NCBI GenBank assembly: GCA_021800535.1
Contig: JAJYYV010000005.1
Coordinates: 1-64,000 of the forward strand
From: a bacterium
GTDB taxonomy: Bacteria > Ratteibacteria > UBA8468 > B48-G9 > DTJG01
Direction of reading: 5' to 3'
DNA length: 64,000 bases
This document shows positions 1 to 64,000 of this stretch, piece after piece (positions within the stretch are counted from its first letter, which is position 1; every line of letters begins with the position of its first letter). The position numbers and the translations under genes are program-made. The notes under the pieces are model-generated. The model saw only the letters and a program-made list of their open reading frames with translations, was not told where the DNA came from and made no database searches.

Positions 1-9
1 AAATTTTAT

Positions 10-942
10 TTATTTAACTACTGTAAAAATAGGTTGTTTTTCTATTTTTTTTGTTGTATATTGAATAATAATATTTTTGCTTTTCTCTATAATTTCAGTA
101 CTAATATTATTCCCTCTTATCAATGCAGCTGGTGATGGTATGTTTTCAAGAATAATAAATATATCATTTTTATCCTTTAGATTTCTTAAGGTTTCATTTT
201 CCTGCTGGTTTCTTCCTATTACAATCAGGTTTTTTTCTTCCCAGAAGATTCTTCCATACTTTAAGAGATTTATATCTGAAGAAGTGCATTGGGGATTTAT
301 TTCAAACATTTTTTTTAATTTATCACTAAAAATTTTATCAGTAAGCAAACATCCTCCTGCCGGACATGCATATCCTTTTATTGCAAAATTTTCAACAAAA
401 TCATATTGAATAGTTCTTCTTCTTCCTTTTATATCAAGAAGTTTTTCTCTATTTATAATGCCATTTCTTTCTGCTTCTGTTGGGGGTAAAAGTTTTGCAG
501 ATAGAGGTCTTAATATTTTATCCTGTACACCTGCTTTTTTATCAATCAGGTCCATTATATGTTTTCTTTGTGAAAATGGTCTTTGGTTTATAACCTCTCC
601 TGTAAAAATAAAATCTGCCTTTTGTTGTTCCATTATTTCTTTTGCTTTTTTAAACATATAAATTCTGCAGTCAATGCATGGGTTTAGTCCCTGGCCATAT
701 CCAAATTCAGGATTTTTTATTATATTAAGATAGTCATTTTCTTTAACAACATGCATAAGTGAAATATTAAGATTTTTAGCTACGCTATTGGCTCCACATC
801 CATTTTTTTTATTACATTGACAGAATATTGAAGAAAAATTTACTGCAAGTATATCTATGTTTTGCATAAGAATAAGTTTGACTGCAACTGCAGAATCCAA
901 TCCGCCGGATAAAAGACCGATTGCTTTATATTTCTTTTCCAT
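10..942 (-). CDS. PP-loop ATP-pyrophosphatase, tRNA 2-thiouridylase (MnmA/ThiI)-like protein
   Basis: N-terminal PP-loop motif LLSGGLDSAVAV, Cys-containing NPCIDCRIYMF and ACPAGGCLLTD; start taken at MEKKYKA (942) rather than the ORF-track start at 969. Confidence 0.7.
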   Translation of the reverse strand: MEKKYKAIGLLSGGLDSAVAVKLILMQNIDILAVNFSSIFCQCNKKNGCGANSVAKNLNISLMHVVKENDYLNIIKNPEFGYGQGLNPCIDCRIYMFKKAKEIMEQQKADFIFTGEVINQRPFSQRKHIMDLIDKKAGVQDKILRPLSAKLLPPTEAERNGIINREKLLDIKGRRRTIQYDFVENFAIKGYACPAGGCLLTDKIFSDKLKKMFEINPQCTSSDINLLKYGRIFWEEKNLIVIGRNQQENETLRNLKDKNDIFIILENIPSPAALIRGNNISTEIIEKSKNIIIQYTTKKIEKQPIFTVVK

Positions 943-966
943 AATATTTATTTTATCATAAAATAT

Positions 967-1080
967 CAATTTGATTTCATCAATATATCTTTGTTGGCTG
1001 CGGCGTCAGCTTCCTCAACATATAATTATATGCCTCGTTGCTTCCTTCTTGCCGCCGCGCTCTATTGCGAAATCATATTG
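967..1080. repeat. Intergenic structured repeat, copy 1
   Basis: Arms CAATTTGATTTCATCAATA (967-985) and TATTGCGAAATCATATTG (1063-1080) are near-complementary; core CGTCAGCTTCCTCAACATATAATTATATGCCTCGTTGCTTCCTTC is shared with 24654-24774. Confidence 0.75.
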
Positions 1081-1139
1081 CTATTACTCTAAGTTTAACT
1101 ACAAATTAGTATAAAATAATTGACATATTTTTTTTTTTA

Positions 1140-2354
1140 TTGCAAAGTATTAAGAATATGAATAAATGGTATATAAATAAAAATGCTTTATTGCTGAGTT
1201 TATCAGCAGGTTTTGCAGATTTAGGTTACCAGGCGGTATTAACCGGGTTTCCTATATATATGTTTTTTTATTTAAAGGCTCCTATATATGTACTGGGTTT
1301 AACCTATGCTGTTGTTTATGGAGGGGGTTCTCTTTTTGGTCTTTTTGGGGGATTATTAGCGGATAGATTTGGAAAGAAAAAAATAGCAACATTTGGTAAT
1401 CTACTTATTCCAATATTATCATTTTGTGCATTTTCAACAAATATATTTTTAACAGTTATATTATTTTCTCTTGGATGGTGGGCAAGAAATCTTAGGACTC
1501 CGGCAAGAAGAGGGATGCTTTCTGATGTTGTATCTGTAGAACAAAAATCCAAGGCTTTTGGACTTATGCATTTTTTAGACATTGGGGGAGCCGCTCTTGC
1601 TGCTTTGTATTTTATACTTCTGCTTTATTTTAAGTTCCAGATTAAATACATTTTTTTAATTGGTGTTATTCCTTTGTTAATATCCACCCTTTGTATTGTT
1701 TTGGTAGAATATAAAGATGAAAAGCCTTCTTTATTAAAAGAGACTGCTTCATCTAAAGTGTATCAACAGAAATCCGATGAATTACAAAAAATATCCCAAA
1801 ATGTTCTCTGGGGAATACTTATTGGAACAACCTTGTTTGGATTTAGTTATTATAGCTTGGGTTATCCAATAATAACTTTGACTCAATTATCCGGAAAGGA
1901 TACTATTGGAGCCCTTTCATATTTTATTTATTTGTTTATTTCCGGAATTACAGGATATATTGTTGGCTGGTTTGCAGGAAAGTTTAATAAGGTGAAATTT
2001 CTTGGTTTAGGTGGATATATTTTATCAGGATTTGGTTCCATAATAATTGGAATAGGTTATTTACTTCATCTAAAATTAATTTTTTCATTTGCAGGTGTTG
2101 CAATACTTGGATTAGGACTTGGTGTTATAGAAACCCTTGAACCATCTATAATTTCTTTGATAAGTCCAAAAGAAAAAATAAGCAGACAAATGGGTAAACT
2201 TACAGCTGCCAGAAGTATTGGTTTGTTTATTGGAAATCTTGCAATGTCATTACTTTATATTTCCAATCCATATTTTTCTTATGAGTATGCATTTTTTGTA
2301 TCTGTGATTGCAGGTGGAATAATTTTATATTTTGGAAGAAAAGCCCATATATAG
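1140..2354 (+). CDS. Major facilitator superfamily transporter
   Basis: 404 aa, multiple TM segments, MFS loop motif GGLLADRFGKKKIATFG; TTG start. Confidence 0.8.
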   Translation: MQSIKNMNKWYINKNALLLSLSAGFADLGYQAVLTGFPIYMFFYLKAPIYVLGLTYAVVYGGGSLFGLFGGLLADRFGKKKIATFGNLLIPILSFCAFSTNIFLTVILFSLGWWARNLRTPARRGMLSDVVSVEQKSKAFGLMHFLDIGGAALAALYFILLLYFKFQIKYIFLIGVIPLLISTLCIVLVEYKDEKPSLLKETASSKVYQQKSDELQKISQNVLWGILIGTTLFGFSYYSLGYPIITLTQLSGKDTIGALSYFIYLFISGITGYIVGWFAGKFNKVKFLGLGGYILSGFGSIIIGIGYLLHLKLIFSFAGVAILGLGLGVIETLEPSIISLISPKEKISRQMGKLTAARSIGLFIGNLAMSLLYISNPYFSYEYAFFVSVIAGGIILYFGRKAHI

Positions 2355-2470
2355 ATACAATAAAACTCTCCAGATTTGAAAAAAATTTCTTTTAGAGGTA
2401 TTATAATAATTTTAATTTTGTGTAATATTTAATATTGTTGCCTGAAGGTATACCTTTGAGAGGAGGAATA

Positions 2471-2605
2471 ATGTCTATTACATATCAACCAAGCAATTTG
2501 AAAAGAAAAAGAGCTCATGGTTTTAGAAAAAGAATGAAAACAAGAGATGGTCAAAAAGTTTTAAACAGAAGACGAAGCAAAGGGAGAAAAAGAATTGCTG
2601 TATGA
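2471..2605 (+). CDS. rpmH: 50S ribosomal protein L34
   Basis: Read directly (44 aa, absent from ORF track): [47 protein letters not shown] agaggagg; ATGA overlap with rnpA. Confidence 0.97.
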
Positions 2606-2892
2606 GAAATATTTCAAAAATAAAAAAATATGCCAAAAAATTTGTTATGCCTTCTTTGAATATATATTATATTTCTCAAAACCAAGGTAAACTGAAAATA
2701 GGTTTTATAATAAGCAAAAAAGTTTGTAAAAAGGCTGTAGAAAGAAATAAAATTAAAAGAAAAATAAGAGAATTTATCAGAAACATGTTTTCCTATGGGG
2801 ATTTTTCTATCTTGATAAAAAATTCATCCATTGAAATAATAATGACGGAATTAAAAAATGTTATTGAAAAAAATATTAATTTTTTTAATTAG
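2602..2892 (+). CDS. rnpA: Ribonuclease P protein component
   Basis: [29 protein letters not shown] motif; follows rpmH. Confidence 0.92.
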
Positions 2893-3088
2893 AGTGTATA
2901 AGGGGGCTATTTCTCCTTTTGCCGGACAACACTGTCGCTTTTATCCATCATGTTCTTCTTATACTATAGAGGCAATTGAAAAATTTGGATGTTATAAAGG
3001 AATAGTGCTTTCAATTAAAAGAATATTAAGATGCAATATATTTAACCCTGGGGGGTTGGACCCTGTTCCGGAAAGGATAAAAAAATGA
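2858..3088 (+). CDS. yidD: Membrane protein insertion efficiency factor YidD
   Basis: [31 protein letters not shown] and [13 protein letters not shown] motifs; canonical position between rnpA and yidC. Confidence 0.95.
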
Positions 3089-4647
3089 AGGAAGAAAGTA
3101 GAATAATTATAGCATTTATTCTCTCTATAATAATTATTATGTTATTTAGTTTTTATCAGGGCAAAAAAATGGTTGTTCCTCCTGCTGTTAAAAAACCTGT
3201 TGTACAACATTCTTTTACTCCTCCTTTGTCTGTTTCTCCGTCATCTATTCCTTCGTCTTCACCTTTACAGTTAGTAAATAAAAAAAATTTAAAATTTTCC
3301 AATAAAAATATTATTTTTCAGAATAAGATTTTTTATTCTCAAATAGAGACTCTTGGTGGAAAAATAAAATATTTCGGGTTGAAAAATTTTATAAGACCGG
3401 GGAAAAAACAATTTACATTTTTTAAATCAGGTTCTATGTTTGAAGATTTTTATCCATTAATAAAAGGTCAATTTCCTTATGAGCAAATACAAACAAAAAA
3501 ACCTGATACAATTATTTTACAAACATTTTTATCTTCATATTCAATAAAAAAAATATTTAAATTTTCTTCTGATAAATATAAATTTAAGGTTAATTTTAAT
3601 ATAACCAATACAACAGGAAAATCTATTATATATCCTGGTGCAATTATTTATTTGGGAAAAATAAATTCTGTTGTTCCACATTTTTCAAACAGGATATTCC
3701 CTGAATTTTATGTTCTTACTGCTAATAATCGTGTACAAAATCTTAATCTTGAACAGGTGGGAAATAAACAAAAAATTACCGGTAGTGCATTTGCTGTTCA
3801 GAATAGATTCAAATTATATTATTTTAAATTTAAAAATCCTGTTAAAATATATGCAGAAAATAATGGAAAAGATATTATATGGGAAATAAATATTCCACAA
3901 ACCGAGATTAAAAGTAATAAAACTTACCAAATGCCTATATCTGTATATATTGGTCCTTCTGATTATTTTATAGCCAAAAAAGAAATTTCCTCTACATGGG
4001 TTTTAGGTTCAGGCCCTTTTGCATCTATAGGTCGTTTTATTTTTGAGATATTAGCAGGTTTACATAAAGTAATTCCAAACTGGGGTTGGGCAATTATTAT
4101 ACTTACACTTCTTATAAAAGTGATTTTCTTCCCTATAACCCAAAATGGTCTCAAATCAATGAAACAAATACAAAAATTAAGACCCTATCTTAAAGATATA
4201 CAAACAAAGTATAAGGATAATCCTCAGATGATGCAAAGAGAGCTTATGGGTCTTTATAGGACATATAAAATAAATCCTTTTGGTGGATGTTTGCCTTTTC
4301 TTATACAGATACCAATTTTTATAGGATTTTTTCTGGCTTTAAAAAATTCTATATTTTTAAGAGGAAGTCCGTTTATTTTATGGATAAAAGATCTTTCCCG
4401 TCCTGATACAGTTTTTCATATTGGTGTAATTCCTGTTAATATTCTTCCTTTTATTATGTTTATTACATACTTTTTTCAGCAAAAAACAATGCCCCAGATG
4501 GACCCCTCAGCAAAATATATGACATATATGATACCTGTGGTAATGCTGTTTTTGTTTTATAATTTTTCATCCGGATTACTATTATATTGGGTGGTAATGA
4601 GTGTTTTAGGTGTTATTGAACAATGGTATATTGGAAAAACCACCTGA
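3085..4647 (+). CDS. yidC: Membrane protein insertase YidC
   Basis: 520 aa, periplasmic domain plus conserved [27 protein letters not shown]...[34 protein letters not shown]. Confidence 0.97.
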
Positions 4648-4672
4648 AATTTATACTAATTTGATGATATAA

Positions 4673-5320
4673 TTATATAAGTTTCATTTTTTTTAGGAAA
4701 TCTATAGATGCTTTAATTTCTGCCTCTTTTTTTGTTGTTCCCATACCTTTTCCTATAGTTTGTTTACCATCAACTTCCACTTTGATATAAAAAGTTTTTT
4801 CATGAGGCGGACCTTCTTCCTTATACAAAATATAATGGACGCTGGATTTGTATTTTTCCCATACAATTGTTTTAAGAAAATTTTTATAATCTAACAGAGG
4901 TTCTATTTCTTTTTTAAGTAGAAATTTTTTTATAAATTTTTCTGATTCTTTCATTCCTCCATCAATATAAATAGCACCTATAATCGCTTCAACAATCTGG
5001 TCTAATCTATAATTTGTAAGTCCTTTTGCTATAACAAAATTTTGTAATTGGAGATTTTCCCCAACAGATTGTAAAAAATTTCTATTTATATAAGCGGCTT
5101 TTATATTTGTCAGAAATGCTTCGTTTTTATCCGGCATTTTTATATATATATATATTGCTATAATAACATTTAGAATAGCGTCTCCAAGAAATTCAAGTCT
5201 TTCATAAGAAGGTGTATTTTCAGAATAAGCATAGGAAGAATGTGTTAAAGCCTGTTGAAGAATTTCTATATTTTTAAATTTATACCCTATTTTTTCTTCT
5301 AATTTTATTAATTTCTCCAT
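4673..5320 (-). CDS. rnc: Ribonuclease III
   Basis: ALTHSSYAYSENTPSYERLEFLGDAILNVII signature and C-terminal dsRBD. Confidence 0.95.
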   Translation of the reverse strand: MEKLIKLEEKIGYKFKNIEILQQALTHSSYAYSENTPSYERLEFLGDAILNVIIAIYIYIKMPDKNEAFLTNIKAAYINRNFLQSVGENLQLQNFVIAKGLTNYRLDQIVEAIIGAIYIDGGMKESEKFIKKFLLKKEIEPLLDYKNFLKTIVWEKYKSSVHYILYKEEGPPHEKTFYIKVEVDGKQTIGKGMGTTKKEAEIKASIDFLKKMKLI

Positions 5321-6731
5321 ATAGCGCTCCTATAGATAAAAAGAAAAAAATAAAAGTAAGTGGAATATTGTCCCATTTTGTATAAAAAGTAATTTCATTT
5401 ATAGGGATAATGTTTGCTTTTAATATTCCAGATATAAAAAGTTTTTTATGGTTTTTATAAAGGATTTTTTTTATTTTTCCATTAGGGGATATGAGTCCTG
5501 TAATTCCTGTTGTTGAAACCTGTAAAACATATCTTCTGTTTTCTATTGCCCGAAAAACATTTTGTATAAAATGCTGCTGTGGTCCAAAAGATTTTCCAAA
5601 CCATGAATCATTTGTCATTGTAATAAGGAACTGACTTCCTGCCAAAATTTTTTCTCTGCTTATATCAGGAAAAGTATTTTCATAACAGATAAGAGGTGAA
5701 AATCTATATCCATTTAAATAAAATATTTTGTCTGTTTTCCCGGGTGAAAGATCAGGAATAAAATGATAGGGATTTTCTTCTTTATATATATTTCTGAGCC
5801 ATTTAAATCTTTTACCAGGCAGATACTCTCCAAATGGAACCAGATGCATTTTATGATATACATAATGTTTCCCATGTTTTAAAAAAAATGCAGCATTAAA
5901 AAATTTATTGCCTTTGCTATCTATTGAACCAAAAAGTATTGGCTGTTTTTTGGAAAATTTTAAAAGTTTATTCCATAAATGGGGATATTCTTTAATAAGA
6001 GAGGGAAAACTACTTTCAGGCCAAACAACCAAACTGGATTTTTCTTTAATGGATTTTGTAAGAGACCAGTATTTATAAAAAGATTCTCTTGGTGGTTGTC
6101 CAATAAAACCTGCATTTGCCTGAATAGCATATATTTTAATCTTCTTTTTATTTAGGGGCTTTTTCCAGTGCGGAATAAAAAATATGATAGAAATCAGGAC
6201 AATTAAAAAAAATAAAAATTCCCATATTTTTTTCTTTTTCAATAAAAAGGTAATGGAAAAATTTGATAATAAAATAAGACAGGATATTCCATATATTCCC
6301 ACCAAAGAAGCAATTTGATTTATATACTTATCATTCCACTGGGAAAAACCAAGTAAAATCCATGGAAATCCTGTAAAAAGATGTGTAATAATAATCTCAA
6401 TAAAAAACCATAAAGATAAGACTATATAGATTCTTTTTGAAGAAGGAAATGAAAATGTAAGATATGTAAAAATACCCCACCATAAAGCAAAATATAGACA
6501 AATTAAAATATAAATAAATCCTGCAACACTAAAAATCCATGAAAAAACAATTACATAAAATATAAAGCCTGATAAAAAGCCTTTGAAGAAATTTAAAACA
6601 TTGCTTTCTTCCAAAGAATAAAAAAGTGGTATAAATCCTATCCATGCTAAATACCATAAATTAAATGGCGGAAATGAGACAGATAAAATAATTCCGCTTA
6701 AAACCGCCAATAAAAGTTTTAAATTTCTCAA
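5280..6731 (-). CDS. lnt: Apolipoprotein N-acyltransferase
   Basis: N-terminal TM domain plus CN-hydrolase domain (VVWPESSFPS, HKMHLVPFGEYLPG, PLICYENTFPD, TNDSWFG). Confidence 0.93.
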   Translation of the reverse strand: MRNLKLLLAVLSGIILSVSFPPFNLWYLAWIGFIPLFYSLEESNVLNFFKGFLSGFIFYVIVFSWIFSVAGFIYILICLYFALWWGIFTYLTFSFPSSKRIYIVLSLWFFIEIIITHLFTGFPWILLGFSQWNDKYINQIASLVGIYGISCLILLSNFSITFLLKKKKIWEFLFFLIVLISIIFFIPHWKKPLNKKKIKIYAIQANAGFIGQPPRESFYKYWSLTKSIKEKSSLVVWPESSFPSLIKEYPHLWNKLLKFSKKQPILFGSIDSKGNKFFNAAFFLKHGKHYVYHKMHLVPFGEYLPGKRFKWLRNIYKEENPYHFIPDLSPGKTDKIFYLNGYRFSPLICYENTFPDISREKILAGSQFLITMTNDSWFGKSFGPQQHFIQNVFRAIENRRYVLQVSTTGITGLISPNGKIKKILYKNHKKLFISGILKANIIPINEITFYTKWDNIPLTFIFFFLSIGALYGEINKIRRKNRV

Positions 6732-6749
6732 AGGCTCTCTTTTCTATAT

Positions 6750-7223
6750 TTACCTTGTCAAGTTTTCAAAATTTTCTTCATGATTAACTTCTTCTTGAAG
6801 AATATGGCATGCCAATTGATATGTAAGATGGTCTTTCCCATAAGTTAAATCTGCAATTCTTTGATAGACTTCTATTGCGGTTCTTTCGGCATTTATAACC
6901 ACATCTATAGCTTTTTTATCTTCCATATTTTCCGGTGGGAATGGATATGGAGCATTTGCATTTTCTTCCCATTTCTTTGGGTCTACCACTAAGTTGCCTC
7001 CAATTTCTATAATTCTTTTTGCAAGTTCATCAGCATGTTCCAATTCTTCCTTGGCTGTTTTTTCAAGGATTTCTGACATATCTTCTGTGCCTTTTCCTTT
7101 TGTATTTAAAGCCATATAATGATAAGAATGATATGCAAGCCATTCATCGCAATAGGCTTTTTTTAATTCTTCAAGCAGGTTTTTTATATCTACTTTTACG
7201 ATTTCTTTTGCTTTTTTACCCAT
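6750..7223 (-). CDS. Ferritin-like (Dps-like/bacterioferritin-type) protein
   Basis: 157 aa with repeated ferritin-like metal ligands: DEWLAYHSYHYMA, AKEELEHADELA, AERTAIEVYQ, EEVNHEENFENL. Confidence 0.75.
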   Translation of the reverse strand: MGKKAKEIVKVDIKNLLEELKKAYCDEWLAYHSYHYMALNTKGKGTEDMSEILEKTAKEELEHADELAKRIIEIGGNLVVDPKKWEENANAPYPFPPENMEDKKAIDVVINAERTAIEVYQRIADLTYGKDHLTYQLACHILQEEVNHEENFENLTR

Positions 7224-7248
7224 TTTTTTCTCCTTTTTTTGTTATATT

Positions 7249-7407
7249 TTAATTAATAAGTTCAAATTCCTCTTTTGGAGCTCCGCATTCAGGGCAAACC
7301 CAAGTATCAGGCAAGTCTTCAAAACTTGTTCCGGGTTGTATTCCCTGGGTATTATCGCCAGATGCAGGGTCATATATATAACCGCATACTTTACATCTAT
7401 ATTTCAT
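7249..7407 (-). CDS. Rubredoxin
   Basis: Read directly (52 aa, absent from ORF track): [52 protein letters not shown]; two CxxCG knuckles. Confidence 0.96.
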
Positions 7408-7901
7408 CTTTTCTCCTCCGAAAATTTGGTTTTTAAAATATTTTCCAGGAAAGATTTATGTGTTTTTTCCTCATTGGTGATTTTTTCAAGAGAAATTTTT
7501 GTTGTTTCATTTTTAGTCATTCCTTGATAGAATGAATAAAGTTCAATAGTTTTTGTTTCTATATAAATAGCAAATTTAATAATATCTTTAATCTCCCTGA
7601 ATTTTGTCCAGTCATATTTACCCTCAAAAACTCCAAAATTCATCATTTGATAAATATTATCTTGTTCTATATTTTCAGGTTTTGGAATATCTTTTTGCAT
7701 ATTTTTAAACATTTTGTAATGTTTTATCTCTGCATTTTTTAATTCTTCTATAATTTTTTTTATTTCTATGTCTGTGATTTTTTCAAGTAATTGACTATAA
7801 AATTTTTCACCGTATTGTTCAATTTTACAGGCAACCTCAAAAGCTATCCATGGATGAAAATCAACAGAGCTAATTTTACCTTCAGTTTTAAATATATTCA
7901 T
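7404..7901 (-). CDS. Rubrerythrin/ferritin-like diiron family protein
   Basis: 165 aa helical, [52 protein letters not shown]. Confidence 0.7.
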
Positions 7902-9331
7902 TTTAGAATTTTGTCAGATATTTCTTTATCTATAGCTTTTAATTTTTTCCCGCTGTCATAAACACTTTCCCAGAGAGGGTCCCACATGGAATGTAGTTCT
8001 TTTGAGTATTTATCAAGAAAATCAGCTATATTATCCTTAAGAAGACTTTCTGCGCCTGAATGTGTTGCTCTGGCCCCACTTTCTGCTATAATCTGTCTTA
8101 AAACTGCTGGTTCATCTATAATCATACATGGACACATAAGATTTTTTGAATATGGCTGTTTTGACTTTATTATCTTAAACAGCTTGCTATTAAGAGCATC
8201 TTTCAGTGAAGTGTTTTTTATGTTATCCACTGCAAAATGTGTAAAAACGCACGGTTCAACATCGCCATTTACATTTATATGGAAATAGACTCTTCCTCCT
8301 GCAATACAACCACCGGCAAGATGTCCATCATTCCAGAAATCCGCAAGAATTATTGGCTTTGTTTCTCTGATAGTCTGGAGTCTTTCTCTTACATAGTGTC
8401 TTTGTTTTGGTGTCGCCATAAGTTCAGTATCCGGCCCTTTCCCAATAGGAATATACTGAAAATACCAGCCAAAAAGAGCACCATTTTCAATTAAGGAATC
8501 AATAAATTCATCACTATAAATTAATTCTGCATTCAGTCTTGTACAGGTTGCAGAAAAGCCAAAAAGAACCCCATTTTCTTTTAAGATTTTCCATGTGCTG
8601 GTTATTTTATCAAAAACCCCGGGGCCTCTTCTAAAATTCGTTTGTTCTTTAAAACCCTCAACACTGATTGCAGGAGCAACATTTCCCATACGTCCAAGTT
8701 TTTCTGCGACTTTTTCATCTATGAGTGTTCCATTGGTATATACAAGAAAATACATATCACTATGTTTTTCCCATAAATCCATTAAATCTTTTCTAAAAAA
8801 AGGTTCTCCACCGCTTACAGTTATAAAATATATTCCTAATTCTTTTGCTTCAGTAAAAATCTTATCTATATCCCGTGTTGTTAATACATCTGCTTTTGTA
8901 TAACTTCCTGCATAACATCCAATACAGTTTAGATTACATCTCATTGATGGGCTTATAACAAAGAAAAAAGGCGGTCTCCATCCCTCTTCATGATATATTC
9001 TGTTTCTTTTTTGTGTCCCTAAAAACATTGCATTAATAAATAGATTTTGGGCAATTTTTTCTTTTGTTTGCGGGGTAAGCTTTTTAGCAATTCTTCTTGC
9101 TATTTCCAGAGAAGGATGACCTTTTTCAAATTTTTCACGGACAATTTTGACTCTTTCTTTTTGGGCTTCATTGGCTGTAATGGTTTCTGCAAATTTTGTC
9201 AGTCTGACTATATTGGCATCAGATAAATGAGAAAGTAAGCTTAAAATACCTTTTATTGCTTGTTTTGTTCCATATGTTTTTATACTTTGTTTTATATTTT
9301 TTGTCTTTCCTGCTATAGTGGTATTTTTCAT
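7898..9331 (-). CDS. Radical SAM protein with C-terminal SPASM-like Cys cluster
   Basis: MRCNLNCIGCYAG (CxxxCxxC), VSGGEPFFRKDL, C-terminal GGCIAGGRVYFHINVNGDVEPCVFTHFA and CPCM. Confidence 0.85.
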   Translation of the reverse strand: MKNTTIAGKTKNIKQSIKTYGTKQAIKGILSLLSHLSDANIVRLTKFAETITANEAQKERVKIVREKFEKGHPSLEIARRIAKKLTPQTKEKIAQNLFINAMFLGTQKRNRIYHEEGWRPPFFFVISPSMRCNLNCIGCYAGSYTKADVLTTRDIDKIFTEAKELGIYFITVSGGEPFFRKDLMDLWEKHSDMYFLVYTNGTLIDEKVAEKLGRMGNVAPAISVEGFKEQTNFRRGPGVFDKITSTWKILKENGVLFGFSATCTRLNAELIYSDEFIDSLIENGALFGWYFQYIPIGKGPDTELMATPKQRHYVRERLQTIRETKPIILADFWNDGHLAGGCIAGGRVYFHINVNGDVEPCVFTHFAVDNIKNTSLKDALNSKLFKIIKSKQPYSKNLMCPCMIIDEPAVLRQIIAESGARATHSGAESLLKDNIADFLDKYSKELHSMWDPLWESVYDSGKKLKAIDKEISDKILK

Positions 9332-9359
9332 TATTCCTCCTCTTATTATTTTATAAAAT

Positions 9360-9719
9360 TTATTCTATTAATTCAATAGTTTTATTATTATCTTTTAGCT
9401 TAATAGATTTCATTTTCCAGTTTTTTGCTTCTTTTTCATCTATGATACAGCTGGAAAGAATTATAATATTATCTCCTATTTCAAAGAATCTTGATGCGGG
9501 TCCATTTAATTCTATTTTTCCTGAACCTGGTTCTCCTGAAATAATATATGTTTTTATTCTTGCACCATTATTTAGATTTAAAACATCAATCATTTCTTCC
9601 GGGAGCATGGATGCTTTTTCAATAATATATTTATCTATGGTTATACTACCTTGATAATATAACTGTTTTCCTGTAACGACCCCGTTTGAAATTTTGGATT
9701 TACACATTGTATAAAACAT
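9360..9719 (-). CDS. panD: Aspartate 1-decarboxylase (pyruvoyl-dependent)
   Basis: MCKSKISNGVVTGKQLYYQGSITID with processing-site G-S, NGARIKTYIISGEPGSG; adjacent panC. Confidence 0.93.
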   Translation of the reverse strand: MFYTMCKSKISNGVVTGKQLYYQGSITIDKYIIEKASMLPEEMIDVLNLNNGARIKTYIISGEPGSGKIELNGPASRFFEIGDNIIILSSCIIDEKEAKNWKMKSIKLKDNNKTIELIE

Positions 9720-9723
9720 TTTT

Positions 9724-10566
9724 TTATTCCCAGATTATATTGTCAATAAGTCTTACATTGTCTATTCTTACTGCTCCGATAATACCTGTTTGTTTTTCAA
9801 TTTTTTTAACTGGTTTAAAATTTGATAAATTAATAACTTCCAAGTAATCAATTTTTACAGATTCCTTCAAAATAATTTTTTTACCTTCTTCCAACAGGAT
9901 TTCTGTATCAGTTATGCTATTATATATTACCATTTCCCACATTTTATGTAAAGACTTATAAAGACAGGTTGCTTTTTTTCTGCCTTCTGGAGAAAGATAT
10001 GTATTTCTTGAACTTAAAGCCAGACCATCTTTGTCCCGTATGGTGGTCATACCTATTATTTTTACAGGAATATTTAGTTCTTTTACCATTTTTTTTATGA
10101 TTATCAATTGCTGGGCATCTTTCCATCCAAAATATGATTTATCCGGTTGAATTATATTGAAAAATTTTCCTACAATTGTACATACACCACAGAAGTGCCC
10201 TGGTCGTAATTTTCCTTCAAAGACTTCTGAAATTTTTTCTACATTAATCCATGTCCCAAAATTTTTTTGATACATTTCTTCCGTGGTTGGAACAAATAAA
10301 ATATCAATATTTTCTTTTTGTAAAATTTTTATGTCTGCTTCAATCGACCGTGGGTATTTTTCATAGTCTTCCCCTGGTCCAAATTGCGCAGGATTGACAA
10401 AAATACTTACAACATTATATTGACATTCTTCCATGGATTTTTTTATAAGAGAAATATGCCCTTGATGCAAAGCTCCCATAGTTGGAACAAAACCTATTGT
10501 TTTATTTTGTTTTTTTACCAGGTTTATTATATTTTGTATTTCCTGAATCTTTGATATTATCTGCAT
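9724..10566 (-). CDS. panC: Pantothenate synthetase
   Basis: GFVPTMGALHQGHISLIKKS, SIFVNPAQFGPGEDYEKYPR, SYFGWKDAQQLIIIKKMV. Confidence 0.97.
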   Translation of the reverse strand: MQIISKIQEIQNIINLVKKQNKTIGFVPTMGALHQGHISLIKKSMEECQYNVVSIFVNPAQFGPGEDYEKYPRSIEADIKILQKENIDILFVPTTEEMYQKNFGTWINVEKISEVFEGKLRPGHFCGVCTIVGKFFNIIQPDKSYFGWKDAQQLIIIKKMVKELNIPVKIIGMTTIRDKDGLALSSRNTYLSPEGRKKATCLYKSLHKMWEMVIYNSITDTEILLEEGKKIILKESVKIDYLEVINLSNFKPVKKIEKQTGIIGAVRIDNVRLIDNIIWE

Positions 10567-11017
10567 TTAAAATTCTCCATAATTGTTTTATTGATTCTTT
10601 TAGAACAGGATGCTTTTTTAAAGGGGCAATTTCAAAGAGACCTTTTAAAACAAAATCCCTATGATGAAGTCTCGGATGAGGAATACAAATATTTTCTTTG
10701 TTAATTATTTTATCATCATAGAACAAAATATCAAGGTCAATAATTCTTGCTTCCCCTTGTTTGTGATAATTTTTTCTCCCTAAATTTTTTTCAATATTTT
10801 GTAGGGATAGAAAAAGCTTTTCCGGGGAATATTCAGTTTTTCCTTTTAAGACACAATTTATAAAATAACCTCCTTTTACACCTTCTTTGGGAGGATTTTT
10901 ATATAAGGTTGAAACCTTATTAATTTTGATTTGTTCTGAGATTAGTTTTAAAGCCTTATCTATGTTTTCTTTTCTTTTTCCAATATTACTGCCAATACCA
11001 ATAAAAACTGTAGCCAT
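10502..11017 (-). CDS. folK: 2-amino-4-hydroxy-6-hydroxymethyldihydropteridine pyrophosphokinase
   Basis: MATVFIGIGSNIGKRKENI, GEARIIDLDILFYDD, HPRLHHRDFVLKGLFEIAP; start set at internal MATVFIG, upstream of which the ORF overlaps purB. Confidence 0.93.
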   Translation of the reverse strand: MATVFIGIGSNIGKRKENIDKALKLISEQIKINKVSTLYKNPPKEGVKGGYFINCVLKGKTEYSPEKLFLSLQNIEKNLGRKNYHKQGEARIIDLDILFYDDKIINKENICIPHPRLHHRDFVLKGLFEIAPLKKHPVLKESIKQLWRILNADNIKDSGNTKYNKPGKKTK

Positions 11018-11022
11018 AAAAA

Positions 11023-12312
11023 TTATTTTATTTTCTGAAAGATTTCCTTTATATATCTTAAATACCATTTTATATCAAATATATCTTCTATTTCTTTTTC
11101 TGTAAAATATTTTCTGATATCTGTATCTTCTAAAATATATATTTTAAAATCTTTTTTTTCAGCATAGCATTTAAGAGCATTTTTTTGCACAATTTCATAG
11201 GCATCTTTTCTTGGCATTCCTTTTTGACATAGGAGTAAAAGAATTCTTTGAGAAAAAATAAGACCATTGGTAAGAAATATATTTGATTCCATTTTTTCAG
11301 GGTGTATTTTTAAATTTTCAAAAATATTTATACTTAAATTTAAGATATAATCCAAAAGTATTGTACTTTCAGGGAAAATGATTCTTTCTGCTGAAGAATG
11401 GCTTATATCTCTTTCATGCCATAAAGCAACATTTTCAAGACTTACTCCTGTATTATTTTTTATAATTCTTGCAAGACCGCAGATTCTTTCACATATTATA
11501 GGATTTTTTTTGTGAGGCATTGCTGAAGAGCCTTTTTGTCCTTCTTCAAAGGGTTCTGAAGCTTCAGATAATTCTGTCTGTTGAAGTAATCTTACCTGTA
11601 ATGCAAATTTTTCTAATGAAGCAGAGATAACCCCTAATGTGGATATAAAGAACGCATACCTGTCTCTTGAGATTATCTGAGTGGAAAAGTTTTCTGTCTT
11701 TAAATTAAATTTTTTACATACATACTCTTCTATTTCCGGAATAAGATGAGCATAAGTTCCAACAGCTCCTGATATTTTCCCTACTTTTATTTCTTCAATT
11801 GCATATTCCATTCTTTTTATATTTCTTTCCATTTCAAAATACCATCCGGCAAATTTAAAGCCTAATGTAATAGGTTCTGCATGAATTCCATGAGTTCTTC
11901 CTATCATTGGAATATTTTTATATTTAATCGCCTGTTTTTTAAAAACATCCTTTAATTTTTTCATATCATCCAGGATAATACTGCCTGCCTGAATAAGGAT
12001 AAGATTTAAGGATGTATCAAGAATATCAGAAGAGGTGATTCCATAATGCAGATAACTGCTTGCCGGACCAACAAGGGAGCTGATCTGTTCAATAAATGCA
12101 ATCATATCATGCTTGGTTTTTTTTTCAATTTCCTCAATTTTTTTTACATCAATATATGTTTTTTCTTTAATAATCTTTAATGCACTTTCAGGAATTATTC
12201 CCTTTTTATTCCATGCTTCACATACTGCTATTTCCACTTCTAAAAACTTTTTAAATTTATTTTCATCTGACCATATATTTTTCATTTCATTTCTTGTATA
12301 TCTTGGTATCAT
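11023..12312 (-). CDS. purB: Adenylosuccinate lyase
   Basis: MIPRYTRNEMKNIWSDENKF, signature GSSAMPHKKNPI, GRTHGIHAEP. Confidence 0.97.
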   Translation of the reverse strand: MIPRYTRNEMKNIWSDENKFKKFLEVEIAVCEAWNKKGIIPESALKIIKEKTYIDVKKIEEIEKKTKHDMIAFIEQISSLVGPASSYLHYGITSSDILDTSLNLILIQAGSIILDDMKKLKDVFKKQAIKYKNIPMIGRTHGIHAEPITLGFKFAGWYFEMERNIKRMEYAIEEIKVGKISGAVGTYAHLIPEIEEYVCKKFNLKTENFSTQIISRDRYAFFISTLGVISASLEKFALQVRLLQQTELSEASEPFEEGQKGSSAMPHKKNPIICERICGLARIIKNNTGVSLENVALWHERDISHSSAERIIFPESTILLDYILNLSINIFENLKIHPEKMESNIFLTNGLIFSQRILLLLCQKGMPRKDAYEIVQKNALKCYAEKKDFKIYILEDTDIRKYFTEKEIEDIFDIKWYLRYIKEIFQKIK

Positions 12313-12385
12313 GATTCCTCCATTTTTAAAAGTATCTATGTAAAAATATATTTTAAACCATATATTTAGTTTGTAAATTTTTCTA

Positions 12386-12414
12386 TTGACAATTTTTTAT
12401 TTTATAGGTATAAC
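12386..12414 (+). promoter_or_regulatory. Putative sigma70 promoter for dnaG-rpoD
   Basis: TTGACA, 17-bp spacer, TATAAC just upstream of dnaG. Confidence 0.6.
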
Positions 12415-12443
12415 TTTATAGTTTATATGAGGATATTTAAAAT

Positions 12444-14225
12444 ATGGAACAGACAATACCCCAGGGAAAAATCACTGAAATTATTGAAAAATTAGATATA
12501 TATGAGGTAATATCTCAATATATTACCCTAAAAAAATCAGGCAGAAATTATAAGGCTAATTGTCCTTTTCATGAAGAAAAAACGCCTTCTTTTCTTGTAA
12601 GCCCGGAAAAACAGATTTTTCATTGTTTTGGATGTGGAGTAGGTGGGAATGCTATAAATTTTCTCATGAAGATGGAGAATATTAGTTTTGCAGAGGCTGT
12701 TTATCAATCTGCCAAAATCGTCGGGGTACATATTTCACCCACATTTGGTTTTACATCAAAAGATAATGAAAGAAAAAACAGTATCTTAGAATCAAATAAA
12801 ATTGCATTCCAATTTTTTTCTGAAAATCTTTTATACAAAAATAATAAAACTGTTTTAGACTATCTTTCATCCCGTGGTTTTTCAGAGATAAACTTTAAAC
12901 GTTTTTCTTTGGGATATGCTCCATATGGAAATAGATTTGTATCTTATTTAAAGGAAAAATCATTTACCTTGGAAAAATTTATTTCCGCAGGTCTTATTTT
13001 AAAAGCTTCTTTTAAAGATAACAATACTTCTGAAAAGATTGTTGATTGTTTTAGAGATAGACTTATTATTCCAATATTTGATTTAAAAGATAATATAATT
13101 GGATTTGGAGGAAGAACTCTTGATGAAAATATTCAATCTAAATATCTTAATACAGCAGAGAATGAAGTTTTTAAAAAAGGGCAGATTCTTTATGGATTAA
13201 ATTGGGCAAAAGAAAGTATCAAAAAATATGGATTTGTAATTATAGTAGAAGGATATTTTGACCTGTTAAAATTACATCTTAATGGTTTGGATAATGTTGT
13301 GGCTCCGCTTGGTACAGCATTAACCGACTTTCATTTAAAAATTCTTAAAAGATGGACAGAAAAGATACTTCTTGTTTTTGATTCTGACCAGGCGGGAAGT
13401 TCTGCGACTTTAAGAAGTTTGGAATCTATTCTTAGAAATGGATTTGATGTTAAAATTGCTCCTCTTCCTTTAGGTTTTGACCCTGATAGTTTTGTAGATA
13501 ACTATGGTATAAACTCATTTAAAAATTTTATCAATGAAGCAAAAGATTTTGTGGAATATAAAATATCACTTGGTTCACAAATTTATGATATAAAAAGTGC
13601 AAAAGGAAAAGCTATGCTTGCTTTAGAAATATTAAAATTAACAGAACTCATTCCTAATGCAATTGAACAGAAAATACATATAAAAAAAATTTCAGAGATA
13701 TTAAATATAGAAGAAGAGGATTTGTTTGATAGTATAAAAAAAGTTAAAATAAATAATTTTAAAGAAGAAAAATATCCTATAAAAAAAATTTCTTCTTATA
13801 GACTTGCAGAAAAAATGCTTGTAGAACTTATTCTTCAAGAGCCTGAATTTTATTACAATATTATAAATAGAAAAGAGATTTTAAAAGATATTTTATCAGA
13901 TGATATAAAAAATTTTTTGGAATCTTATTTTCAAAATAAAGAATCTGATGATGTTAAATTTCCCACTATTCTTTTAAAATTTCAGGAAGAAAAAGCAATA
14001 AATTTTATATCACAATTTGCATTTATTTCAGAACAGATAGATAAAGAGAAAAAACAAAAGGTTTTTGATGAGTGTTTATGTGTAATATCAAAATCTGCAT
14101 ATCTAAGAAAAATTGAGGAACTTAAAAAAATAATAAGACAAAAAGAGGAAAAACAAGAACCTATTGATTTGGAACTTGAAGAAATACAATCTCTGTATTA
14201 TCGTTTAAGGAGTGGAGGCTTTTAA
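12444..14225 (+). CDS. dnaG: DNA primase
   Basis: Zinc-binding CPFHEEKTPSFLVSPEKQIFHCFGCGVGGN, TOPRIM VIIVEGYFDLLKLHLNG, LVFDSDQAG. Confidence 0.97.
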   Translation: MEQTIPQGKITEIIEKLDIYEVISQYITLKKSGRNYKANCPFHEEKTPSFLVSPEKQIFHCFGCGVGGNAINFLMKMENISFAEAVYQSAKIVGVHISPTFGFTSKDNERKNSILESNKIAFQFFSENLLYKNNKTVLDYLSSRGFSEINFKRFSLGYAPYGNRFVSYLKEKSFTLEKFISAGLILKASFKDNNTSEKIVDCFRDRLIIPIFDLKDNIIGFGGRTLDENIQSKYLNTAENEVFKKGQILYGLNWAKESIKKYGFVIIVEGYFDLLKLHLNGLDNVVAPLGTALTDFHLKILKRWTEKILLVFDSDQAGSSATLRSLESILRNGFDVKIAPLPLGFDPDSFVDNYGINSFKNFINEAKDFVEYKISLGSQIYDIKSAKGKAMLALEILKLTELIPNAIEQKIHIKKISEILNIEEEDLFDSIKKVKINNFKEEKYPIKKISSYRLAEKMLVELILQEPEFYYNIINRKEILKDILSDDIKNFLESYFQNKESDDVKFPTILLKFQEEKAINFISQFAFISEQIDKEKKQKVFDECLCVISKSAYLRKIEELKKIIRQKEEKQEPIDLELEEIQSLYYRLRSGGF

Positions 14226-15470
14226 ATGACAAAGAAAAAATTATTAAAAAATAAAGATAAAAATATAGAACAAAATGAAATAGTGAATATCGCCAAAGAT
14301 AAAAAATATATGTTTGAAGAAAAATTTAGTGAAGCAAGAGATGAGATTTTTGCTTTGGGTAAAAAGAAAAAAGCTATTTCATTAGATGAAATAAATCAAT
14401 TTTTACCCATTGATACGCCCGGGGAAAAAATTGATGAATTGTTTGATGAGTTAGAAGATTTTGGTATAGATATTGAAAATGTTGACCAACTTGAGGAAAT
14501 AGAGAAAGAAGAAGAAGAGAAAATAGACCTTGAAGCTGTTCGTAATCCACTAAAGTCTTATTTAAAAGATGCTGGGAGCTATACACTATTAAAATCTAAA
14601 GAAGAGGTAGTAATAGCAAAAGAAATGGAAACACAAAAAAGACGTTTAAACTCTTTATTAAAAAAATCTAATAATGGAGATAATCTTAAAATAGAAGCAG
14701 AAATAAGAGATGTTGAAAATAAATTTAATATTGCCCGTAATCAACTTATTCAGGCTAATTTAAGACTTGTTATAAGTATTGCCAAAAAATATACAAATCC
14801 AAAGTTGTCTTTAAGAGACCTTATTCAGGAGGGAAATATTGGTTTAATGAAAGCAGTGGAAAAATTCAGATATAAAGAAGGTTTTAAATTTAGTACTTAT
14901 GCTACCTGGTGGATACGTCAGGCAATAACAAGAGCAATAGCAGACCATTCCGCAACTATAAGAATACCTGTTCATATGATAGAAAAAATAAATAAAGTAA
15001 ATAAGGTTTCCCGATCCTTGTCTCAAGACCTTGATAGGGACCCGACAGATGAAGAAATTGCTGAGGCTGTAAATATAAAATTGGATAAGATAAAAAAAAT
15101 ACGCAGGTCCATGAGACCTGAACCAATTTCTCTTGATATGCCGATTGGCGATGAAGAAAGAGCGACTATAGGAGATTTTATACAGGACTCAGAAAATTCA
15201 ACCCCCTTGAGATATACAAATATAAAATTGTTAAGAGAAGAATTTGAAAAGGCATTTGATATTTTAGATGAAAGAGAAGAAAAAATTTTAAGGCTAAGAT
15301 TTGGACTGGATGGTGAAGGATATCCAAGAACCCTTGAAGAAGTGGGTAAATACTTTGATTTAACAAGAGAAAGAATCCGACAGATTGAAAGTAAGGCGGT
15401 TTTAAAACTTAAACATTCTCCTAAAATTAGTAAGTTAAAATCCTTTTTGGAAAAACTAAACTTTTCTTAA
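14226..15470 (+). CDS. rpoD: RNA polymerase sigma factor RpoD (sigma70)
   Basis: Region 2 [54 protein letters not shown]; region 4 [30 protein letters not shown]. Confidence 0.97.
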
Positions 15471-15474
15471 AAAA

Positions 15475-16236
15475 TTGAATTATATAAAATTTCTTGGTAC
15501 AGCAGGCGCTCGTTTTGTTATGATAAAACAAGTGAGGGCTTCTGCTGGAATATGGTTCTCTATTAATGAAACGAACTTTATTGTAGACCCAGGACCGGGT
15601 ACAATTGTAAGAATTAATAAAACCAGACCAAAACTTCCTTTAGATAAAATTAATGCTATATACCTTTCTCATAGACATTTGGATCATTCAGGGGATGTAA
15701 ATGTAATGATTGAAGTAATGACAGAAGGAGGTTTTAAAAAAAGAGGCATTCTTTTATGCCCGGAGGATGCTTTAAAAGATGACCCGGTTGTTTTTCAATA
15801 TACCCGTAAATTTCTTGATAAAATTGAAATTTTAAAGCCAAATACCAGATATAAAGTTAATAATATTGAAATTGAAACAGGAATTAATCAAAATCATGGT
15901 TGTGAAACCTATGGTTTTAAAATTTATTCAGAAAAAATTCCTATAATAGGTTATATTCCTGATACTCAATATTTTTCACAGATTATAGATTCTTATAAAA
16001 ATACAGATATTTTAATAATAAGTGTGGTTTTTTATGAAAAAAGGGATGGGATTCTTCATCTATGTCTTTCTGAAGCCTTAAATATAATCTCTGCCATAAG
16101 ACCTAAAAAAGCAATTTTAACTCATTTTGGAACATCAATGTTAAAAAATAAAATATGGGAAAAACAGGAGGAAATAAAAGAAAAAACCGGAGTAGATGTA
16201 ATTGCCGCCTATGATGGGATGATTGTAAATTTTTAA
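15475..16236 (+). CDS. MBL-fold metallo-hydrolase
   Basis: SHRHLDHSGD metal-binding motif; C-terminal AILTHFGTSM; TTG start. Confidence 0.8.
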   Translation: MNYIKFLGTAGARFVMIKQVRASAGIWFSINETNFIVDPGPGTIVRINKTRPKLPLDKINAIYLSHRHLDHSGDVNVMIEVMTEGGFKKRGILLCPEDALKDDPVVFQYTRKFLDKIEILKPNTRYKVNNIEIETGINQNHGCETYGFKIYSEKIPIIGYIPDTQYFSQIIDSYKNTDILIISVVFYEKRDGILHLCLSEALNIISAIRPKKAILTHFGTSMLKNKIWEKQEEIKEKTGVDVIAAYDGMIVNF

Positions 16237-16241
16237 AAATT

Positions 16242-16271
16242 TTGACGAAAGATAGTCTATTAAGATATAAT
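16242..16271 (+). promoter_or_regulatory. Putative sigma70 promoter for serA
   Basis: TTGACG, 18-bp spacer, TATAAT. Confidence 0.5.
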
Positions 16272-16309
16272 TTATTTTTTTATATGAATGAAAATGGAGA
16301 AATATCAAA

Positions 16310-17887
16310 ATGGAAGAAATAAAAGTACTTGTAACAGATAATTTGGAGCAGGAAGGAATATCTATTTTAAAAAATGCCAATTTTTATGTTGAGGAAAAAG
16401 GTAAACTTTCTGTGGAAGAACTTGAAAAAATTATAGGACAATACGATATTCTTATTGTAAGAAGCGGGACCAAGGTGTCATCTTCTGTTATAGAAAAAGC
16501 TGATAGACTTAAAATTATTGGCCGCGCAGGTGTTGGAGTGGATAATGTGGATGTAAAAACTGCAACAGCAAAAGGTATTATTGTTATGAATGCACCAGAA
16601 GGTAATACGCTTTCGGCTTCAGAACATACTATTGGCCTTATTCTTTCTCTGGTTAGAAATATTCCCCAGGCTCATAATATTTTAAAAGCAGGTAAATGGG
16701 AAAGAAATAAATTTATTGGAACTGAATTATTTGGTAAAACACTTGGTATTATTGGGTTAGGAAGAGTGGGGAAAAGAGTTGCTTTTATCGCTCATTCTTT
16801 GGGAATGAAGATTTTAGGATTTGACCCATATCTTAGTCAGGAAGATGCTGTATCTTTAAATATAAGTCTTTTAACACTGGATGGTTTATGTAAACAGTCT
16901 GATATTATCTCCCTTCATACCCCGCTTTTACCAGAGACAAAATATATTCTTTCTGAAAAACAGTTTTCCATTATGAAAGAAGGAGTAATAATTATAAATG
17001 CAGCCCGTGGTGGACTTATAGATGAAAGTGCTCTTATTAAATATATTAAAAATGGAAAGGTCAAGGGGGCTGCTCTTGATGTTTTTGAAAAAGAACCTCC
17101 AGTGGAAAGTGAGCTTTTAAAAATGGAAAATGTAGTTGTTACACCCCATCTTGGAGCTTCAACAAAAGAAGCACAGATAAATGTTGCCAGGGATATTTCC
17201 CAACAGATTATAGATGCTATAGAAAAGAAGATTATAAGAAATGCAGTAAATTTACCCACTATGGATGAAAAATTGTATGAAAAAATGAAAGGATATCTAT
17301 CTCTTTCTGAAAAATTGGGTATGTTTTTAAGCCAATTAGTGGATAATTTACCTGAATTTTTGACAATAGAATATGCTGGTGAGATTGTAAATTATGATAT
17401 TAGTTCTCTGCGTGCCTATATTTTAAAAGGGTTCTTAGAAAAATTTTATCCTGTAACCTATGTAAATGCACCATTAATATTAAGAGAAAAATCTATTAAA
17501 TTAAGCGAAATAAAAAGTGAAATGGCAGGTGAATTTTTTACTACTATTACTATAGAAGCAAAATATTTAGAGGAATCTTTTTCAGTTACCGGGACAGTCG
17601 TATCTGAAAAACTTAAAATTGTAAAAATTAATGGTTTTGATGTTGAAGCTGTACCTCAGGGTTATCTGCTTATTTGTTTTAATGATGATAAACCTGGTTT
17701 AATGGGTTATATAGGTACAGTTATAGGCAGGCAAAATGTAAATATTGCTTCTATGACACTTGGAAGAAAAGAAAAGGGTGGTCCGGCAATTACTGTTTTA
17801 AACCTTGATTCAGAAATTGACAACCAAACAATTAAAGAAATAAAACAATTTTCTGGAATATGGTGGATTAAACTTGTAAAATGTTAG
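16310..17887 (+). CDS. serA: D-3-phosphoglycerate dehydrogenase with C-terminal ACT domain
   Basis: GRAGVGVDNVDVKTATAKGIIVMNAPEGNTLSASEHTIGLIL, GLGRVGKRVA, C-terminal DDKPGLMGYIGTVIGRQNVNIASM. Confidence 0.96.
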   Translation: MEEIKVLVTDNLEQEGISILKNANFYVEEKGKLSVEELEKIIGQYDILIVRSGTKVSSSVIEKADRLKIIGRAGVGVDNVDVKTATAKGIIVMNAPEGNTLSASEHTIGLILSLVRNIPQAHNILKAGKWERNKFIGTELFGKTLGIIGLGRVGKRVAFIAHSLGMKILGFDPYLSQEDAVSLNISLLTLDGLCKQSDIISLHTPLLPETKYILSEKQFSIMKEGVIIINAARGGLIDESALIKYIKNGKVKGAALDVFEKEPPVESELLKMENVVVTPHLGASTKEAQINVARDISQQIIDAIEKKIIRNAVNLPTMDEKLYEKMKGYLSLSEKLGMFLSQLVDNLPEFLTIEYAGEIVNYDISSLRAYILKGFLEKFYPVTYVNAPLILREKSIKLSEIKSEMAGEFFTTITIEAKYLEESFSVTGTVVSEKLKIVKINGFDVEAVPQGYLLICFNDDKPGLMGYIGTVIGRQNVNIASMTLGRKEKGGPAITVLNLDSEIDNQTIKEIKQFSGIWWIKLVKC

Positions 17888-17957
17888 AGACTAATAAGAT
17901 TTTTAAACATACCTGATTTTCTTTTTTCTTTCCAGGTTATATCTAAGGAGGTTAATA

Positions 17958-19508
17958 ATGATTATTACTGTAACTATTTTTAGTATATGTATTGGTATTA
18001 TTTTAGGATATTTATGGCGAAAATATATTGGAGAAAGAACCTTAAAATCTGCAGAAGAAAGAGCAAAAGAAATTATAAAGGAAGCAGAAAATTCATCTTC
18101 TATTAAAAAGAAAGAAATTGATATTCAATCAAAAGAAACTTTATATAGATTAAGATCTGAATTTGATAAAGAAACCAGAAATAAAAGGAAAGAATTACAA
18201 TTTCTTGAAAAAAGATTGGCTCAAAAAGAAATACTTATTGAAAAAAAAGCAGACATTATAGATAGAAAAGAAAGTGAAATTAGAAACAGAGAGTCATCTT
18301 TTTTTGAAAAAGAGAATAATCTTGATAGAAAGCAACAAGAACTTTTATCTGTGATTGAAGAAGAAAAAAAGAGATTGGAATCTATTTCAACAATGTCCAG
18401 GGATGAGGCTAAAAATATTCTTATAAAAATGATGCAGGAAGAAGCTAGAACCGATGGGATAAATATAGTTCGTAAAATAGAAGAAGAAGCAAAAGAAATA
18501 GGAAATAAAAAAGCAAGAGAAATTCTTTTGGCAATAATGCAAAGACTCGCTTCAGATACAGCCAGTGAAACAACAATTTCCGTAGTTAATCTTCCAAATG
18601 ATGAAATTAAAGGCAGAATTATAGGAAGAGAAGGAAGGAATATAAGAGCATTTGAGGCATCAACAGGAGTAGACCTGATAGTTGATGATACCCCCCAGGC
18701 AATTACAATATCATCTTTTAGTCTTTTAAGAAGAGAAATTGCCCGGATTTCTCTTGAAAGACTTATTGCCGATGAAAGAATTCATCCCGGTAGAATAGAA
18801 GAAGTAGTAAATAAAGTTAAGCAGGAAATTGAAGAAAAAATAGTAGATGAAGGTAAAAATGCGATATTTGAGGTTGGAGTTGAAAATATTCATCCTGAGT
18901 TGATTAAACTTATTGGTAAACTTAAATATAGAACCAGTTATGGTCAGAATGTTATTCAACACACCAAAGAATCTGCTTTTCTTGCAGGAATGCTTGCTTC
19001 TGAAATAGGATTTGACCCTGTGATAGCCAAACGAGCGGCTCTTTTACATGATATAGGAAAAGCAATTGACCAGGAAGTTGAAGGAAGTCATCCTGAAATT
19101 GGAGGAGAAATACTAAAAAAATACAATGAAAAAGAAGAAATTATAAATGCTGCAATGAATCATCATAAAGATTTAGATATTTCTTCCCCCTATACTGTAA
19201 TTGTTCAAATTACCGATGCATTATCTGCAACAAGACCCGGAGCAAGAAAAGATACTCTTGAAAGTTACTTAAAGAGAGTGGAAGAACTTGAAAAAATAGC
19301 TTCTTCTTTTAAAGGAGTAGACCAGGCTTTTGCAATATCAGCGGGAAGAGAGGTTAGAATTATTGTCAAACCTGATGAAATAAATGACCAGCAGGCATTA
19401 CTTTTGGCTCGTGATATTGCCAGAGAAATAGAAAAAACTTTAACATATATTGGACAGGTAAAAGTTACTGTAATAAGAGAAAAAAGACATATTGAACTTG
19501 CCAAATAG
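17958..19508 (+). CDS. rny: Ribonuclease Y
   Basis: N-terminal TM plus coiled coil, KH domain EIKGRIIGREGRNIRAFEASTGVDLIVDDTP, HD domain AALLHDIGKAID. Confidence 0.97.
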   Translation: MIITVTIFSICIGIILGYLWRKYIGERTLKSAEERAKEIIKEAENSSSIKKKEIDIQSKETLYRLRSEFDKETRNKRKELQFLEKRLAQKEILIEKKADIIDRKESEIRNRESSFFEKENNLDRKQQELLSVIEEEKKRLESISTMSRDEAKNILIKMMQEEARTDGINIVRKIEEEAKEIGNKKAREILLAIMQRLASDTASETTISVVNLPNDEIKGRIIGREGRNIRAFEASTGVDLIVDDTPQAITISSFSLLRREIARISLERLIADERIHPGRIEEVVNKVKQEIEEKIVDEGKNAIFEVGVENIHPELIKLIGKLKYRTSYGQNVIQHTKESAFLAGMLASEIGFDPVIAKRAALLHDIGKAIDQEVEGSHPEIGGEILKKYNEKEEIINAAMNHHKDLDISSPYTVIVQITDALSATRPGARKDTLESYLKRVEELEKIASSFKGVDQAFAISAGREVRIIVKPDEINDQQALLLARDIAREIEKTLTYIGQVKVTVIREKRHIELAK

Positions 19509-19560
19509 TAGAGATAATTTAGCATAAATAAATTTTTAATAAATATTTCTTGGGAGTAAT

Positions 19561-20625
19561 ATGTGGTATTATTTATACGCAGGTGTTTTTTTTACAAGCT
19601 TATTGCTTTCATTTTTATTGGTTCCTTTATCAAAAAAATTAGCTTTTAATTTCCATATTCTTGATTATCCCTCTCAAAGAAAAGTTCATTTAAAACCCAT
19701 GCCGCTTCTTGGTGGTTTGGGTATATATTTTTCAATTTTTTTTACTATTCTTTTAGGGCTCTGGCTTAAAAATTTTTTATTTGCACATTTTTATAATTAT
19801 TACAATGGAATTATTTCTGTTCTTCCTAAAATTTTTTCATTAATTATTATCCTGGGAATAGTTGTTTTTTTTGGTTTATTGGATGATATTTATCATTTTC
19901 GTTCATATCAAAAACTTTTTTTTCAGATTGTTTGTGGGATTATCACATTTCTGTTAGGTTTTAAAATAAACTTTTTACCTTTTCAATCTCTTGATTTTTT
20001 ATTAACTGTTTTTTGGATAATTTTATGTATGAATAGTTTTAATCTGCTTGACCATATGGATGGACTTTCTTCTGGAGTGGCTTTGATAGCAGGGATAATA
20101 TTTTTTATTTTTGCTGTAATGCATGGACAATTATTTATAGCAACACTTATTTCCTGCTTTGTCGGAGCTATGGCAGGATTTTTATATTATAATTTCCCGC
20201 CAGCAGATATTTTTATGGGGGAATCAGGAAGCAGTCTTATAGGATATTTTTTGGGTGTTGCTGCAATTATGGGAACATATTATCATTATGAAATATCCAG
20301 GAGTTTTTTGCCGATTTTTAGTCCTTTAATTATTTTATCTGTTCCATTTTTTGATACTATAAGTGTCATTGTTATCAGAATAAAAAATAAAAAATCAATT
20401 TTTCTGGCGGATAGAAATCATATATCTCATAGGTTAATTAGTCTTGGAATGACAAAAAAGCAATCTATTCTGTTTTGTTATCTTTTAACTTTTTGTTGTG
20501 GAATTCCGGTATTATTTCTTGGGAATTTGAATATTTTTGAAGGTTTTCTTGTTATTTTCCAGGTGATTCTTATATTAATATGTGTTATTATTCTTGAAGG
20601 TATTGGAAGAAAAAAACATGATTGA
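19561..20625 (+). CDS. Glycosyl-4 family undecaprenyl-phosphate phospho-sugar transferase (WecA/MraY-like)
   Basis: DYPSQRKVHLKPMPLLGGLGIY, FGLLDDIYHFR, NSFNLLDHMDGLSSG, multi-TM. Confidence 0.88.
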   Translation: MWYYLYAGVFFTSLLLSFLLVPLSKKLAFNFHILDYPSQRKVHLKPMPLLGGLGIYFSIFFTILLGLWLKNFLFAHFYNYYNGIISVLPKIFSLIIILGIVVFFGLLDDIYHFRSYQKLFFQIVCGIITFLLGFKINFLPFQSLDFLLTVFWIILCMNSFNLLDHMDGLSSGVALIAGIIFFIFAVMHGQLFIATLISCFVGAMAGFLYYNFPPADIFMGESGSSLIGYFLGVAAIMGTYYHYEISRSFLPIFSPLIILSVPFFDTISVIVIRIKNKKSIFLADRNHISHRLISLGMTKKQSILFCYLLTFCCGIPVLFLGNLNIFEGFLVIFQVILILICVIILEGIGRKKHD

Positions 20626-21304
20626 ACTGATATTAAGTCTTGATATAGATGAAGAAAAAAAGATAAAAGAGATTATTAACATAACTGAGAAGTATGTTAA
20701 TTGGTATAAAATTGGAATGATTCCATTTATAAAATTTGGTCCATCCATTATTGAATATCTGAAAAATAAAAATAAAAAAATATTTTTAGATTTAAAATTT
20801 TTTGATATTCCTAATACTGTTGCCAGCGCTTCAAAGATAGTTTTTGAATATAATATAGATATGTTTAATATTCATTTATTATCCGGAGAAAAAGTCATAG
20901 AATCTGTTTTAAATGAAAGAGAAAAATTTAAGAATAAATGTAGTATTATAGGTGTTACACTTCTTACATCTTTTTCTGATAAAGATATTAATCAGATAGG
21001 GATTAACAAAAGTTTAAAAGAAGAAATAATATTTCTGGCCAATTTGGCATATAAAAATAAACTTAATGGAATCGTGTGTTCAGCAAATGACCTTGAGTTT
21101 TTAAGACCAATGTTTCCATGTCCATTTATTATGGTATGTCCTGGTATTAGAATAGCAGAAATTCCTGATGACCATCAAAGGGTAGGCAGTATAAAACAAT
21201 CTGTATCTTTAGGAGCAGATTTTGTTGTTATAGGCAGACCTATTATAAACAATCCCAATCCTATAAACATAGTCCAGGAAATAATTCAGCAATTAAAACA
21301 ATAA
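20618..21304 (+). CDS. pyrF: Orotidine 5'-phosphate decarboxylase
   Basis: LDLKFFDIPNTVASASK active-site motif; GIRIAEIPDDHQRVGS; GADFVVIGRPI; start at MIELILSLD rather than the ORF-track start. Confidence 0.94.
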   Translation: MIELILSLDIDEEKKIKEIINITEKYVNWYKIGMIPFIKFGPSIIEYLKNKNKKIFLDLKFFDIPNTVASASKIVFEYNIDMFNIHLLSGEKVIESVLNEREKFKNKCSIIGVTLLTSFSDKDINQIGINKSLKEEIIFLANLAYKNKLNGIVCSANDLEFLRPMFPCPFIMVCPGIRIAEIPDDHQRVGSIKQSVSLGADFVVIGRPIINNPNPINIVQEIIQQLKQ

Positions 21305-21305
21305 T

Positions 21306-22406
21306 ATGAATGATAGAACTTTAGAAATAAATATTAATAATATAAAAAATAATATTATAGGTATAAAAAACTGGACAAAAAAATTATTTCTTGCTGTAAT
21401 TAAATGTGATGCATATGGAATGGGAGCAGTTCATTTAAGTAGATATATACAGCAGGAGGTAGACTATTTTGGTGTGGAGACTATAGAAGAAGCTGTACAA
21501 CTAAGAAAAAATAATATTAAAAAACCTATTCTTATTCTTGGACAAACATTACAGGAAGATATTAAATATGCTGATAAGTATAAGGTTGCTATTACTATAG
21601 GTTCTCTGGAATTTTTAAAAGGAATTTCTAAAAAAACAAAAAATTCAATTTCTGTGCATCTCAAATTTGACACAGGTATGGGTAGATTGGGTATAGCCCC
21701 TAAGGATACAGAGAAAATATTGGAAGTCATTCATTCTTCAAAAAATATAAATTTAGAAGGAATTTTTTCTCATCTTGCAACTTCTGAGGACCCGGATAAA
21801 AATTTTGCTTTAGAGCAGATAAATATTTTTAAGAATATTTTAAAAAAATTTCCCGGCCGTAAATATATTACACATATTGCAAATTCCGGAGGAATAATCA
21901 ATCTTCCTGAAAGTTATAAGGATTTTTCCATGGTTCGTTCTGGTTTGCTTCTTTATGGAGTTTATCCGAGTCTTTTTTTAAGAACATTTAAAAAAAAATC
22001 TTTTATTACATCGGCAATTATAGGAAGAGCAAAAGTACTGCTTATAAAGGATATTCCATGTGGAACTTCAGTTGGGTATGGTAGAACATATATATGTAAA
22101 AAAAATATAAAAATTGCCTTGGTAAGTATTGGTTATGGAGATGGTTTAAATAGAAAACTTTCTAATAAGTTTTTTGTAAAAATAAAAAATAAAATTTTAC
22201 CAATAATAGGTAATATATCCATGGACCAGATTATCATTGAAACGCCGCAAAATTTAGATATTAAACCAGGAGATGAATGTATTTTTATTGATGATGAATT
22301 AAATATAGAAAATATATCTCAGATTTGCAAAACTGTTCCACATGAGATATTATGTAATTTAGGAAAAGATAGACTAAAAAAAGTCTATATTATAAATACT
22401 CAGTGA
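21306..22406 (+). CDS. alr: Alanine racemase
   Basis: AVIKCDAYGMGAVHLSRY (PLP lysine), HLKFDTGMGRLGI, VSIGYGDGLNR. Confidence 0.96.
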   Translation: MNDRTLEININNIKNNIIGIKNWTKKLFLAVIKCDAYGMGAVHLSRYIQQEVDYFGVETIEEAVQLRKNNIKKPILILGQTLQEDIKYADKYKVAITIGSLEFLKGISKKTKNSISVHLKFDTGMGRLGIAPKDTEKILEVIHSSKNINLEGIFSHLATSEDPDKNFALEQINIFKNILKKFPGRKYITHIANSGGIINLPESYKDFSMVRSGLLLYGVYPSLFLRTFKKKSFITSAIIGRAKVLLIKDIPCGTSVGYGRTYICKKNIKIALVSIGYGDGLNRKLSNKFFVKIKNKILPIIGNISMDQIIIETPQNLDIKPGDECIFIDDELNIENISQICKTVPHEILCNLGKDRLKKVYIINTQ

Positions 22407-22462
22407 ATATTTACAATTTTGTTTTTTAAAAATTATATGATATAAAATTAAGGGGAGGATTT

Positions 22463-23230
22463 ATGGCAATTATACAAACAAAAGATCTTACAAAAATTTA
22501 TACAATTGGAAGAAATAAAACAGTTGTAGGTTTAAATCATCTTAATTTAACAATAGAAGAAGGTGAATTATTTGGAATTTTAGGCCCTAATGGTTCAGGA
22601 AAAACAACATGTTTAAAACTTCTCCTGGGTACACTTTTTCCAACATCAGGGGAAGCATATATTATGGGGAAAACTCCTTATGATGTAGAAATGAAACAAC
22701 ATGTGGGTTTTCTTCCGGAAAATCCTTATTATTATGAATATCTTACAGGAAAAGAATTGCTTTTATTTTATGGCAAGCTGTTTGATATAGATAAAGAAGT
22801 GCTTAAAGAAAAAATAGAAGAGCTTCTTAAACTTGTTGGTTTGGAAAATACAAAAAAACTTAGTTTAAGACATTATTCAAAAGGTATGCTTGAAAGAATA
22901 GGTCTTGCTGCAAGTTTGATAAATGACCCAAAAATTTTAATTTTGGATGAACCAACAACAGGTTTAGACCCTATAGGGTGTCGGGATACAAGAAATCTTC
23001 TTATTCAATTAAAAGACGCCGGGAAAACAATTCTTTTATCCAGTCATTTCCTTTCTGAAGTGGAAAGAGTATGTACAAGGATAGCTATTTTACATAAAGG
23101 AGTTCTTCTTACTACAGGTAAACTTGATGAATTAATGGATAAATATAAATCAGTAAATCTAGAAGACCTATTTATTAAAACAATTGATGAATATGAAGAA
23201 AAAATACAAACACAAGGAGTTGCACAATGA
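22463..23230 (+). CDS. ABC transporter ATP-binding protein
   Basis: Walker A GPNGSGKT, signature LRHYSKGMLERIGLA, Walker B ILILDEPTTGLD. Confidence 0.95.
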   Translation: MAIIQTKDLTKIYTIGRNKTVVGLNHLNLTIEEGELFGILGPNGSGKTTCLKLLLGTLFPTSGEAYIMGKTPYDVEMKQHVGFLPENPYYYEYLTGKELLLFYGKLFDIDKEVLKEKIEELLKLVGLENTKKLSLRHYSKGMLERIGLAASLINDPKILILDEPTTGLDPIGCRDTRNLLIQLKDAGKTILLSSHFLSEVERVCTRIAILHKGVLLTTGKLDELMDKYKSVNLEDLFIKTIDEYEEKIQTQGVAQ

Positions 23231-23991
23231 AAAAAACATGGATTTTGGCATGGAATACAGTAAGAGAATCTTTTAGAAAAAAAACTACATATATTATTAT
23301 TCTTTTTGCTTTAATTATGATTGCTGCATCAGAATTTTTTGCATTTTTAAGTGCCCAGGAACAAACAAAAATGATAATGGATACAAGTTTTGCAGTAATA
23401 GAATTTTTTGGTTTTTTACTGGCTATGTTTGGTAGTATTACAGCAGTGAGTTCTGAAATTGAAAAAAGAACAATATATACACTTCTTACCAAACCTATTA
23501 CAAGGACAAATTTTATACTTGGAAAATATCTTGGGATGTTTTTTATTCTGCTTATAAATTTTGTTATAATGACAATTTTTTTCCTTTTACTTATCCACTT
23601 TAAAAAAATTCCAATCAATATAGCAATATTTAAAACACTTTTTCTTATATTTATGGAATTACTTGTAATTGCTTCTATCAGTTTGGCGTTGGCAACATTT
23701 ACTTCGGATGCGTTTAATATTATAGCCTCATGTTTTCTTTATATCATCGGGCACCTTACAAGTTATGGAAGACAGGTTATAGAGATGACAAAAAATATTG
23801 TTATAAAAGGACTTGCAGATATGATGTATACAATATTACCTAATTATCAAAATTTTTCAATAAGAGATAAAGTGGTTGTTGGTATCCCTGTTCCATGGCA
23901 GTATGTATTAATTGTTACAGGCTATGGAATTATGTATATAGTAATTGCTTTATTAATAGGAATATACTTTTTCAGGACAAGAGAAATATGA
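23227..23991 (+). CDS. ABC-2 type permease
   Basis: 254 aa, 6 TM pattern, KRTIYTLLTKPITRTNFILGKYLG; coupled to ATPase gene. Confidence 0.85.
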   Translation: MKKTWILAWNTVRESFRKKTTYIIILFALIMIAASEFFAFLSAQEQTKMIMDTSFAVIEFFGFLLAMFGSITAVSSEIEKRTIYTLLTKPITRTNFILGKYLGMFFILLINFVIMTIFFLLLIHFKKIPINIAIFKTLFLIFMELLVIASISLALATFTSDAFNIIASCFLYIIGHLTSYGRQVIEMTKNIVIKGLADMMYTILPNYQNFSIRDKVVVGIPVPWQYVLIVTGYGIMYIVIALLIGIYFFRTREI

Positions 23992-24659
23992 AACAAAAAA
24001 TTTGGCCGATTTTGTTAATAGCCATTCTTCTGTTTATACCATTGGGCTTTATACAGAACCAGATTAATTACGAAACAGTTGCTGATAATCTTCAGACAAA
24101 TCTTGTTCTTATGCCTGGAGAAGCCGGAGATATGGTTTTAGCCGGATTTAAAGGGATTGCAGCTGATCTTTTATGGATAAATGTTGAAAATTATTGGCAT
24201 AGAGGCGAACATTTTAAAATGATACCTTTGTTTTATATGGTTACATTACTTCAGCCTCATTGGATTTTAGCCTGGTCTTTGGGAGGTTGGCATATGGCTT
24301 ATAATGTTCCTGCCGGTGTTAAAAATATTCAGGGGAAATATTATTGGTATCAGCAAGGTATACAATTCTTAAAAAAAGGGGTTTCATATAATTCTAGTAG
24401 GTATGATTTATATTTTGAAACAGGATGGACCTATTATAATAAAGGAGAAGATTATTCAAATGCAGTAAAATATCTTAAACAGGCTGTTATATATCCTGGC
24501 CCGGATTATGTGAAAGATGTTTTAGCCCATGCTTATGAAAAGGATGGGCATATCAATCAGGCTATAAAAGAATGGAAAAAACTACTGCATACAGATTTTA
24601 AAGGTGTTGCCAAAAGAATGATATATGACCTTAATACACGCGGATGGGCCACCCCATAA
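23988..24659 (+). CDS. Membrane-anchored TPR-like protein
   Basis: Start MKQKIWPILLIA overlaps the permease stop (ATGA); N-terminal TM; C-terminal TPR-like YFETGWTYYNKGEDYSNAVKYLKQAVIYP. Confidence 0.7.
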   Translation: MKQKIWPILLIAILLFIPLGFIQNQINYETVADNLQTNLVLMPGEAGDMVLAGFKGIAADLLWINVENYWHRGEHFKMIPLFYMVTLLQPHWILAWSLGGWHMAYNVPAGVKNIQGKYYWYQQGIQFLKKGVSYNSSRYDLYFETGWTYYNKGEDYSNAVKYLKQAVIYPGPDYVKDVLAHAYEKDGHINQAIKEWKKLLHTDFKGVAKRMIYDLNTRGWATP

Positions 24660-24774
24660 TTGAATCCATCCAGATATCATCGTTGGTTTCGTCGTCAGCT
24701 TCGTCAATATACATTTATCGTATGTTTCCTTGCTTCCTTCTCCCCGCCTTGTTATCTGGCGAATTCAATTATGG
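24654..24774. repeat. Intergenic structured repeat, copy 2
   Basis: Arms CCATAATTGAATCCATCCAGATA (24654-24676) and TATCTGGCGAATTCAATTATGG (24753-24774) form inverted repeats; core similar to 967-1080. Confidence 0.8.
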
Positions 24775-24807
24775 TATATCCAATGTTGTTTTACTCTCTG
24801 GATAAAA

Positions 24808-25698
24808 TTATTTCTGGGAAAGATAAGAAATTATTTTATATGCTAACTTTGCTGAAAAGAAAGAAGAAGTGCTATAAGGATGTTTAGGCGCAAGTTCAAC
24901 AATATCAACTCCTACTACATTTTTTGAGATAATAAGCCTTCTTATAAATTTTAAACAGGAATACCAATTCAGTCCTCCAGGTTCCGGTGTTCCTACTTCA
25001 GGAACAATAGCCGGGTCAAAAACATCAAGGTCAATAGTTAAATAATAATTGCCGTCAGGAATATTATTGGCAAAATTTTCCAAAGGTTTATCATGAATGT
25101 TTATATCAAAAAACATATGATTTAATTTACTTTCTGAAATAAATTCAAATTCTTCTTTTGATAAACTTCTTATTCCAAAACTAAATACTTCACATCCTGA
25201 TTCTACGATTCTTCTAATAACACAAGCATGGTTATATTTACTACCCTCATAAGATTTTCTCATATCAGCATGTGCGTCAAGATGTATGACTTTAAGGTCA
25301 GGATAAAATATTCTATGTTTTTGGATTAAAGGGACACTGATTGAATGTTCACCACCAAGACTTATAATAAATTTTTTATCTTCAAGATATTTTTGTACTG
25401 AAATTTCTATTTTTCTAAACATTTGGGGAACAGAATTGCTTTCAATAGATATTTCAGGTAATGTAAAGATTCCCACCTGTTTATAAGGTTCAGATTTAAT
25501 TTCTTCATCAAAAAGTTCTAAATATCTGGAAGAAAGGATTATTCCTTCAGGGCCAAATCTGGTTCCTCTGCCAAATGAAACTGTTGCTTCATAAGGTATA
25601 GGTAAAATAAGAAATTTTGATTCTTCATAAGGAGGATTTTGCATTCCTAAAAAAGTATATGTGAAAGTTTCATTCATTTTATATTTTTTAAAATACAA
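24808..25698 (-). CDS. speB: Agmatinase (arginase/ureohydrolase family)
   Basis: [50 protein letters not shown]. Confidence 0.93.
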
Positions 25699-26236
25699 AG
25701 ACAGCAGATGCGATTACAGTAGTCCATAAACCATTTTTATCGCCAATAGCAGATTGTGTAATATTAGTTGTTTTGATTATCTGTGAAGACATTCTCCAGA
25801 TTTGTTTTTTTTCATCATATGATGAATTTGGGTCAAATTCAACACCAAGAATTGTTGCTAACATTGTAGCGGCTAAATCTTCTGCATAATCACCTGCTTT
25901 TTCTTCTGTTTCTCCAAAACTTTCATGTTCAGATAGATAGCCATATTGATTTGTATCTTTGGGAATAGCAAGACCTACTGAAGAAGTAATAAGCCTATGA
26001 GGTTCATTTGTTGAATTTCTACTCATAACAACAAATATAATCTGACCTGGTCTTAAAAGTGAAAGTCCTTCTGTTTTTGAAATAAGTTTACAATTTGGAG
26101 GGAAAATAGAAGATATTGATACAAGATTAAATTGAGCAATATTTGCATTTCTTAATGCTCTTTCAAAACTTGTCAGCTTTTCCCTGTCTTTACCAACCCC
26201 TTTTGTAAGAAAAACTTTTTTAGGAACTGTTTCCAT
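25688..26236 (-). CDS. pdaD: Pyruvoyl-dependent arginine decarboxylase
   Basis: [49 protein letters not shown] (pyruvoyl-type), adjacent agmatinase. Confidence 0.92.
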
Positions 26237-26340
26237 TTTTATAAATTAAAACACTAAAAAATTTTTTGTCAAAAAAATTTTTACAAAGTAAGATAGATAA
26301 AATAGAAATGTGAAATAATGTAAAAGGAGAAAAGAGAGAG

Positions 26341-27426
26341 ATGGAATATAAAAAAAACTTTGAAGAGATTATACCTTATTATGAAGCATTTTGGAATTGT
26401 GAGATTTTAAATAAACCTGCATTTTTAATAACAGCACCCGGAAATAAACATTACCAATATAAATTTAACTGGAGTTGTTGGGACCCAAAAAATGTTTTTA
26501 ATTATTCATCTGAACAAATTTTGGATGCATTTGAAGATAGTATTAACAATACATTTTTTGGCGGACTTGCTATTCCATTTTTTTGGCCTAATTTTGGACC
26601 TGATGTTTTTTCAGGATTTCTTGGTACTCCAATAAAATTTTCTGAAGATTCCCAGGGAACTTCATGGATTGATTGGTCTTTTAATGCTTTGAAATCTTAT
26701 GATGATTTATCCTGTCTTTCAATCAAAGAAGAAAATCCTTTTTATAAAAAGAATATAGAACTGATAAAAATGGCTGTTGAAAGGGCTCATGGAAAATTTA
26801 TAGTAGGGGCTACAGACCTTCATGGAGGATTTGATTCTCTGTCTGTTTTAAGAAATGGACCTGATAAAGCCTGTCTGGATGTTATAGAAAATGCAGATGG
26901 AGTAAAATCTGCTATGAGAAAACTTTTTGATGTCTGGAAAAAAATATATGATGATTACTATGATATAGTTAAAGACAAGCAAAAAGGAACAACTTCATGG
27001 ATAAATATATGGAATCCATCTGGTAAAATGTATCCTGTGCAGAGTGATCTTTCATGTCTTGTTTCCTCATCAACATATAAAGAATCTTTACTTGAAGAAA
27101 TTTTATCCGAGATTGAATATTTAGATTATTCTATTTATCATTTAGATGGCGTTGAAGCTCTTCAGCATCTTGATATCCTTCTTGATATTTCCAGATTAAA
27201 TGCAATTCAATGGGTGCGGGGTGCCCGTTTTGATTCTGAAAGTATAGAAAAGTGGTTTCCTTTATATAAAAAAATACAGGAGAAGAAAAAATCTATTGTT
27301 GTATATCCCAAAATAAATGAAATAGACCTTGTTCTAAAAAATCTAAAACCAGAAGGTTTATTTATACAAATGCATGTTTCTTCTGAAGAAGAAGCAAAAC
27401 AAATAATGAAAAAAGTAGGTTGGTGA
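26341..27426 (+). CDS. Uroporphyrinogen decarboxylase superfamily-like protein of unknown function
   Basis: 361 aa; overall organisation resembles UROD/MtaA-like barrels (IYHLDGVEALQHLDILLDISRLNAIQWVRGA). Confidence 0.5.
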   Translation: MEYKKNFEEIIPYYEAFWNCEILNKPAFLITAPGNKHYQYKFNWSCWDPKNVFNYSSEQILDAFEDSINNTFFGGLAIPFFWPNFGPDVFSGFLGTPIKFSEDSQGTSWIDWSFNALKSYDDLSCLSIKEENPFYKKNIELIKMAVERAHGKFIVGATDLHGGFDSLSVLRNGPDKACLDVIENADGVKSAMRKLFDVWKKIYDDYYDIVKDKQKGTTSWINIWNPSGKMYPVQSDLSCLVSSSTYKESLLEEILSEIEYLDYSIYHLDGVEALQHLDILLDISRLNAIQWVRGARFDSESIEKWFPLYKKIQEKKKSIVVYPKINEIDLVLKNLKPEGLFIQMHVSSEEEAKQIMKKVGW

Positions 27427-27524
27427 TAAAACTTTGTTGTTTTTGAGTCAAAATTTAAAATTAGGAGATTTTGATAATTTTTTTTGACAGAAAATAATTA
27501 AAAGAAATAAAATAAAAATATAAA

Positions 27525-27755
27525 AACCCATCTCAATGGTTTGCAGGAAAATTTCTTGGGGAAAAGGAAGGTAGAAGTCTATCTAAAATATGTGCTGATA
27601 AGATGCAAATTACCGTATCTAAATGTCATTTCCTATTGTTTATTGGTTTATCAATTACTTTTTTAATTTTCACAAAAGTTGAAATAAATCATCTAAAAAA
27701 AATATGTAATAAAATTCCCCAAATAGAAAAATTGGCAAAACTTGGGGATAATTAA
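27525..27755 (+). pseudogene. Start-less ORF fragment, possible gene remnant
   Basis: 77 codons without stop: NPSQWFAGKFLGEKEGRSLSKICADKMQITVSKCHF...; no start codon upstream in frame; lies in otherwise non-coding 27430-28180. Confidence 0.25.
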
Positions 27756-28181
27756 ATAAATACAAGTAAAACACTTAAAACACTGCGTAATTTTACTCGT
27801 CTATTTATAGTAATCTATTAGCCCAAAAAGTAACTTATCCTGAAAAACGCTTGACACATCAACAATATAACCAAAATTTTTCTGACATAATTCCAACAAC
27901 AAAAAGTCAATCAACAAGTAAATCATACAAGAACAATGGGTATAATTAAACAAATGGGTCAATCTATACATTTATGGCAAAAGTTCCACGAAAAAGTAAA
28001 AAAGTGTATAAAAATTCAAAAAGCAACTCTATTTGAACAGAAAAACGGGGTATGAAGAAGTGTTTAATTAGGGTATAATCTATTTGGACACTTTTAAAAA
28101 GTAGAAAATTTGCGGGGAATAAAATTCGAGGTGTTTTACTCCTAAATATGTATTTTTACCCAATATAATAAAAAAAATACG

Positions 28182-29018
28182 ATGGGCAAAAGACAAATTA
28201 AACATTTGAAAACAAAATATATCGCAAACAATATTACTTTATACTTCCATCCTGAGGATCATGAAACGGCAAATATAGTTGAATCAGCATGTTTACGGAG
28301 TATTTCCATTATTAAAGAAACATGGCACCTTTCTTTATCCAAACGATGTTGTATTTATATAATGACTTCTTGGATCCGTTTTATTTTTCAATTTGCACCT
28401 TGGTATGTAAGAATTTATTATGTTTTCTATTATTTCTCTTGGGCTGAACATTTTAGAAAGATTTGGCCTGATATTGGAGGATGGACATTAAATTATGCAA
28501 CTCGAACTGTAATTGGCATAAAATCTCCACGATTGAGAGATATAAAAGATATAAATTTTAATATTGGGAAGATTATTTTTACACCAGAATCTGACATTAA
28601 CAAACACATTCAACATATTGTTTGTCATGAAATGACTCATGCATTTTGCGCTTCACTAAAACTTCCTATGTGGTTAAATGAAGGAATTGCTATGATTACT
28701 GTTGACAAATTCTTTGAAAAAATGACCGTAGCAAAAAAACCCTTAGAAGTCATGAGCATGTTTTCACAGAAAAATCGAATTGCAGGATATAAAAATTTGA
28801 TATATATGAAACCCGAAGAAGTGGCTTATAATTACCTGCACGGTTATTGGATTACTCGCTATCTCATGGAAACACAACCAGAGTTATTGATGGAAATTCT
28901 TAGTAAAAAAATAAATGAATGGGTTCTATATAGTAAACTTACTTTATCTTTGAATATCAGTCAAAAAAATTTTTGGCAAGATATAGATAATAAAGTCACA
29001 AAATATTTCAGTTATTAA
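28182..29018 (+). CDS. HExxH zinc metallopeptidase-like protein (gluzincin-like)
   Basis: HIVCHEMTHAFCASLKLPMWLNEGIAMI: HEMTH plus downstream NE motif. Confidence 0.65.
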   Translation: MGKRQIKHLKTKYIANNITLYFHPEDHETANIVESACLRSISIIKETWHLSLSKRCCIYIMTSWIRFIFQFAPWYVRIYYVFYYFSWAEHFRKIWPDIGGWTLNYATRTVIGIKSPRLRDIKDINFNIGKIIFTPESDINKHIQHIVCHEMTHAFCASLKLPMWLNEGIAMITVDKFFEKMTVAKKPLEVMSMFSQKNRIAGYKNLIYMKPEEVAYNYLHGYWITRYLMETQPELLMEILSKKINEWVLYSKLTLSLNISQKNFWQDIDNKVTKYFSY

Positions 29019-29021
29019 AAA

Positions 29022-29621
29022 ATGTTAAAAAAAATATTATTAAAATGGCAATTTTGGTTATTAGTTTTATCAGGAGTTTTATGTATTTTAATCTTACAAG
29101 ATTTTTTTATACAAAGAGAATTAAAAACGGAAAACAAATTCTTATGGTTTTTTTCAGAATATTTATGTACTCAACTTGCGAATAAAGGACATCTTGATTA
29201 TGGTACAAAACTTAATTTAGCCTTTTTAGTGGGTGAGCAAAATCTTCCCTTATCTCTTCAAGAATATAAAAATCTTATTAAAGAAAACCCAAAAAATGCT
29301 GAAGTTTATTATCTTTTATCCTCAAACTATTTTATGAAAAAATCTTTTGGAGAGGCAATTAAAGAAATTCATAAGGCTATAGAGTTAGAACCTTCTAACC
29401 CTCAATATAGATTTGCCTTAGGGTTTTTTTATGAAAAAAATGGAGATTTAAAAAATGCTTTGAAGTCATATAAAAAAGCCTTAGAAATTTATCCTAAAAA
29501 TGGTATATATCAAAATGTTGATATGGAAAGTTGGTTTCCAAAACAAATAATTAAAAGTGCATATCTTAGAGTTTCAAAACAATTACAGGTTTTTTCTCCC
29601 TTGAATGACAATGAACCCTAG
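29022..29621 (+). CDS. Membrane-anchored TPR protein
   Basis: N-terminal TM (FWLLVLSGVLCILIL), TPR repeats AEVYYLLSSNYFMKKSFGEAIKEIHKAIELEPSNPQYRFALGFFYEKNGDLKNALKSYKKALEIYP. Confidence 0.75.
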   Translation: MLKKILLKWQFWLLVLSGVLCILILQDFFIQRELKTENKFLWFFSEYLCTQLANKGHLDYGTKLNLAFLVGEQNLPLSLQEYKNLIKENPKNAEVYYLLSSNYFMKKSFGEAIKEIHKAIELEPSNPQYRFALGFFYEKNGDLKNALKSYKKALEIYPKNGIYQNVDMESWFPKQIIKSAYLRVSKQLQVFSPLNDNEP

Positions 29622-29856
29622 CCCTTCAGGGGAGAGAGATTGGATGAGGGGTGATAATAACCTTGTGCCCGGGACATGGATTACAACCTATACATACGAC
29701 TACAATAACCTTTTAACAGAAATATCCACCACACAGCATGGTGGATACCCTACAAAATGGGTACAATTCCTGAACAACAAGACAGAAATATTCCGCAACT
29801 GCAATTGTGAACAAAAAGAGTATATAAGAAAAATGTGAGAGGACAAGTAAGCCAAA

Positions 29857-30048
29857 ATGAAGGCTTATGATAAAGGAATAAAAGAAGGGTTTGAAGATTA
29901 TGCATATCATATAAAATCACAAGGATTTACAGCAGATATAAATACTAACTTAATAGAGCGATTTCTCGGAACAATAAAAGAAAGAACTAAAACAACAAGA
30001 GGATTTAAGTCTTGGCAAACAGCAGAAATAATACTTGAGAGATTTCAA
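29857..30048 (+). pseudogene. Truncated DDE-type transposase fragment
   Basis: KAYDKGIKEGFEDYAYHIKSQGFTADINTNLIERFLGTIKERTKTTRGFKSWQTAEIILERFQ resembles the C-terminal DDE region of transposases; plausible homology ends at ERFQ, ~30 bp before tRNA-Val. Confidence 0.65.
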
Positions 30049-30077
30049 TCCTGCACTTCTTATAGAGATTGCTATAC

Positions 30078-30150
30078 TGGGCGGTGCAGGATTTGAACCT
30101 GCGGCCTCTTCCGTGTGAGGGAAGCGCTCTTGCCGCTGAGCCAACCGCCC
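30078..30150 (-). tRNA. tRNA-Val(CAC)
   Basis: Minus-strand GGGCGGTTGGCTCAGCGGCAAGAGCGCTTCCCTCACACGGAAGAGGCCGCAGGTTCAAATCCTGCACCGCCCA: full cloverleaf, 7-nt anticodon loop CTCACAC; CCA not encoded. Confidence 0.95.
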
Positions 30151-30152
30151 TT

Positions 30153-31379
30153 TTAGTGTACAGGTAAAGAAGTAAAAATTCCCAATACTATAATAGCTAA
30201 AGATAAAAAATATACAAGGAATAATCTTCTTTTTGAATATGAATATTCCTTTAGTATTTTTTTATTGCTTGCCAGCACTATTAAAAATCCAAGTACAATA
30301 GGTAATACAAATCCATTAAATGCTTCTACATCAACCATTAAATTAACAAGTGGGATATGAGGTATAAGTATAATTATAGCACTAAGTACAATTACGGATA
30401 TATAAATACTATAAAATTTTTTTCCCTGGTTGAATTTTGTATTTAAAGAATGACTAAATCCCCATGTTTCTCCGGATGCCCAGGCAAAAGATACAGATAC
30501 TACAAAAGCCGCAAGCATACTTAATGCATATAATCCTATAGCAAATAACAATATTCCATATTGACCTATAATAGGTTTTATTGCCTGAGCAAATATATAG
30601 AAACTTTTAAACGGCATATGGTATCTAAAAAGTGTAGATGCACCTAATATAACACCAACAATCATTAAAAATTGAGTGGCAAAACTTCCTATTAATGTAT
30701 CCATTCTGGCTAATCTAAGATTATTACAACTTAAACCCTTGTCCACAGTAGCACTTTGTTGATAATATATCATCCATGGCATAATTACAGCTCCTATGTT
30801 AGCTGCTATAAGTAATAGATATCTTTTCTCATTTAAAGGCTGGCTGCTTATAATATTTTTTACGATATTTACATAATGTGGATGAGCAAGAATAGCCGCA
30901 GGAATAAGTATAAATCCTGCAAATGAAAAAAACAAAGCAATATTCTCCACCATTCTGTATTTACCTCTTAAAACCACCCAGATTAATATAAAAACACTAA
31001 TTAAAATAGAATATATTTTGGGAATATTAAATATTTCTCCACTTGAAGCAACGCCTGCAAATTCAGTTAACAAAGCGGAAAATACAACTGCCAATAATGT
31101 TACAGTAGTAAATATTGCCCATTTTTTACCATAGTATTCCCTTATTAATGCGCCATGACCTTTTCCTGTTACGCAACCAAGCCGTAATGATATTTCCTGA
31201 ATTATATAAAGTAATGGTATAAGAATTACTTGTAATAAAATAAGTTTATATTCATATTGTGCACCTGATTGTATGGCTGTTGCTGTGGAACCGGCATCCA
31301 TATCTGCTATCATAACAATAAATCCAGGTCCCAAAATTTTTAATATATTAAATATTCTTTTTAATAAATTTCTATTCAT
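30153..31379 (-). CDS. NRAMP family divalent metal transporter
   Basis: GPGFIVMIADMDAGSTATAIQSGAQYEYKLILL (Nramp TM1 DxDAGS-type), QEISLRLGCVTGKGHGALIRE, GAVIMPWMIYYQQSA. Confidence 0.88.
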   Translation of the reverse strand: MNRNLLKRIFNILKILGPGFIVMIADMDAGSTATAIQSGAQYEYKLILLQVILIPLLYIIQEISLRLGCVTGKGHGALIREYYGKKWAIFTTVTLLAVVFSALLTEFAGVASSGEIFNIPKIYSILISVFILIWVVLRGKYRMVENIALFFSFAGFILIPAAILAHPHYVNIVKNIISSQPLNEKRYLLLIAANIGAVIMPWMIYYQQSATVDKGLSCNNLRLARMDTLIGSFATQFLMIVGVILGASTLFRYHMPFKSFYIFAQAIKPIIGQYGILLFAIGLYALSMLAAFVVSVSFAWASGETWGFSHSLNTKFNQGKKFYSIYISVIVLSAIIILIPHIPLVNLMVDVEAFNGFVLPIVLGFLIVLASNKKILKEYSYSKRRLFLVYFLSLAIIVLGIFTSLPVH

Positions 31380-31427
31380 ATTTATAAATAATATAATAAC
31401 ACATAATTAATCTGACTCCACACTTTT

Positions 31428-31455
31428 TTGACAAGTTTGACTTATTGTTTATAAT
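31428..31455 (+). promoter_or_regulatory. Putative sigma70 promoter for glnA
   Basis: TTGACA, 16-bp spacer, TATAAT, ~105 bp upstream of glnA ATG. Confidence 0.55.
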
Positions 31456-31559
31456 ATAATAATTATAAAAATATCCGGACAAAGAAGTCCTTTTTAAAAT
31501 ATAAAATATTCATTTCAATGAAGAAGTGAGTTTGAAGCATAATATAGACGGAGGAAAAA

Positions 31560-33023
31560 ATGGCTCAAATTAAAAGTGATGTTAATAAACAGGCTATAGA
31601 AAAAATTTCTAAATTAATAAAGGATAATAAGATTGAAATAGTGGATTTAAAATTTAATGATTTACCAGGTCTATGGCAACATTTTTCTTTACCTATATCT
31701 GAGATTTCAGATATAGAAGATATATCAAAATCTATCTGGTCAGAAGGTATTGGTTTTGATGGTTCTTCAATCAGGGGATTTCAGAAAATTCATGAATCAG
31801 ATATGCTTTTGGTTCCAGACCCGGCTACAGCAATATTAGACCCTGCATGTGAAATTTCCACATTGAGTATAATATGTGATATATATGACCCAATAACAAA
31901 ACTTCCATATACCAGGGACCCGCGTTTTATTGCCAGGAAAGCAGAAAATTTTCTTGTTTCATCCGGTATTGCAGATACCAGTTATTGGGGGCCGGAAATG
32001 GAATTTTTCATTTTTAATGATATCCGTTTTGACCAGACTGAAAATTCCGGATATTATTACATTGATTCTTTTGAAGGGGAATGGAATTCCGGCAGAGATG
32101 AAAAGCCTAATTTGGGATATAAACCACGATATAAAGAAGGTTATTTTCCTGTTCCGCCTCATGATTCTCTCCAGGATCTTCGCAGTAAAATAATTTTAAC
32201 AATGATTAAATCAGGAATTCAGATAGAAGTTCATCATCATGAAGTGGCAACTGCTGGTCAATGTGAAATAGATATGAGATATGGTGATCTTGTTAAAATG
32301 GCTGATAGCTGTCTTTTATATAAGTATATTGTTAAAAATATTGCCAAAAAAAATAATATGGTGGCTACATTTATGCCAAAACCTTTATTTGGAGATAATG
32401 GCAGTGGAATGCATACACATCAATCACTTTGGAAAAACGGAAAAAATATTTTCTTTGATGCAAAAGGATATGGCTTAATTTCACAGACTGCAAAATATTA
32501 TATAGGCGGACTTTTGAAACATGCTGATGCTTTAATGGCTTTTTGTGCACCAACAACCAATTCTTATAAAAGATTAGTCCCTGGATATGAAGCTCCTGTA
32601 AATTTAACCTATTCTCAGAGAAACAGGTCTGCAGCTGTTCGTATCCCTGTTTATACAGATAATCCAAAAAGCAAAAGAATAGAATTCAGACCACCTGATA
32701 ATTCTTCTAATCCATACCTTGCTTTTGCTGCAATGCTTATGGCAGGTTTGGATGGTATAGAAAACAAGATTGACCCGGGAGAACCTCTGGATAAAAATAC
32801 ATATGAATTAACAGAATCAGAAATAAAAAAGATTCCAACTGTTCCAGGTTCTTTAGAAAAATCTTTAAATGCTCTGGAAAAAGACCATGATTTTCTTTTA
32901 AAGGATAAGGTTTTTACAGATGACCTTATTGAAACATGGTTGGAATATAAAAGAGAAAGAGAAATAGACCAGATTAATATCAGACCTCATCCATATGAAT
33001 TTTATCTTTACTTTGATATTTAA
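31560..33023 (+). CDS. glnA: Glutamine synthetase type I
   Basis: [56 protein letters not shown]-type Tyr region retained ([10 protein letters not shown]). Confidence 0.96.
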
Positions 33024-33046
33024 CAAACACTAAATTAAGGAACATA

Positions 33047-33088
33047 TTACTGGAATGCGAAATATATAACATTTTCGCATTCCAGTAA
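33047..33088. repeat. Perfect 16-bp inverted repeat between glnA and gltB
   Basis: TTACTGGAATGCGAAA (33047-33062), 10-nt loop, TTTCGCATTCCAGTAA (33073-33088). Confidence 0.9.
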
Positions 33089-33098
33089 CCATCTTATT

Positions 33099-36000
33099 AT
33101 GAGCTTTTATTTACCTAAAAAACAAGGGTTATATGACCCGTTTTTTGAACACGATAATTGTGGTGTCGGTTTTTTATGCAATGTAAAAGGTAAAAAAACA
33201 AATAAACTTTTAAAGGATTCTTTAAAAGCCCTTAAAAGGTTATCCCATCGTGGGGCTACAGGAGCAGACCCAAAAACAGGAGATGGTGCTGGAGTTTTAC
33301 TTCAGATTCCTCATAAATTTTTTTTAGATGTCTGTCAAAAAAACAAAATAAATCTTCCCCCTGAACAGGAATATGGAACAGGATTAGTTTTTTTTCCTCA
33401 AAATAAACAAGACCGACAGTTCTGCAAAGATGTTTTTTCTAAGATTATTAAAGATAACCAGCAGGAACTACTTGGTTGGAGAAGTGTGCCAGTGGATAGT
33501 TCTAATATTGGAGAAACCGCACAAAAAACCCAGCCGGTTATTGAACAACCCTTTATTAAAAAAAATCCGGATATAAAACAACAGGAGAATTTTGAAAGAA
33601 TTTTATATATTATAAGAAAAGAAATAGAAAATGTTATAAGAAATTCTCAGATATCCCAAAAATCTTTTTTTTATATTACCAATATATCTTCAAAAACATT
33701 TTCTTATAAGGGCCTTTTAATGCCATCACAACTTGATGAATTTTTTCTTGACCTTCAAAATGAAAAAATGAAAACCTCTATCTGTCTTATACATTCCCGG
33801 TATAGTACAAATACTTTTCCTACATGGGATCTTGCTCAACCATTTAGATTTTTAGCGCATAATGGTGAAATAAATACTTTAAGAGGGAATATCAATTGGA
33901 CAAAAGCAAGAGAAGGTCTTTTGAAAAGCGATTTATTTCTGAATAATATCGAAAGTATTAAACCTATAATAATTCCTGATGGAAGCGATTCTGCTTCCCT
34001 GGATAATATTTTTGAAATGCTTACTCTTTCCGGCAGGTCTTTGCCTCATGTAATGATGATGCTTATCCCTTCTGCCTGGGAACAGGATAATTTTATTACT
34101 GATGAAATAAAGAGCTTTTATAAGTATCATGCCTGTTTAACAGAACCATGGGATGGCCCGGCAGCAGTTGCATTTACTGATGGAAGAAGTGTAGGGGCTG
34201 TTCTTGATAGAAATGGGTTAAGACCTGCCAGATATATAGTGACAAAACAGGATTTGGTTGTTATGGCTTCGGAAGTTGGAGTTTTGGATATACCGCCAAA
34301 AGATATTTCTATTTCTGAAAGACTTGAACCTGGTAAGATATTCTATATTGATACACAGGAAGGGAGAATTATTGATGACCAGGAGATAAAACATAAAATG
34401 AGCAGACAAAAACCTTATAGTTTCTGGATAAAAGAAAATCTTATAGAATTAAATAATCTGCCTGGTACAATAGAGGAAAAACAAAATGAAGGCAATAGCA
34501 TAGGTATTATCAAACATTTAAAATCTTTTGATTATACCAGAGAAGACATAAAAGTTATTATAAAACCTATGGTGGAAACAGGCGCAGAACCTACCGGTTC
34601 AATGGGTAATGATACCCCTCATGCGGTTTTATCCAAAAAACCTCAATTGTTATTTACCTATTTCAAACAATTATTTGCTCAGGTTACTAATCCGGCAATT
34701 GACCCTGTTAGAGAAGAAATTGTTATGAGCCTGGAAACATATATCGGACAGGAAAGAAATATTTTAGAGGAAACTCCTTTACATGCCAAAAAACTTAAGA
34801 TTACACAACCAATTTTATCCAATCAGGAAATTGAAAAAATTAGAAATATTAATCAAAATGATTTTAAGACAAAAACAATTTCAATGCTTTTTAATATTTC
34901 CGAGAAAAGAGGTTTGATTAATGCATTAGATAGAATTTGTGAGGAGGCCGAACAGGCAATAAAAGATAATTATACCTTTATTATTCTTTCTGATAAAAAC
35001 ATAAACAAAGAATATGCTGCTTTACCTTCTCTTTTAGCCATAGGTGGAATACATCAGCATTTAATAAGAAAATCAATGAGAACCAAAATTGGAATTATTC
35101 TTGAAACGGGTGAACCCAGAGAAGTGCATCATTTTGCCTTATTATTTGGTTATGGTGCTGATTGTATAAATTCATATTTGGTTTATGATACTTTACAATT
35201 TTTAATTAAGCAGGAAGAAATAAATATTGATTTTTCTTCTGCACAAAAAAATTATATAAAAGCTGTTAATAAAGGATTATTAAAAATTTTATCAAAAATG
35301 GGAATTTCAACATTGCGAAGTTATAAAGGCGCCCAGATATTTGAAGCAATTGGTCTTTCCCAACAAGTTATAGAAAGATGTTTTACCGGAACTGTATCAA
35401 GAATTGATGGAGCGGGGTTTGAGGAAATTCAACAGGAAACAATTTTAAAACATAAACAGGCATTTTCAGAAAAAGAAGGATTTATTCCTATACTTTCAAC
35501 AGGAGGTTTATATCAATGGAAAAAAGATGGAGAATTTCATCTCTGGAATCCTGAAACTATATCAGCATTACAGGATGCCACAAGAAATAACGATTATAAT
35601 AAGTATAAATATTTTTCCAGAATGATAAATGAACAATCTGAAAATCCAACAACATTAAGAAGTCTTTTAAAATTTAAACAAACCTCTCCAATTTCTATTG
35701 AAGAAGTTGAGTCCATTGAAAATATTGTTAAAAGATTTGTCACAGGAGCAATGAGTTTTGGTTCAATTAGCAAGGAAGCACATGAAACTTTAGCTCTGGC
35801 AATGAATAAAATTGGTGGTAAATCAAATTCCGGGGAAGGAGGTGAGGACCCTGTTAGATTTATTCCTTTATCAAATGGAGATTCATTAAGAAGCGCTATA
35901 AAGCAGGTGGCATCTGGAAGATTTGGTGTAACAACTAATTATCTTATCAATGCAGATGATATTCAGATTAAAATAGCCCAGGGAGCAAAACCAGGAGAGG

Positions 36001-37634
36001 GAGGACAGCTTCCTGGTCATAAAGTTAGCACCATAATTGCAAAAACACGATATACAACTCCCGGTGTAACACTTATTTCTCCTCCGCCTCATCATGATAT
36101 ATATTCTATTGAGGACTTAAAACAGTTAATCTTTGACCTTAAAAATGTTAATCCTTCTGCAAGAATAAGTGTAAAATTAGTATCAGAAATAGGAGTAGGC
36201 ACAATTGCTGCAGGGGTGGCAAAGGGTCATGCGGATATGATTCTTATTTCAGGTGGAGATGGCGGAACAGGTGCTTCTCCTTTAAGTTCTATAAAACATG
36301 CAGGGCTTCCATGGGAGTTAGGTCTTTCAGAAACCCATCAGACATTAGTTCTAAATGATTTACGAAGTAGGGTTATACTTCAAACAGATGGGCAGATGAG
36401 AACAGGCCGGGATATAATTATTGCTGCACTTTTAGGAGCCGAAGAATTTGGATTTGCAACAGCGGCACTTATTGTTATTGGTTGTGTAATGTTAAGACAC
36501 TGTCATTTAAATAACTGTTCTGTTGGTGTAGCAACTCAGGATGAAATTTTAAGAAAAAGATTTAGAGGAAAATCAGAGTATTTAATTAATTATTTTTATT
36601 TTATCGCCCAGGAAACCAGAGAAATTATGGCACAGTTAGGAATTAAAAAAATAGATGACTTGATTGGCAGGGTGGATTTATTGGAATTCAATAAAGAAAT
36701 TTTTCCATGGAAGGCTAAAAATTTGAATTATTCAAAGATACTCTATAAACCCGAAGTGGATAAAACCGTAAGTGTTAGATGTACAATATCTCAAAATCAT
36801 GAAATTGATAATGTTTTAGATATTAAGATTATTGAATCAGCAAAAGACGCACTAGAAAAAAAACAACCTGTAAAAATAAAAATGGATATCAAAAATTTTG
36901 ATAGAACAACAGGAGCGATGTTAAGCGGTAAAGTATGTAAAATTTTTGGAGAAAATGGTCTGCCGGAAGATACTATTTTTTGTAAATTTAAAGGTTATGC
37001 AGGGCAAAGTTTTGGGGCTTTTTTGGCAAAGGGTATAACATTTGAATTAGAAGGACTTGCCAATGATTATGTGGGAAAAGGTTTATCCGGTGGGAAATTA
37101 ATTATATATCCAGATAAAAAATCAAAATATATTCCGGAAAAAAATATTATAATAGGCAATACTACATTTTATGGGGCAATTTCAGGTGAGGTATATATCA
37201 GAGGAATTGCAGGAGAAAGATTCTGTATAAGAAATTCAGGAGTTTATGCAGTTGTTGAAGGAACAGGAGACCATGGATGTGAATATATGACAGGAGGAAT
37301 TGTTGTGGTTCTTGGGCGAACTGGTAGAAATTTTGCTGCTGGAATGAGTGGGGGGATTGCTTATGTTTATAATATAGATGGAAATTTTAAAGAAAGATGT
37401 AACTTCAGTATGGTTGAATTGGAAGAATTAGACCAGCAGGATATAACAACAATACAGAATCTTCTTACAAATCATTACAAATTTACTTTGAGTTCTGTAA
37501 CGGATTCTATTTTAAATAATTTTGAAAAAGAAATAAAAAAATTTATTAAGGTAATGCCTTTGGAGTATAAACAATTAATGGAAAGTAAAAAAATTGAACA
37601 AAAACTTGAACTTACTGAGGTGAGTGATGGGTGA
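33099..37634 (+). CDS. gltB: Glutamate synthase large subunit
   Basis: 1511 aa; CGVGFLCNVKGKKTNKLL, GQLPGHKVS, SPPPHHDIYSIEDLKQLIFDLK, C-terminal GXGXG-rich repeats. Confidence 0.97.
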   Translation: MSFYLPKKQGLYDPFFEHDNCGVGFLCNVKGKKTNKLLKDSLKALKRLSHRGATGADPKTGDGAGVLLQIPHKFFLDVCQKNKINLPPEQEYGTGLVFFPQNKQDRQFCKDVFSKIIKDNQQELLGWRSVPVDSSNIGETAQKTQPVIEQPFIKKNPDIKQQENFERILYIIRKEIENVIRNSQISQKSFFYITNISSKTFSYKGLLMPSQLDEFFLDLQNEKMKTSICLIHSRYSTNTFPTWDLAQPFRFLAHNGEINTLRGNINWTKAREGLLKSDLFLNNIESIKPIIIPDGSDSASLDNIFEMLTLSGRSLPHVMMMLIPSAWEQDNFITDEIKSFYKYHACLTEPWDGPAAVAFTDGRSVGAVLDRNGLRPARYIVTKQDLVVMASEVGVLDIPPKDISISERLEPGKIFYIDTQEGRIIDDQEIKHKMSRQKPYSFWIKENLIELNNLPGTIEEKQNEGNSIGIIKHLKSFDYTREDIKVIIKPMVETGAEPTGSMGNDTPHAVLSKKPQLLFTYFKQLFAQVTNPAIDPVREEIVMSLETYIGQERNILEETPLHAKKLKITQPILSNQEIEKIRNINQNDFKTKTISMLFNISEKRGLINALDRICEEAEQAIKDNYTFIILSDKNINKEYAALPSLLAIGGIHQHLIRKSMRTKIGIILETGEPREVHHFALLFGYGADCINSYLVYDTLQFLIKQEEINIDFSSAQKNYIKAVNKGLLKILSKMGISTLRSYKGAQIFEAIGLSQQVIERCFTGTVSRIDGAGFEEIQQETILKHKQAFSEKEGFIPILSTGGLYQWKKDGEFHLWNPETISALQDATRNNDYNKYKYFSRMINEQSENPTTLRSLLKFKQTSPISIEEVESIENIVKRFVTGAMSFGSISKEAHETLALAMNKIGGKSNSGEGGEDPVRFIPLSNGDSLRSAIKQVASGRFGVTTNYLINADDIQIKIAQGAKPGEGGQLPGHKVSTIIAKTRYTTPGVTLISPPPHHDIYSIEDLKQLIFDLKNVNPSARISVKLVSEIGVGTIAAGVAKGHADMILISGGDGGTGASPLSSIKHAGLPWELGLSETHQTLVLNDLRSRVILQTDGQMRTGRDIIIAALLGAEEFGFATAALIVIGCVMLRHCHLNNCSVGVATQDEILRKRFRGKSEYLINYFYFIAQETREIMAQLGIKKIDDLIGRVDLLEFNKEIFPWKAKNLNYSKILYKPEVDKTVSVRCTISQNHEIDNVLDIKIIESAKDALEKKQPVKIKMDIKNFDRTTGAMLSGKVCKIFGENGLPEDTIFCKFKGYAGQSFGAFLAKGITFELEGLANDYVGKGLSGGKLIIYPDKKSKYIPEKNIIIGNTTFYGAISGEVYIRGIAGERFCIRNSGVYAVVEGTGDHGCEYMTGGIVVVLGRTGRNFAAGMSGGIAYVYNIDGNFKERCNFSMVELEELDQQDITTIQNLLTNHYKFTLSSVTDSILNNFEKEIKKFIKVMPLEYKQLMESKKIEQKLELTEVSDG

Positions 37635-39045
37635 TCCAAAAGGATTCTTGAAAGTTAAAAGAAAACTTCTCGAATACAGACCTATTTGTGATAGAATAAA
37701 GGATTATAATGAAGTTGTTTTGTTAAGAAGTGAGGAAGTGGCAAAACTGCAAGCCTCACGATGTATGGATTGTGGTACACCATTTTGTAATTGGGCATGC
37801 CCCTTAGGGAATTATATTCCCGAATGGAATGATTGTATATTTAAAAATCAATGGAAGACTGCTTATTATTTGCTGCAATCTACCAATAATTTTCCGGAAT
37901 TTACAGGTAGATTATGTCCTGCCATGTGTGAATATGCATGTGTTCTTGGAATTAATGATGACCCTGTGACTATAAGAGAAAATGAAATTGATATTATTGA
38001 ATATGCATTTAATTCAGGTTTGGTACATCCTATGCCGCCTAAAAAAAGAACAAATAAAAAAATAGCTATAGTTGGTTCAGGTCCTTCCGGTCTTGCCTGC
38101 GCAGATATTTTAAATAAAATAGGCCATAATGTCATGGTTTTTGAAAAAAGTGATAAATTGGGTGGGATTTTAAGATATGGTATTCCTGATTTTAAATTAG
38201 ATAAAAAAATTATTGACAGAAGATTATCTCTTCTCAAAGAAGAAGGGATGGAGTTTATTACCAATACTAATGTTGGAGTGTCTATTAAATTTTCCCAGTT
38301 AAGAAAAGAATTTGATGCAATTGCTCTTACCGGAGGATGTCGTGTCCCAAGGGATTTAAAAATTAAAGGAAGAAATTTAAAAAATATTTATTTTGCCATG
38401 TATTATTTGATTCATTCCAATAGATATACCGGGGGAAAAGACTTACCAGATAATGTAAATGCCTGCAACAAAAATGTTGTTGTCATTGGAGGGGGGGATA
38501 CAGGAGCAGATTGTGTAGGTACAGCAAACAGACAGGGGGCAAAATGTGTTGTCCAGATAGAACTTTTAAATCAGCCTTCTGAATGCAGACCTGAAAATCA
38601 ACCATGGCCTTTATATCCTATGATTTTAAAAACATCCAGTAGTCATCAGGAAGGAGTTAAAAGAGAATGGGGGATTTTAACAAAAGAATTTATTGGAGAC
38701 ACATCTGTTAAAAAAATTTCCTGTGTCCGTGTTGATTTTTCAACAAAAGATGCAAAAGGTTGTTCTATTATGAAAGAGATTCCTGGTACGGAATTTGAAA
38801 TAGATGCTGATATGGTTATTCTTGCTTTAGGTTTTATTCATCCGCAACATAATTATATTTTAGAAGAACTCCAATTACAATTAGATGAAAGAAAAAATAT
38901 AAAAACCAATAGTAATTATATGACTTCTATACCTGGAATATTTTCTGCCGGTGATATGAGAACAGGACAATCTTTAATCGTAAGATCTATTGCTGATGGT
39001 AGAATTTGTGCTTATAATATAGATAAATATTTATTAAATACTTAA
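37624..39045 (+). CDS. gltD: Glutamate synthase small subunit
   Basis: CMDCGTPFCNWACPLGNYIPEWND, IVGSGPSGLACADIL, VIGGGDTGADCVGTANRQGA; GTG (37624) or ATG (37627) start. Confidence 0.96.
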   Translation: MMGDPKGFLKVKRKLLEYRPICDRIKDYNEVVLLRSEEVAKLQASRCMDCGTPFCNWACPLGNYIPEWNDCIFKNQWKTAYYLLQSTNNFPEFTGRLCPAMCEYACVLGINDDPVTIRENEIDIIEYAFNSGLVHPMPPKKRTNKKIAIVGSGPSGLACADILNKIGHNVMVFEKSDKLGGILRYGIPDFKLDKKIIDRRLSLLKEEGMEFITNTNVGVSIKFSQLRKEFDAIALTGGCRVPRDLKIKGRNLKNIYFAMYYLIHSNRYTGGKDLPDNVNACNKNVVVIGGGDTGADCVGTANRQGAKCVVQIELLNQPSECRPENQPWPLYPMILKTSSSHQEGVKREWGILTKEFIGDTSVKKISCVRVDFSTKDAKGCSIMKEIPGTEFEIDADMVILALGFIHPQHNYILEELQLQLDERKNIKTNSNYMTSIPGIFSAGDMRTGQSLIVRSIADGRICAYNIDKYLLNT

Positions 39046-39101
39046 TGAAGAGTCTATAGTATAAAGTAGACACAAATACATAATTAAAAGGAGCAAATAA
39101 A

Positions 39102-39647
39102 ATGATTACCAAAAAAGAAGCTGAAAAAGCAAAAAAGAAAGCGTATCATATGTTAAAAAAAGCAAAAATTGCCATTACCAAAAAAGAATATGAAAATATG
39201 GAGGTGGCAGATAATGGACTTGGAGACTTAAAACATATTGGATTGGAAATTATCGTTTATGAAAATAATGATAGATATTGTGCAAAAGAGTTGATTTTAT
39301 TTCCACGGCAGATATGTCCTGAACATAGACATCCTCCATTATCAGAAAATAACCCCGGGAAACAGGAAACTTTTAGATGTAGATGGGGAGAGGTTTATTT
39401 ATATATTCCTGGAGAATCTGTAAAAAAATCAAAAGCTAAAATTAAAACAAGAAAACAATATTTTACCTGCCGGCATGAGATTATACTTAAACCAGGAGAC
39501 CAATATACTCTTTCTCCAAATACATTACATTGGTTTCAGGCAGGAGATAAGGGGGCAATAGTATCAGAATTTTCTTCTCAAAGTAATGATGAAACAGACC
39601 TGTTTACGGACCCGGATATAAAAAGAATTACCCGGATTTCTGAATAA
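39102..39647 (+). CDS. D-lyxose isomerase-like cupin
   Basis: ICPEHRHPPLSENNPGKQETFRCRWGEVYLYIPGE, LSPNTLHWFQAGDKGAIVSEFSSQSNDETDLFTDP. Confidence 0.82.
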   Translation: MITKKEAEKAKKKAYHMLKKAKIAITKKEYENMEVADNGLGDLKHIGLEIIVYENNDRYCAKELILFPRQICPEHRHPPLSENNPGKQETFRCRWGEVYLYIPGESVKKSKAKIKTRKQYFTCRHEIILKPGDQYTLSPNTLHWFQAGDKGAIVSEFSSQSNDETDLFTDPDIKRITRISE

Positions 39648-40451
39648 ATGAGTAAAAATGATTCTCCAATTGCGATTTTTGATTCTGGAATGGGAGGACT
39701 TACAGTAGTAAAAGAAATCCATAAATTAATACCTGGAAAAGATATTATTTATTTGGGAGATACAGCAAGAGTTCCTTATGGGACTAAATCTTCTGATGTA
39801 ATAAAAGGATATGCCAAACAGATTACACAATTTCTTTTAACATTTAATCCCCAGATTATAGTAATAGCCTGTCACACAGTATCTTCTCTGGCATTAAATT
39901 TTTTAAAAAAAAATTTTCCTCAAATACTTTTTATAGATGTTGTCAGTCCTTCAGCAAAAAAGTCTATAAACATTACCCAAAACTATAGAGTTGCAGTTAT
40001 AGGAACTCCTGCCACAATTGCAAGTGGCAAATATCAGAATCTGATTAAAACATTAAATCCAAAAATAAAAATTTTTTCTCAGGCTTGTCCTTTATTCGTT
40101 CCGCTTGTAGAAGAAGGATTAATTACAGGGGATATTCCTTATCTTATAGCCAAAAAATATCTTTCAGGATTAATAGATAAAAGAATTGATACCCTTATAC
40201 TTGGTTGCACCCATTATCCTATTTTAAAAAATATTATACAAAAAGTTGTTGGAGAAGATATAAAACTTATAGATGCTTCAGAAGTTGTGGCAATAAAAGT
40301 AAAAAATTTATTTAAAGAAAAAAATATGATAGAATATAGAAAAGAAAAAAAACCTCTTTTATATTTTACAGATATTACAAAAGACCACAAAAAAATTATA
40401 AATTTTTTCTGGAATGATTCAAAAATGATAGTTCGCCGCATAATACTTTAA
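39648..40451 (+). CDS. murI: Glutamate racemase
   Basis: IAIFDSGMGGLTVVKEI, YLGDTARVPYGTKS, IACHTVSS, LILGCTHYPIL. Confidence 0.97.
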   Translation: MSKNDSPIAIFDSGMGGLTVVKEIHKLIPGKDIIYLGDTARVPYGTKSSDVIKGYAKQITQFLLTFNPQIIVIACHTVSSLALNFLKKNFPQILFIDVVSPSAKKSINITQNYRVAVIGTPATIASGKYQNLIKTLNPKIKIFSQACPLFVPLVEEGLITGDIPYLIAKKYLSGLIDKRIDTLILGCTHYPILKNIIQKVVGEDIKLIDASEVVAIKVKNLFKEKNMIEYRKEKKPLLYFTDITKDHKKIINFFWNDSKMIVRRIIL

Positions 40452-40456
40452 AAAAT

Positions 40457-40831
40457 ATGAATATATATGAATTAAGAGTGATTAGTGAATTTTCATCTGC
40501 TCATAAACTTAGAGACTATCAGGGCAAATGTGAAAATCTTCATGGTCATAATTGGAAGGTGGAGGTATTTGTTGAGGCAAATACAATAGATAAAACAGGA
40601 TTGGTTATTGATTTTAAAATTTTAAAAGAAAAGATTAATAGTATTATTTCTCAATTAGACCATTGCTATATAAATAAAATAAAATATTTTCAGAAACATA
40701 ATCCTACTTCTGAAAATATAGCAGAATATATATTTAAAAAAATGACATTAGCATTAAAAGGTTATTCTTTAAAATTAAAAAAGATTACTGTATGGGAAAA
40801 TGAAAAACAGTCCGCTTCATACTTGGAATAA
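40457..40831 (+). CDS. queD: 6-carboxytetrahydropterin synthase
   Basis: FSSAHKLRDYQGKCENLHGHNWKVEVFVE, VIDFKILK, LDHCYIN, PTSENIAEYI, VWE. Confidence 0.94.
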   Translation: MNIYELRVISEFSSAHKLRDYQGKCENLHGHNWKVEVFVEANTIDKTGLVIDFKILKEKINSIISQLDHCYINKIKYFQKHNPTSENIAEYIFKKMTLALKGYSLKLKKITVWENEKQSASYLE

Positions 40832-40835
40832 AAAA

Positions 40836-41297
40836 ATGAACAAAAATTTTTATATAGAAATCCATCTTAAAAAAAATTTTTTTGATGCTTTTGGAGATGA
40901 TCTTAAAAAATCAATCATAGAAATGGGTATTACAGGAATAAACAATATATATGTTTCAGACATATATTTTTTACAGGGTGAAATTTCTAAAAAAGAAATG
41001 GAAAAGATAGCAAAAAATCTTTTTTTAGATAGTATTACCCAGACATTAACAATATATACAAAGCCTCCAGAAGTTCATAACAAAAAGATTATAGAGGTAT
41101 GGTATAAAAAACAGGTTTCTGACCCGGTTTCTATTACAGCTTTAAAAGGTATTAAAGATATGGGTATTAATAAAAATATTCAGATACGATGCGGTAAAAA
41201 ATATCAAATTGATGCTGATATTGATAAAGATATAACAGAAACCATCTGTAAAAAATTGATTGCTAACACACTTATTCAGGATTATAGGATATCTTAA
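40836..41297 (+). CDS. purS: PurS-like FGAM synthase subunit with two apparent PurS repeats
   Basis: ~154 aa directly upstream of purL-purQ; two repeats with PurS-like spacing (YIEIHLKKNFFDAFGDDLKKSIIEMGITGINNIYVSDIYFL and IEVWYKKQVSDPVSITALKGIKDMGINKNIQIRCGKKYQI). Confidence 0.7.
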   Translation: MNKNFYIEIHLKKNFFDAFGDDLKKSIIEMGITGINNIYVSDIYFLQGEISKKEMEKIAKNLFLDSITQTLTIYTKPPEVHNKKIIEVWYKKQVSDPVSITALKGIKDMGINKNIQIRCGKKYQIDADIDKDITETICKKLIANTLIQDYRIS

Positions 41298-41300
41298 AAA

Positions 41301-43667
41301 ATGAAAGCAAAAGAAATAAAAATTATCAATTTGGCAGACAAAGAACTAATGGATTTAAGTAAAAAAGGACTGCTTTCTCTTAATTTAGAAGAAATGAAAA
41401 CCATACAGACCTTTTTTAAAAATTTAGAAAGAAATCCTACTGACCTTGAAATTGAAACTATTGCACAAACATGGTCGGAACATTGTTTTCATAAAACTTT
41501 TAAAAGTAAAATTTTGTATAAAGAAATTTATAATGAGGATTTCTCTACAGAAGAAATCCCTTCACTTTTTTCTCTTATAAAAAAATCAACAGAAAAAATT
41601 TCAAAAAAGTGGTGTCTGTCTGTTTTTAAAGATAATGCAGGAATAATAGAATTTGATAAAAATACAGCCATAGCTTTTAAGGTTGAAACACATAATCATC
41701 CTTCTGCTCTTGAACCTTATGGTGGCGCAGCAACAGGTATTGGCGGGGTAATAAGAGATATTTTAGGTGTTGGACTTGGAGCCAAACCCATTCTTAATAC
41801 AGATGTTTTTTGTTTTGGCCCACTGGATATTTCTTTTGAAAATCTTCCTGCCGATATTTTCCATCCAAAAAGACTTTTCAGGGGGGTTGTATCAGGAGTT
41901 AGAGATTATGGTAATAGAATGGGTATTCCTACAGGAAATGGTGCAATTATTTTTGATGAAGGATATATATACAACATTCTTGTTTACTGCGGAACACTTG
42001 GTATTATGCCAAAAAAATATATAAATAAAAAAGTATCTGTTGGAGATTTAATAATTCTTATTGGAGGAAAAACAGGAAAAGATGGGATACATGGGGCAAC
42101 GTTTTCTTCTGCCAATCTTGAAAAAAATATTCCCAATAGTGTTGTTCAGATTGGAGACCCGATTACAGAAAAAAAAATGCTGGATGCTCTTTTAATTGCA
42201 AGGGATAAAGAATTAATCTCATCAATTACAGACTGTGGAGCAGGGGGACTTTCTTCTGCTGTGGGAGAGTTAGCACAGGATTGCGGAGCAAAAATTTTTC
42301 TTGAAAAGGTTCCACTAAAATACTATGGATTAGAACCATGGGAAATATGGCTTTCTGAATCACAGGAAAGAATGGTTCTTTCAGCCAATAAAAAGAATTT
42401 TTTAAAACTAAAAAAAATTTTTGATAATGAAAATGTTGGCTATTCATGTATTGGAGAATTTACAAATAGCGGGAAATTAGAAATATTTCATAATAAAGAT
42501 ATTGTAGGTGATATAGACCTAAAGTTTCTATTTTCAGGTATTCCTGGTACTTCTTTAAGAGCAAATTTTACCTATATCCATCAGCCGGATATTTTTCCTG
42601 AAAATATAAATTTCCAGGAGGTTCTTATTCAATTACTTTCTCATCACAATATTGCTTCCAAAGAAGCCGTTATAAGACAGTATGACCATGAAGTGCAGTC
42701 TCATACAATTTTAAAACCTCTTGCTGGAATTGATGAATGTGGACCTCTGGATGCTATTGTTTTACGGCCTATGTATGATAGCAATAAAGGGATTGTTGTT
42801 TCATGTGGAATTAATCCATATTATGGAGAAATAGACCCTTATATGATGGCAGGTTGTTGTATAGAGGAATCTTTAAGAAATCTTGTTTCTGTTGGTGGAA
42901 ATGTTGAAAAAACTGCGTTTTTGGATAATTTTTGCTGGGGAAATATAAACAATGAAAATATTTTAGGTACTCTGGTAAGATGTGTTAAAGGATGTCATGA
43001 TTTTGCTATTAAATATGATATTCCTTTTATTTCAGGAAAAGATAGTTTAAATAATTACTATACAGTTGAAAAAGATACAATCTCAATACCTGGAACCCTT
43101 CTTATTTCTGCTGTAAGCATCATTGAAGATGTAAAAAAAATTGTTAGTTCAGATTTTAAAGAGCCGGATAGTTTTATATATATGCTTGGTATAACAAAGG
43201 ATGAGATGGCAGGTTCTCATCTTTATAAAGTTTTAAATATGAAAGCAGGAAATGTTCCCCAACCTAATCCGGAAATTACATTGCCTTTAATGAAAAAAAT
43301 TAGATATGCAATCAATAAAGGTATTATAAAAGCCTGTCACGATTGTTCTGAAGGTGGATTTGCTGTTGCATTAAGTGAAATGATTATTGGGGGTGGTTAT
43401 GGAGCAAATGTGGATATAGAAAAATTACCAAAACAAACTGATAAAAAAATATCCTTATTGTTTTCTGAAAGTCAGGGAAGATTTATAGTGGAAATAGATA
43501 AAGATAATTCAGACGCTTTTAAAAAAATATTTTCAGGAGCACCTTTTTATTGTATAGGAAATACAACACCTGATTTTCGGCTTAATATATTCTTTGATAA
43601 AGAAAAAATTATTGATATAGATGGTGAAAAAATAAAACAGGTATGGACAGGGGCACTTAAATGGTAA
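41301..43667 (+). CDS. purL: Phosphoribosylformylglycinamidine synthase subunit PurL
   Basis: WSEHCFHKTFKSK, VETHNHPSALEPYGGAATGIGGVIRDILG, TDCGAGGLSSAVGE. Confidence 0.97.
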   Translation: MKAKEIKIINLADKELMDLSKKGLLSLNLEEMKTIQTFFKNLERNPTDLEIETIAQTWSEHCFHKTFKSKILYKEIYNEDFSTEEIPSLFSLIKKSTEKISKKWCLSVFKDNAGIIEFDKNTAIAFKVETHNHPSALEPYGGAATGIGGVIRDILGVGLGAKPILNTDVFCFGPLDISFENLPADIFHPKRLFRGVVSGVRDYGNRMGIPTGNGAIIFDEGYIYNILVYCGTLGIMPKKYINKKVSVGDLIILIGGKTGKDGIHGATFSSANLEKNIPNSVVQIGDPITEKKMLDALLIARDKELISSITDCGAGGLSSAVGELAQDCGAKIFLEKVPLKYYGLEPWEIWLSESQERMVLSANKKNFLKLKKIFDNENVGYSCIGEFTNSGKLEIFHNKDIVGDIDLKFLFSGIPGTSLRANFTYIHQPDIFPENINFQEVLIQLLSHHNIASKEAVIRQYDHEVQSHTILKPLAGIDECGPLDAIVLRPMYDSNKGIVVSCGINPYYGEIDPYMMAGCCIEESLRNLVSVGGNVEKTAFLDNFCWGNINNENILGTLVRCVKGCHDFAIKYDIPFISGKDSLNNYYTVEKDTISIPGTLLISAVSIIEDVKKIVSSDFKEPDSFIYMLGITKDEMAGSHLYKVLNMKAGNVPQPNPEITLPLMKKIRYAINKGIIKACHDCSEGGFAVALSEMIIGGGYGANVDIEKLPKQTDKKISLLFSESQGRFIVEIDKDNSDAFKKIFSGAPFYCIGNTTPDFRLNIFFDKEKIIDIDGEKIKQVWTGALKW

Positions 43668-44425
43668 AAGTTTTAATACTAAGAACATCAGGAACAAATT
43701 GTGATTTTGAAACAGAATGGGCTTTTAATATTTGTGGGGCAAAAGCAGAAAGAGTGCATCTTCTTTCTATTATAAATGGTAAAAAAAATATAAATAATTA
43801 TGATATTCTTGTTATCCCTGGTGGATTTTCTTATGGCGACGACCTTGGAGCAGGTAAGGTTTTTGCAAATGAAATTAAACTAAAAATATGGGAATCTATT
43901 GAGATATTTAAAAAAAGTAAAAAACCAATTATTGGGATTTGTAATGGATTTCAGGTTCTGGTTAAGGCTGGGATTATACCATTTTGGGGAAAAAATTCTG
44001 CAAGCTTAACATGGAATAATAGCGGTAGATATGAAGACAGATGGGTTTATTTAAAAATAGAATCCAGTCTGTCCCCTTTTTTTAAAAATCTTCCGGAAAT
44101 AATAAGACTTCCTGTTGCACATGCAGAAGGTAAATTTGTGGTTAAAGATAAAATCACTCTTAATAAAATTGGAAAAAATAAGCAAATTATATTAAAATAT
44201 GTAAAACCATCAGGAGAAATATCAGGTTATCCTTATAATCCAAATGGTTCACAGGAAAATATTGCAGGGGTTTGTGATGAAAGCGGACTAATCATAGGTC
44301 TGATGCCTCATCCTGAAAGAGCTCTTCTTAGTATACATTTGCCTGATTGGACAAGACAGAAAAGGGAAAAAGTATTTGGTTATGGTTATATAATTTTAAA
44401 AAACATGGTAGAATATGTATCTTAA
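43661..44425 (+). CDS. purQ: Phosphoribosylformylglycinamidine synthase subunit PurQ
   Basis: IPGGFSYGDDLGAGKVFA, IIGICNGFQVLVKAGI, MPHPERA. Confidence 0.96.
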   Translation: MVKVLILRTSGTNCDFETEWAFNICGAKAERVHLLSIINGKKNINNYDILVIPGGFSYGDDLGAGKVFANEIKLKIWESIEIFKKSKKPIIGICNGFQVLVKAGIIPFWGKNSASLTWNNSGRYEDRWVYLKIESSLSPFFKNLPEIIRLPVAHAEGKFVVKDKITLNKIGKNKQIILKYVKPSGEISGYPYNPNGSQENIAGVCDESGLIIGLMPHPERALLSIHLPDWTRQKREKVFGYGYIILKNMVEYVS

Positions 44426-44470
44426 TAATAAAATATAAACATAAATTTATGTAGCGCAGGGAGGTAAAAG

Positions 44471-45355
44471 TTGGAAGAAATTATTTTTAAAAAAGCAGAA
44501 ATTCTTGTTGAAGCACTTCCTTATATTCAAAAATATAAAGGGAAATTATTTGTAATAAAAATGGGCGGCAGTATTTTCAGAAATCAGGATGTAAAAAAAA
44601 GTATTTTAATGGATGTTGCTTTTCTTAATGCTGTAGGAATAAATGTTTTGCTTGTATGTGGAGGAGGACCTTTTATTACGGAAGAAATTGAAAAAACAGG
44701 TAAAAAAGTTGAATTTATAGAGGGTTTGCGGGTAACCAATAAAGAAGAATTAGAAATTGTCGTAAAGGTTCTTGGAAATGTAAAAAATGAAATAAAAGAT
44801 ATTCTTGAAACGCAATTTAACACTTGTTGTACAGGTTTTAATCCTGAAGATAGGATTGTTTTAGCAAAAAAAATCCATTGGCAAAAAGGAGATGAAGTAA
44901 TAGACCTTGGTTATGTAGGACAAATTACAGGGGTAGATATTCCCAAAATAGAAAGCCAGATTACCAGAGGGGTGGTTATTATTGCTCCTATTGGTATTTC
45001 AGAAGAAGGCCAGTTGTATAATATAAATGGTGATTCTGTTTCTGCTTATATAAGCCAGATAATGAAAGCAGAGAAACTTATTTTTCTTACAAGTGTGCCG
45101 GGAATTATGAGGAACATATCAAACCCGGATGCTCTTATTTCTATTCTTACTGTGGAACAGGCAGAAGGTCTTATAAAAGATAATATTATTCAACATGGAA
45201 TGATACCTAAGACAAAAGCCTGTATTTCTTCTCTAAAAGAAGGAGTAAAAAAAACACATATTATCAGTGGAACTATATCTCATGCCTTGCTTTTTGAAAT
45301 TTTTACACAACAGGGTATAGGAACAGAAATTATTTTATCTGAACAAAATGAATGA
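44471..45355 (+). CDS. argB: Acetylglutamate kinase
   Basis: FVIKMGGSIFRN, LLVCGGGPFITEEIEKTGKKVEFIEGLRVT, GMIPKTKACI; TTG start. Confidence 0.93.
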   Translation: MEEIIFKKAEILVEALPYIQKYKGKLFVIKMGGSIFRNQDVKKSILMDVAFLNAVGINVLLVCGGGPFITEEIEKTGKKVEFIEGLRVTNKEELEIVVKVLGNVKNEIKDILETQFNTCCTGFNPEDRIVLAKKIHWQKGDEVIDLGYVGQITGVDIPKIESQITRGVVIIAPIGISEEGQLYNINGDSVSAYISQIMKAEKLIFLTSVPGIMRNISNPDALISILTVEQAEGLIKDNIIQHGMIPKTKACISSLKEGVKKTHIISGTISHALLFEIFTQQGIGTEIILSEQNE

Positions 45356-46553
45356 ACAGGAAATAAAACAGATTTATCAAGAGTTTATAATAGGTTCCTA
45401 TAAAAGGGATGATATTGTTTTTGTAAAAGGGAAGGGTTCATATTTATGGGATATCAATGGTAAGAAATATATTGATTTTTTCCCTGGATGGGCAGTTTCA
45501 GGACTTGGCCATTGCCCACAACTTGTTGTTAAATCAATTTGTAAACAGGCAAAAACATTAATGCATTTATCTAATAATTTTTATCATCCATGGCAGGCCC
45601 AGGCAGCAAAAAAAATCATAGATATTTCCTTTAATGGAAAAGTGTTTTTCTGTAATAGTGGTGCAGAAGCCAATGAAGCAGCAATAAAGCTTTGCAGAAT
45701 CTATGGAATGAAAAAAGGTAAATATAAATTTATATCTTTAAAAGATTCTTTTCATGGTAGAAGTTTGGCTACTGTCACCTTAACCGGACAGGAAAAATAT
45801 TCTCTTCCTTTCAAACCTCTTCCTGAAGGATTTTCTTATGTTCCCATCAATGATTTTTCTGCATTAAACAGTTTGGTTGATGATAAAACATCAGCTATTT
45901 TTATTGAGATTATACAGGGAGAAGGAGGAATAAATGTTGTAGAAAAAGAGTATTTGCAACAAATCAGAAATCTATGTGATGAAAAAGATATTCTCCTTGT
46001 TTTTGATGAGGTTCAGACTGGTTTTGGCAGAACCGGGAAATTTTTTGCCTATCAAAACTATGAAATTGAACCTGATATAATGACTTTAGCCAAAACACTG
46101 GGAGGAGGGTTTCCTGTTGGAGCAATGATTGCAAGGAATGAAATAGCAGATTTATTTGTTCCGGGAACACATGCTTCAACTTTTGGAGGAAATCCGCTGG
46201 CCAGTTCTTCAATAATTTCTGTTATTGAAACAATTATTAATGAAAAATTACTAAAAAATGTAAATATTCTTTCTCCTTTTTTTAAAGAATTTCTGGAAAA
46301 TTTAAAAGAAAAATTTCCTGTAATAAAGGAAATAAGAGGTATAGGTTTTATGCAGGGAATGGAATTGAAAACACCGGGTGAGGAATTAGTTGAAATTTGT
46401 AGACAAAAAGGTCTTCTTATAAATTGTACACATAGTAATGTTATAAGAATAATGCCTGCAATTAATATAAAAAAACCTCTTCTAAAAAAAGGATTAAAAA
46501 TCCTTGAAAACTCATTAAAAGAATTTTCTTGTTTCCCTGAGGTTGTTAAATGA
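45348..46553 (+). CDS. argD: Acetylornithine aminotransferase
   Basis: FCNSGAEANEAAIKLCR, LLVFDEVQTGFGRTGKFFA, TLAKTLGGGFPVGAM. Confidence 0.94.
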   Translation: MNEQEIKQIYQEFIIGSYKRDDIVFVKGKGSYLWDINGKKYIDFFPGWAVSGLGHCPQLVVKSICKQAKTLMHLSNNFYHPWQAQAAKKIIDISFNGKVFFCNSGAEANEAAIKLCRIYGMKKGKYKFISLKDSFHGRSLATVTLTGQEKYSLPFKPLPEGFSYVPINDFSALNSLVDDKTSAIFIEIIQGEGGINVVEKEYLQQIRNLCDEKDILLVFDEVQTGFGRTGKFFAYQNYEIEPDIMTLAKTLGGGFPVGAMIARNEIADLFVPGTHASTFGGNPLASSSIISVIETIINEKLLKNVNILSPFFKEFLENLKEKFPVIKEIRGIGFMQGMELKTPGEELVEICRQKGLLINCTHSNVIRIMPAINIKKPLLKKGLKILENSLKEFSCFPEVVK

Positions 46554-47458
46554 AAAGAGATTTTTTAAATATAACAGATCTAAAAAAAGAGGAAATTTTT
46601 TATACTTTTGAAAAAGCAAAAGAATATAAAGAAAAAAGAAAAAATAAAATTCCTTTGGAAAAAATTATGCAGGGTAAATCCTTTGGCCTTTTATTTGAAA
46701 AACCATCTTCTAGAACAAGACTTTCTTTTGAAGTTGGCATATATCAATTAGGCGGATTTCCTCTTTTTATGTCTTCAGAAAACCTTCAGCTTATCCGCGG
46801 AGAAAATATAATTGATACTGCTAAAATCTTCAATCTTTATTTGGATGGGCTTATCATAAGAACCTTTCAGCAAAAAGAAGTGGAAATAATATCAAAGTAT
46901 GTGGATTTTCCTGTTATAAATGCTCTTACAGACCAATTTCATCCATGCCAGGTTATGGCTGATTTTTTTACTCTTTGGGAAATATATAAAAACTTTAAAA
47001 ATATTACCTTGTTGTATATAGGAGATGGAAATAATATTTGTAATACACTTATTCTTGGAGCTGATATACTTGGAATAAAAATGAATATTTGTACACCTGA
47101 AAAGTATAAAGTAAAAAAAGAAATCTGGGACATGGTAAAAAATAAAAACTTATTTAACGAGACAATAGAACCAAAAAAATTTATTAAAGAATCAAATATT
47201 ATATATACAGATAGCTGGATAAGTATGGGACAGGAAAAAGAAAAAAATAAAAGGAAAAAAGTTTTTTTACCATATCAGGTAAACAAACAGCTTGTTAAAA
47301 ATGCCCCAAAAAAATTTTTGTTTATGCACTGCCTTCCAGCCCATAGAAATTGGGAAGTAACAGATGATATTTTGGATGGACCGAATTCTATTATTCTTAA
47401 ACAGGCAGAAAATCGTCTTTTTGTGCAACAGGCATTACTATATTTTCTATACAAATAG
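46550..47458 (+). CDS. argF: Ornithine carbamoyltransferase
   Basis: FEKPSSRTRLSFEVG, NALTDQFHPCQVMADFFT, FMHCLPAHR. Confidence 0.96.
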   Translation: MKRDFLNITDLKKEEIFYTFEKAKEYKEKRKNKIPLEKIMQGKSFGLLFEKPSSRTRLSFEVGIYQLGGFPLFMSSENLQLIRGENIIDTAKIFNLYLDGLIIRTFQQKEVEIISKYVDFPVINALTDQFHPCQVMADFFTLWEIYKNFKNITLLYIGDGNNICNTLILGADILGIKMNICTPEKYKVKKEIWDMVKNKNLFNETIEPKKFIKESNIIYTDSWISMGQEKEKNKRKKVFLPYQVNKQLVKNAPKKFLFMHCLPAHRNWEVTDDILDGPNSIILKQAENRLFVQQALLYFLYK

Positions 47459-47473
47459 CGGGATATAAATATT

Positions 47474-48553
47474 TTAGATGATTTTTTTCAATTTAAGATA
47501 TTCCAGTATAGAACTACCTAAAGCATGGGCAATTGCTTCCCTTACCTGTGGATTTCTTAAATTCGCTTCTATATTTGGATTACAAATAAAACCTACCTCT
47601 GTAAGAATAGAAACACAGGGTGTGTATCTAAGAACATAAAACTCTGCATGCTTTACCCCTAAATCCGGAGTATTTAATCTGTCTTCCATTTCTTTTTGTA
47701 CAATCTGGGATAAAAGTATACTATTTTTTATAACAGAAGAACTATTAAGTATTTTATTAAGGGTTTTATTATCTCCAGGAATAAAGGTTGGGTCTTGTTT
47801 ATACCTTGGATAAAATGTTTCAAACCCATTTATATACCATCTATCAATTATAGAAGAATTCGTATGAATGCAAAAAAACATATTAGCATGGACATCTATT
47901 GCATCTTCCACTCTTTGTTCCAGTGAAACTGATTCATCCTTATCTCTTGTCATATATAGTTTTACATTTGGATAATTTTTTAATTTTTTAATAAGAAAAT
48001 TTCTCATTCTTAATGCAATATCAAGATTAACATTTTTTTCTTCAAGTCCGGTAGGCCCTATTGCCCCGGTATCAATACCGCCATGACCCGGGTCTATAAG
48101 AATAACATAAGGAGTAGTATTGCCGGATATAGAAATATTTGTTGGCGAAGTGGAATTTACAGAAATTGGGTTTTCAGAAGGAGCAGGAGAGGATTTATGA
48201 TTTTCTTTGATAGAAGATAATACTTTGTCAATGGATTTTAAAGGAAAAAGAATTTTTCCTGATACTTCTTCTATGGGATAGGTAAGGTTATATGTTTGTC
48301 CTCCGGCAATAAGTGTGGAAGAGCCTGTGGCTGTTTTAATAAATACACCATGATACTGAAAATATATTCTATTTTCTATTTTGGCAAAATTCTGTATATA
48401 GAGTATGGAAGAAATGGTTTTAAAACTGATATATTTATGATTATTTACAATATATATATGATGATTAACAAGCTGTTGTGATGATAAGACAGAAGAAAAA
48501 CAAATATAAATTGGAAATACAATTAATAAAAATAAAAATTTTTTAAATTTCAA
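47474..48553 (-). CDS. N-acetylmuramoyl-L-alanine amidase
   Basis: Signal peptide, copper-amine-oxidase-N-like domain, Amidase_3 IDPGHGGIDTGAIG, FCIHTNSS, LTEVGFICNP. Confidence 0.92.
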   Translation of the reverse strand: MKFKKFLFLLIVFPIYICFSSVLSSQQLVNHHIYIVNNHKYISFKTISSILYIQNFAKIENRIYFQYHGVFIKTATGSSTLIAGGQTYNLTYPIEEVSGKILFPLKSIDKVLSSIKENHKSSPAPSENPISVNSTSPTNISISGNTTPYVILIDPGHGGIDTGAIGPTGLEEKNVNLDIALRMRNFLIKKLKNYPNVKLYMTRDKDESVSLEQRVEDAIDVHANMFFCIHTNSSIIDRWYINGFETFYPRYKQDPTFIPGDNKTLNKILNSSSVIKNSILLSQIVQKEMEDRLNTPDLGVKHAEFYVLRYTPCVSILTEVGFICNPNIEANLRNPQVREAIAHALGSSILEYLKLKKII

Positions 48554-48584
48554 AAGATATACCTCCTTTTTTTATTTTTGAATT

Positions 48585-49112
48585 TTATGGAAGTATTTTT
48601 TTCATATTATTTCTTCCTAATGGTTTATCAACATCTGTTAGACCTTCTCCACTAAAACTTTTTATTTCTTTTCCATTTATTAAAAAACGAACTTTTTTAA
48701 TCTGAGGGAATTGTGTTGTAGTAAAAACTATTTGTGAAAGTCTTCCTTCCATGTTTTCTATTCCGCCTCCAGATTCTATTTTTTTATTAAAATCAAGATA
48801 AGCAATATTATTTTTTATTTCTATATTATTTAGTAGAGTTCCTGAAGGAATAAAAGAAAAATAGTTTAACTTTTTTTCTTTTTTATCTGGTCCTTTTAAC
48901 AATTCTTCTATAGCATATTGAATTTTTTCATTGGTAGTTAATAAATATTTATTGCTTTTTTTTTGTATGGAAATCAAAACAGCATGATGTCCTTTTGTTT
49001 TAAAAAAATACAATTTAATCTTAGGATATAAAAACCCGCTTTGCAGTGCAAATAAAATAATAATAAGTATAATTAAAATAATAGATAGTACATATAATAT
49101 AAATTTTTTCAT
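48585..49112 (-). CDS. GerMN-domain membrane-anchored protein
   Basis: N-terminal TM; IQYAIEELLKGPDKKEKKLNYFSFIPSGTLLNNIEIKNNIAYLDFNKKIE. Confidence 0.8.
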   Translation of the reverse strand: MKKFILYVLSIILIILIIILFALQSGFLYPKIKLYFFKTKGHHAVLISIQKKSNKYLLTTNEKIQYAIEELLKGPDKKEKKLNYFSFIPSGTLLNNIEIKNNIAYLDFNKKIESGGGIENMEGRLSQIVFTTTQFPQIKKVRFLINGKEIKSFSGEGLTDVDKPLGRNNMKKILP

Positions 49113-49119
49113 CTTTTAA

Positions 49120-49490
49120 CCTTTTTCCTCATACTCCTATTTGTCCGCGTGGGCATTCCTTAGATGTGGAGGCGGCGGGTACTGCCCCCTCATCCGTCGC
49201 ATTCGTTTCGCTCGCTCCTTAAAGGGGGAACAGGTTCCCCCTTAATATTCCCCCTAAAGCATGAGGAAACCCTTTTTCCTCATACTCCTATTTGTCCGCG
49301 TGGGCATTCCTTAGATGTGGAGGCGGCGGGTACTGCCCCCTCATCCGTCGCATTCGCTTTGCTCGCTCCTTAAAGGGGAACAGGTTCCCCCTTAATATTC
49401 CCCCTAAAGCATGAGGAAAACCTTTTTCCTCATACTCCTATTTGTCCGCGTGGACATTCCTTAGATGTGGAGGCGGCGGGTACTGCCCCC
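49120..49490. repeat. ~150-bp tandem repeat array (2 full units plus partial third running into ssrA)
   Basis: CCTTTTTCCTCATACTCCTATTTGTCCGCGTGGRCATTCCTTAGATGTGGAGGCGGCGGGTACTGCCCCC recurs at 49120, 49271 and 49421; periods 151 and 150 bp. Confidence 0.95.
49411..49433 (-). terminator. Hairpin downstream of ssrA (possible terminator)
   Basis: Perfect ATGAGGAAAA-CCT-TTTTCCTCAT 10-bp stem, ~35 nt beyond the tmRNA 3' end; no clear U-tract. Confidence 0.45.
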
Positions 49491-49815
49491 GCGTCCAGAA
49501 GAGAACAGGAAAGATATCTACCTATGTATCTCCGGTTTTTTTATCTTTTTCCAGTCTCCCCGAAGCAGGATTTATGGAAAAGATGTTTCTGTTATACTTT
49601 CTTCTGATATCCAGAAACAAAAGTTTCTCAGAATAAGCCCTTTAGCGACTCGTTTTCAAATTCCAAGGGCGGGAATTTGAACGAGTGGCTGTTTAGTTAA
49701 GCAGCCATAAAATTTGCCGTTGTGGCAGTTATGTTTTACCGGTTTTTAAAGGGCCCGGCACCTTTACAGGCAATCTTTTCCTTTTTTCTCTAATGTCGAA
49801 GCCTATTTCGCCCCC
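49468..49815 (-). ncRNA. ssrA: tmRNA
   Basis: Minus strand: 5' GGGGGCGAAATAGGCTTCGAC; 3' GGACGCGGGGGCAGTACCCGCCGCCTCCA; 7-bp acceptor stem; PK1-like GCCGGGCCC..ACCGG; candidate tag ORF GCC ACA ACG GCA AAT TTT ATG GCT GCT TAA (ATTANFMAA*); adjacent smpB. Confidence 0.9.
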
Positions 49816-50261
49816 CTACCTTTCATCTTTCTTTCTATTTGTCTTTTTACCTCTTTTTCTTTTATGACCTGTCTTTTATCAAAAAATTTCTTACCTTTTA
49901 CAAGAGCAATTTCTATTTTTATGATACCATTTTTATTAAAATACACCAAAAGTGGGACTATTGTCAATCCTTTTTCCTGGACTTTTCTTTCAAGTCTTAT
50001 AATTTGTCCTTTATGTAAAAGGAGTTTTTTTTTTCTTCTTGGGTTAATTTTTTCAAAAGCAGATTGATAAGGCGCTATATAAAAATTATAAACAAAAGCC
50101 TCTTTTTTTTCTATTTTTACAAAAGAGTCTCTAAGATTTGCAGAGCCCTGTCTGATAGACTTGACTTCAGGACCATAAAGAGAAAGTCCTGCTTCTAATT
50201 TTTCTATAATTTCATATTCATGATATGCTTTTCTATTTTCTATTTTGGGAGATTTTTCCAT
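49803..50261 (-). CDS. smpB: SsrA-binding protein SmpB
   Basis: IENRKAYHEYEIIEKLEAGLSLYGPEVKSIRQGSANLRDSFVKIE, NPRRKKKLLLHKGQI; C-terminal DKRQVIKEKEVKRQIERKMKGRGAK. Confidence 0.97.
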   Translation of the reverse strand: MEKSPKIENRKAYHEYEIIEKLEAGLSLYGPEVKSIRQGSANLRDSFVKIEKKEAFVYNFYIAPYQSAFEKINPRRKKKLLLHKGQIIRLERKVQEKGLTIVPLLVYFNKNGIIKIEIALVKGKKFFDKRQVIKEKEVKRQIERKMKGRGAK

Positions 50262-50264
50262 AGG

Positions 50265-51446
50265 TTAATTTTTTATTGGTAGAGAAAAGAAAAATATGGC
50301 TCCGGATTCTTTATTATCTCTAACCCAGATTTTTCCCTTAAATAATTCTACAGCCATTTTACAGAAGGTTAAACCTAATCCTGTTCCATGTATAATACCT
50401 GCTTTTGAAAATTCAGCCTGGGCAAATTTTTCAAAAATTCTTTTTTTATCTTTTTTATGAATTCCAGGTCCTTTGTCGGAAATAGAAAAAATAATTTCAT
50501 TTTTTAATTTTGTCAAACCTATATTTACTTCAGAATCTTTAGGGGAATATTTTATTGCATTATCTAAAAGATTGTGTATAACCCTTTTTATCAAATTTCT
50601 ATCAATATATATTGTCGGTAGATTATCTTTTTGTATAAAAATCTTTATATTTTTTTGTTCAATAACAGGTTTATGTTCTTCAACAATTTCTTCTAATATA
50701 TCTTCAATTTTGTTCTGGGTTAGATATGGCTTGAATTCTTTATGCTCTATTCTGCTGATATCAAGAAGATTGTTTATCATATTCCATAATTCATTTCCTA
50801 ATTTATTTATGATTTCAATATATTTTATATTATCCATTTTATTTTTTTCCTTAAAATCTTTTAAAATAGATGAAGAGGCAATCATAATAGCAGAAACAGG
50901 ATTTTTCATATCATGGATTATCATATGAGTTAAGTCTTCCCTGGTTTTTTCTAATTTGTCTATATTACTTTTATACTTATAAAAATAAGCAATAGTTAAA
51001 CAGGCAAGTTCATGGTGAAAGAGCATATCGTTTGAAAATATCATTTTTCCTAATTTTTTTTTGTCTTTGAAGTTTTTCAGCATTATCGGAAAAAGAATTT
51101 CTTCAAGTAGATGTACAAATAAAATAACTTCTTCTATTGGTGTATTATTTTTTGATAAACTGCGACCAATTTTAATCATATCTTTATAATGAGAGTTAAT
51201 ATTTTTGATTTTTAAAACATTTAAAAATATATCAATCCATTCTGAAAATATTTTATCTCTTTGAATATCTTTCAGGGAGGCTTGTTTTCCAAAAACAGAT
51301 TTATATTTATTAATCCATTTTTTTTTAATTTGTTCTTTATAAGGAGAGATAGTTAACAAAAATTCTTTTAAATATTTTTGATTTATCTTAAGTTTCGGTA
51401 TAAAAAATAGAGAGTTTTTATCTATTAAAATATTTTCTTTTTTCAT
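50265..51446 (-). CDS. Soluble sensor histidine kinase (orphan)
   Basis: HisKA HMIIHDMKNPVSAIMIAS, HATPase HNLLDNAIKYSPKDSEV, ISDKGPGIHKKDKKRIFEKFAQ, GTGLGLTFCKMAVELF; no TM segment evident. Confidence 0.9.
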   Translation of the reverse strand: MKKENILIDKNSLFFIPKLKINQKYLKEFLLTISPYKEQIKKKWINKYKSVFGKQASLKDIQRDKIFSEWIDIFLNVLKIKNINSHYKDMIKIGRSLSKNNTPIEEVILFVHLLEEILFPIMLKNFKDKKKLGKMIFSNDMLFHHELACLTIAYFYKYKSNIDKLEKTREDLTHMIIHDMKNPVSAIMIASSSILKDFKEKNKMDNIKYIEIINKLGNELWNMINNLLDISRIEHKEFKPYLTQNKIEDILEEIVEEHKPVIEQKNIKIFIQKDNLPTIYIDRNLIKRVIHNLLDNAIKYSPKDSEVNIGLTKLKNEIIFSISDKGPGIHKKDKKRIFEKFAQAEFSKAGIIHGTGLGLTFCKMAVELFKGKIWVRDNKESGAIFFFSLPIKN

Positions 51447-51450
51447 CAGA

Positions 51451-52332
51451 CTATGTTAGACTTGCCAGAATTTTTTTTATAATTTCCTGTCTTTCATTTA
51501 TAATTTTTGAAATATTTCTTTGTCCGGATACATCATTTTTATTTTTTACAATATTTTCTTCAAAGGTGGCTGTCTCTTTTTTATAGAAAACCCCTAAAGA
51601 TATGGGACTATCTGTATTATAATCCCATTCTTTTATTTTATTCAGAGCAGATTGATAATCATAAATATTATGGTCTTTTAATGTATACACTCTTTTACTA
51701 TAATAGTCATACATATTATAGAAACTGACACAAACCTGTAAAGTGTCAACAATGGAAAATCCTTTATGCAAGACAGCCTGTTTAAAAATATCCTTTAATA
51801 GGTCTATTCCGTGTGTATAACCCCGTGCAATAAATGTTGCTCCTGAAGATAAAAGCAGATGCAAAGGATTAAATGGTATTTCCACTGTTCCTGCTGGTGT
51901 TGATTTTCCTTTAAATCCTAAAGGAGAGGTAGGAGTACATTGTCCAACTGTAAGACCATAAACCCTGTTGTTATGTACTATTACTGTAATATCAATATTT
52001 CTTTTGGCCGCAAAAATTAAATGTTCTAATCCCTCTCCATATGCATCTCCATCTCCGGCAAAAACAATGACTTTTAGCCTGGGATTTGCAATTTTAATGC
52101 CTTCTGCGGCTGGTACTGCTCTTCCATGAAGAGAATAAAAACTATTTACATTTATATAGTCAACAATTTTAGCATGACATCCTATTCCTGAAACAATTAC
52201 AAAATTCTCTATTGGTATCTGGCCGCTTAATTCTGAGATAACAGATTTAATAGAATTAAGGATTGAAAAATTTCCGCATCCCGGACACCATGTGTTTTTG
52301 GCATAAGTATCTAAATTTTTTATGTCTATCAT
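51451..52332 (-). CDS. 2-oxoacid:ferredoxin oxidoreductase beta subunit
   Basis: TWCPGCGNFSILNSIK, GIGCHAKIVDYINVNSFYSLHGRAVPAAEGIK, FAGDGDAYGEGLEHLI (TPP binding), VHNNRVYGLTVGQCTPTS. Confidence 0.94.
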   Translation of the reverse strand: MIDIKNLDTYAKNTWCPGCGNFSILNSIKSVISELSGQIPIENFVIVSGIGCHAKIVDYINVNSFYSLHGRAVPAAEGIKIANPRLKVIVFAGDGDAYGEGLEHLIFAAKRNIDITVIVHNNRVYGLTVGQCTPTSPLGFKGKSTPAGTVEIPFNPLHLLLSSGATFIARGYTHGIDLLKDIFKQAVLHKGFSIVDTLQVCVSFYNMYDYYSKRVYTLKDHNIYDYQSALNKIKEWDYNTDSPISLGVFYKKETATFEENIVKNKNDVSGQRNISKIINERQEIIKKILASLT

Positions 52333-53978
52333 TGTTTTATTTTGTTTATAAGTTCATCTGCAGTAAATGGTCTGCCATCATATTTTAAAATTTTTCTATC
52401 AACAGTAATACCATAATATTTGACCAGAGATGCCAATTGTCCATCAATATTATTTTCAACACAGATAATTTTTGAAACCCCTTTTAAAGCATCGTTTAAT
52501 CTATTAATTGGAAATGGAGACATTACAATAGGTTGAATAACACGCATTCCAAGTATCTCTCCTGCTTCAATACAAACATCTTTGTTTGAACCCCAGGTCA
52601 AAATAGCCTCATTAGAATTTTTGTTTCCATATATTTTTAATGTTTCATGTTTTTCTACTTCTTCAAATACTAATTTGTTTTTTTTAAATCGTTTTTCCTG
52701 CATAGATTTTGTTATATAAGGGTCCTCAGTTGTTATGCCATATTCATCATGTTCATAACTATTTATTTTTATAATTGCATTTTTATTTCCTGGGAAGGCG
52801 AGGGGAGACAGACCTGTTTCTGTATTAAGATATCTTTTAAATTGAGATTTTTCTTTTTCCCATAAACCAATATCTTTTTCTTGAAGATTTAAAAGTTCTG
52901 GAAGAAAACTATATGCTCCTTCAGCAAGGGTTTTATCAGAAATTATTATTGAGGGTATCTGATATTTCCAGGCTAAACTAAGGGATAATGCAGACCAGAA
53001 ATATGCCTGATTGGCATCTCCGGGAGCAACAACAAATCTGAAAAATCCACCATGACCACATGTAATGGCAAATAAAAGATCTGATTGCCCTGTATATGTT
53101 GGAAGTCCTGTGCTTGGAGCAGTTCTTTGTCCAAGAATAATAACAATTGGTAATTCTGCCATTGAAGAAAAACTTAAACCTTCTACCATTAAACAAAAAC
53201 CTCCTCCGGAAGTTCCTATTGCTATTCTTTCACCAGCATAGATACCGCCTAAAGCCATAAGTATAACTCCGATTTCACTTTCCGGCTGCAGGGTTTTAAG
53301 TGTTGGGTCTGTTATACCAGCCTGGGCAAGAAAATGTAAAATGCCTGTTGAAGGAGTCATTGGATAAGCCATATAGGTTGTTAATCCTGCTTTTAAAAGT
53401 CCAAGACTTATAGCTTCATTTCCTGTAATCAAAGCAGAGGGTTCATTTGAACCAGTATCAATATTTATAAATTGTGATACATAGTCGTAGCCATGTTTTG
53501 CAATCTTAAGATTGAGTTCTGTTTCTTTGGGTATATGTTTTTTTAACACCTTTTCTGCAATGTCCCAGTTAATACCAATGGCTTTGCATAAAGCTCCAAT
53601 TATACATGTATTACCCATTACAGCAATACCGTTTTCTTCTTTTATAATTTTATCAATAGGTATGCCAGTGCCTTTTTCGGATTTGCCAGCATCTGAATTA
53701 TAAAGAATAAAAGTATTATTCTTTAGTTTGTCTTTATGTATATCAATAGTTTGCTGATTGAGTGCCAGTAGAATATCAATAGAATTATAGTGTGAACCTA
53801 TTTGTTTTTCACAAGCCCTTATTATTGAGTAGGTATGTCCTCCTCTTATAAGGGAAGGATAATCCCTATAGATATATATTTTATATCCAAGATGGCTTAA
53901 AATTCTTCCAATAAGTGTTCCTGAGGTATCAATTCCTTCGCCTGCTTTACCTCCTATAAGAATGGATATTTCTTTCAT
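52329..53978 (-). CDS. 2-oxoacid:acceptor oxidoreductase alpha subunit with fused gamma domain
   Basis: N-terminal gamma domain ILIGGKAGEGIDTSGTLIGRIL; alpha domain TGNEAISLGLLKAGLTTYMAYPMTPSTGILHFLA. Confidence 0.93.
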   Translation of the reverse strand: MKEISILIGGKAGEGIDTSGTLIGRILSHLGYKIYIYRDYPSLIRGGHTYSIIRACEKQIGSHYNSIDILLALNQQTIDIHKDKLKNNTFILYNSDAGKSEKGTGIPIDKIIKEENGIAVMGNTCIIGALCKAIGINWDIAEKVLKKHIPKETELNLKIAKHGYDYVSQFINIDTGSNEPSALITGNEAISLGLLKAGLTTYMAYPMTPSTGILHFLAQAGITDPTLKTLQPESEIGVILMALGGIYAGERIAIGTSGGGFCLMVEGLSFSSMAELPIVIILGQRTAPSTGLPTYTGQSDLLFAITCGHGGFFRFVVAPGDANQAYFWSALSLSLAWKYQIPSIIISDKTLAEGAYSFLPELLNLQEKDIGLWEKEKSQFKRYLNTETGLSPLAFPGNKNAIIKINSYEHDEYGITTEDPYITKSMQEKRFKKNKLVFEEVEKHETLKIYGNKNSNEAILTWGSNKDVCIEAGEILGMRVIQPIVMSPFPINRLNDALKGVSKIICVENNIDGQLASLVKYYGITVDRKILKYDGRPFTADELINKIKQ

Positions 53979-54123
53979 AGTAAATATTCACTGAAAATAC
54001 TTTGTGCCTAAGTGTTGCATTCTCCTATATCAGGTATTACTTTGTGCCTGTTTTATTAAGATTATATCATAATAAAGGTTTATAAGTGGTAAATTTTTTA
54101 AAGATATAGAAATAGATAGAATT

Positions 54124-56163
54124 TTATTGTTCTATTATTACACTGCTGTGAATTTCAATTTTAGGAATATCTATCAGTATTGTGTTATTATCAAATTTTC
54201 CGGATAAAGGAATATTTTCAGGTAAAAGTTTGATGCTTTTGGGATACTTTTTGCATCTTATTTTCATTTTCATATTATAGATAGGAATTATATGTTCAGT
54301 TAAAGCATAATTATCATCAATGGACCTTTCTCCATTATGATTAATAAGATGGATAATAATATTATTATTTTTTTTAGCTGCTACTACTTCTATTACATCC
54401 GGAGCATCCAATTCAATTAATTTTTCAGATATTAGCATATCTATAAGATTTTTAACTATATATTTGAGATTCCACTGATTTTTTTTAATATATGCGGAAA
54501 AAATATCTCCACTTATATAAACAGCTTTGCCTTTTCCTATATTATTTAGAGTAATAGAAGGATATCCGGTAAGGGTGTGTGGAGATGAAGCTGCAAATTG
54601 AAATTGCAATTTATTATCATTTCTTAAATATATATCTCTTAAATCTGCTAAAACCCTGCATGTGACAGGATTAACATATGTAAACTCTGTCCATGTAAGA
54701 ATAGGCATATCCAAACAGTTCTTTTTTAATTGATTATCTCTAATATCTATATAGGCATGAGAATTTGGATAAAATCCCTTAAATTTTATTCCCAGTATAT
54801 CTTCCAGAAAAAGCTGATTTTTAAACTGGTAATTTTTATCTTGAGAGGCTGTTAAATAAGTTGCAATCAAACTTCCACCTTTTTCTACGAACTTTTTTAA
54901 TTTCTGAATAAGGTCTGTATCAATATATCTCTGGTCAGGGAGAATTATAAGTTTGTAATTATTTATATTTTCTAAAAGATTTTTTTCATTAAGAATATTA
55001 TAGGAAATTCCGCTTTCTAATAAAATTTTATGTAAACCTCTCAACGGTGTTTCATCTATAAAAAAATTCGGTTTATGTGTAAAATAAGAATGTGTAGAAC
55101 TTAAAACAGCAACATCAGAAAGGGGTGTAGTATCTTTACATATATCCTCTCTTTTTTTTACGAAATCAAAAGTTTTTTTAAATTCTCCCATTATAGCATC
55201 TTCAACTTTAAATTGAGGATACATTTGATGTCCTATAAATGTTTTTGCCCCATTAGCAATGATTGTGGCGCATTCCTGTTTTAAAGATGTAGAAGGTTTC
55301 ATTCCATAATCTCCCCACCACTGTAAAAAAGCTGTGTTCATAATGTCAAAAGACGTATTTAATGTGGAAAGATATTTTGTTTGATAACTTGCAGTAAATA
55401 CTTGATTTTTAGGATTAATATCCAAAGTGATAAAACCTAAATTTGCAGGAGGAATTTCTGGTTGTCTGATTGTATAGGCATAATTAAAAGCAATTAAAAC
55501 ATCTTTTCGTTTTTCATAGATTGTTTTTATAATTTTTTTTCTTATTTCTTTAAAAATGTCCAATTTCCATTTGATATATGTTTTCCAATCAGGACTGTTT
55601 GTATCTATAGGTATATCTAAACCTGAAAAATTTTTAAATTTTTTTCTGCAGGATTCGCAATAGCATGAATTTTGAGCAATTGTTCCATCCAGAAATAGAC
55701 CATCTATTTCATAATTTTTTACAATTTCTTCTAACTGGGGAATCATATGCTCCTCTAAAAGAGGACTTAGCATACAAATGGAAATCCCTTTATATTTATT
55801 ATCAGATTCTTTTTCTCTCCATTCTGGAAATTTTTCAGCAATAGGTTCACTATAAAATGTGTGATAATAAGCAATAACTTTTATTCCCCTTTTATGGCAA
55901 ACTGTAATAGTTTCTCCTAAGATATCCAAATTTTTGGGCAGCTTAGGATGTATCCATCCAATTTTACCATTTTGATAATATCTCCATCCAGCTCCACATT
56001 TGGCAAAAGAAGAAACAGCCTGAGCCTGGACATTTTCCAATTTTTCAGCCCATTTTTCAGCATTGAATTCTTTAGCTAAGTCAATAGTAGAACTTATATT
56101 ATGAAAATCAAAAAAAAGTTTTCTATAACTATTTGTATACCAGTTCATTTTATTAATCCTCAA
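54124..56163 (-). CDS. Glycoside-hydrolase-like protein (GH29/GHL-like N-domain, GH42M trimerization-like C-domain)
   Basis: VIAYYHTFYSEPIAEKFPEWRE, EIDGLFLDGTIAQNSCYCESCRKKF, IILPDQRYIDTDLIQKLKKFVEKGGSLIATY. Confidence 0.65.
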   Translation of the reverse strand: MRINKMNWYTNSYRKLFFDFHNISSTIDLAKEFNAEKWAEKLENVQAQAVSSFAKCGAGWRYYQNGKIGWIHPKLPKNLDILGETITVCHKRGIKVIAYYHTFYSEPIAEKFPEWREKESDNKYKGISICMLSPLLEEHMIPQLEEIVKNYEIDGLFLDGTIAQNSCYCESCRKKFKNFSGLDIPIDTNSPDWKTYIKWKLDIFKEIRKKIIKTIYEKRKDVLIAFNYAYTIRQPEIPPANLGFITLDINPKNQVFTASYQTKYLSTLNTSFDIMNTAFLQWWGDYGMKPSTSLKQECATIIANGAKTFIGHQMYPQFKVEDAIMGEFKKTFDFVKKREDICKDTTPLSDVAVLSSTHSYFTHKPNFFIDETPLRGLHKILLESGISYNILNEKNLLENINNYKLIILPDQRYIDTDLIQKLKKFVEKGGSLIATYLTASQDKNYQFKNQLFLEDILGIKFKGFYPNSHAYIDIRDNQLKKNCLDMPILTWTEFTYVNPVTCRVLADLRDIYLRNDNKLQFQFAASSPHTLTGYPSITLNNIGKGKAVYISGDIFSAYIKKNQWNLKYIVKNLIDMLISEKLIELDAPDVIEVVAAKKNNNIIIHLINHNGERSIDDNYALTEHIIPIYNMKMKIRCKKYPKSIKLLPENIPLSGKFDNNTILIDIPKIEIHSSVIIEQ

Positions 56164-56201
56164 ATTGTAAAAGAAAAAATTAGTTATATTTCAAATAGAA
56201 A

Positions 56202-57188
56202 TTATATAGTATCATTAATATTTTTAAATATATCTAAAAAAGGTGGAGGGATATTACCATTTTCATCAGGAGGAAGTATATCATAGGTTATAGCCCCACC
56301 AAAAGAATTAATATGCTTTGTATAACCTGTAATAAGTTCTTTGGAAAATCTTACATTACCTCTTCCCCAGTCGTCTCCAAGAAAAGTTAAAATATGAAAT
56401 TGGACATTTTTGATAAATCTGCTTAAAGGCAGCCATCTATAAAAAACAGGTAATGCATGAGAAATTTCTCCTGCAGTGTAATCCTCATATTCAGTGAAAG
56501 AAATTACAGGAATTTTTACTCCAGGATTAAAAGCAACAATACTATCCTTATTCCCACTTTTTGCAGATTCCGCAAAACTTTTAAAATTTGGCGCATCCGG
56601 ATGGTTATACATTTTATCTGCATAATAACAACCGTCAAACCACCATCCTGATACAAGTTTTCCCCATCTATTTGACCATTCTCTTATAATGGCTTGCCAA
56701 TTTTTTTGAAATTCTGTTAACCGTTCATCTATTTCTTCAGGTATTTTGTATTGCCCTTTTTTTAATCCCCACATACTTCCATCCCAGGATGGAGTACATT
56801 TTAATTTTTCAACCGCATAAGTATCTAAAACCGGAGCATGGGATGGTAAATAACATATAAGTTTTATATCTTTTGAATTTAATTCTTCTGCAAGGTCTTT
56901 AATTAAATCTCTTTTGGAAAGCCGGGATATTTTTCTTTCAACTATTTCATCATAGGTTTGATTTGGAGAACAATAATACCCGGAATTTTGCCCCATAGTA
57001 AATATTAACCAGCCGCATTTTATTTCAGATAGCTGTTTAACAAAATTTCTAACATTAAATTGATTAATTCTTTTATTCCATTGTTCTTCATAGGATTCCA
57101 TAGGAGAGGAATTACCAGCATAATCTGCTAAATAACAAACCATAATTCCCCATTTTTTTTCATACATCCAATCTGCTTTATGTTCCAT
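56202..57188 (-). CDS. Alpha-L-fucosidase-like protein (GH29-like barrel)
   Basis: EKKWGIMVCYLADY, IKLICYLPSHAPV, EWSNRWGKLVSGWWFDGCYYADKMY. Confidence 0.65.
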   Translation of the reverse strand: MEHKADWMYEKKWGIMVCYLADYAGNSSPMESYEEQWNKRINQFNVRNFVKQLSEIKCGWLIFTMGQNSGYYCSPNQTYDEIVERKISRLSKRDLIKDLAEELNSKDIKLICYLPSHAPVLDTYAVEKLKCTPSWDGSMWGLKKGQYKIPEEIDERLTEFQKNWQAIIREWSNRWGKLVSGWWFDGCYYADKMYNHPDAPNFKSFAESAKSGNKDSIVAFNPGVKIPVISFTEYEDYTAGEISHALPVFYRWLPLSRFIKNVQFHILTFLGDDWGRGNVRFSKELITGYTKHINSFGGAITYDILPPDENGNIPPPFLDIFKNINDTI

Positions 57189-57208
57189 TTTGTTCCTTTT
57201 TTATTTTA

Positions 57209-60181
57209 TTATTCAGTACCACCAAGGTATAATAAACCAAATTCGTCTGGATTTTTAGAATCTGCAATTCCTTTAAATATTCCTATTGCGATTAATTTTT
57301 TTTGTTTTGAAAGATAATTCATTGTTGCGGCTATTCCTATCACCTGTCCGGCTTTTGGCGGATTTTGCATTCCTAATAATTTCCAGGGAATTGCAGCCTC
57401 ATAAATAACTTTTGTCTGACCGTTTTTTAAATTTTCTTTTTTTGCAGTAAATTTTAATATATCAGGGGATATTAAACCTATTGGAAATTTATCCGGATTA
57501 AAACTTATAGTTCTACATGTCTGAGGACCTTGTTTTGTTAAAGCAAAATCTATTTCACTATATCTTTTTATTGAATTTGTATCAGCAACAGCATTTCCAG
57601 TTTTTTGTTGTTTTTTATATGGGTCTAAATTAAATGCAAGTTGAAGAGAATCTGCTGCCCATGTATTGTATCCGGTATATGGCTGGGAAAAAACATCATA
57701 ATATACCTCACAGGCAAAATATAAATATTTTTCATCCCATCCATATCTTAAATTTCCCCATGTTTGTTGGGGACCTGTATAATAGGGCGCTCCACGAACA
57801 ACCCATTGTTTGCCTTTTAAAGTAATTGCAGGGATATTTTTCCAGGAAGAAAGATTCCCTGTCAGAAAAGGAGGACTTTTAAATTTTGGAGCTTGCAAAA
57901 AGTTTACAAGAAAGTTTTTTTTTATTTGATAACCATTATTACTTATAATTTTAATTGCTGTTTTATAGGAGAACACAGGATTGACATCTATATCTGAATA
58001 ATTTATGTTAATAATTTTTTCTTGCTGGGGTAAAATAAATACTTCTGTTTGTTTATTTGAATTAGGAATACCTTTTATTCTGACTTCTATATTCCCTTTG
58101 AATGGCTCATTTTGCTCTTCTTGAATTGCTATACTTAAACCCTTTTGGCTTCCTTTAAAAAATGGCTTTACATATTCTATGTTAATAAGAGATTCCACTA
58201 ATACTCTTAATCCTGTTAATCCAACAAGATTTCCCTGGTTATTTATTAAATCGGCTTCAACAGTATATGTTCCATTAGATGTTCTCTCTGGTATTTTCAG
58301 AGAAACATTAAAAGGTTTTTCTATGTTTTTACTAACATTAATATCTTTTTCTATGTTAATACCTAATTCTTTTGATTTAATTATCACTTTTCCTGTGAAT
58401 GATTTATTTATTCCAAGGACCTTACCTGAAATATTAATTTTTTTACCGGGAAATGTTATTATACTGCTGGTGTTTAATTGTATGGGCTTTTTTGCATTCT
58501 TGCCCCAGATTTTACTTGAAACATCTGTAATATAAATGGGTTCTTGAGTAAGAGTAACTTTTAAAAGACCATTTTTTGTTATTACATTTTTTTCATTACC
58601 CATCCAATCATAAACTTTAATTTCTTTTACTCCTACAGGTAAACTAATGATTTTGGGTTTATTTCCATAATTCCAGAGTGCCAGAGTGATTTTTTTTGTG
58701 AGGTAATTCTCAAAGACATATCCTAAAGAATTATTTCCTAACCAGTTTATGGGGCCTAAAGATTTAGTTCCTTCTAAAAGATAGGTCATAGCCGCATACG
58801 CTGGTGCTGCTGGTTTTGGACCGATTTTAGATGAATTCCAGGATACTCCAGGAGTTAAATCATAGTAATAACCATAGGTGTTATTGTTATTTCCTGCTGG
58901 AGGAAAATCAACAACATAAAAACTAAGATTGGCTTTAAATCCTTCTCCTTTTAAAATTAAATTTTCTCTTATATCTCCTGTTGCCTGGGAAAGTTCTCCT
59001 GAAGTCGTGTAACCTGATTGTCCTCCGGATTCTGTTCCATACATTGGAAGATGTTTTCCTGTTTCATAATATAAAAATTCTTTCCATTGTTTTATATCCT
59101 GAACAAGATTGTTTTTTTCAGGAGGATATGCTATATATGGATGAATTGAAAATGCATCTATATATTTGCCTAATCCTTCTTTAAATAGATTTCTTTGTTC
59201 ATTATCTATTTTAATCTGGTCTTCAGTTGGACCAATAACTAATGCGTTTGAGTCTGCCTGATGAATGGCAGAATATGCTATTTTATAAATCTGAATAAGT
59301 TCTTTGTCTGTTCCTTTATATCCCCATGGGTATACTGGTTCCCATGTTATTTGATATATTCTTTTTTCATCAGGATAAATTTTTTTATATGTTGCGGCTA
59401 CTTCAGAACAATATTTTTTCCAATATGTTTCTCCTTGTGGAGTTAATGCTCCTGTACAGCCTGCAAATGTTCCAGGAATTACTGCCCATTTTGGAGCCAT
59501 ATATAAAGAGGGCATAGCATAAACCTTCCAGTTTGTTTTTGTACCTGGTATTTTTATTTTTGCATTTTTCCATAATTCCAGAGTATTAAAATTTCCTTTG
59601 GTTTCTGTAATTTTTTTAGTAAATTCACCTGGTCCATTTGGTTCCTCCTGAGACCAGCCAAAACCGCCTAATACCCATCTTATCCCGAGATAGGACATAA
59701 TATTAATGGCTTGAACAAATCCTCCCTGCATTCCAAAGAAAGTTTCATTTTCAGGATATAAAATTCTTTTTGCAGGATTAGGAACAATACAATATGTGAG
59801 AAATCCTTCTGGTCTACTGCCCAGAGCAGGTAATTCTATCCCATTTGAAATTTCTGCATAAACCCTGTAAAAACCAAGTTTTTGAGTTGGAGCATTATAT
59901 GAGATTTTGCAATTACCTTTTTTATCAGGTTTTATTGGAATTTCAACTTTTTTTATTGTTTTATTAAGGGCATCTACAATATTTAATTTTAGATTAAGAT
60001 TATTTTCTTTTATTCCTTTGATGTCAAAAGTAAGGATAACTTTATCTCCTATTGCAAATGTACTTGTTTGAGGTTTGTTTGTGTCGCCTGTGAAAGTAAT
60101 TTGAGCAAATGAACTACTAACCAAACAGAACAAAAAAATTAAAAAGAAAAACAATAATATTTTGTCTTTAATTTTATCCAT
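57209..60181 (-). CDS. Large secreted glycoside hydrolase-like protein with C-terminal CBM9-like domain
   Basis: Signal peptide; clan-A-like barrel with YQITWEPVYPW and HLPMYGTESGGQSGY; C-terminal RYGWDEKYLYFACEVYYDVFSQPYTGYNTWAADSLQLAFNL typical of CBM9/DOMON-like domains. Confidence 0.65.
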   Translation of the reverse strand: MDKIKDKILLFFFLIFLFCLVSSSFAQITFTGDTNKPQTSTFAIGDKVILTFDIKGIKENNLNLKLNIVDALNKTIKKVEIPIKPDKKGNCKISYNAPTQKLGFYRVYAEISNGIELPALGSRPEGFLTYCIVPNPAKRILYPENETFFGMQGGFVQAINIMSYLGIRWVLGGFGWSQEEPNGPGEFTKKITETKGNFNTLELWKNAKIKIPGTKTNWKVYAMPSLYMAPKWAVIPGTFAGCTGALTPQGETYWKKYCSEVAATYKKIYPDEKRIYQITWEPVYPWGYKGTDKELIQIYKIAYSAIHQADSNALVIGPTEDQIKIDNEQRNLFKEGLGKYIDAFSIHPYIAYPPEKNNLVQDIKQWKEFLYYETGKHLPMYGTESGGQSGYTTSGELSQATGDIRENLILKGEGFKANLSFYVVDFPPAGNNNNTYGYYYDLTPGVSWNSSKIGPKPAAPAYAAMTYLLEGTKSLGPINWLGNNSLGYVFENYLTKKITLALWNYGNKPKIISLPVGVKEIKVYDWMGNEKNVITKNGLLKVTLTQEPIYITDVSSKIWGKNAKKPIQLNTSSIITFPGKKINISGKVLGINKSFTGKVIIKSKELGINIEKDINVSKNIEKPFNVSLKIPERTSNGTYTVEADLINNQGNLVGLTGLRVLVESLINIEYVKPFFKGSQKGLSIAIQEEQNEPFKGNIEVRIKGIPNSNKQTEVFILPQQEKIININYSDIDVNPVFSYKTAIKIISNNGYQIKKNFLVNFLQAPKFKSPPFLTGNLSSWKNIPAITLKGKQWVVRGAPYYTGPQQTWGNLRYGWDEKYLYFACEVYYDVFSQPYTGYNTWAADSLQLAFNLDPYKKQQKTGNAVADTNSIKRYSEIDFALTKQGPQTCRTISFNPDKFPIGLISPDILKFTAKKENLKNGQTKVIYEAAIPWKLLGMQNPPKAGQVIGIAATMNYLSKQKKLIAIGIFKGIADSKNPDEFGLLYLGGTE

Positions 60182-60219
60182 TTTTTCCTCGTTTTTATAT
60201 TTATTTGTGCCTAAATGAA

Positions 60220-60245
60220 CTACCCTGCGGCAAGCCGCAGGGTAG
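60220..60245 (-). terminator. Perfect 12-bp stem hairpin downstream of pseudopilin gene
   Basis: CTACCCTGCGGC-AA-GCCGCAGGGTAG between 60181 and 60264. Confidence 0.65.
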
Positions 60246-60263
60246 TCTAAAAATAATCTAAGA

Positions 60264-61046
60264 TTAATAATAATATGCTCCTTGCATAGTTAGCGACATC
60301 CAGGGATAATGGCCCCAAAAATCTGTCCAGTAATTACTTGTTGTCCACCAGTTTGAATTTTCACTGGTAGGGTCATTATTTTCAATCATAAGAGGAGTTG
60401 CACTATTCACATGTCCATCAGCATATAATACATCTGTTCTTCCATTCCATGGATACCAAACATGTAATCCATAGTCAGTGTCATATAAGCCATAAACTCC
60501 TTCAGGACTAAGTCTTTGGCTTGCAAAGTAACATGAATCTGCACAGACAAGTATATTAGCCGGCTCATCAAGTTCAGTGATGTTTATAGGAACCTGCCAG
60601 CTATTTTCACCTAAAGCCTCAGCATTATATCCTATTCCCTCAGTATATTCATATGAAACCGAACCATTTACAGCAGGGTCTACATATGTTGCTTCTGGAC
60701 AGGCAAATATTTTAACAAATGGACCATATGGCCCATATAAAGGGCCTCCCCAACCTGCAGGTTTAGTAGATATTGAAAGTCCTAAGTAGGGTTTAAGTTT
60801 ATCTATCCAGCAATATTCCCCTCCTTTACCATCTGGAGCTGTATATCTTGGGAAAAAGCCATTATAATCGTTTTCATACATGGCAAAGGCTAATCCAATT
60901 TGATGAAGGTTACTTTCATCTAATGCCTGACGGGCTTTTTTTCTTGCTTGAGCTAATGCCGGCAGCAACATTGCCGCTAATATGGCAATGATTGCTATTA
61001 CTACCAATAGCTCAATTAATGTAAAACCACTTTTACCTTTTTTCAT
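60264..61046 (-). CDS. Pseudopilin-like protein with prepilin N-terminal methylation motif and H-X9-DG-like C-terminus
   Basis: [52 protein letters not shown]-terminal [11 protein letters not shown]. Confidence 0.9.
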
Positions 61047-61199
61047 ATTTTTTCACCTCCTTTACACCATTTTTTTAAAAATTTTTTTTGATGCATATGA
61101 TGTTGATTCCCTGATAATTAATTTTGCAATCGTTTTTAAATCAATTTTTTTTGTTTTATATTTCTTCGCTATGTATTCTTTTTCTTCTTATTTTATTAT

Positions 61200-61228
61200 G
61201 TTATACTTTTATATTTTATTTTTGTCAA
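61200..61228 (-). promoter_or_regulatory. Putative sigma70 promoter for pseudopilin gene
   Basis: Minus strand TTGACA, 17-bp spacer, TATAAC. Confidence 0.6.
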
Positions 61229-61429
61229 GAGATATTTTATATCGTTATTATTTAAGATGCCAATTATGTATAGTGTATTTAAATTTTTTTGAAATAGTAG
61301 AAAAAATAAATTGAATTTTGTTTATTAACTATTAACAACTTCCATTGCTATTTTTCACCATTTAAAAAATCTTTCTGGCTGATGCCGGACAGTACTGATA
61401 TCTTTTAGGTAGGCGGCGCTTATAAGAGT

Positions 61430-63100
61430 TTAATAAACAATCTGATATTTAACTATTCTCAAATTCCCAGCATCTCCGACAAAAAGATAATCTTTTCCAT
61501 TTACTCTGGCAATGGCAATTCCTGTTGGATGATAAAATCCTTTTCCTTTAGTATCATCTATACCATGTAATCCCCCATAAGACATCAGTAATTTTCCTTG
61601 TGGAGATAAACAAAACACCTTATTTTTCTCAGAATCCACCACCCATATATTACCTTTGCTGTCAATAGCGGTTTCCACAGGAGCGCCAAAATTTATGTTT
61701 GATGCACCTGCAGAATGCCAGTGTCCTGCTTCCCAGAGAACTTTACCATCTAAAGAAAGTCTGATAACAGAAACAGTTGGGATTGATGCCAGAAGAATGC
61801 TGTTTTTATTATAAAATTGCAAGGAGTACACTGCTTCCGATGGACCGAAAGTTATCCTTTTAGCGTATGCCTGTCCAAAATCATAAAAAGGTTTTATAGC
61901 ACCATTTTGTTCTACTTTATATATGGTAAATGCCGGCCATCCTTGTTGGGGATTTACCACCCGTATGTAGATACTTTTTCCATCAGGTCTTGGAAGAAGT
62001 CCCCAAACAGGAACTCCATCATTATGATACAATGGTTTTTGTGTTTTTGAATGAAATGTGCCTGTTTTAATAATATTTCCATTTGGTTCCATTTTATAAA
62101 TATTTATTCTTATATTACCTTTACTGTCAGGATATCCTGCAACATAAATTTTATTTTCAGAATCAAAACCAAGAGCAATATCCTGTCTCCAACCAGTGGT
62201 AAATCTTTGTTTAATTTTATCTGTTAATGGATTTAAAGAAAGCACAGAACTGTAAAGGTCTGTACCAAACCAGATTTGTCCATCAGGACTATTAACCATT
62301 GGTACACCGGCAGGAAAAAAGTTTGGCCATTGGTCCATATAGGAAGGTGCTATAATTTTAGACAGTACAATTTTGCCATTTTGAAAAATATATTTTGTCA
62401 TCTGGAAAAAATCAGGTCCACCTCTAAAAGCGACATAAATGCTTTTTTGTGAACCAAAACATGCACTAACGGCTCCAGTACCAATTACCATTGAAGAAAT
62501 CAAAATAAATGAATTGTTTTCCTTCTTATAAAGTAAGAGGTTTCCATTGGCAGTCAAAACTGCCATAAAACCATTTTTGACACAAACAAAAACAGGAGAC
62601 ACTCCTATAGGAATAATGCTTTTAGGAAGGTTTGTATTTTCAGGAGAAAAAATCTGAATTCTGTTATTTCCATTATCACACACATAAAGATTCCCTTTTT
62701 TATCTGTGGCAACCATAGTGGGATTATTGAATTTACCAATAGAATTTCCTGTCCGACTGATAGAAAAAACCCATGGATAATCTTTTTTATAGTTTCCAAG
62801 TAATATCACTTTTCCAAATGCAGCAAGATAATAGTAATATGTATGTGGCCAGCCTAATTTTATTCTGATGCTTTTTTCATACTTTCCATTAGAATTAAAC
62901 TTCTCTATCCAGTCGTTTAATGTTAATAAGTAAATACTGCCATTTTTATTGCATGCAACACTAAGGTTCTGCATTCCTTTACCACGCATATCCCCAATAA
63001 TAGCCTGAAATTTAAGATGTGGGACAGTTTCTCCAAAAGCAAAAACCACCCATCCTGTTAATATGGCTAATGTTAAAATTTTTATCTTTTTTATATTCAT
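61430..63100 (-). CDS. Secreted NHL-repeat/beta-propeller protein
   Basis: Signal-like N-terminus; NHL-type repeats NPTMVATDKKGNLYVCDNGNNRIQIFSPE, GAPVETAIDSKGNIWVVDSEKNKVFCLSPQGKLL. Confidence 0.82.
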   Translation of the reverse strand: MNIKKIKILTLAILTGWVVFAFGETVPHLKFQAIIGDMRGKGMQNLSVACNKNGSIYLLTLNDWIEKFNSNGKYEKSIRIKLGWPHTYYYYLAAFGKVILLGNYKKDYPWVFSISRTGNSIGKFNNPTMVATDKKGNLYVCDNGNNRIQIFSPENTNLPKSIIPIGVSPVFVCVKNGFMAVLTANGNLLLYKKENNSFILISSMVIGTGAVSACFGSQKSIYVAFRGGPDFFQMTKYIFQNGKIVLSKIIAPSYMDQWPNFFPAGVPMVNSPDGQIWFGTDLYSSVLSLNPLTDKIKQRFTTGWRQDIALGFDSENKIYVAGYPDSKGNIRINIYKMEPNGNIIKTGTFHSKTQKPLYHNDGVPVWGLLPRPDGKSIYIRVVNPQQGWPAFTIYKVEQNGAIKPFYDFGQAYAKRITFGPSEAVYSLQFYNKNSILLASIPTVSVIRLSLDGKVLWEAGHWHSAGASNINFGAPVETAIDSKGNIWVVDSEKNKVFCLSPQGKLLMSYGGLHGIDDTKGKGFYHPTGIAIARVNGKDYLFVGDAGNLRIVKYQIVY

Positions 63101-63107
63101 AATTTTA

Positions 63108-64000
63108 TTATCCGTTTATAAAAAACTTGTAGGAATCCTTCCATTTAAATGTCTCACCTGGTTTGATTTTAATATTAACAAAAAATTCAGGACATACCAC
63201 CTTTGGAGTGGCAAAAAAACAACACCATATAAAAGGATGATTACCTTTAATTTTTACGCCTGCACCAGTTTTTATATTTTTTATAATCACCTGATTGTCT
63301 GTAGATTTGTTTGTATTAAATCCTTTTATTACAGTAAATACTGCATTTGTTTTTAAAGATTTTGAAAATAAAATCTTTTTCCCATTGACAAACATATAGT
63401 CAGATGGAGAAACTATTTGTGGGTTAAAAGGAAATGTCAATTCATAATCTGTCCCCACCGGCTGATTGTCTATAGAAGTAAAATTATGAGCATAGTGTGT
63501 CTGATAAATTTCTTTTTTCCCGATATTTTTAAGGGTATACTGGTCTATAAATTCAGACTTGTTTTTAATAAGATAAATTTTATGTGTATAGATATATCCA
63601 TATCCTTTAAAGTTTTTAACTTCCTGCGTAAAACTAATCCAGTCTTTTCCATGTTTAATCACCCAGGGAATAGGCTCTATAATTTTATAGTTGCGACCAA
63701 AAAAATAGTTTGCTTTTTTAGTTTTTGGGTCAATGTCTAATTTTGATTTTTTTAATATACCAACTCCTATTTTTAAAAATTCCCCGCCTATTTTTGCTTC
63801 ATTATACCCGGGAGGTGCAGGCATATTAAAAGTTCCCATTCCAAATTCTCCTGCAGGACCTACCACCTGGTCATTTGCTTCAGGACTTCGTGTTTCTGTC
63901 CCGGGCCACCATGGCCCGAAAAATCTGTGGTTTTTATATATAACCTTTCTTATTAATCCTGACCAGTCAAACCTGGAACCTCTGTAGTATCCATTTTTTG
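63108..64000 (-). CDS. Galactose-mutarotase-like fold protein (truncated by window edge)
   Basis: Frame stays open through 64000: GYYRGSRFDWSGLIRKVIYKNHRFFGPWWPGTE...VVGPAGEFGMGTFNMPAPPGY; 5' end lies outside the window. Confidence 0.55.
   Translation of the reverse strand, partial: KNGYYRGSRFDWSGLIRKVIYKNHRFFGPWWPGTETRSPEANDQVVGPAGEFGMGTFNMPAPPGYNEAKIGGEFLKIGVGILKKSKLDIDPKTKKANYFFGRNYKIIEPIPWVIKHGKDWISFTQEVKNFKGYGYIYTHKIYLIKNKSEFIDQYTLKNIGKKEIYQTHYAHNFTSIDNQPVGTDYELTFPFNPQIVSPSDYMFVNGKKILFSKSLKTNAVFTVIKGFNTNKSTDNQVIIKNIKTGAGVKIKGNHPFIWCCFFATPKVVCPEFFVNIKIKPGETFKWKDSYKFFING

Follow-up and report, generated by a model that had tools for sequence, protein, structure and literature searches.

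Two copies of a non-coding, self-complementary element lie in the window (the whole stretch of 64,000 nt analysed here). Copy 1 is flanked by a minus-strand gene whose product carries ThiI/tRNA-methyltransferase-type HUP domains and by an MFS transporter gene, and copy 2 sits between two genes that face each other, one for a TPR protein and one of the arginase family. The features are as follows:

964-1111, minus strand: copy 1, 148 nt, read on the purine-rich strand; covariance-model match of 140.5 bits (copy 1 is itself part of the model); ends on the plus strand TATC... (left) and TACTAATTTG... (right), placed by homology to the copies of genome G008
991-1057, minus strand: conserved core stem of copy 1 (alignments A2/A4 and fold)
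about 24652-24776, minus strand: copy 2, about 125 nt; covariance-model match of 114.3 bits (copy 2 is itself part of the model)
24682-24747, minus strand: conserved core stem of copy 2 (alignments A2/A4 and fold)
24654-24667, plus strand: outer arm CCATAATTGAATCC of copy 2, within which the TPR-protein gene lying upstream has its stop codon, 24657-24659 (sequence and ORF list)

The original prediction described a two-copy element at 967-1080 and 24654-24774, with a shared core and with outer arms that diverge between the copies yet are self-complementary within each. Both copies are real, and the shared core and the self-matching, divergent arms are present; the predicted coordinates are slightly short of the units listed above, and "two-copy" is an undercount, since the genome holds six to seven copies. 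In a dinucleotide-shuffle fold test, both copies beat 200 of 200 shuffles on both strands, with z values of -3.3/-4.0 for copy 1 and -5.4/-8.3 for copy 2 (the second value is that of the minus, purine-rich strand, which folds better). Copy 1 is taken as a 148-nt unit because the same-family genome G008 has 148-nt copies with target duplications; inspection of the flanks revealed no clear target duplication at either window copy. Elsewhere in the window, on the minus strand at 49120-49554, three tandem repeats with a period of about 150 nt (around 49421-49554, 49271-49404, and 49120-49253) are made up of the tmRNA 3' end (gene at 49465-49815) together with downstream sequence, a pattern that might stem from repeated integration, or from tandem duplication, at this end of the tmRNA.

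A genome-wide search with the exact core word found two further strong copies in this genome, one on contig C31 that is near identical to copy 1, arms included, and one on contig C60 that carries a 34-nt nested insert; two to three weaker copies exist besides the four strong ones. A covariance model built from eight copies (with rough E-values, because its calibration was short) gave seven matches in this genome and one in its genus mate; G008 has 11 copies. A pattern scan of named genomes returned at least 114 stretches, most of them chance matches; the clear relatives among the matches listed (L068, L078, L105, and L114) belong to Syntrophaceae bog_1110, Smithella SDB_sulfate1, and HGW-Deltaproteobacteria-12 and -13, all labelled deltaproteobacterial or Syntrophaceae. 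The covariance model matched at least 115, at least 56, at least 24, and at least 21 times in these four genomes, the figure of at least 115 being that of one Syntrophaceae genome. With the same model the element was found in 35 of 119 Syntrophales genomes in a wider sample, in 27 of 396 Desulfobacterota genomes, and, with the window's own genome counted, in 11 of the 35 genomes sampled from its phylum or class. It is rare in a domain-wide sample, where two further genomes (G075 and G076) matched and a third match, G460, has coordinates and scores identical to those of G529 of the Desulfobacterota set. The element family is scattered over at least two bacterial phyla. Copy number is patchy, from 0 to more than 100 per genome, which fits a mobile repeat. 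Copies occur in both orientations and in all gene arrangements, and the single-contig genome G782 has near-identical copies (95-99%) at unrelated sites. No match to the element was found in phages or plasmids, Rfam 15 gave none for the window copies at gathering scores or for five relatives' loci at E<=1, and no description of this repeat family was found in the literature searched.

Reading about 180 copies placed the exact ends at TACY...GGTA, the purine strand running from TACC to GGTA. The family measures about 120-150 nt: members are about 120-125 nt long in Syntrophales, and several copies in the window's phylum reach 148 nt through an extra outer stretch (TACTAATTTG...). The outer 20 nt of the 148-nt form (TACTAATTTGTAGTCAAA) also occur alone on two contigs of the window's own genome (L398 on C21 and L402 on C84), one of them immediately ahead of a gene resembling that of ribosomal protein S11; these solo stretches are remnants or a smaller derivative. 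For the flank counts, each end was placed separately by its resemblance to the consensus, T.A flanks earning a small bonus, and shuffled partners served as the control. The 3-bp flanks left and right, with the consensus TNA, agreed in 35 of 75 copies, where 15.2 were expected (p<=5e-5), in 8 of 11 copies in G008 (2.6 expected, p 5e-4), and in 6 of 8 copies in G782 (4.5 expected, p 0.03). The palindromic extension control at the flanks gave 5 and was not enriched, so the TNA flank is a direct duplication. Empty orthologous sites were located for L287 (in L177 and L158) and for L203 (in L194 and L277). Taken together, the TNA duplications and the empty orthologous sites indicate that the element is inserted DNA and not a fixed regulatory site.

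Insertion takes place mostly between genes, at TNA, and often on a stop codon. Since the stop codons TAA and TGA fit TNA, a gene's stop codon can serve as the target triplet. With genes defined by mechanical ORF calls of at least 90 aa, the stop codon of a right-hand gene reading toward the element was the exact duplicated triplet in 22 of 55 cases, against 6 of 54 at the left end (Fisher p 8e-4), and a stop codon lay within 10 nt of the element in 35 of 55 cases on the right versus 11 of 54 on the left (p 6e-6). This orientation bias may reflect target choice or the removal of harmful insertions. Insertion at stop codons illustrates a way in which elements of this kind can spread and do genes little damage.

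The core is the best conserved part, with a mean identity to the consensus of 0.85 versus 0.64-0.71 for the left arm. Across 99 aligned members, its 15-pair stem is paired in 93.7% of cells; 11 of the 15 pairs have changed on both sides, with 104 double-change cells versus 28.6 after shuffling, and the observed values were reached by 0 of 500 shuffles, with the caveat that the alignment was fitted to the model and that the shuffles ignore kinship. Sliding the pairing partner abolishes the signal. Ordinary and wobble pairs alternate with tandem G.A mismatches, one of which is exact in 92 of 99 members, and two pairs occur as GU, GC, and AU on the purine strand; this is the pattern expected of a folding purine strand, since the opposite strand would have A.C mismatches for the GU forms. 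The purine strand also gives the more stable fold in 65 of 70 copies. The purine-strand core can thus fold, with pairs kept through two-sided changes across phyla, and the covariation speaks for selection on a single-strand fold. Copies from different genomes (the C60 copy, L004 about 1460-1500; L195; L214; and L185:7883) contain small nested palindromes of the type TCCGCCTGTGGCGGA or CCCGATTCATCGGGA at about one position of the core, before GCCAAC.

A partner enzyme was sought in genomes that are mostly draft MAGs, together with G782 as one contig with near-identical copies. An autonomous relative sharing the end pattern was not detected in G176/G128, in G008 and its relatives, or in G782, where the small element, fragments, and other repeats were the only matches. 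Matching ends and a transposase of the IS5/IS1031 type were not found, while the TNA duplication itself is present. Y1/RAYT proteins had no match in the draft genomes G000, G001, and G099 (this genome, its genus mate, and a genome with at least 21 copies); Y1 proteins are present in G098, G100, and G101. A larger repeat carrying the element was considered in G128, where the left flank is the same in six contigs; five of these were checked, and in three the triplet of the right flank does not agree with the left one, so that this larger repeat is most likely an assembly chimera. Also in G128, another palindromic repeat (GTAACTACTCAGG...CCTGAATAGTTAC and its relatives) is seemingly nested in or adjoins element copies (L305, about 1522-1672; L307, from about 1525). 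In the window, a short ORF at 29857-30096 resembles a DDE transposase fragment (NTNLIERFLGTIKERTKTTRGFKSWQTAEIIL); it adjoins a tRNA gene (30078-30150) and has no Pfam match.

The arms vary widely between copies and match within a copy. The original prediction held that such covariation implies selection on structure or intrastrand templating, and would have fallen had there been no further copies and no arm pairing above chance; in the wider family, arm sites pair more within copies than between them (at site 2 of the distal arm, for example, 103 of 133 are paired versus 71 expected). This inference is half right: the covariation of the core speaks for a selected fold, whereas for the arms the balance lies with intrastrand templating. 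That the arms covary solely by selection on the hairpin, through independent compensatory point changes and no arm-to-arm copying, is rather unlikely in our judgement. The clear covariation of the core pairs and of distal arm sites would suit such a history, as would the one clear compensated change between orthologous copies, an in-place double change in L180/L234, but most differences between orthologous copies are uncompensated, which speaks against selection alone. In four copies (L172, L200, L279, and L280) one and the same deletion is found in the left and the right arm. The 25-nt arm pair of L190 is perfect at positions where mismatches are conserved among its relatives, and in L187 a whole altered tract is matched on both sides and the old mismatches are gone, several long-standing mismatches thus being lost at once. 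Length changes of the two arms are associated across 117 copies (Fisher p 0.002), a few of the counted cases being family-specific anchor shifts. The paired identical indels and the tract conversions speak for templated arm homogenisation operating alongside selection. Arm-to-arm copying is not part of every jump, since mismatches between the arms survive in high-copy families and among the near-identical copies of G782. At two loci, copies lie in roughly the same place in opposite orientation (L279 versus L170/L114; L199 versus L191/L288), as would be expected from an inverted core or from a second, independent insertion. Several copies, L114, L168 (8136-8265), and L194, have some other hairpin-like sequence (CGGGAGCNCATNCC...GGGGNGCGCATANTAAA) in place of the right arm, a different repeat whose junction lies at the same point in each.

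Other accounts of the whole element fare worse. A structured RNA or regulatory element, such as a hairpin at the 3' end of mRNAs, kept by selection and spread secondarily, would agree with the core covariation, with the wobble forms on the purine strand, and with the location at gene ends; it is very unlikely in view of the target duplications, the very patchy copy number, the near-identical copies at unrelated loci, the occurrence in both orientations and all gene arrangements, and the absence of an Rfam match, and a terminator function was rejected because no T-run terminator was found. Y1 elements make no target site duplication, and the 3-bp duplications therefore argue against a REP/REPIN-type element that a RAYT/Y1 tyrosine transposase moves in the form of folded single-stranded DNA. 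The hairpin form, the strand asymmetry with mismatches, the intergenic spread, and the Y1 proteins of three genomes speak for that alternative, as do the compensatory changes reported in REPIN spacers (PMC3116915), but the ends lack a GTAG tag and no Y1 match occurs in this genome, its genus mate, or the genome with at least 21 copies, which makes it highly improbable. Of the predicted "MITE/REP-like" nature, the MITE side (dispersed copies, 3-bp TNA duplications, filled and empty sites) is thus retained and the REP/RAYT side is given up. The idea that a core element inserted into pre-existing host palindromes, the arms being host DNA, can scarcely be right: arms do differ between copies, L162:9494 resembles A-tract/T-tract terminator arms, and REP dimers inside palindromes are known (PMC3733652), but the target duplications lie outside the arms, arm families are common to many copies at unrelated sites, and the empty sites in L177, L158, L194, and L277 have no arm sequences, which already contradicts it.

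We propose that the element is a miniature, non-coding palindromic mobile element that inserts at TNA, has a folded core and arms recopied by template switching, and is moved by a transposase acting in trans; we regard this explanation as a whole as probable. The transposase would probably be of the DDE type. The strand-specific core fold might be what the mobilising enzyme or the host recognises, and such recognition would account for the core being better conserved than the arms. Template switching in the course of replication (quasipalindrome correction) would occasionally rewrite one arm from its partner; this would homogenise the arms and may also flip the core. In a bolder version, the element would be a structure-coded transposon spanning phyla, in which the tandem-G.A fold of one strand (as single-stranded DNA or RNA) is recognised rather than terminal repeats, any matching arm pair works, and the arms are rebuilt from each other; this we consider distinctly unlikely. 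The conserved one-strand fold makes structure-based recognition by the mobilising enzyme directly testable, and the family, with more than 100 copies in one genome, offers a natural replicate series for gauging quasipalindrome template switching in the wild. It also carries a warning that covarying arms in palindromic repeats need not signal selection on structure.

The elements are short, non-coding, and dispersed, with up to at least 115 copies per genome, a 3-bp TNA duplication, and terminal inverted repeats made up of TACC/GGTA and arms that pair within a copy, the arm sequence itself not being conserved. They make up a new non-autonomous family of palindromic, MITE-like mobile elements. 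Its unusual features are a conserved core that folds strand-specifically, a small number of conserved terminal bases, arms that vary yet match each other, and the frequent targeting of stop codons. A 3-bp TNA target duplication is also made by the IS1031 group of IS5-family insertion sequences, whose terminal repeats are unlike TACC and for which no linked transposase was found here; kinship with this group is a lead only. ERIC sequences are imperfect palindromes of about 127 bp, and we know of no stop-codon targeting or arm homogenisation in them. Geobacter, the host of the MITE Chunjie treated below, also belongs to the Desulfobacterota. Like the present family, ERIC is intergenic with very variable copy number between genomes (PMC10969869); it occurs in different taxa and is set apart by description, not by sequence. 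REPINs and the GTAG and CGTC REPs are likewise hairpin-forming intergenic repeats, the former with compensatory changes in their spacers (PMC3116915, PMC3733652), but REP units measure 20-40 bp, and the present element differs in its TACY/GGTA ends, its TNA target duplication, and its lack of a RAYT link. Template switching between short inverted repeats homogenises arms and inverts spacers (PMC8604942), and quasipalindrome mutations are described in E. coli (PMC7202029); this process would account for both arm homogenisation and core inversion between arms, and it is a mutation process, not an element. The Chunjie MITE of Geobacter uraniireducens (reviewed in PMC10969869) resembles the present element in being short, non-coding, intergenic, and multi-copy, with inverted repeats and direct target repeats. 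Chunjie is reported to be 178-235 bp long with conserved terminal repeats (PMC10969869), whereas here, judged by description and not by sequence, conservation is highest in the core, and the arms match each other despite their variation.
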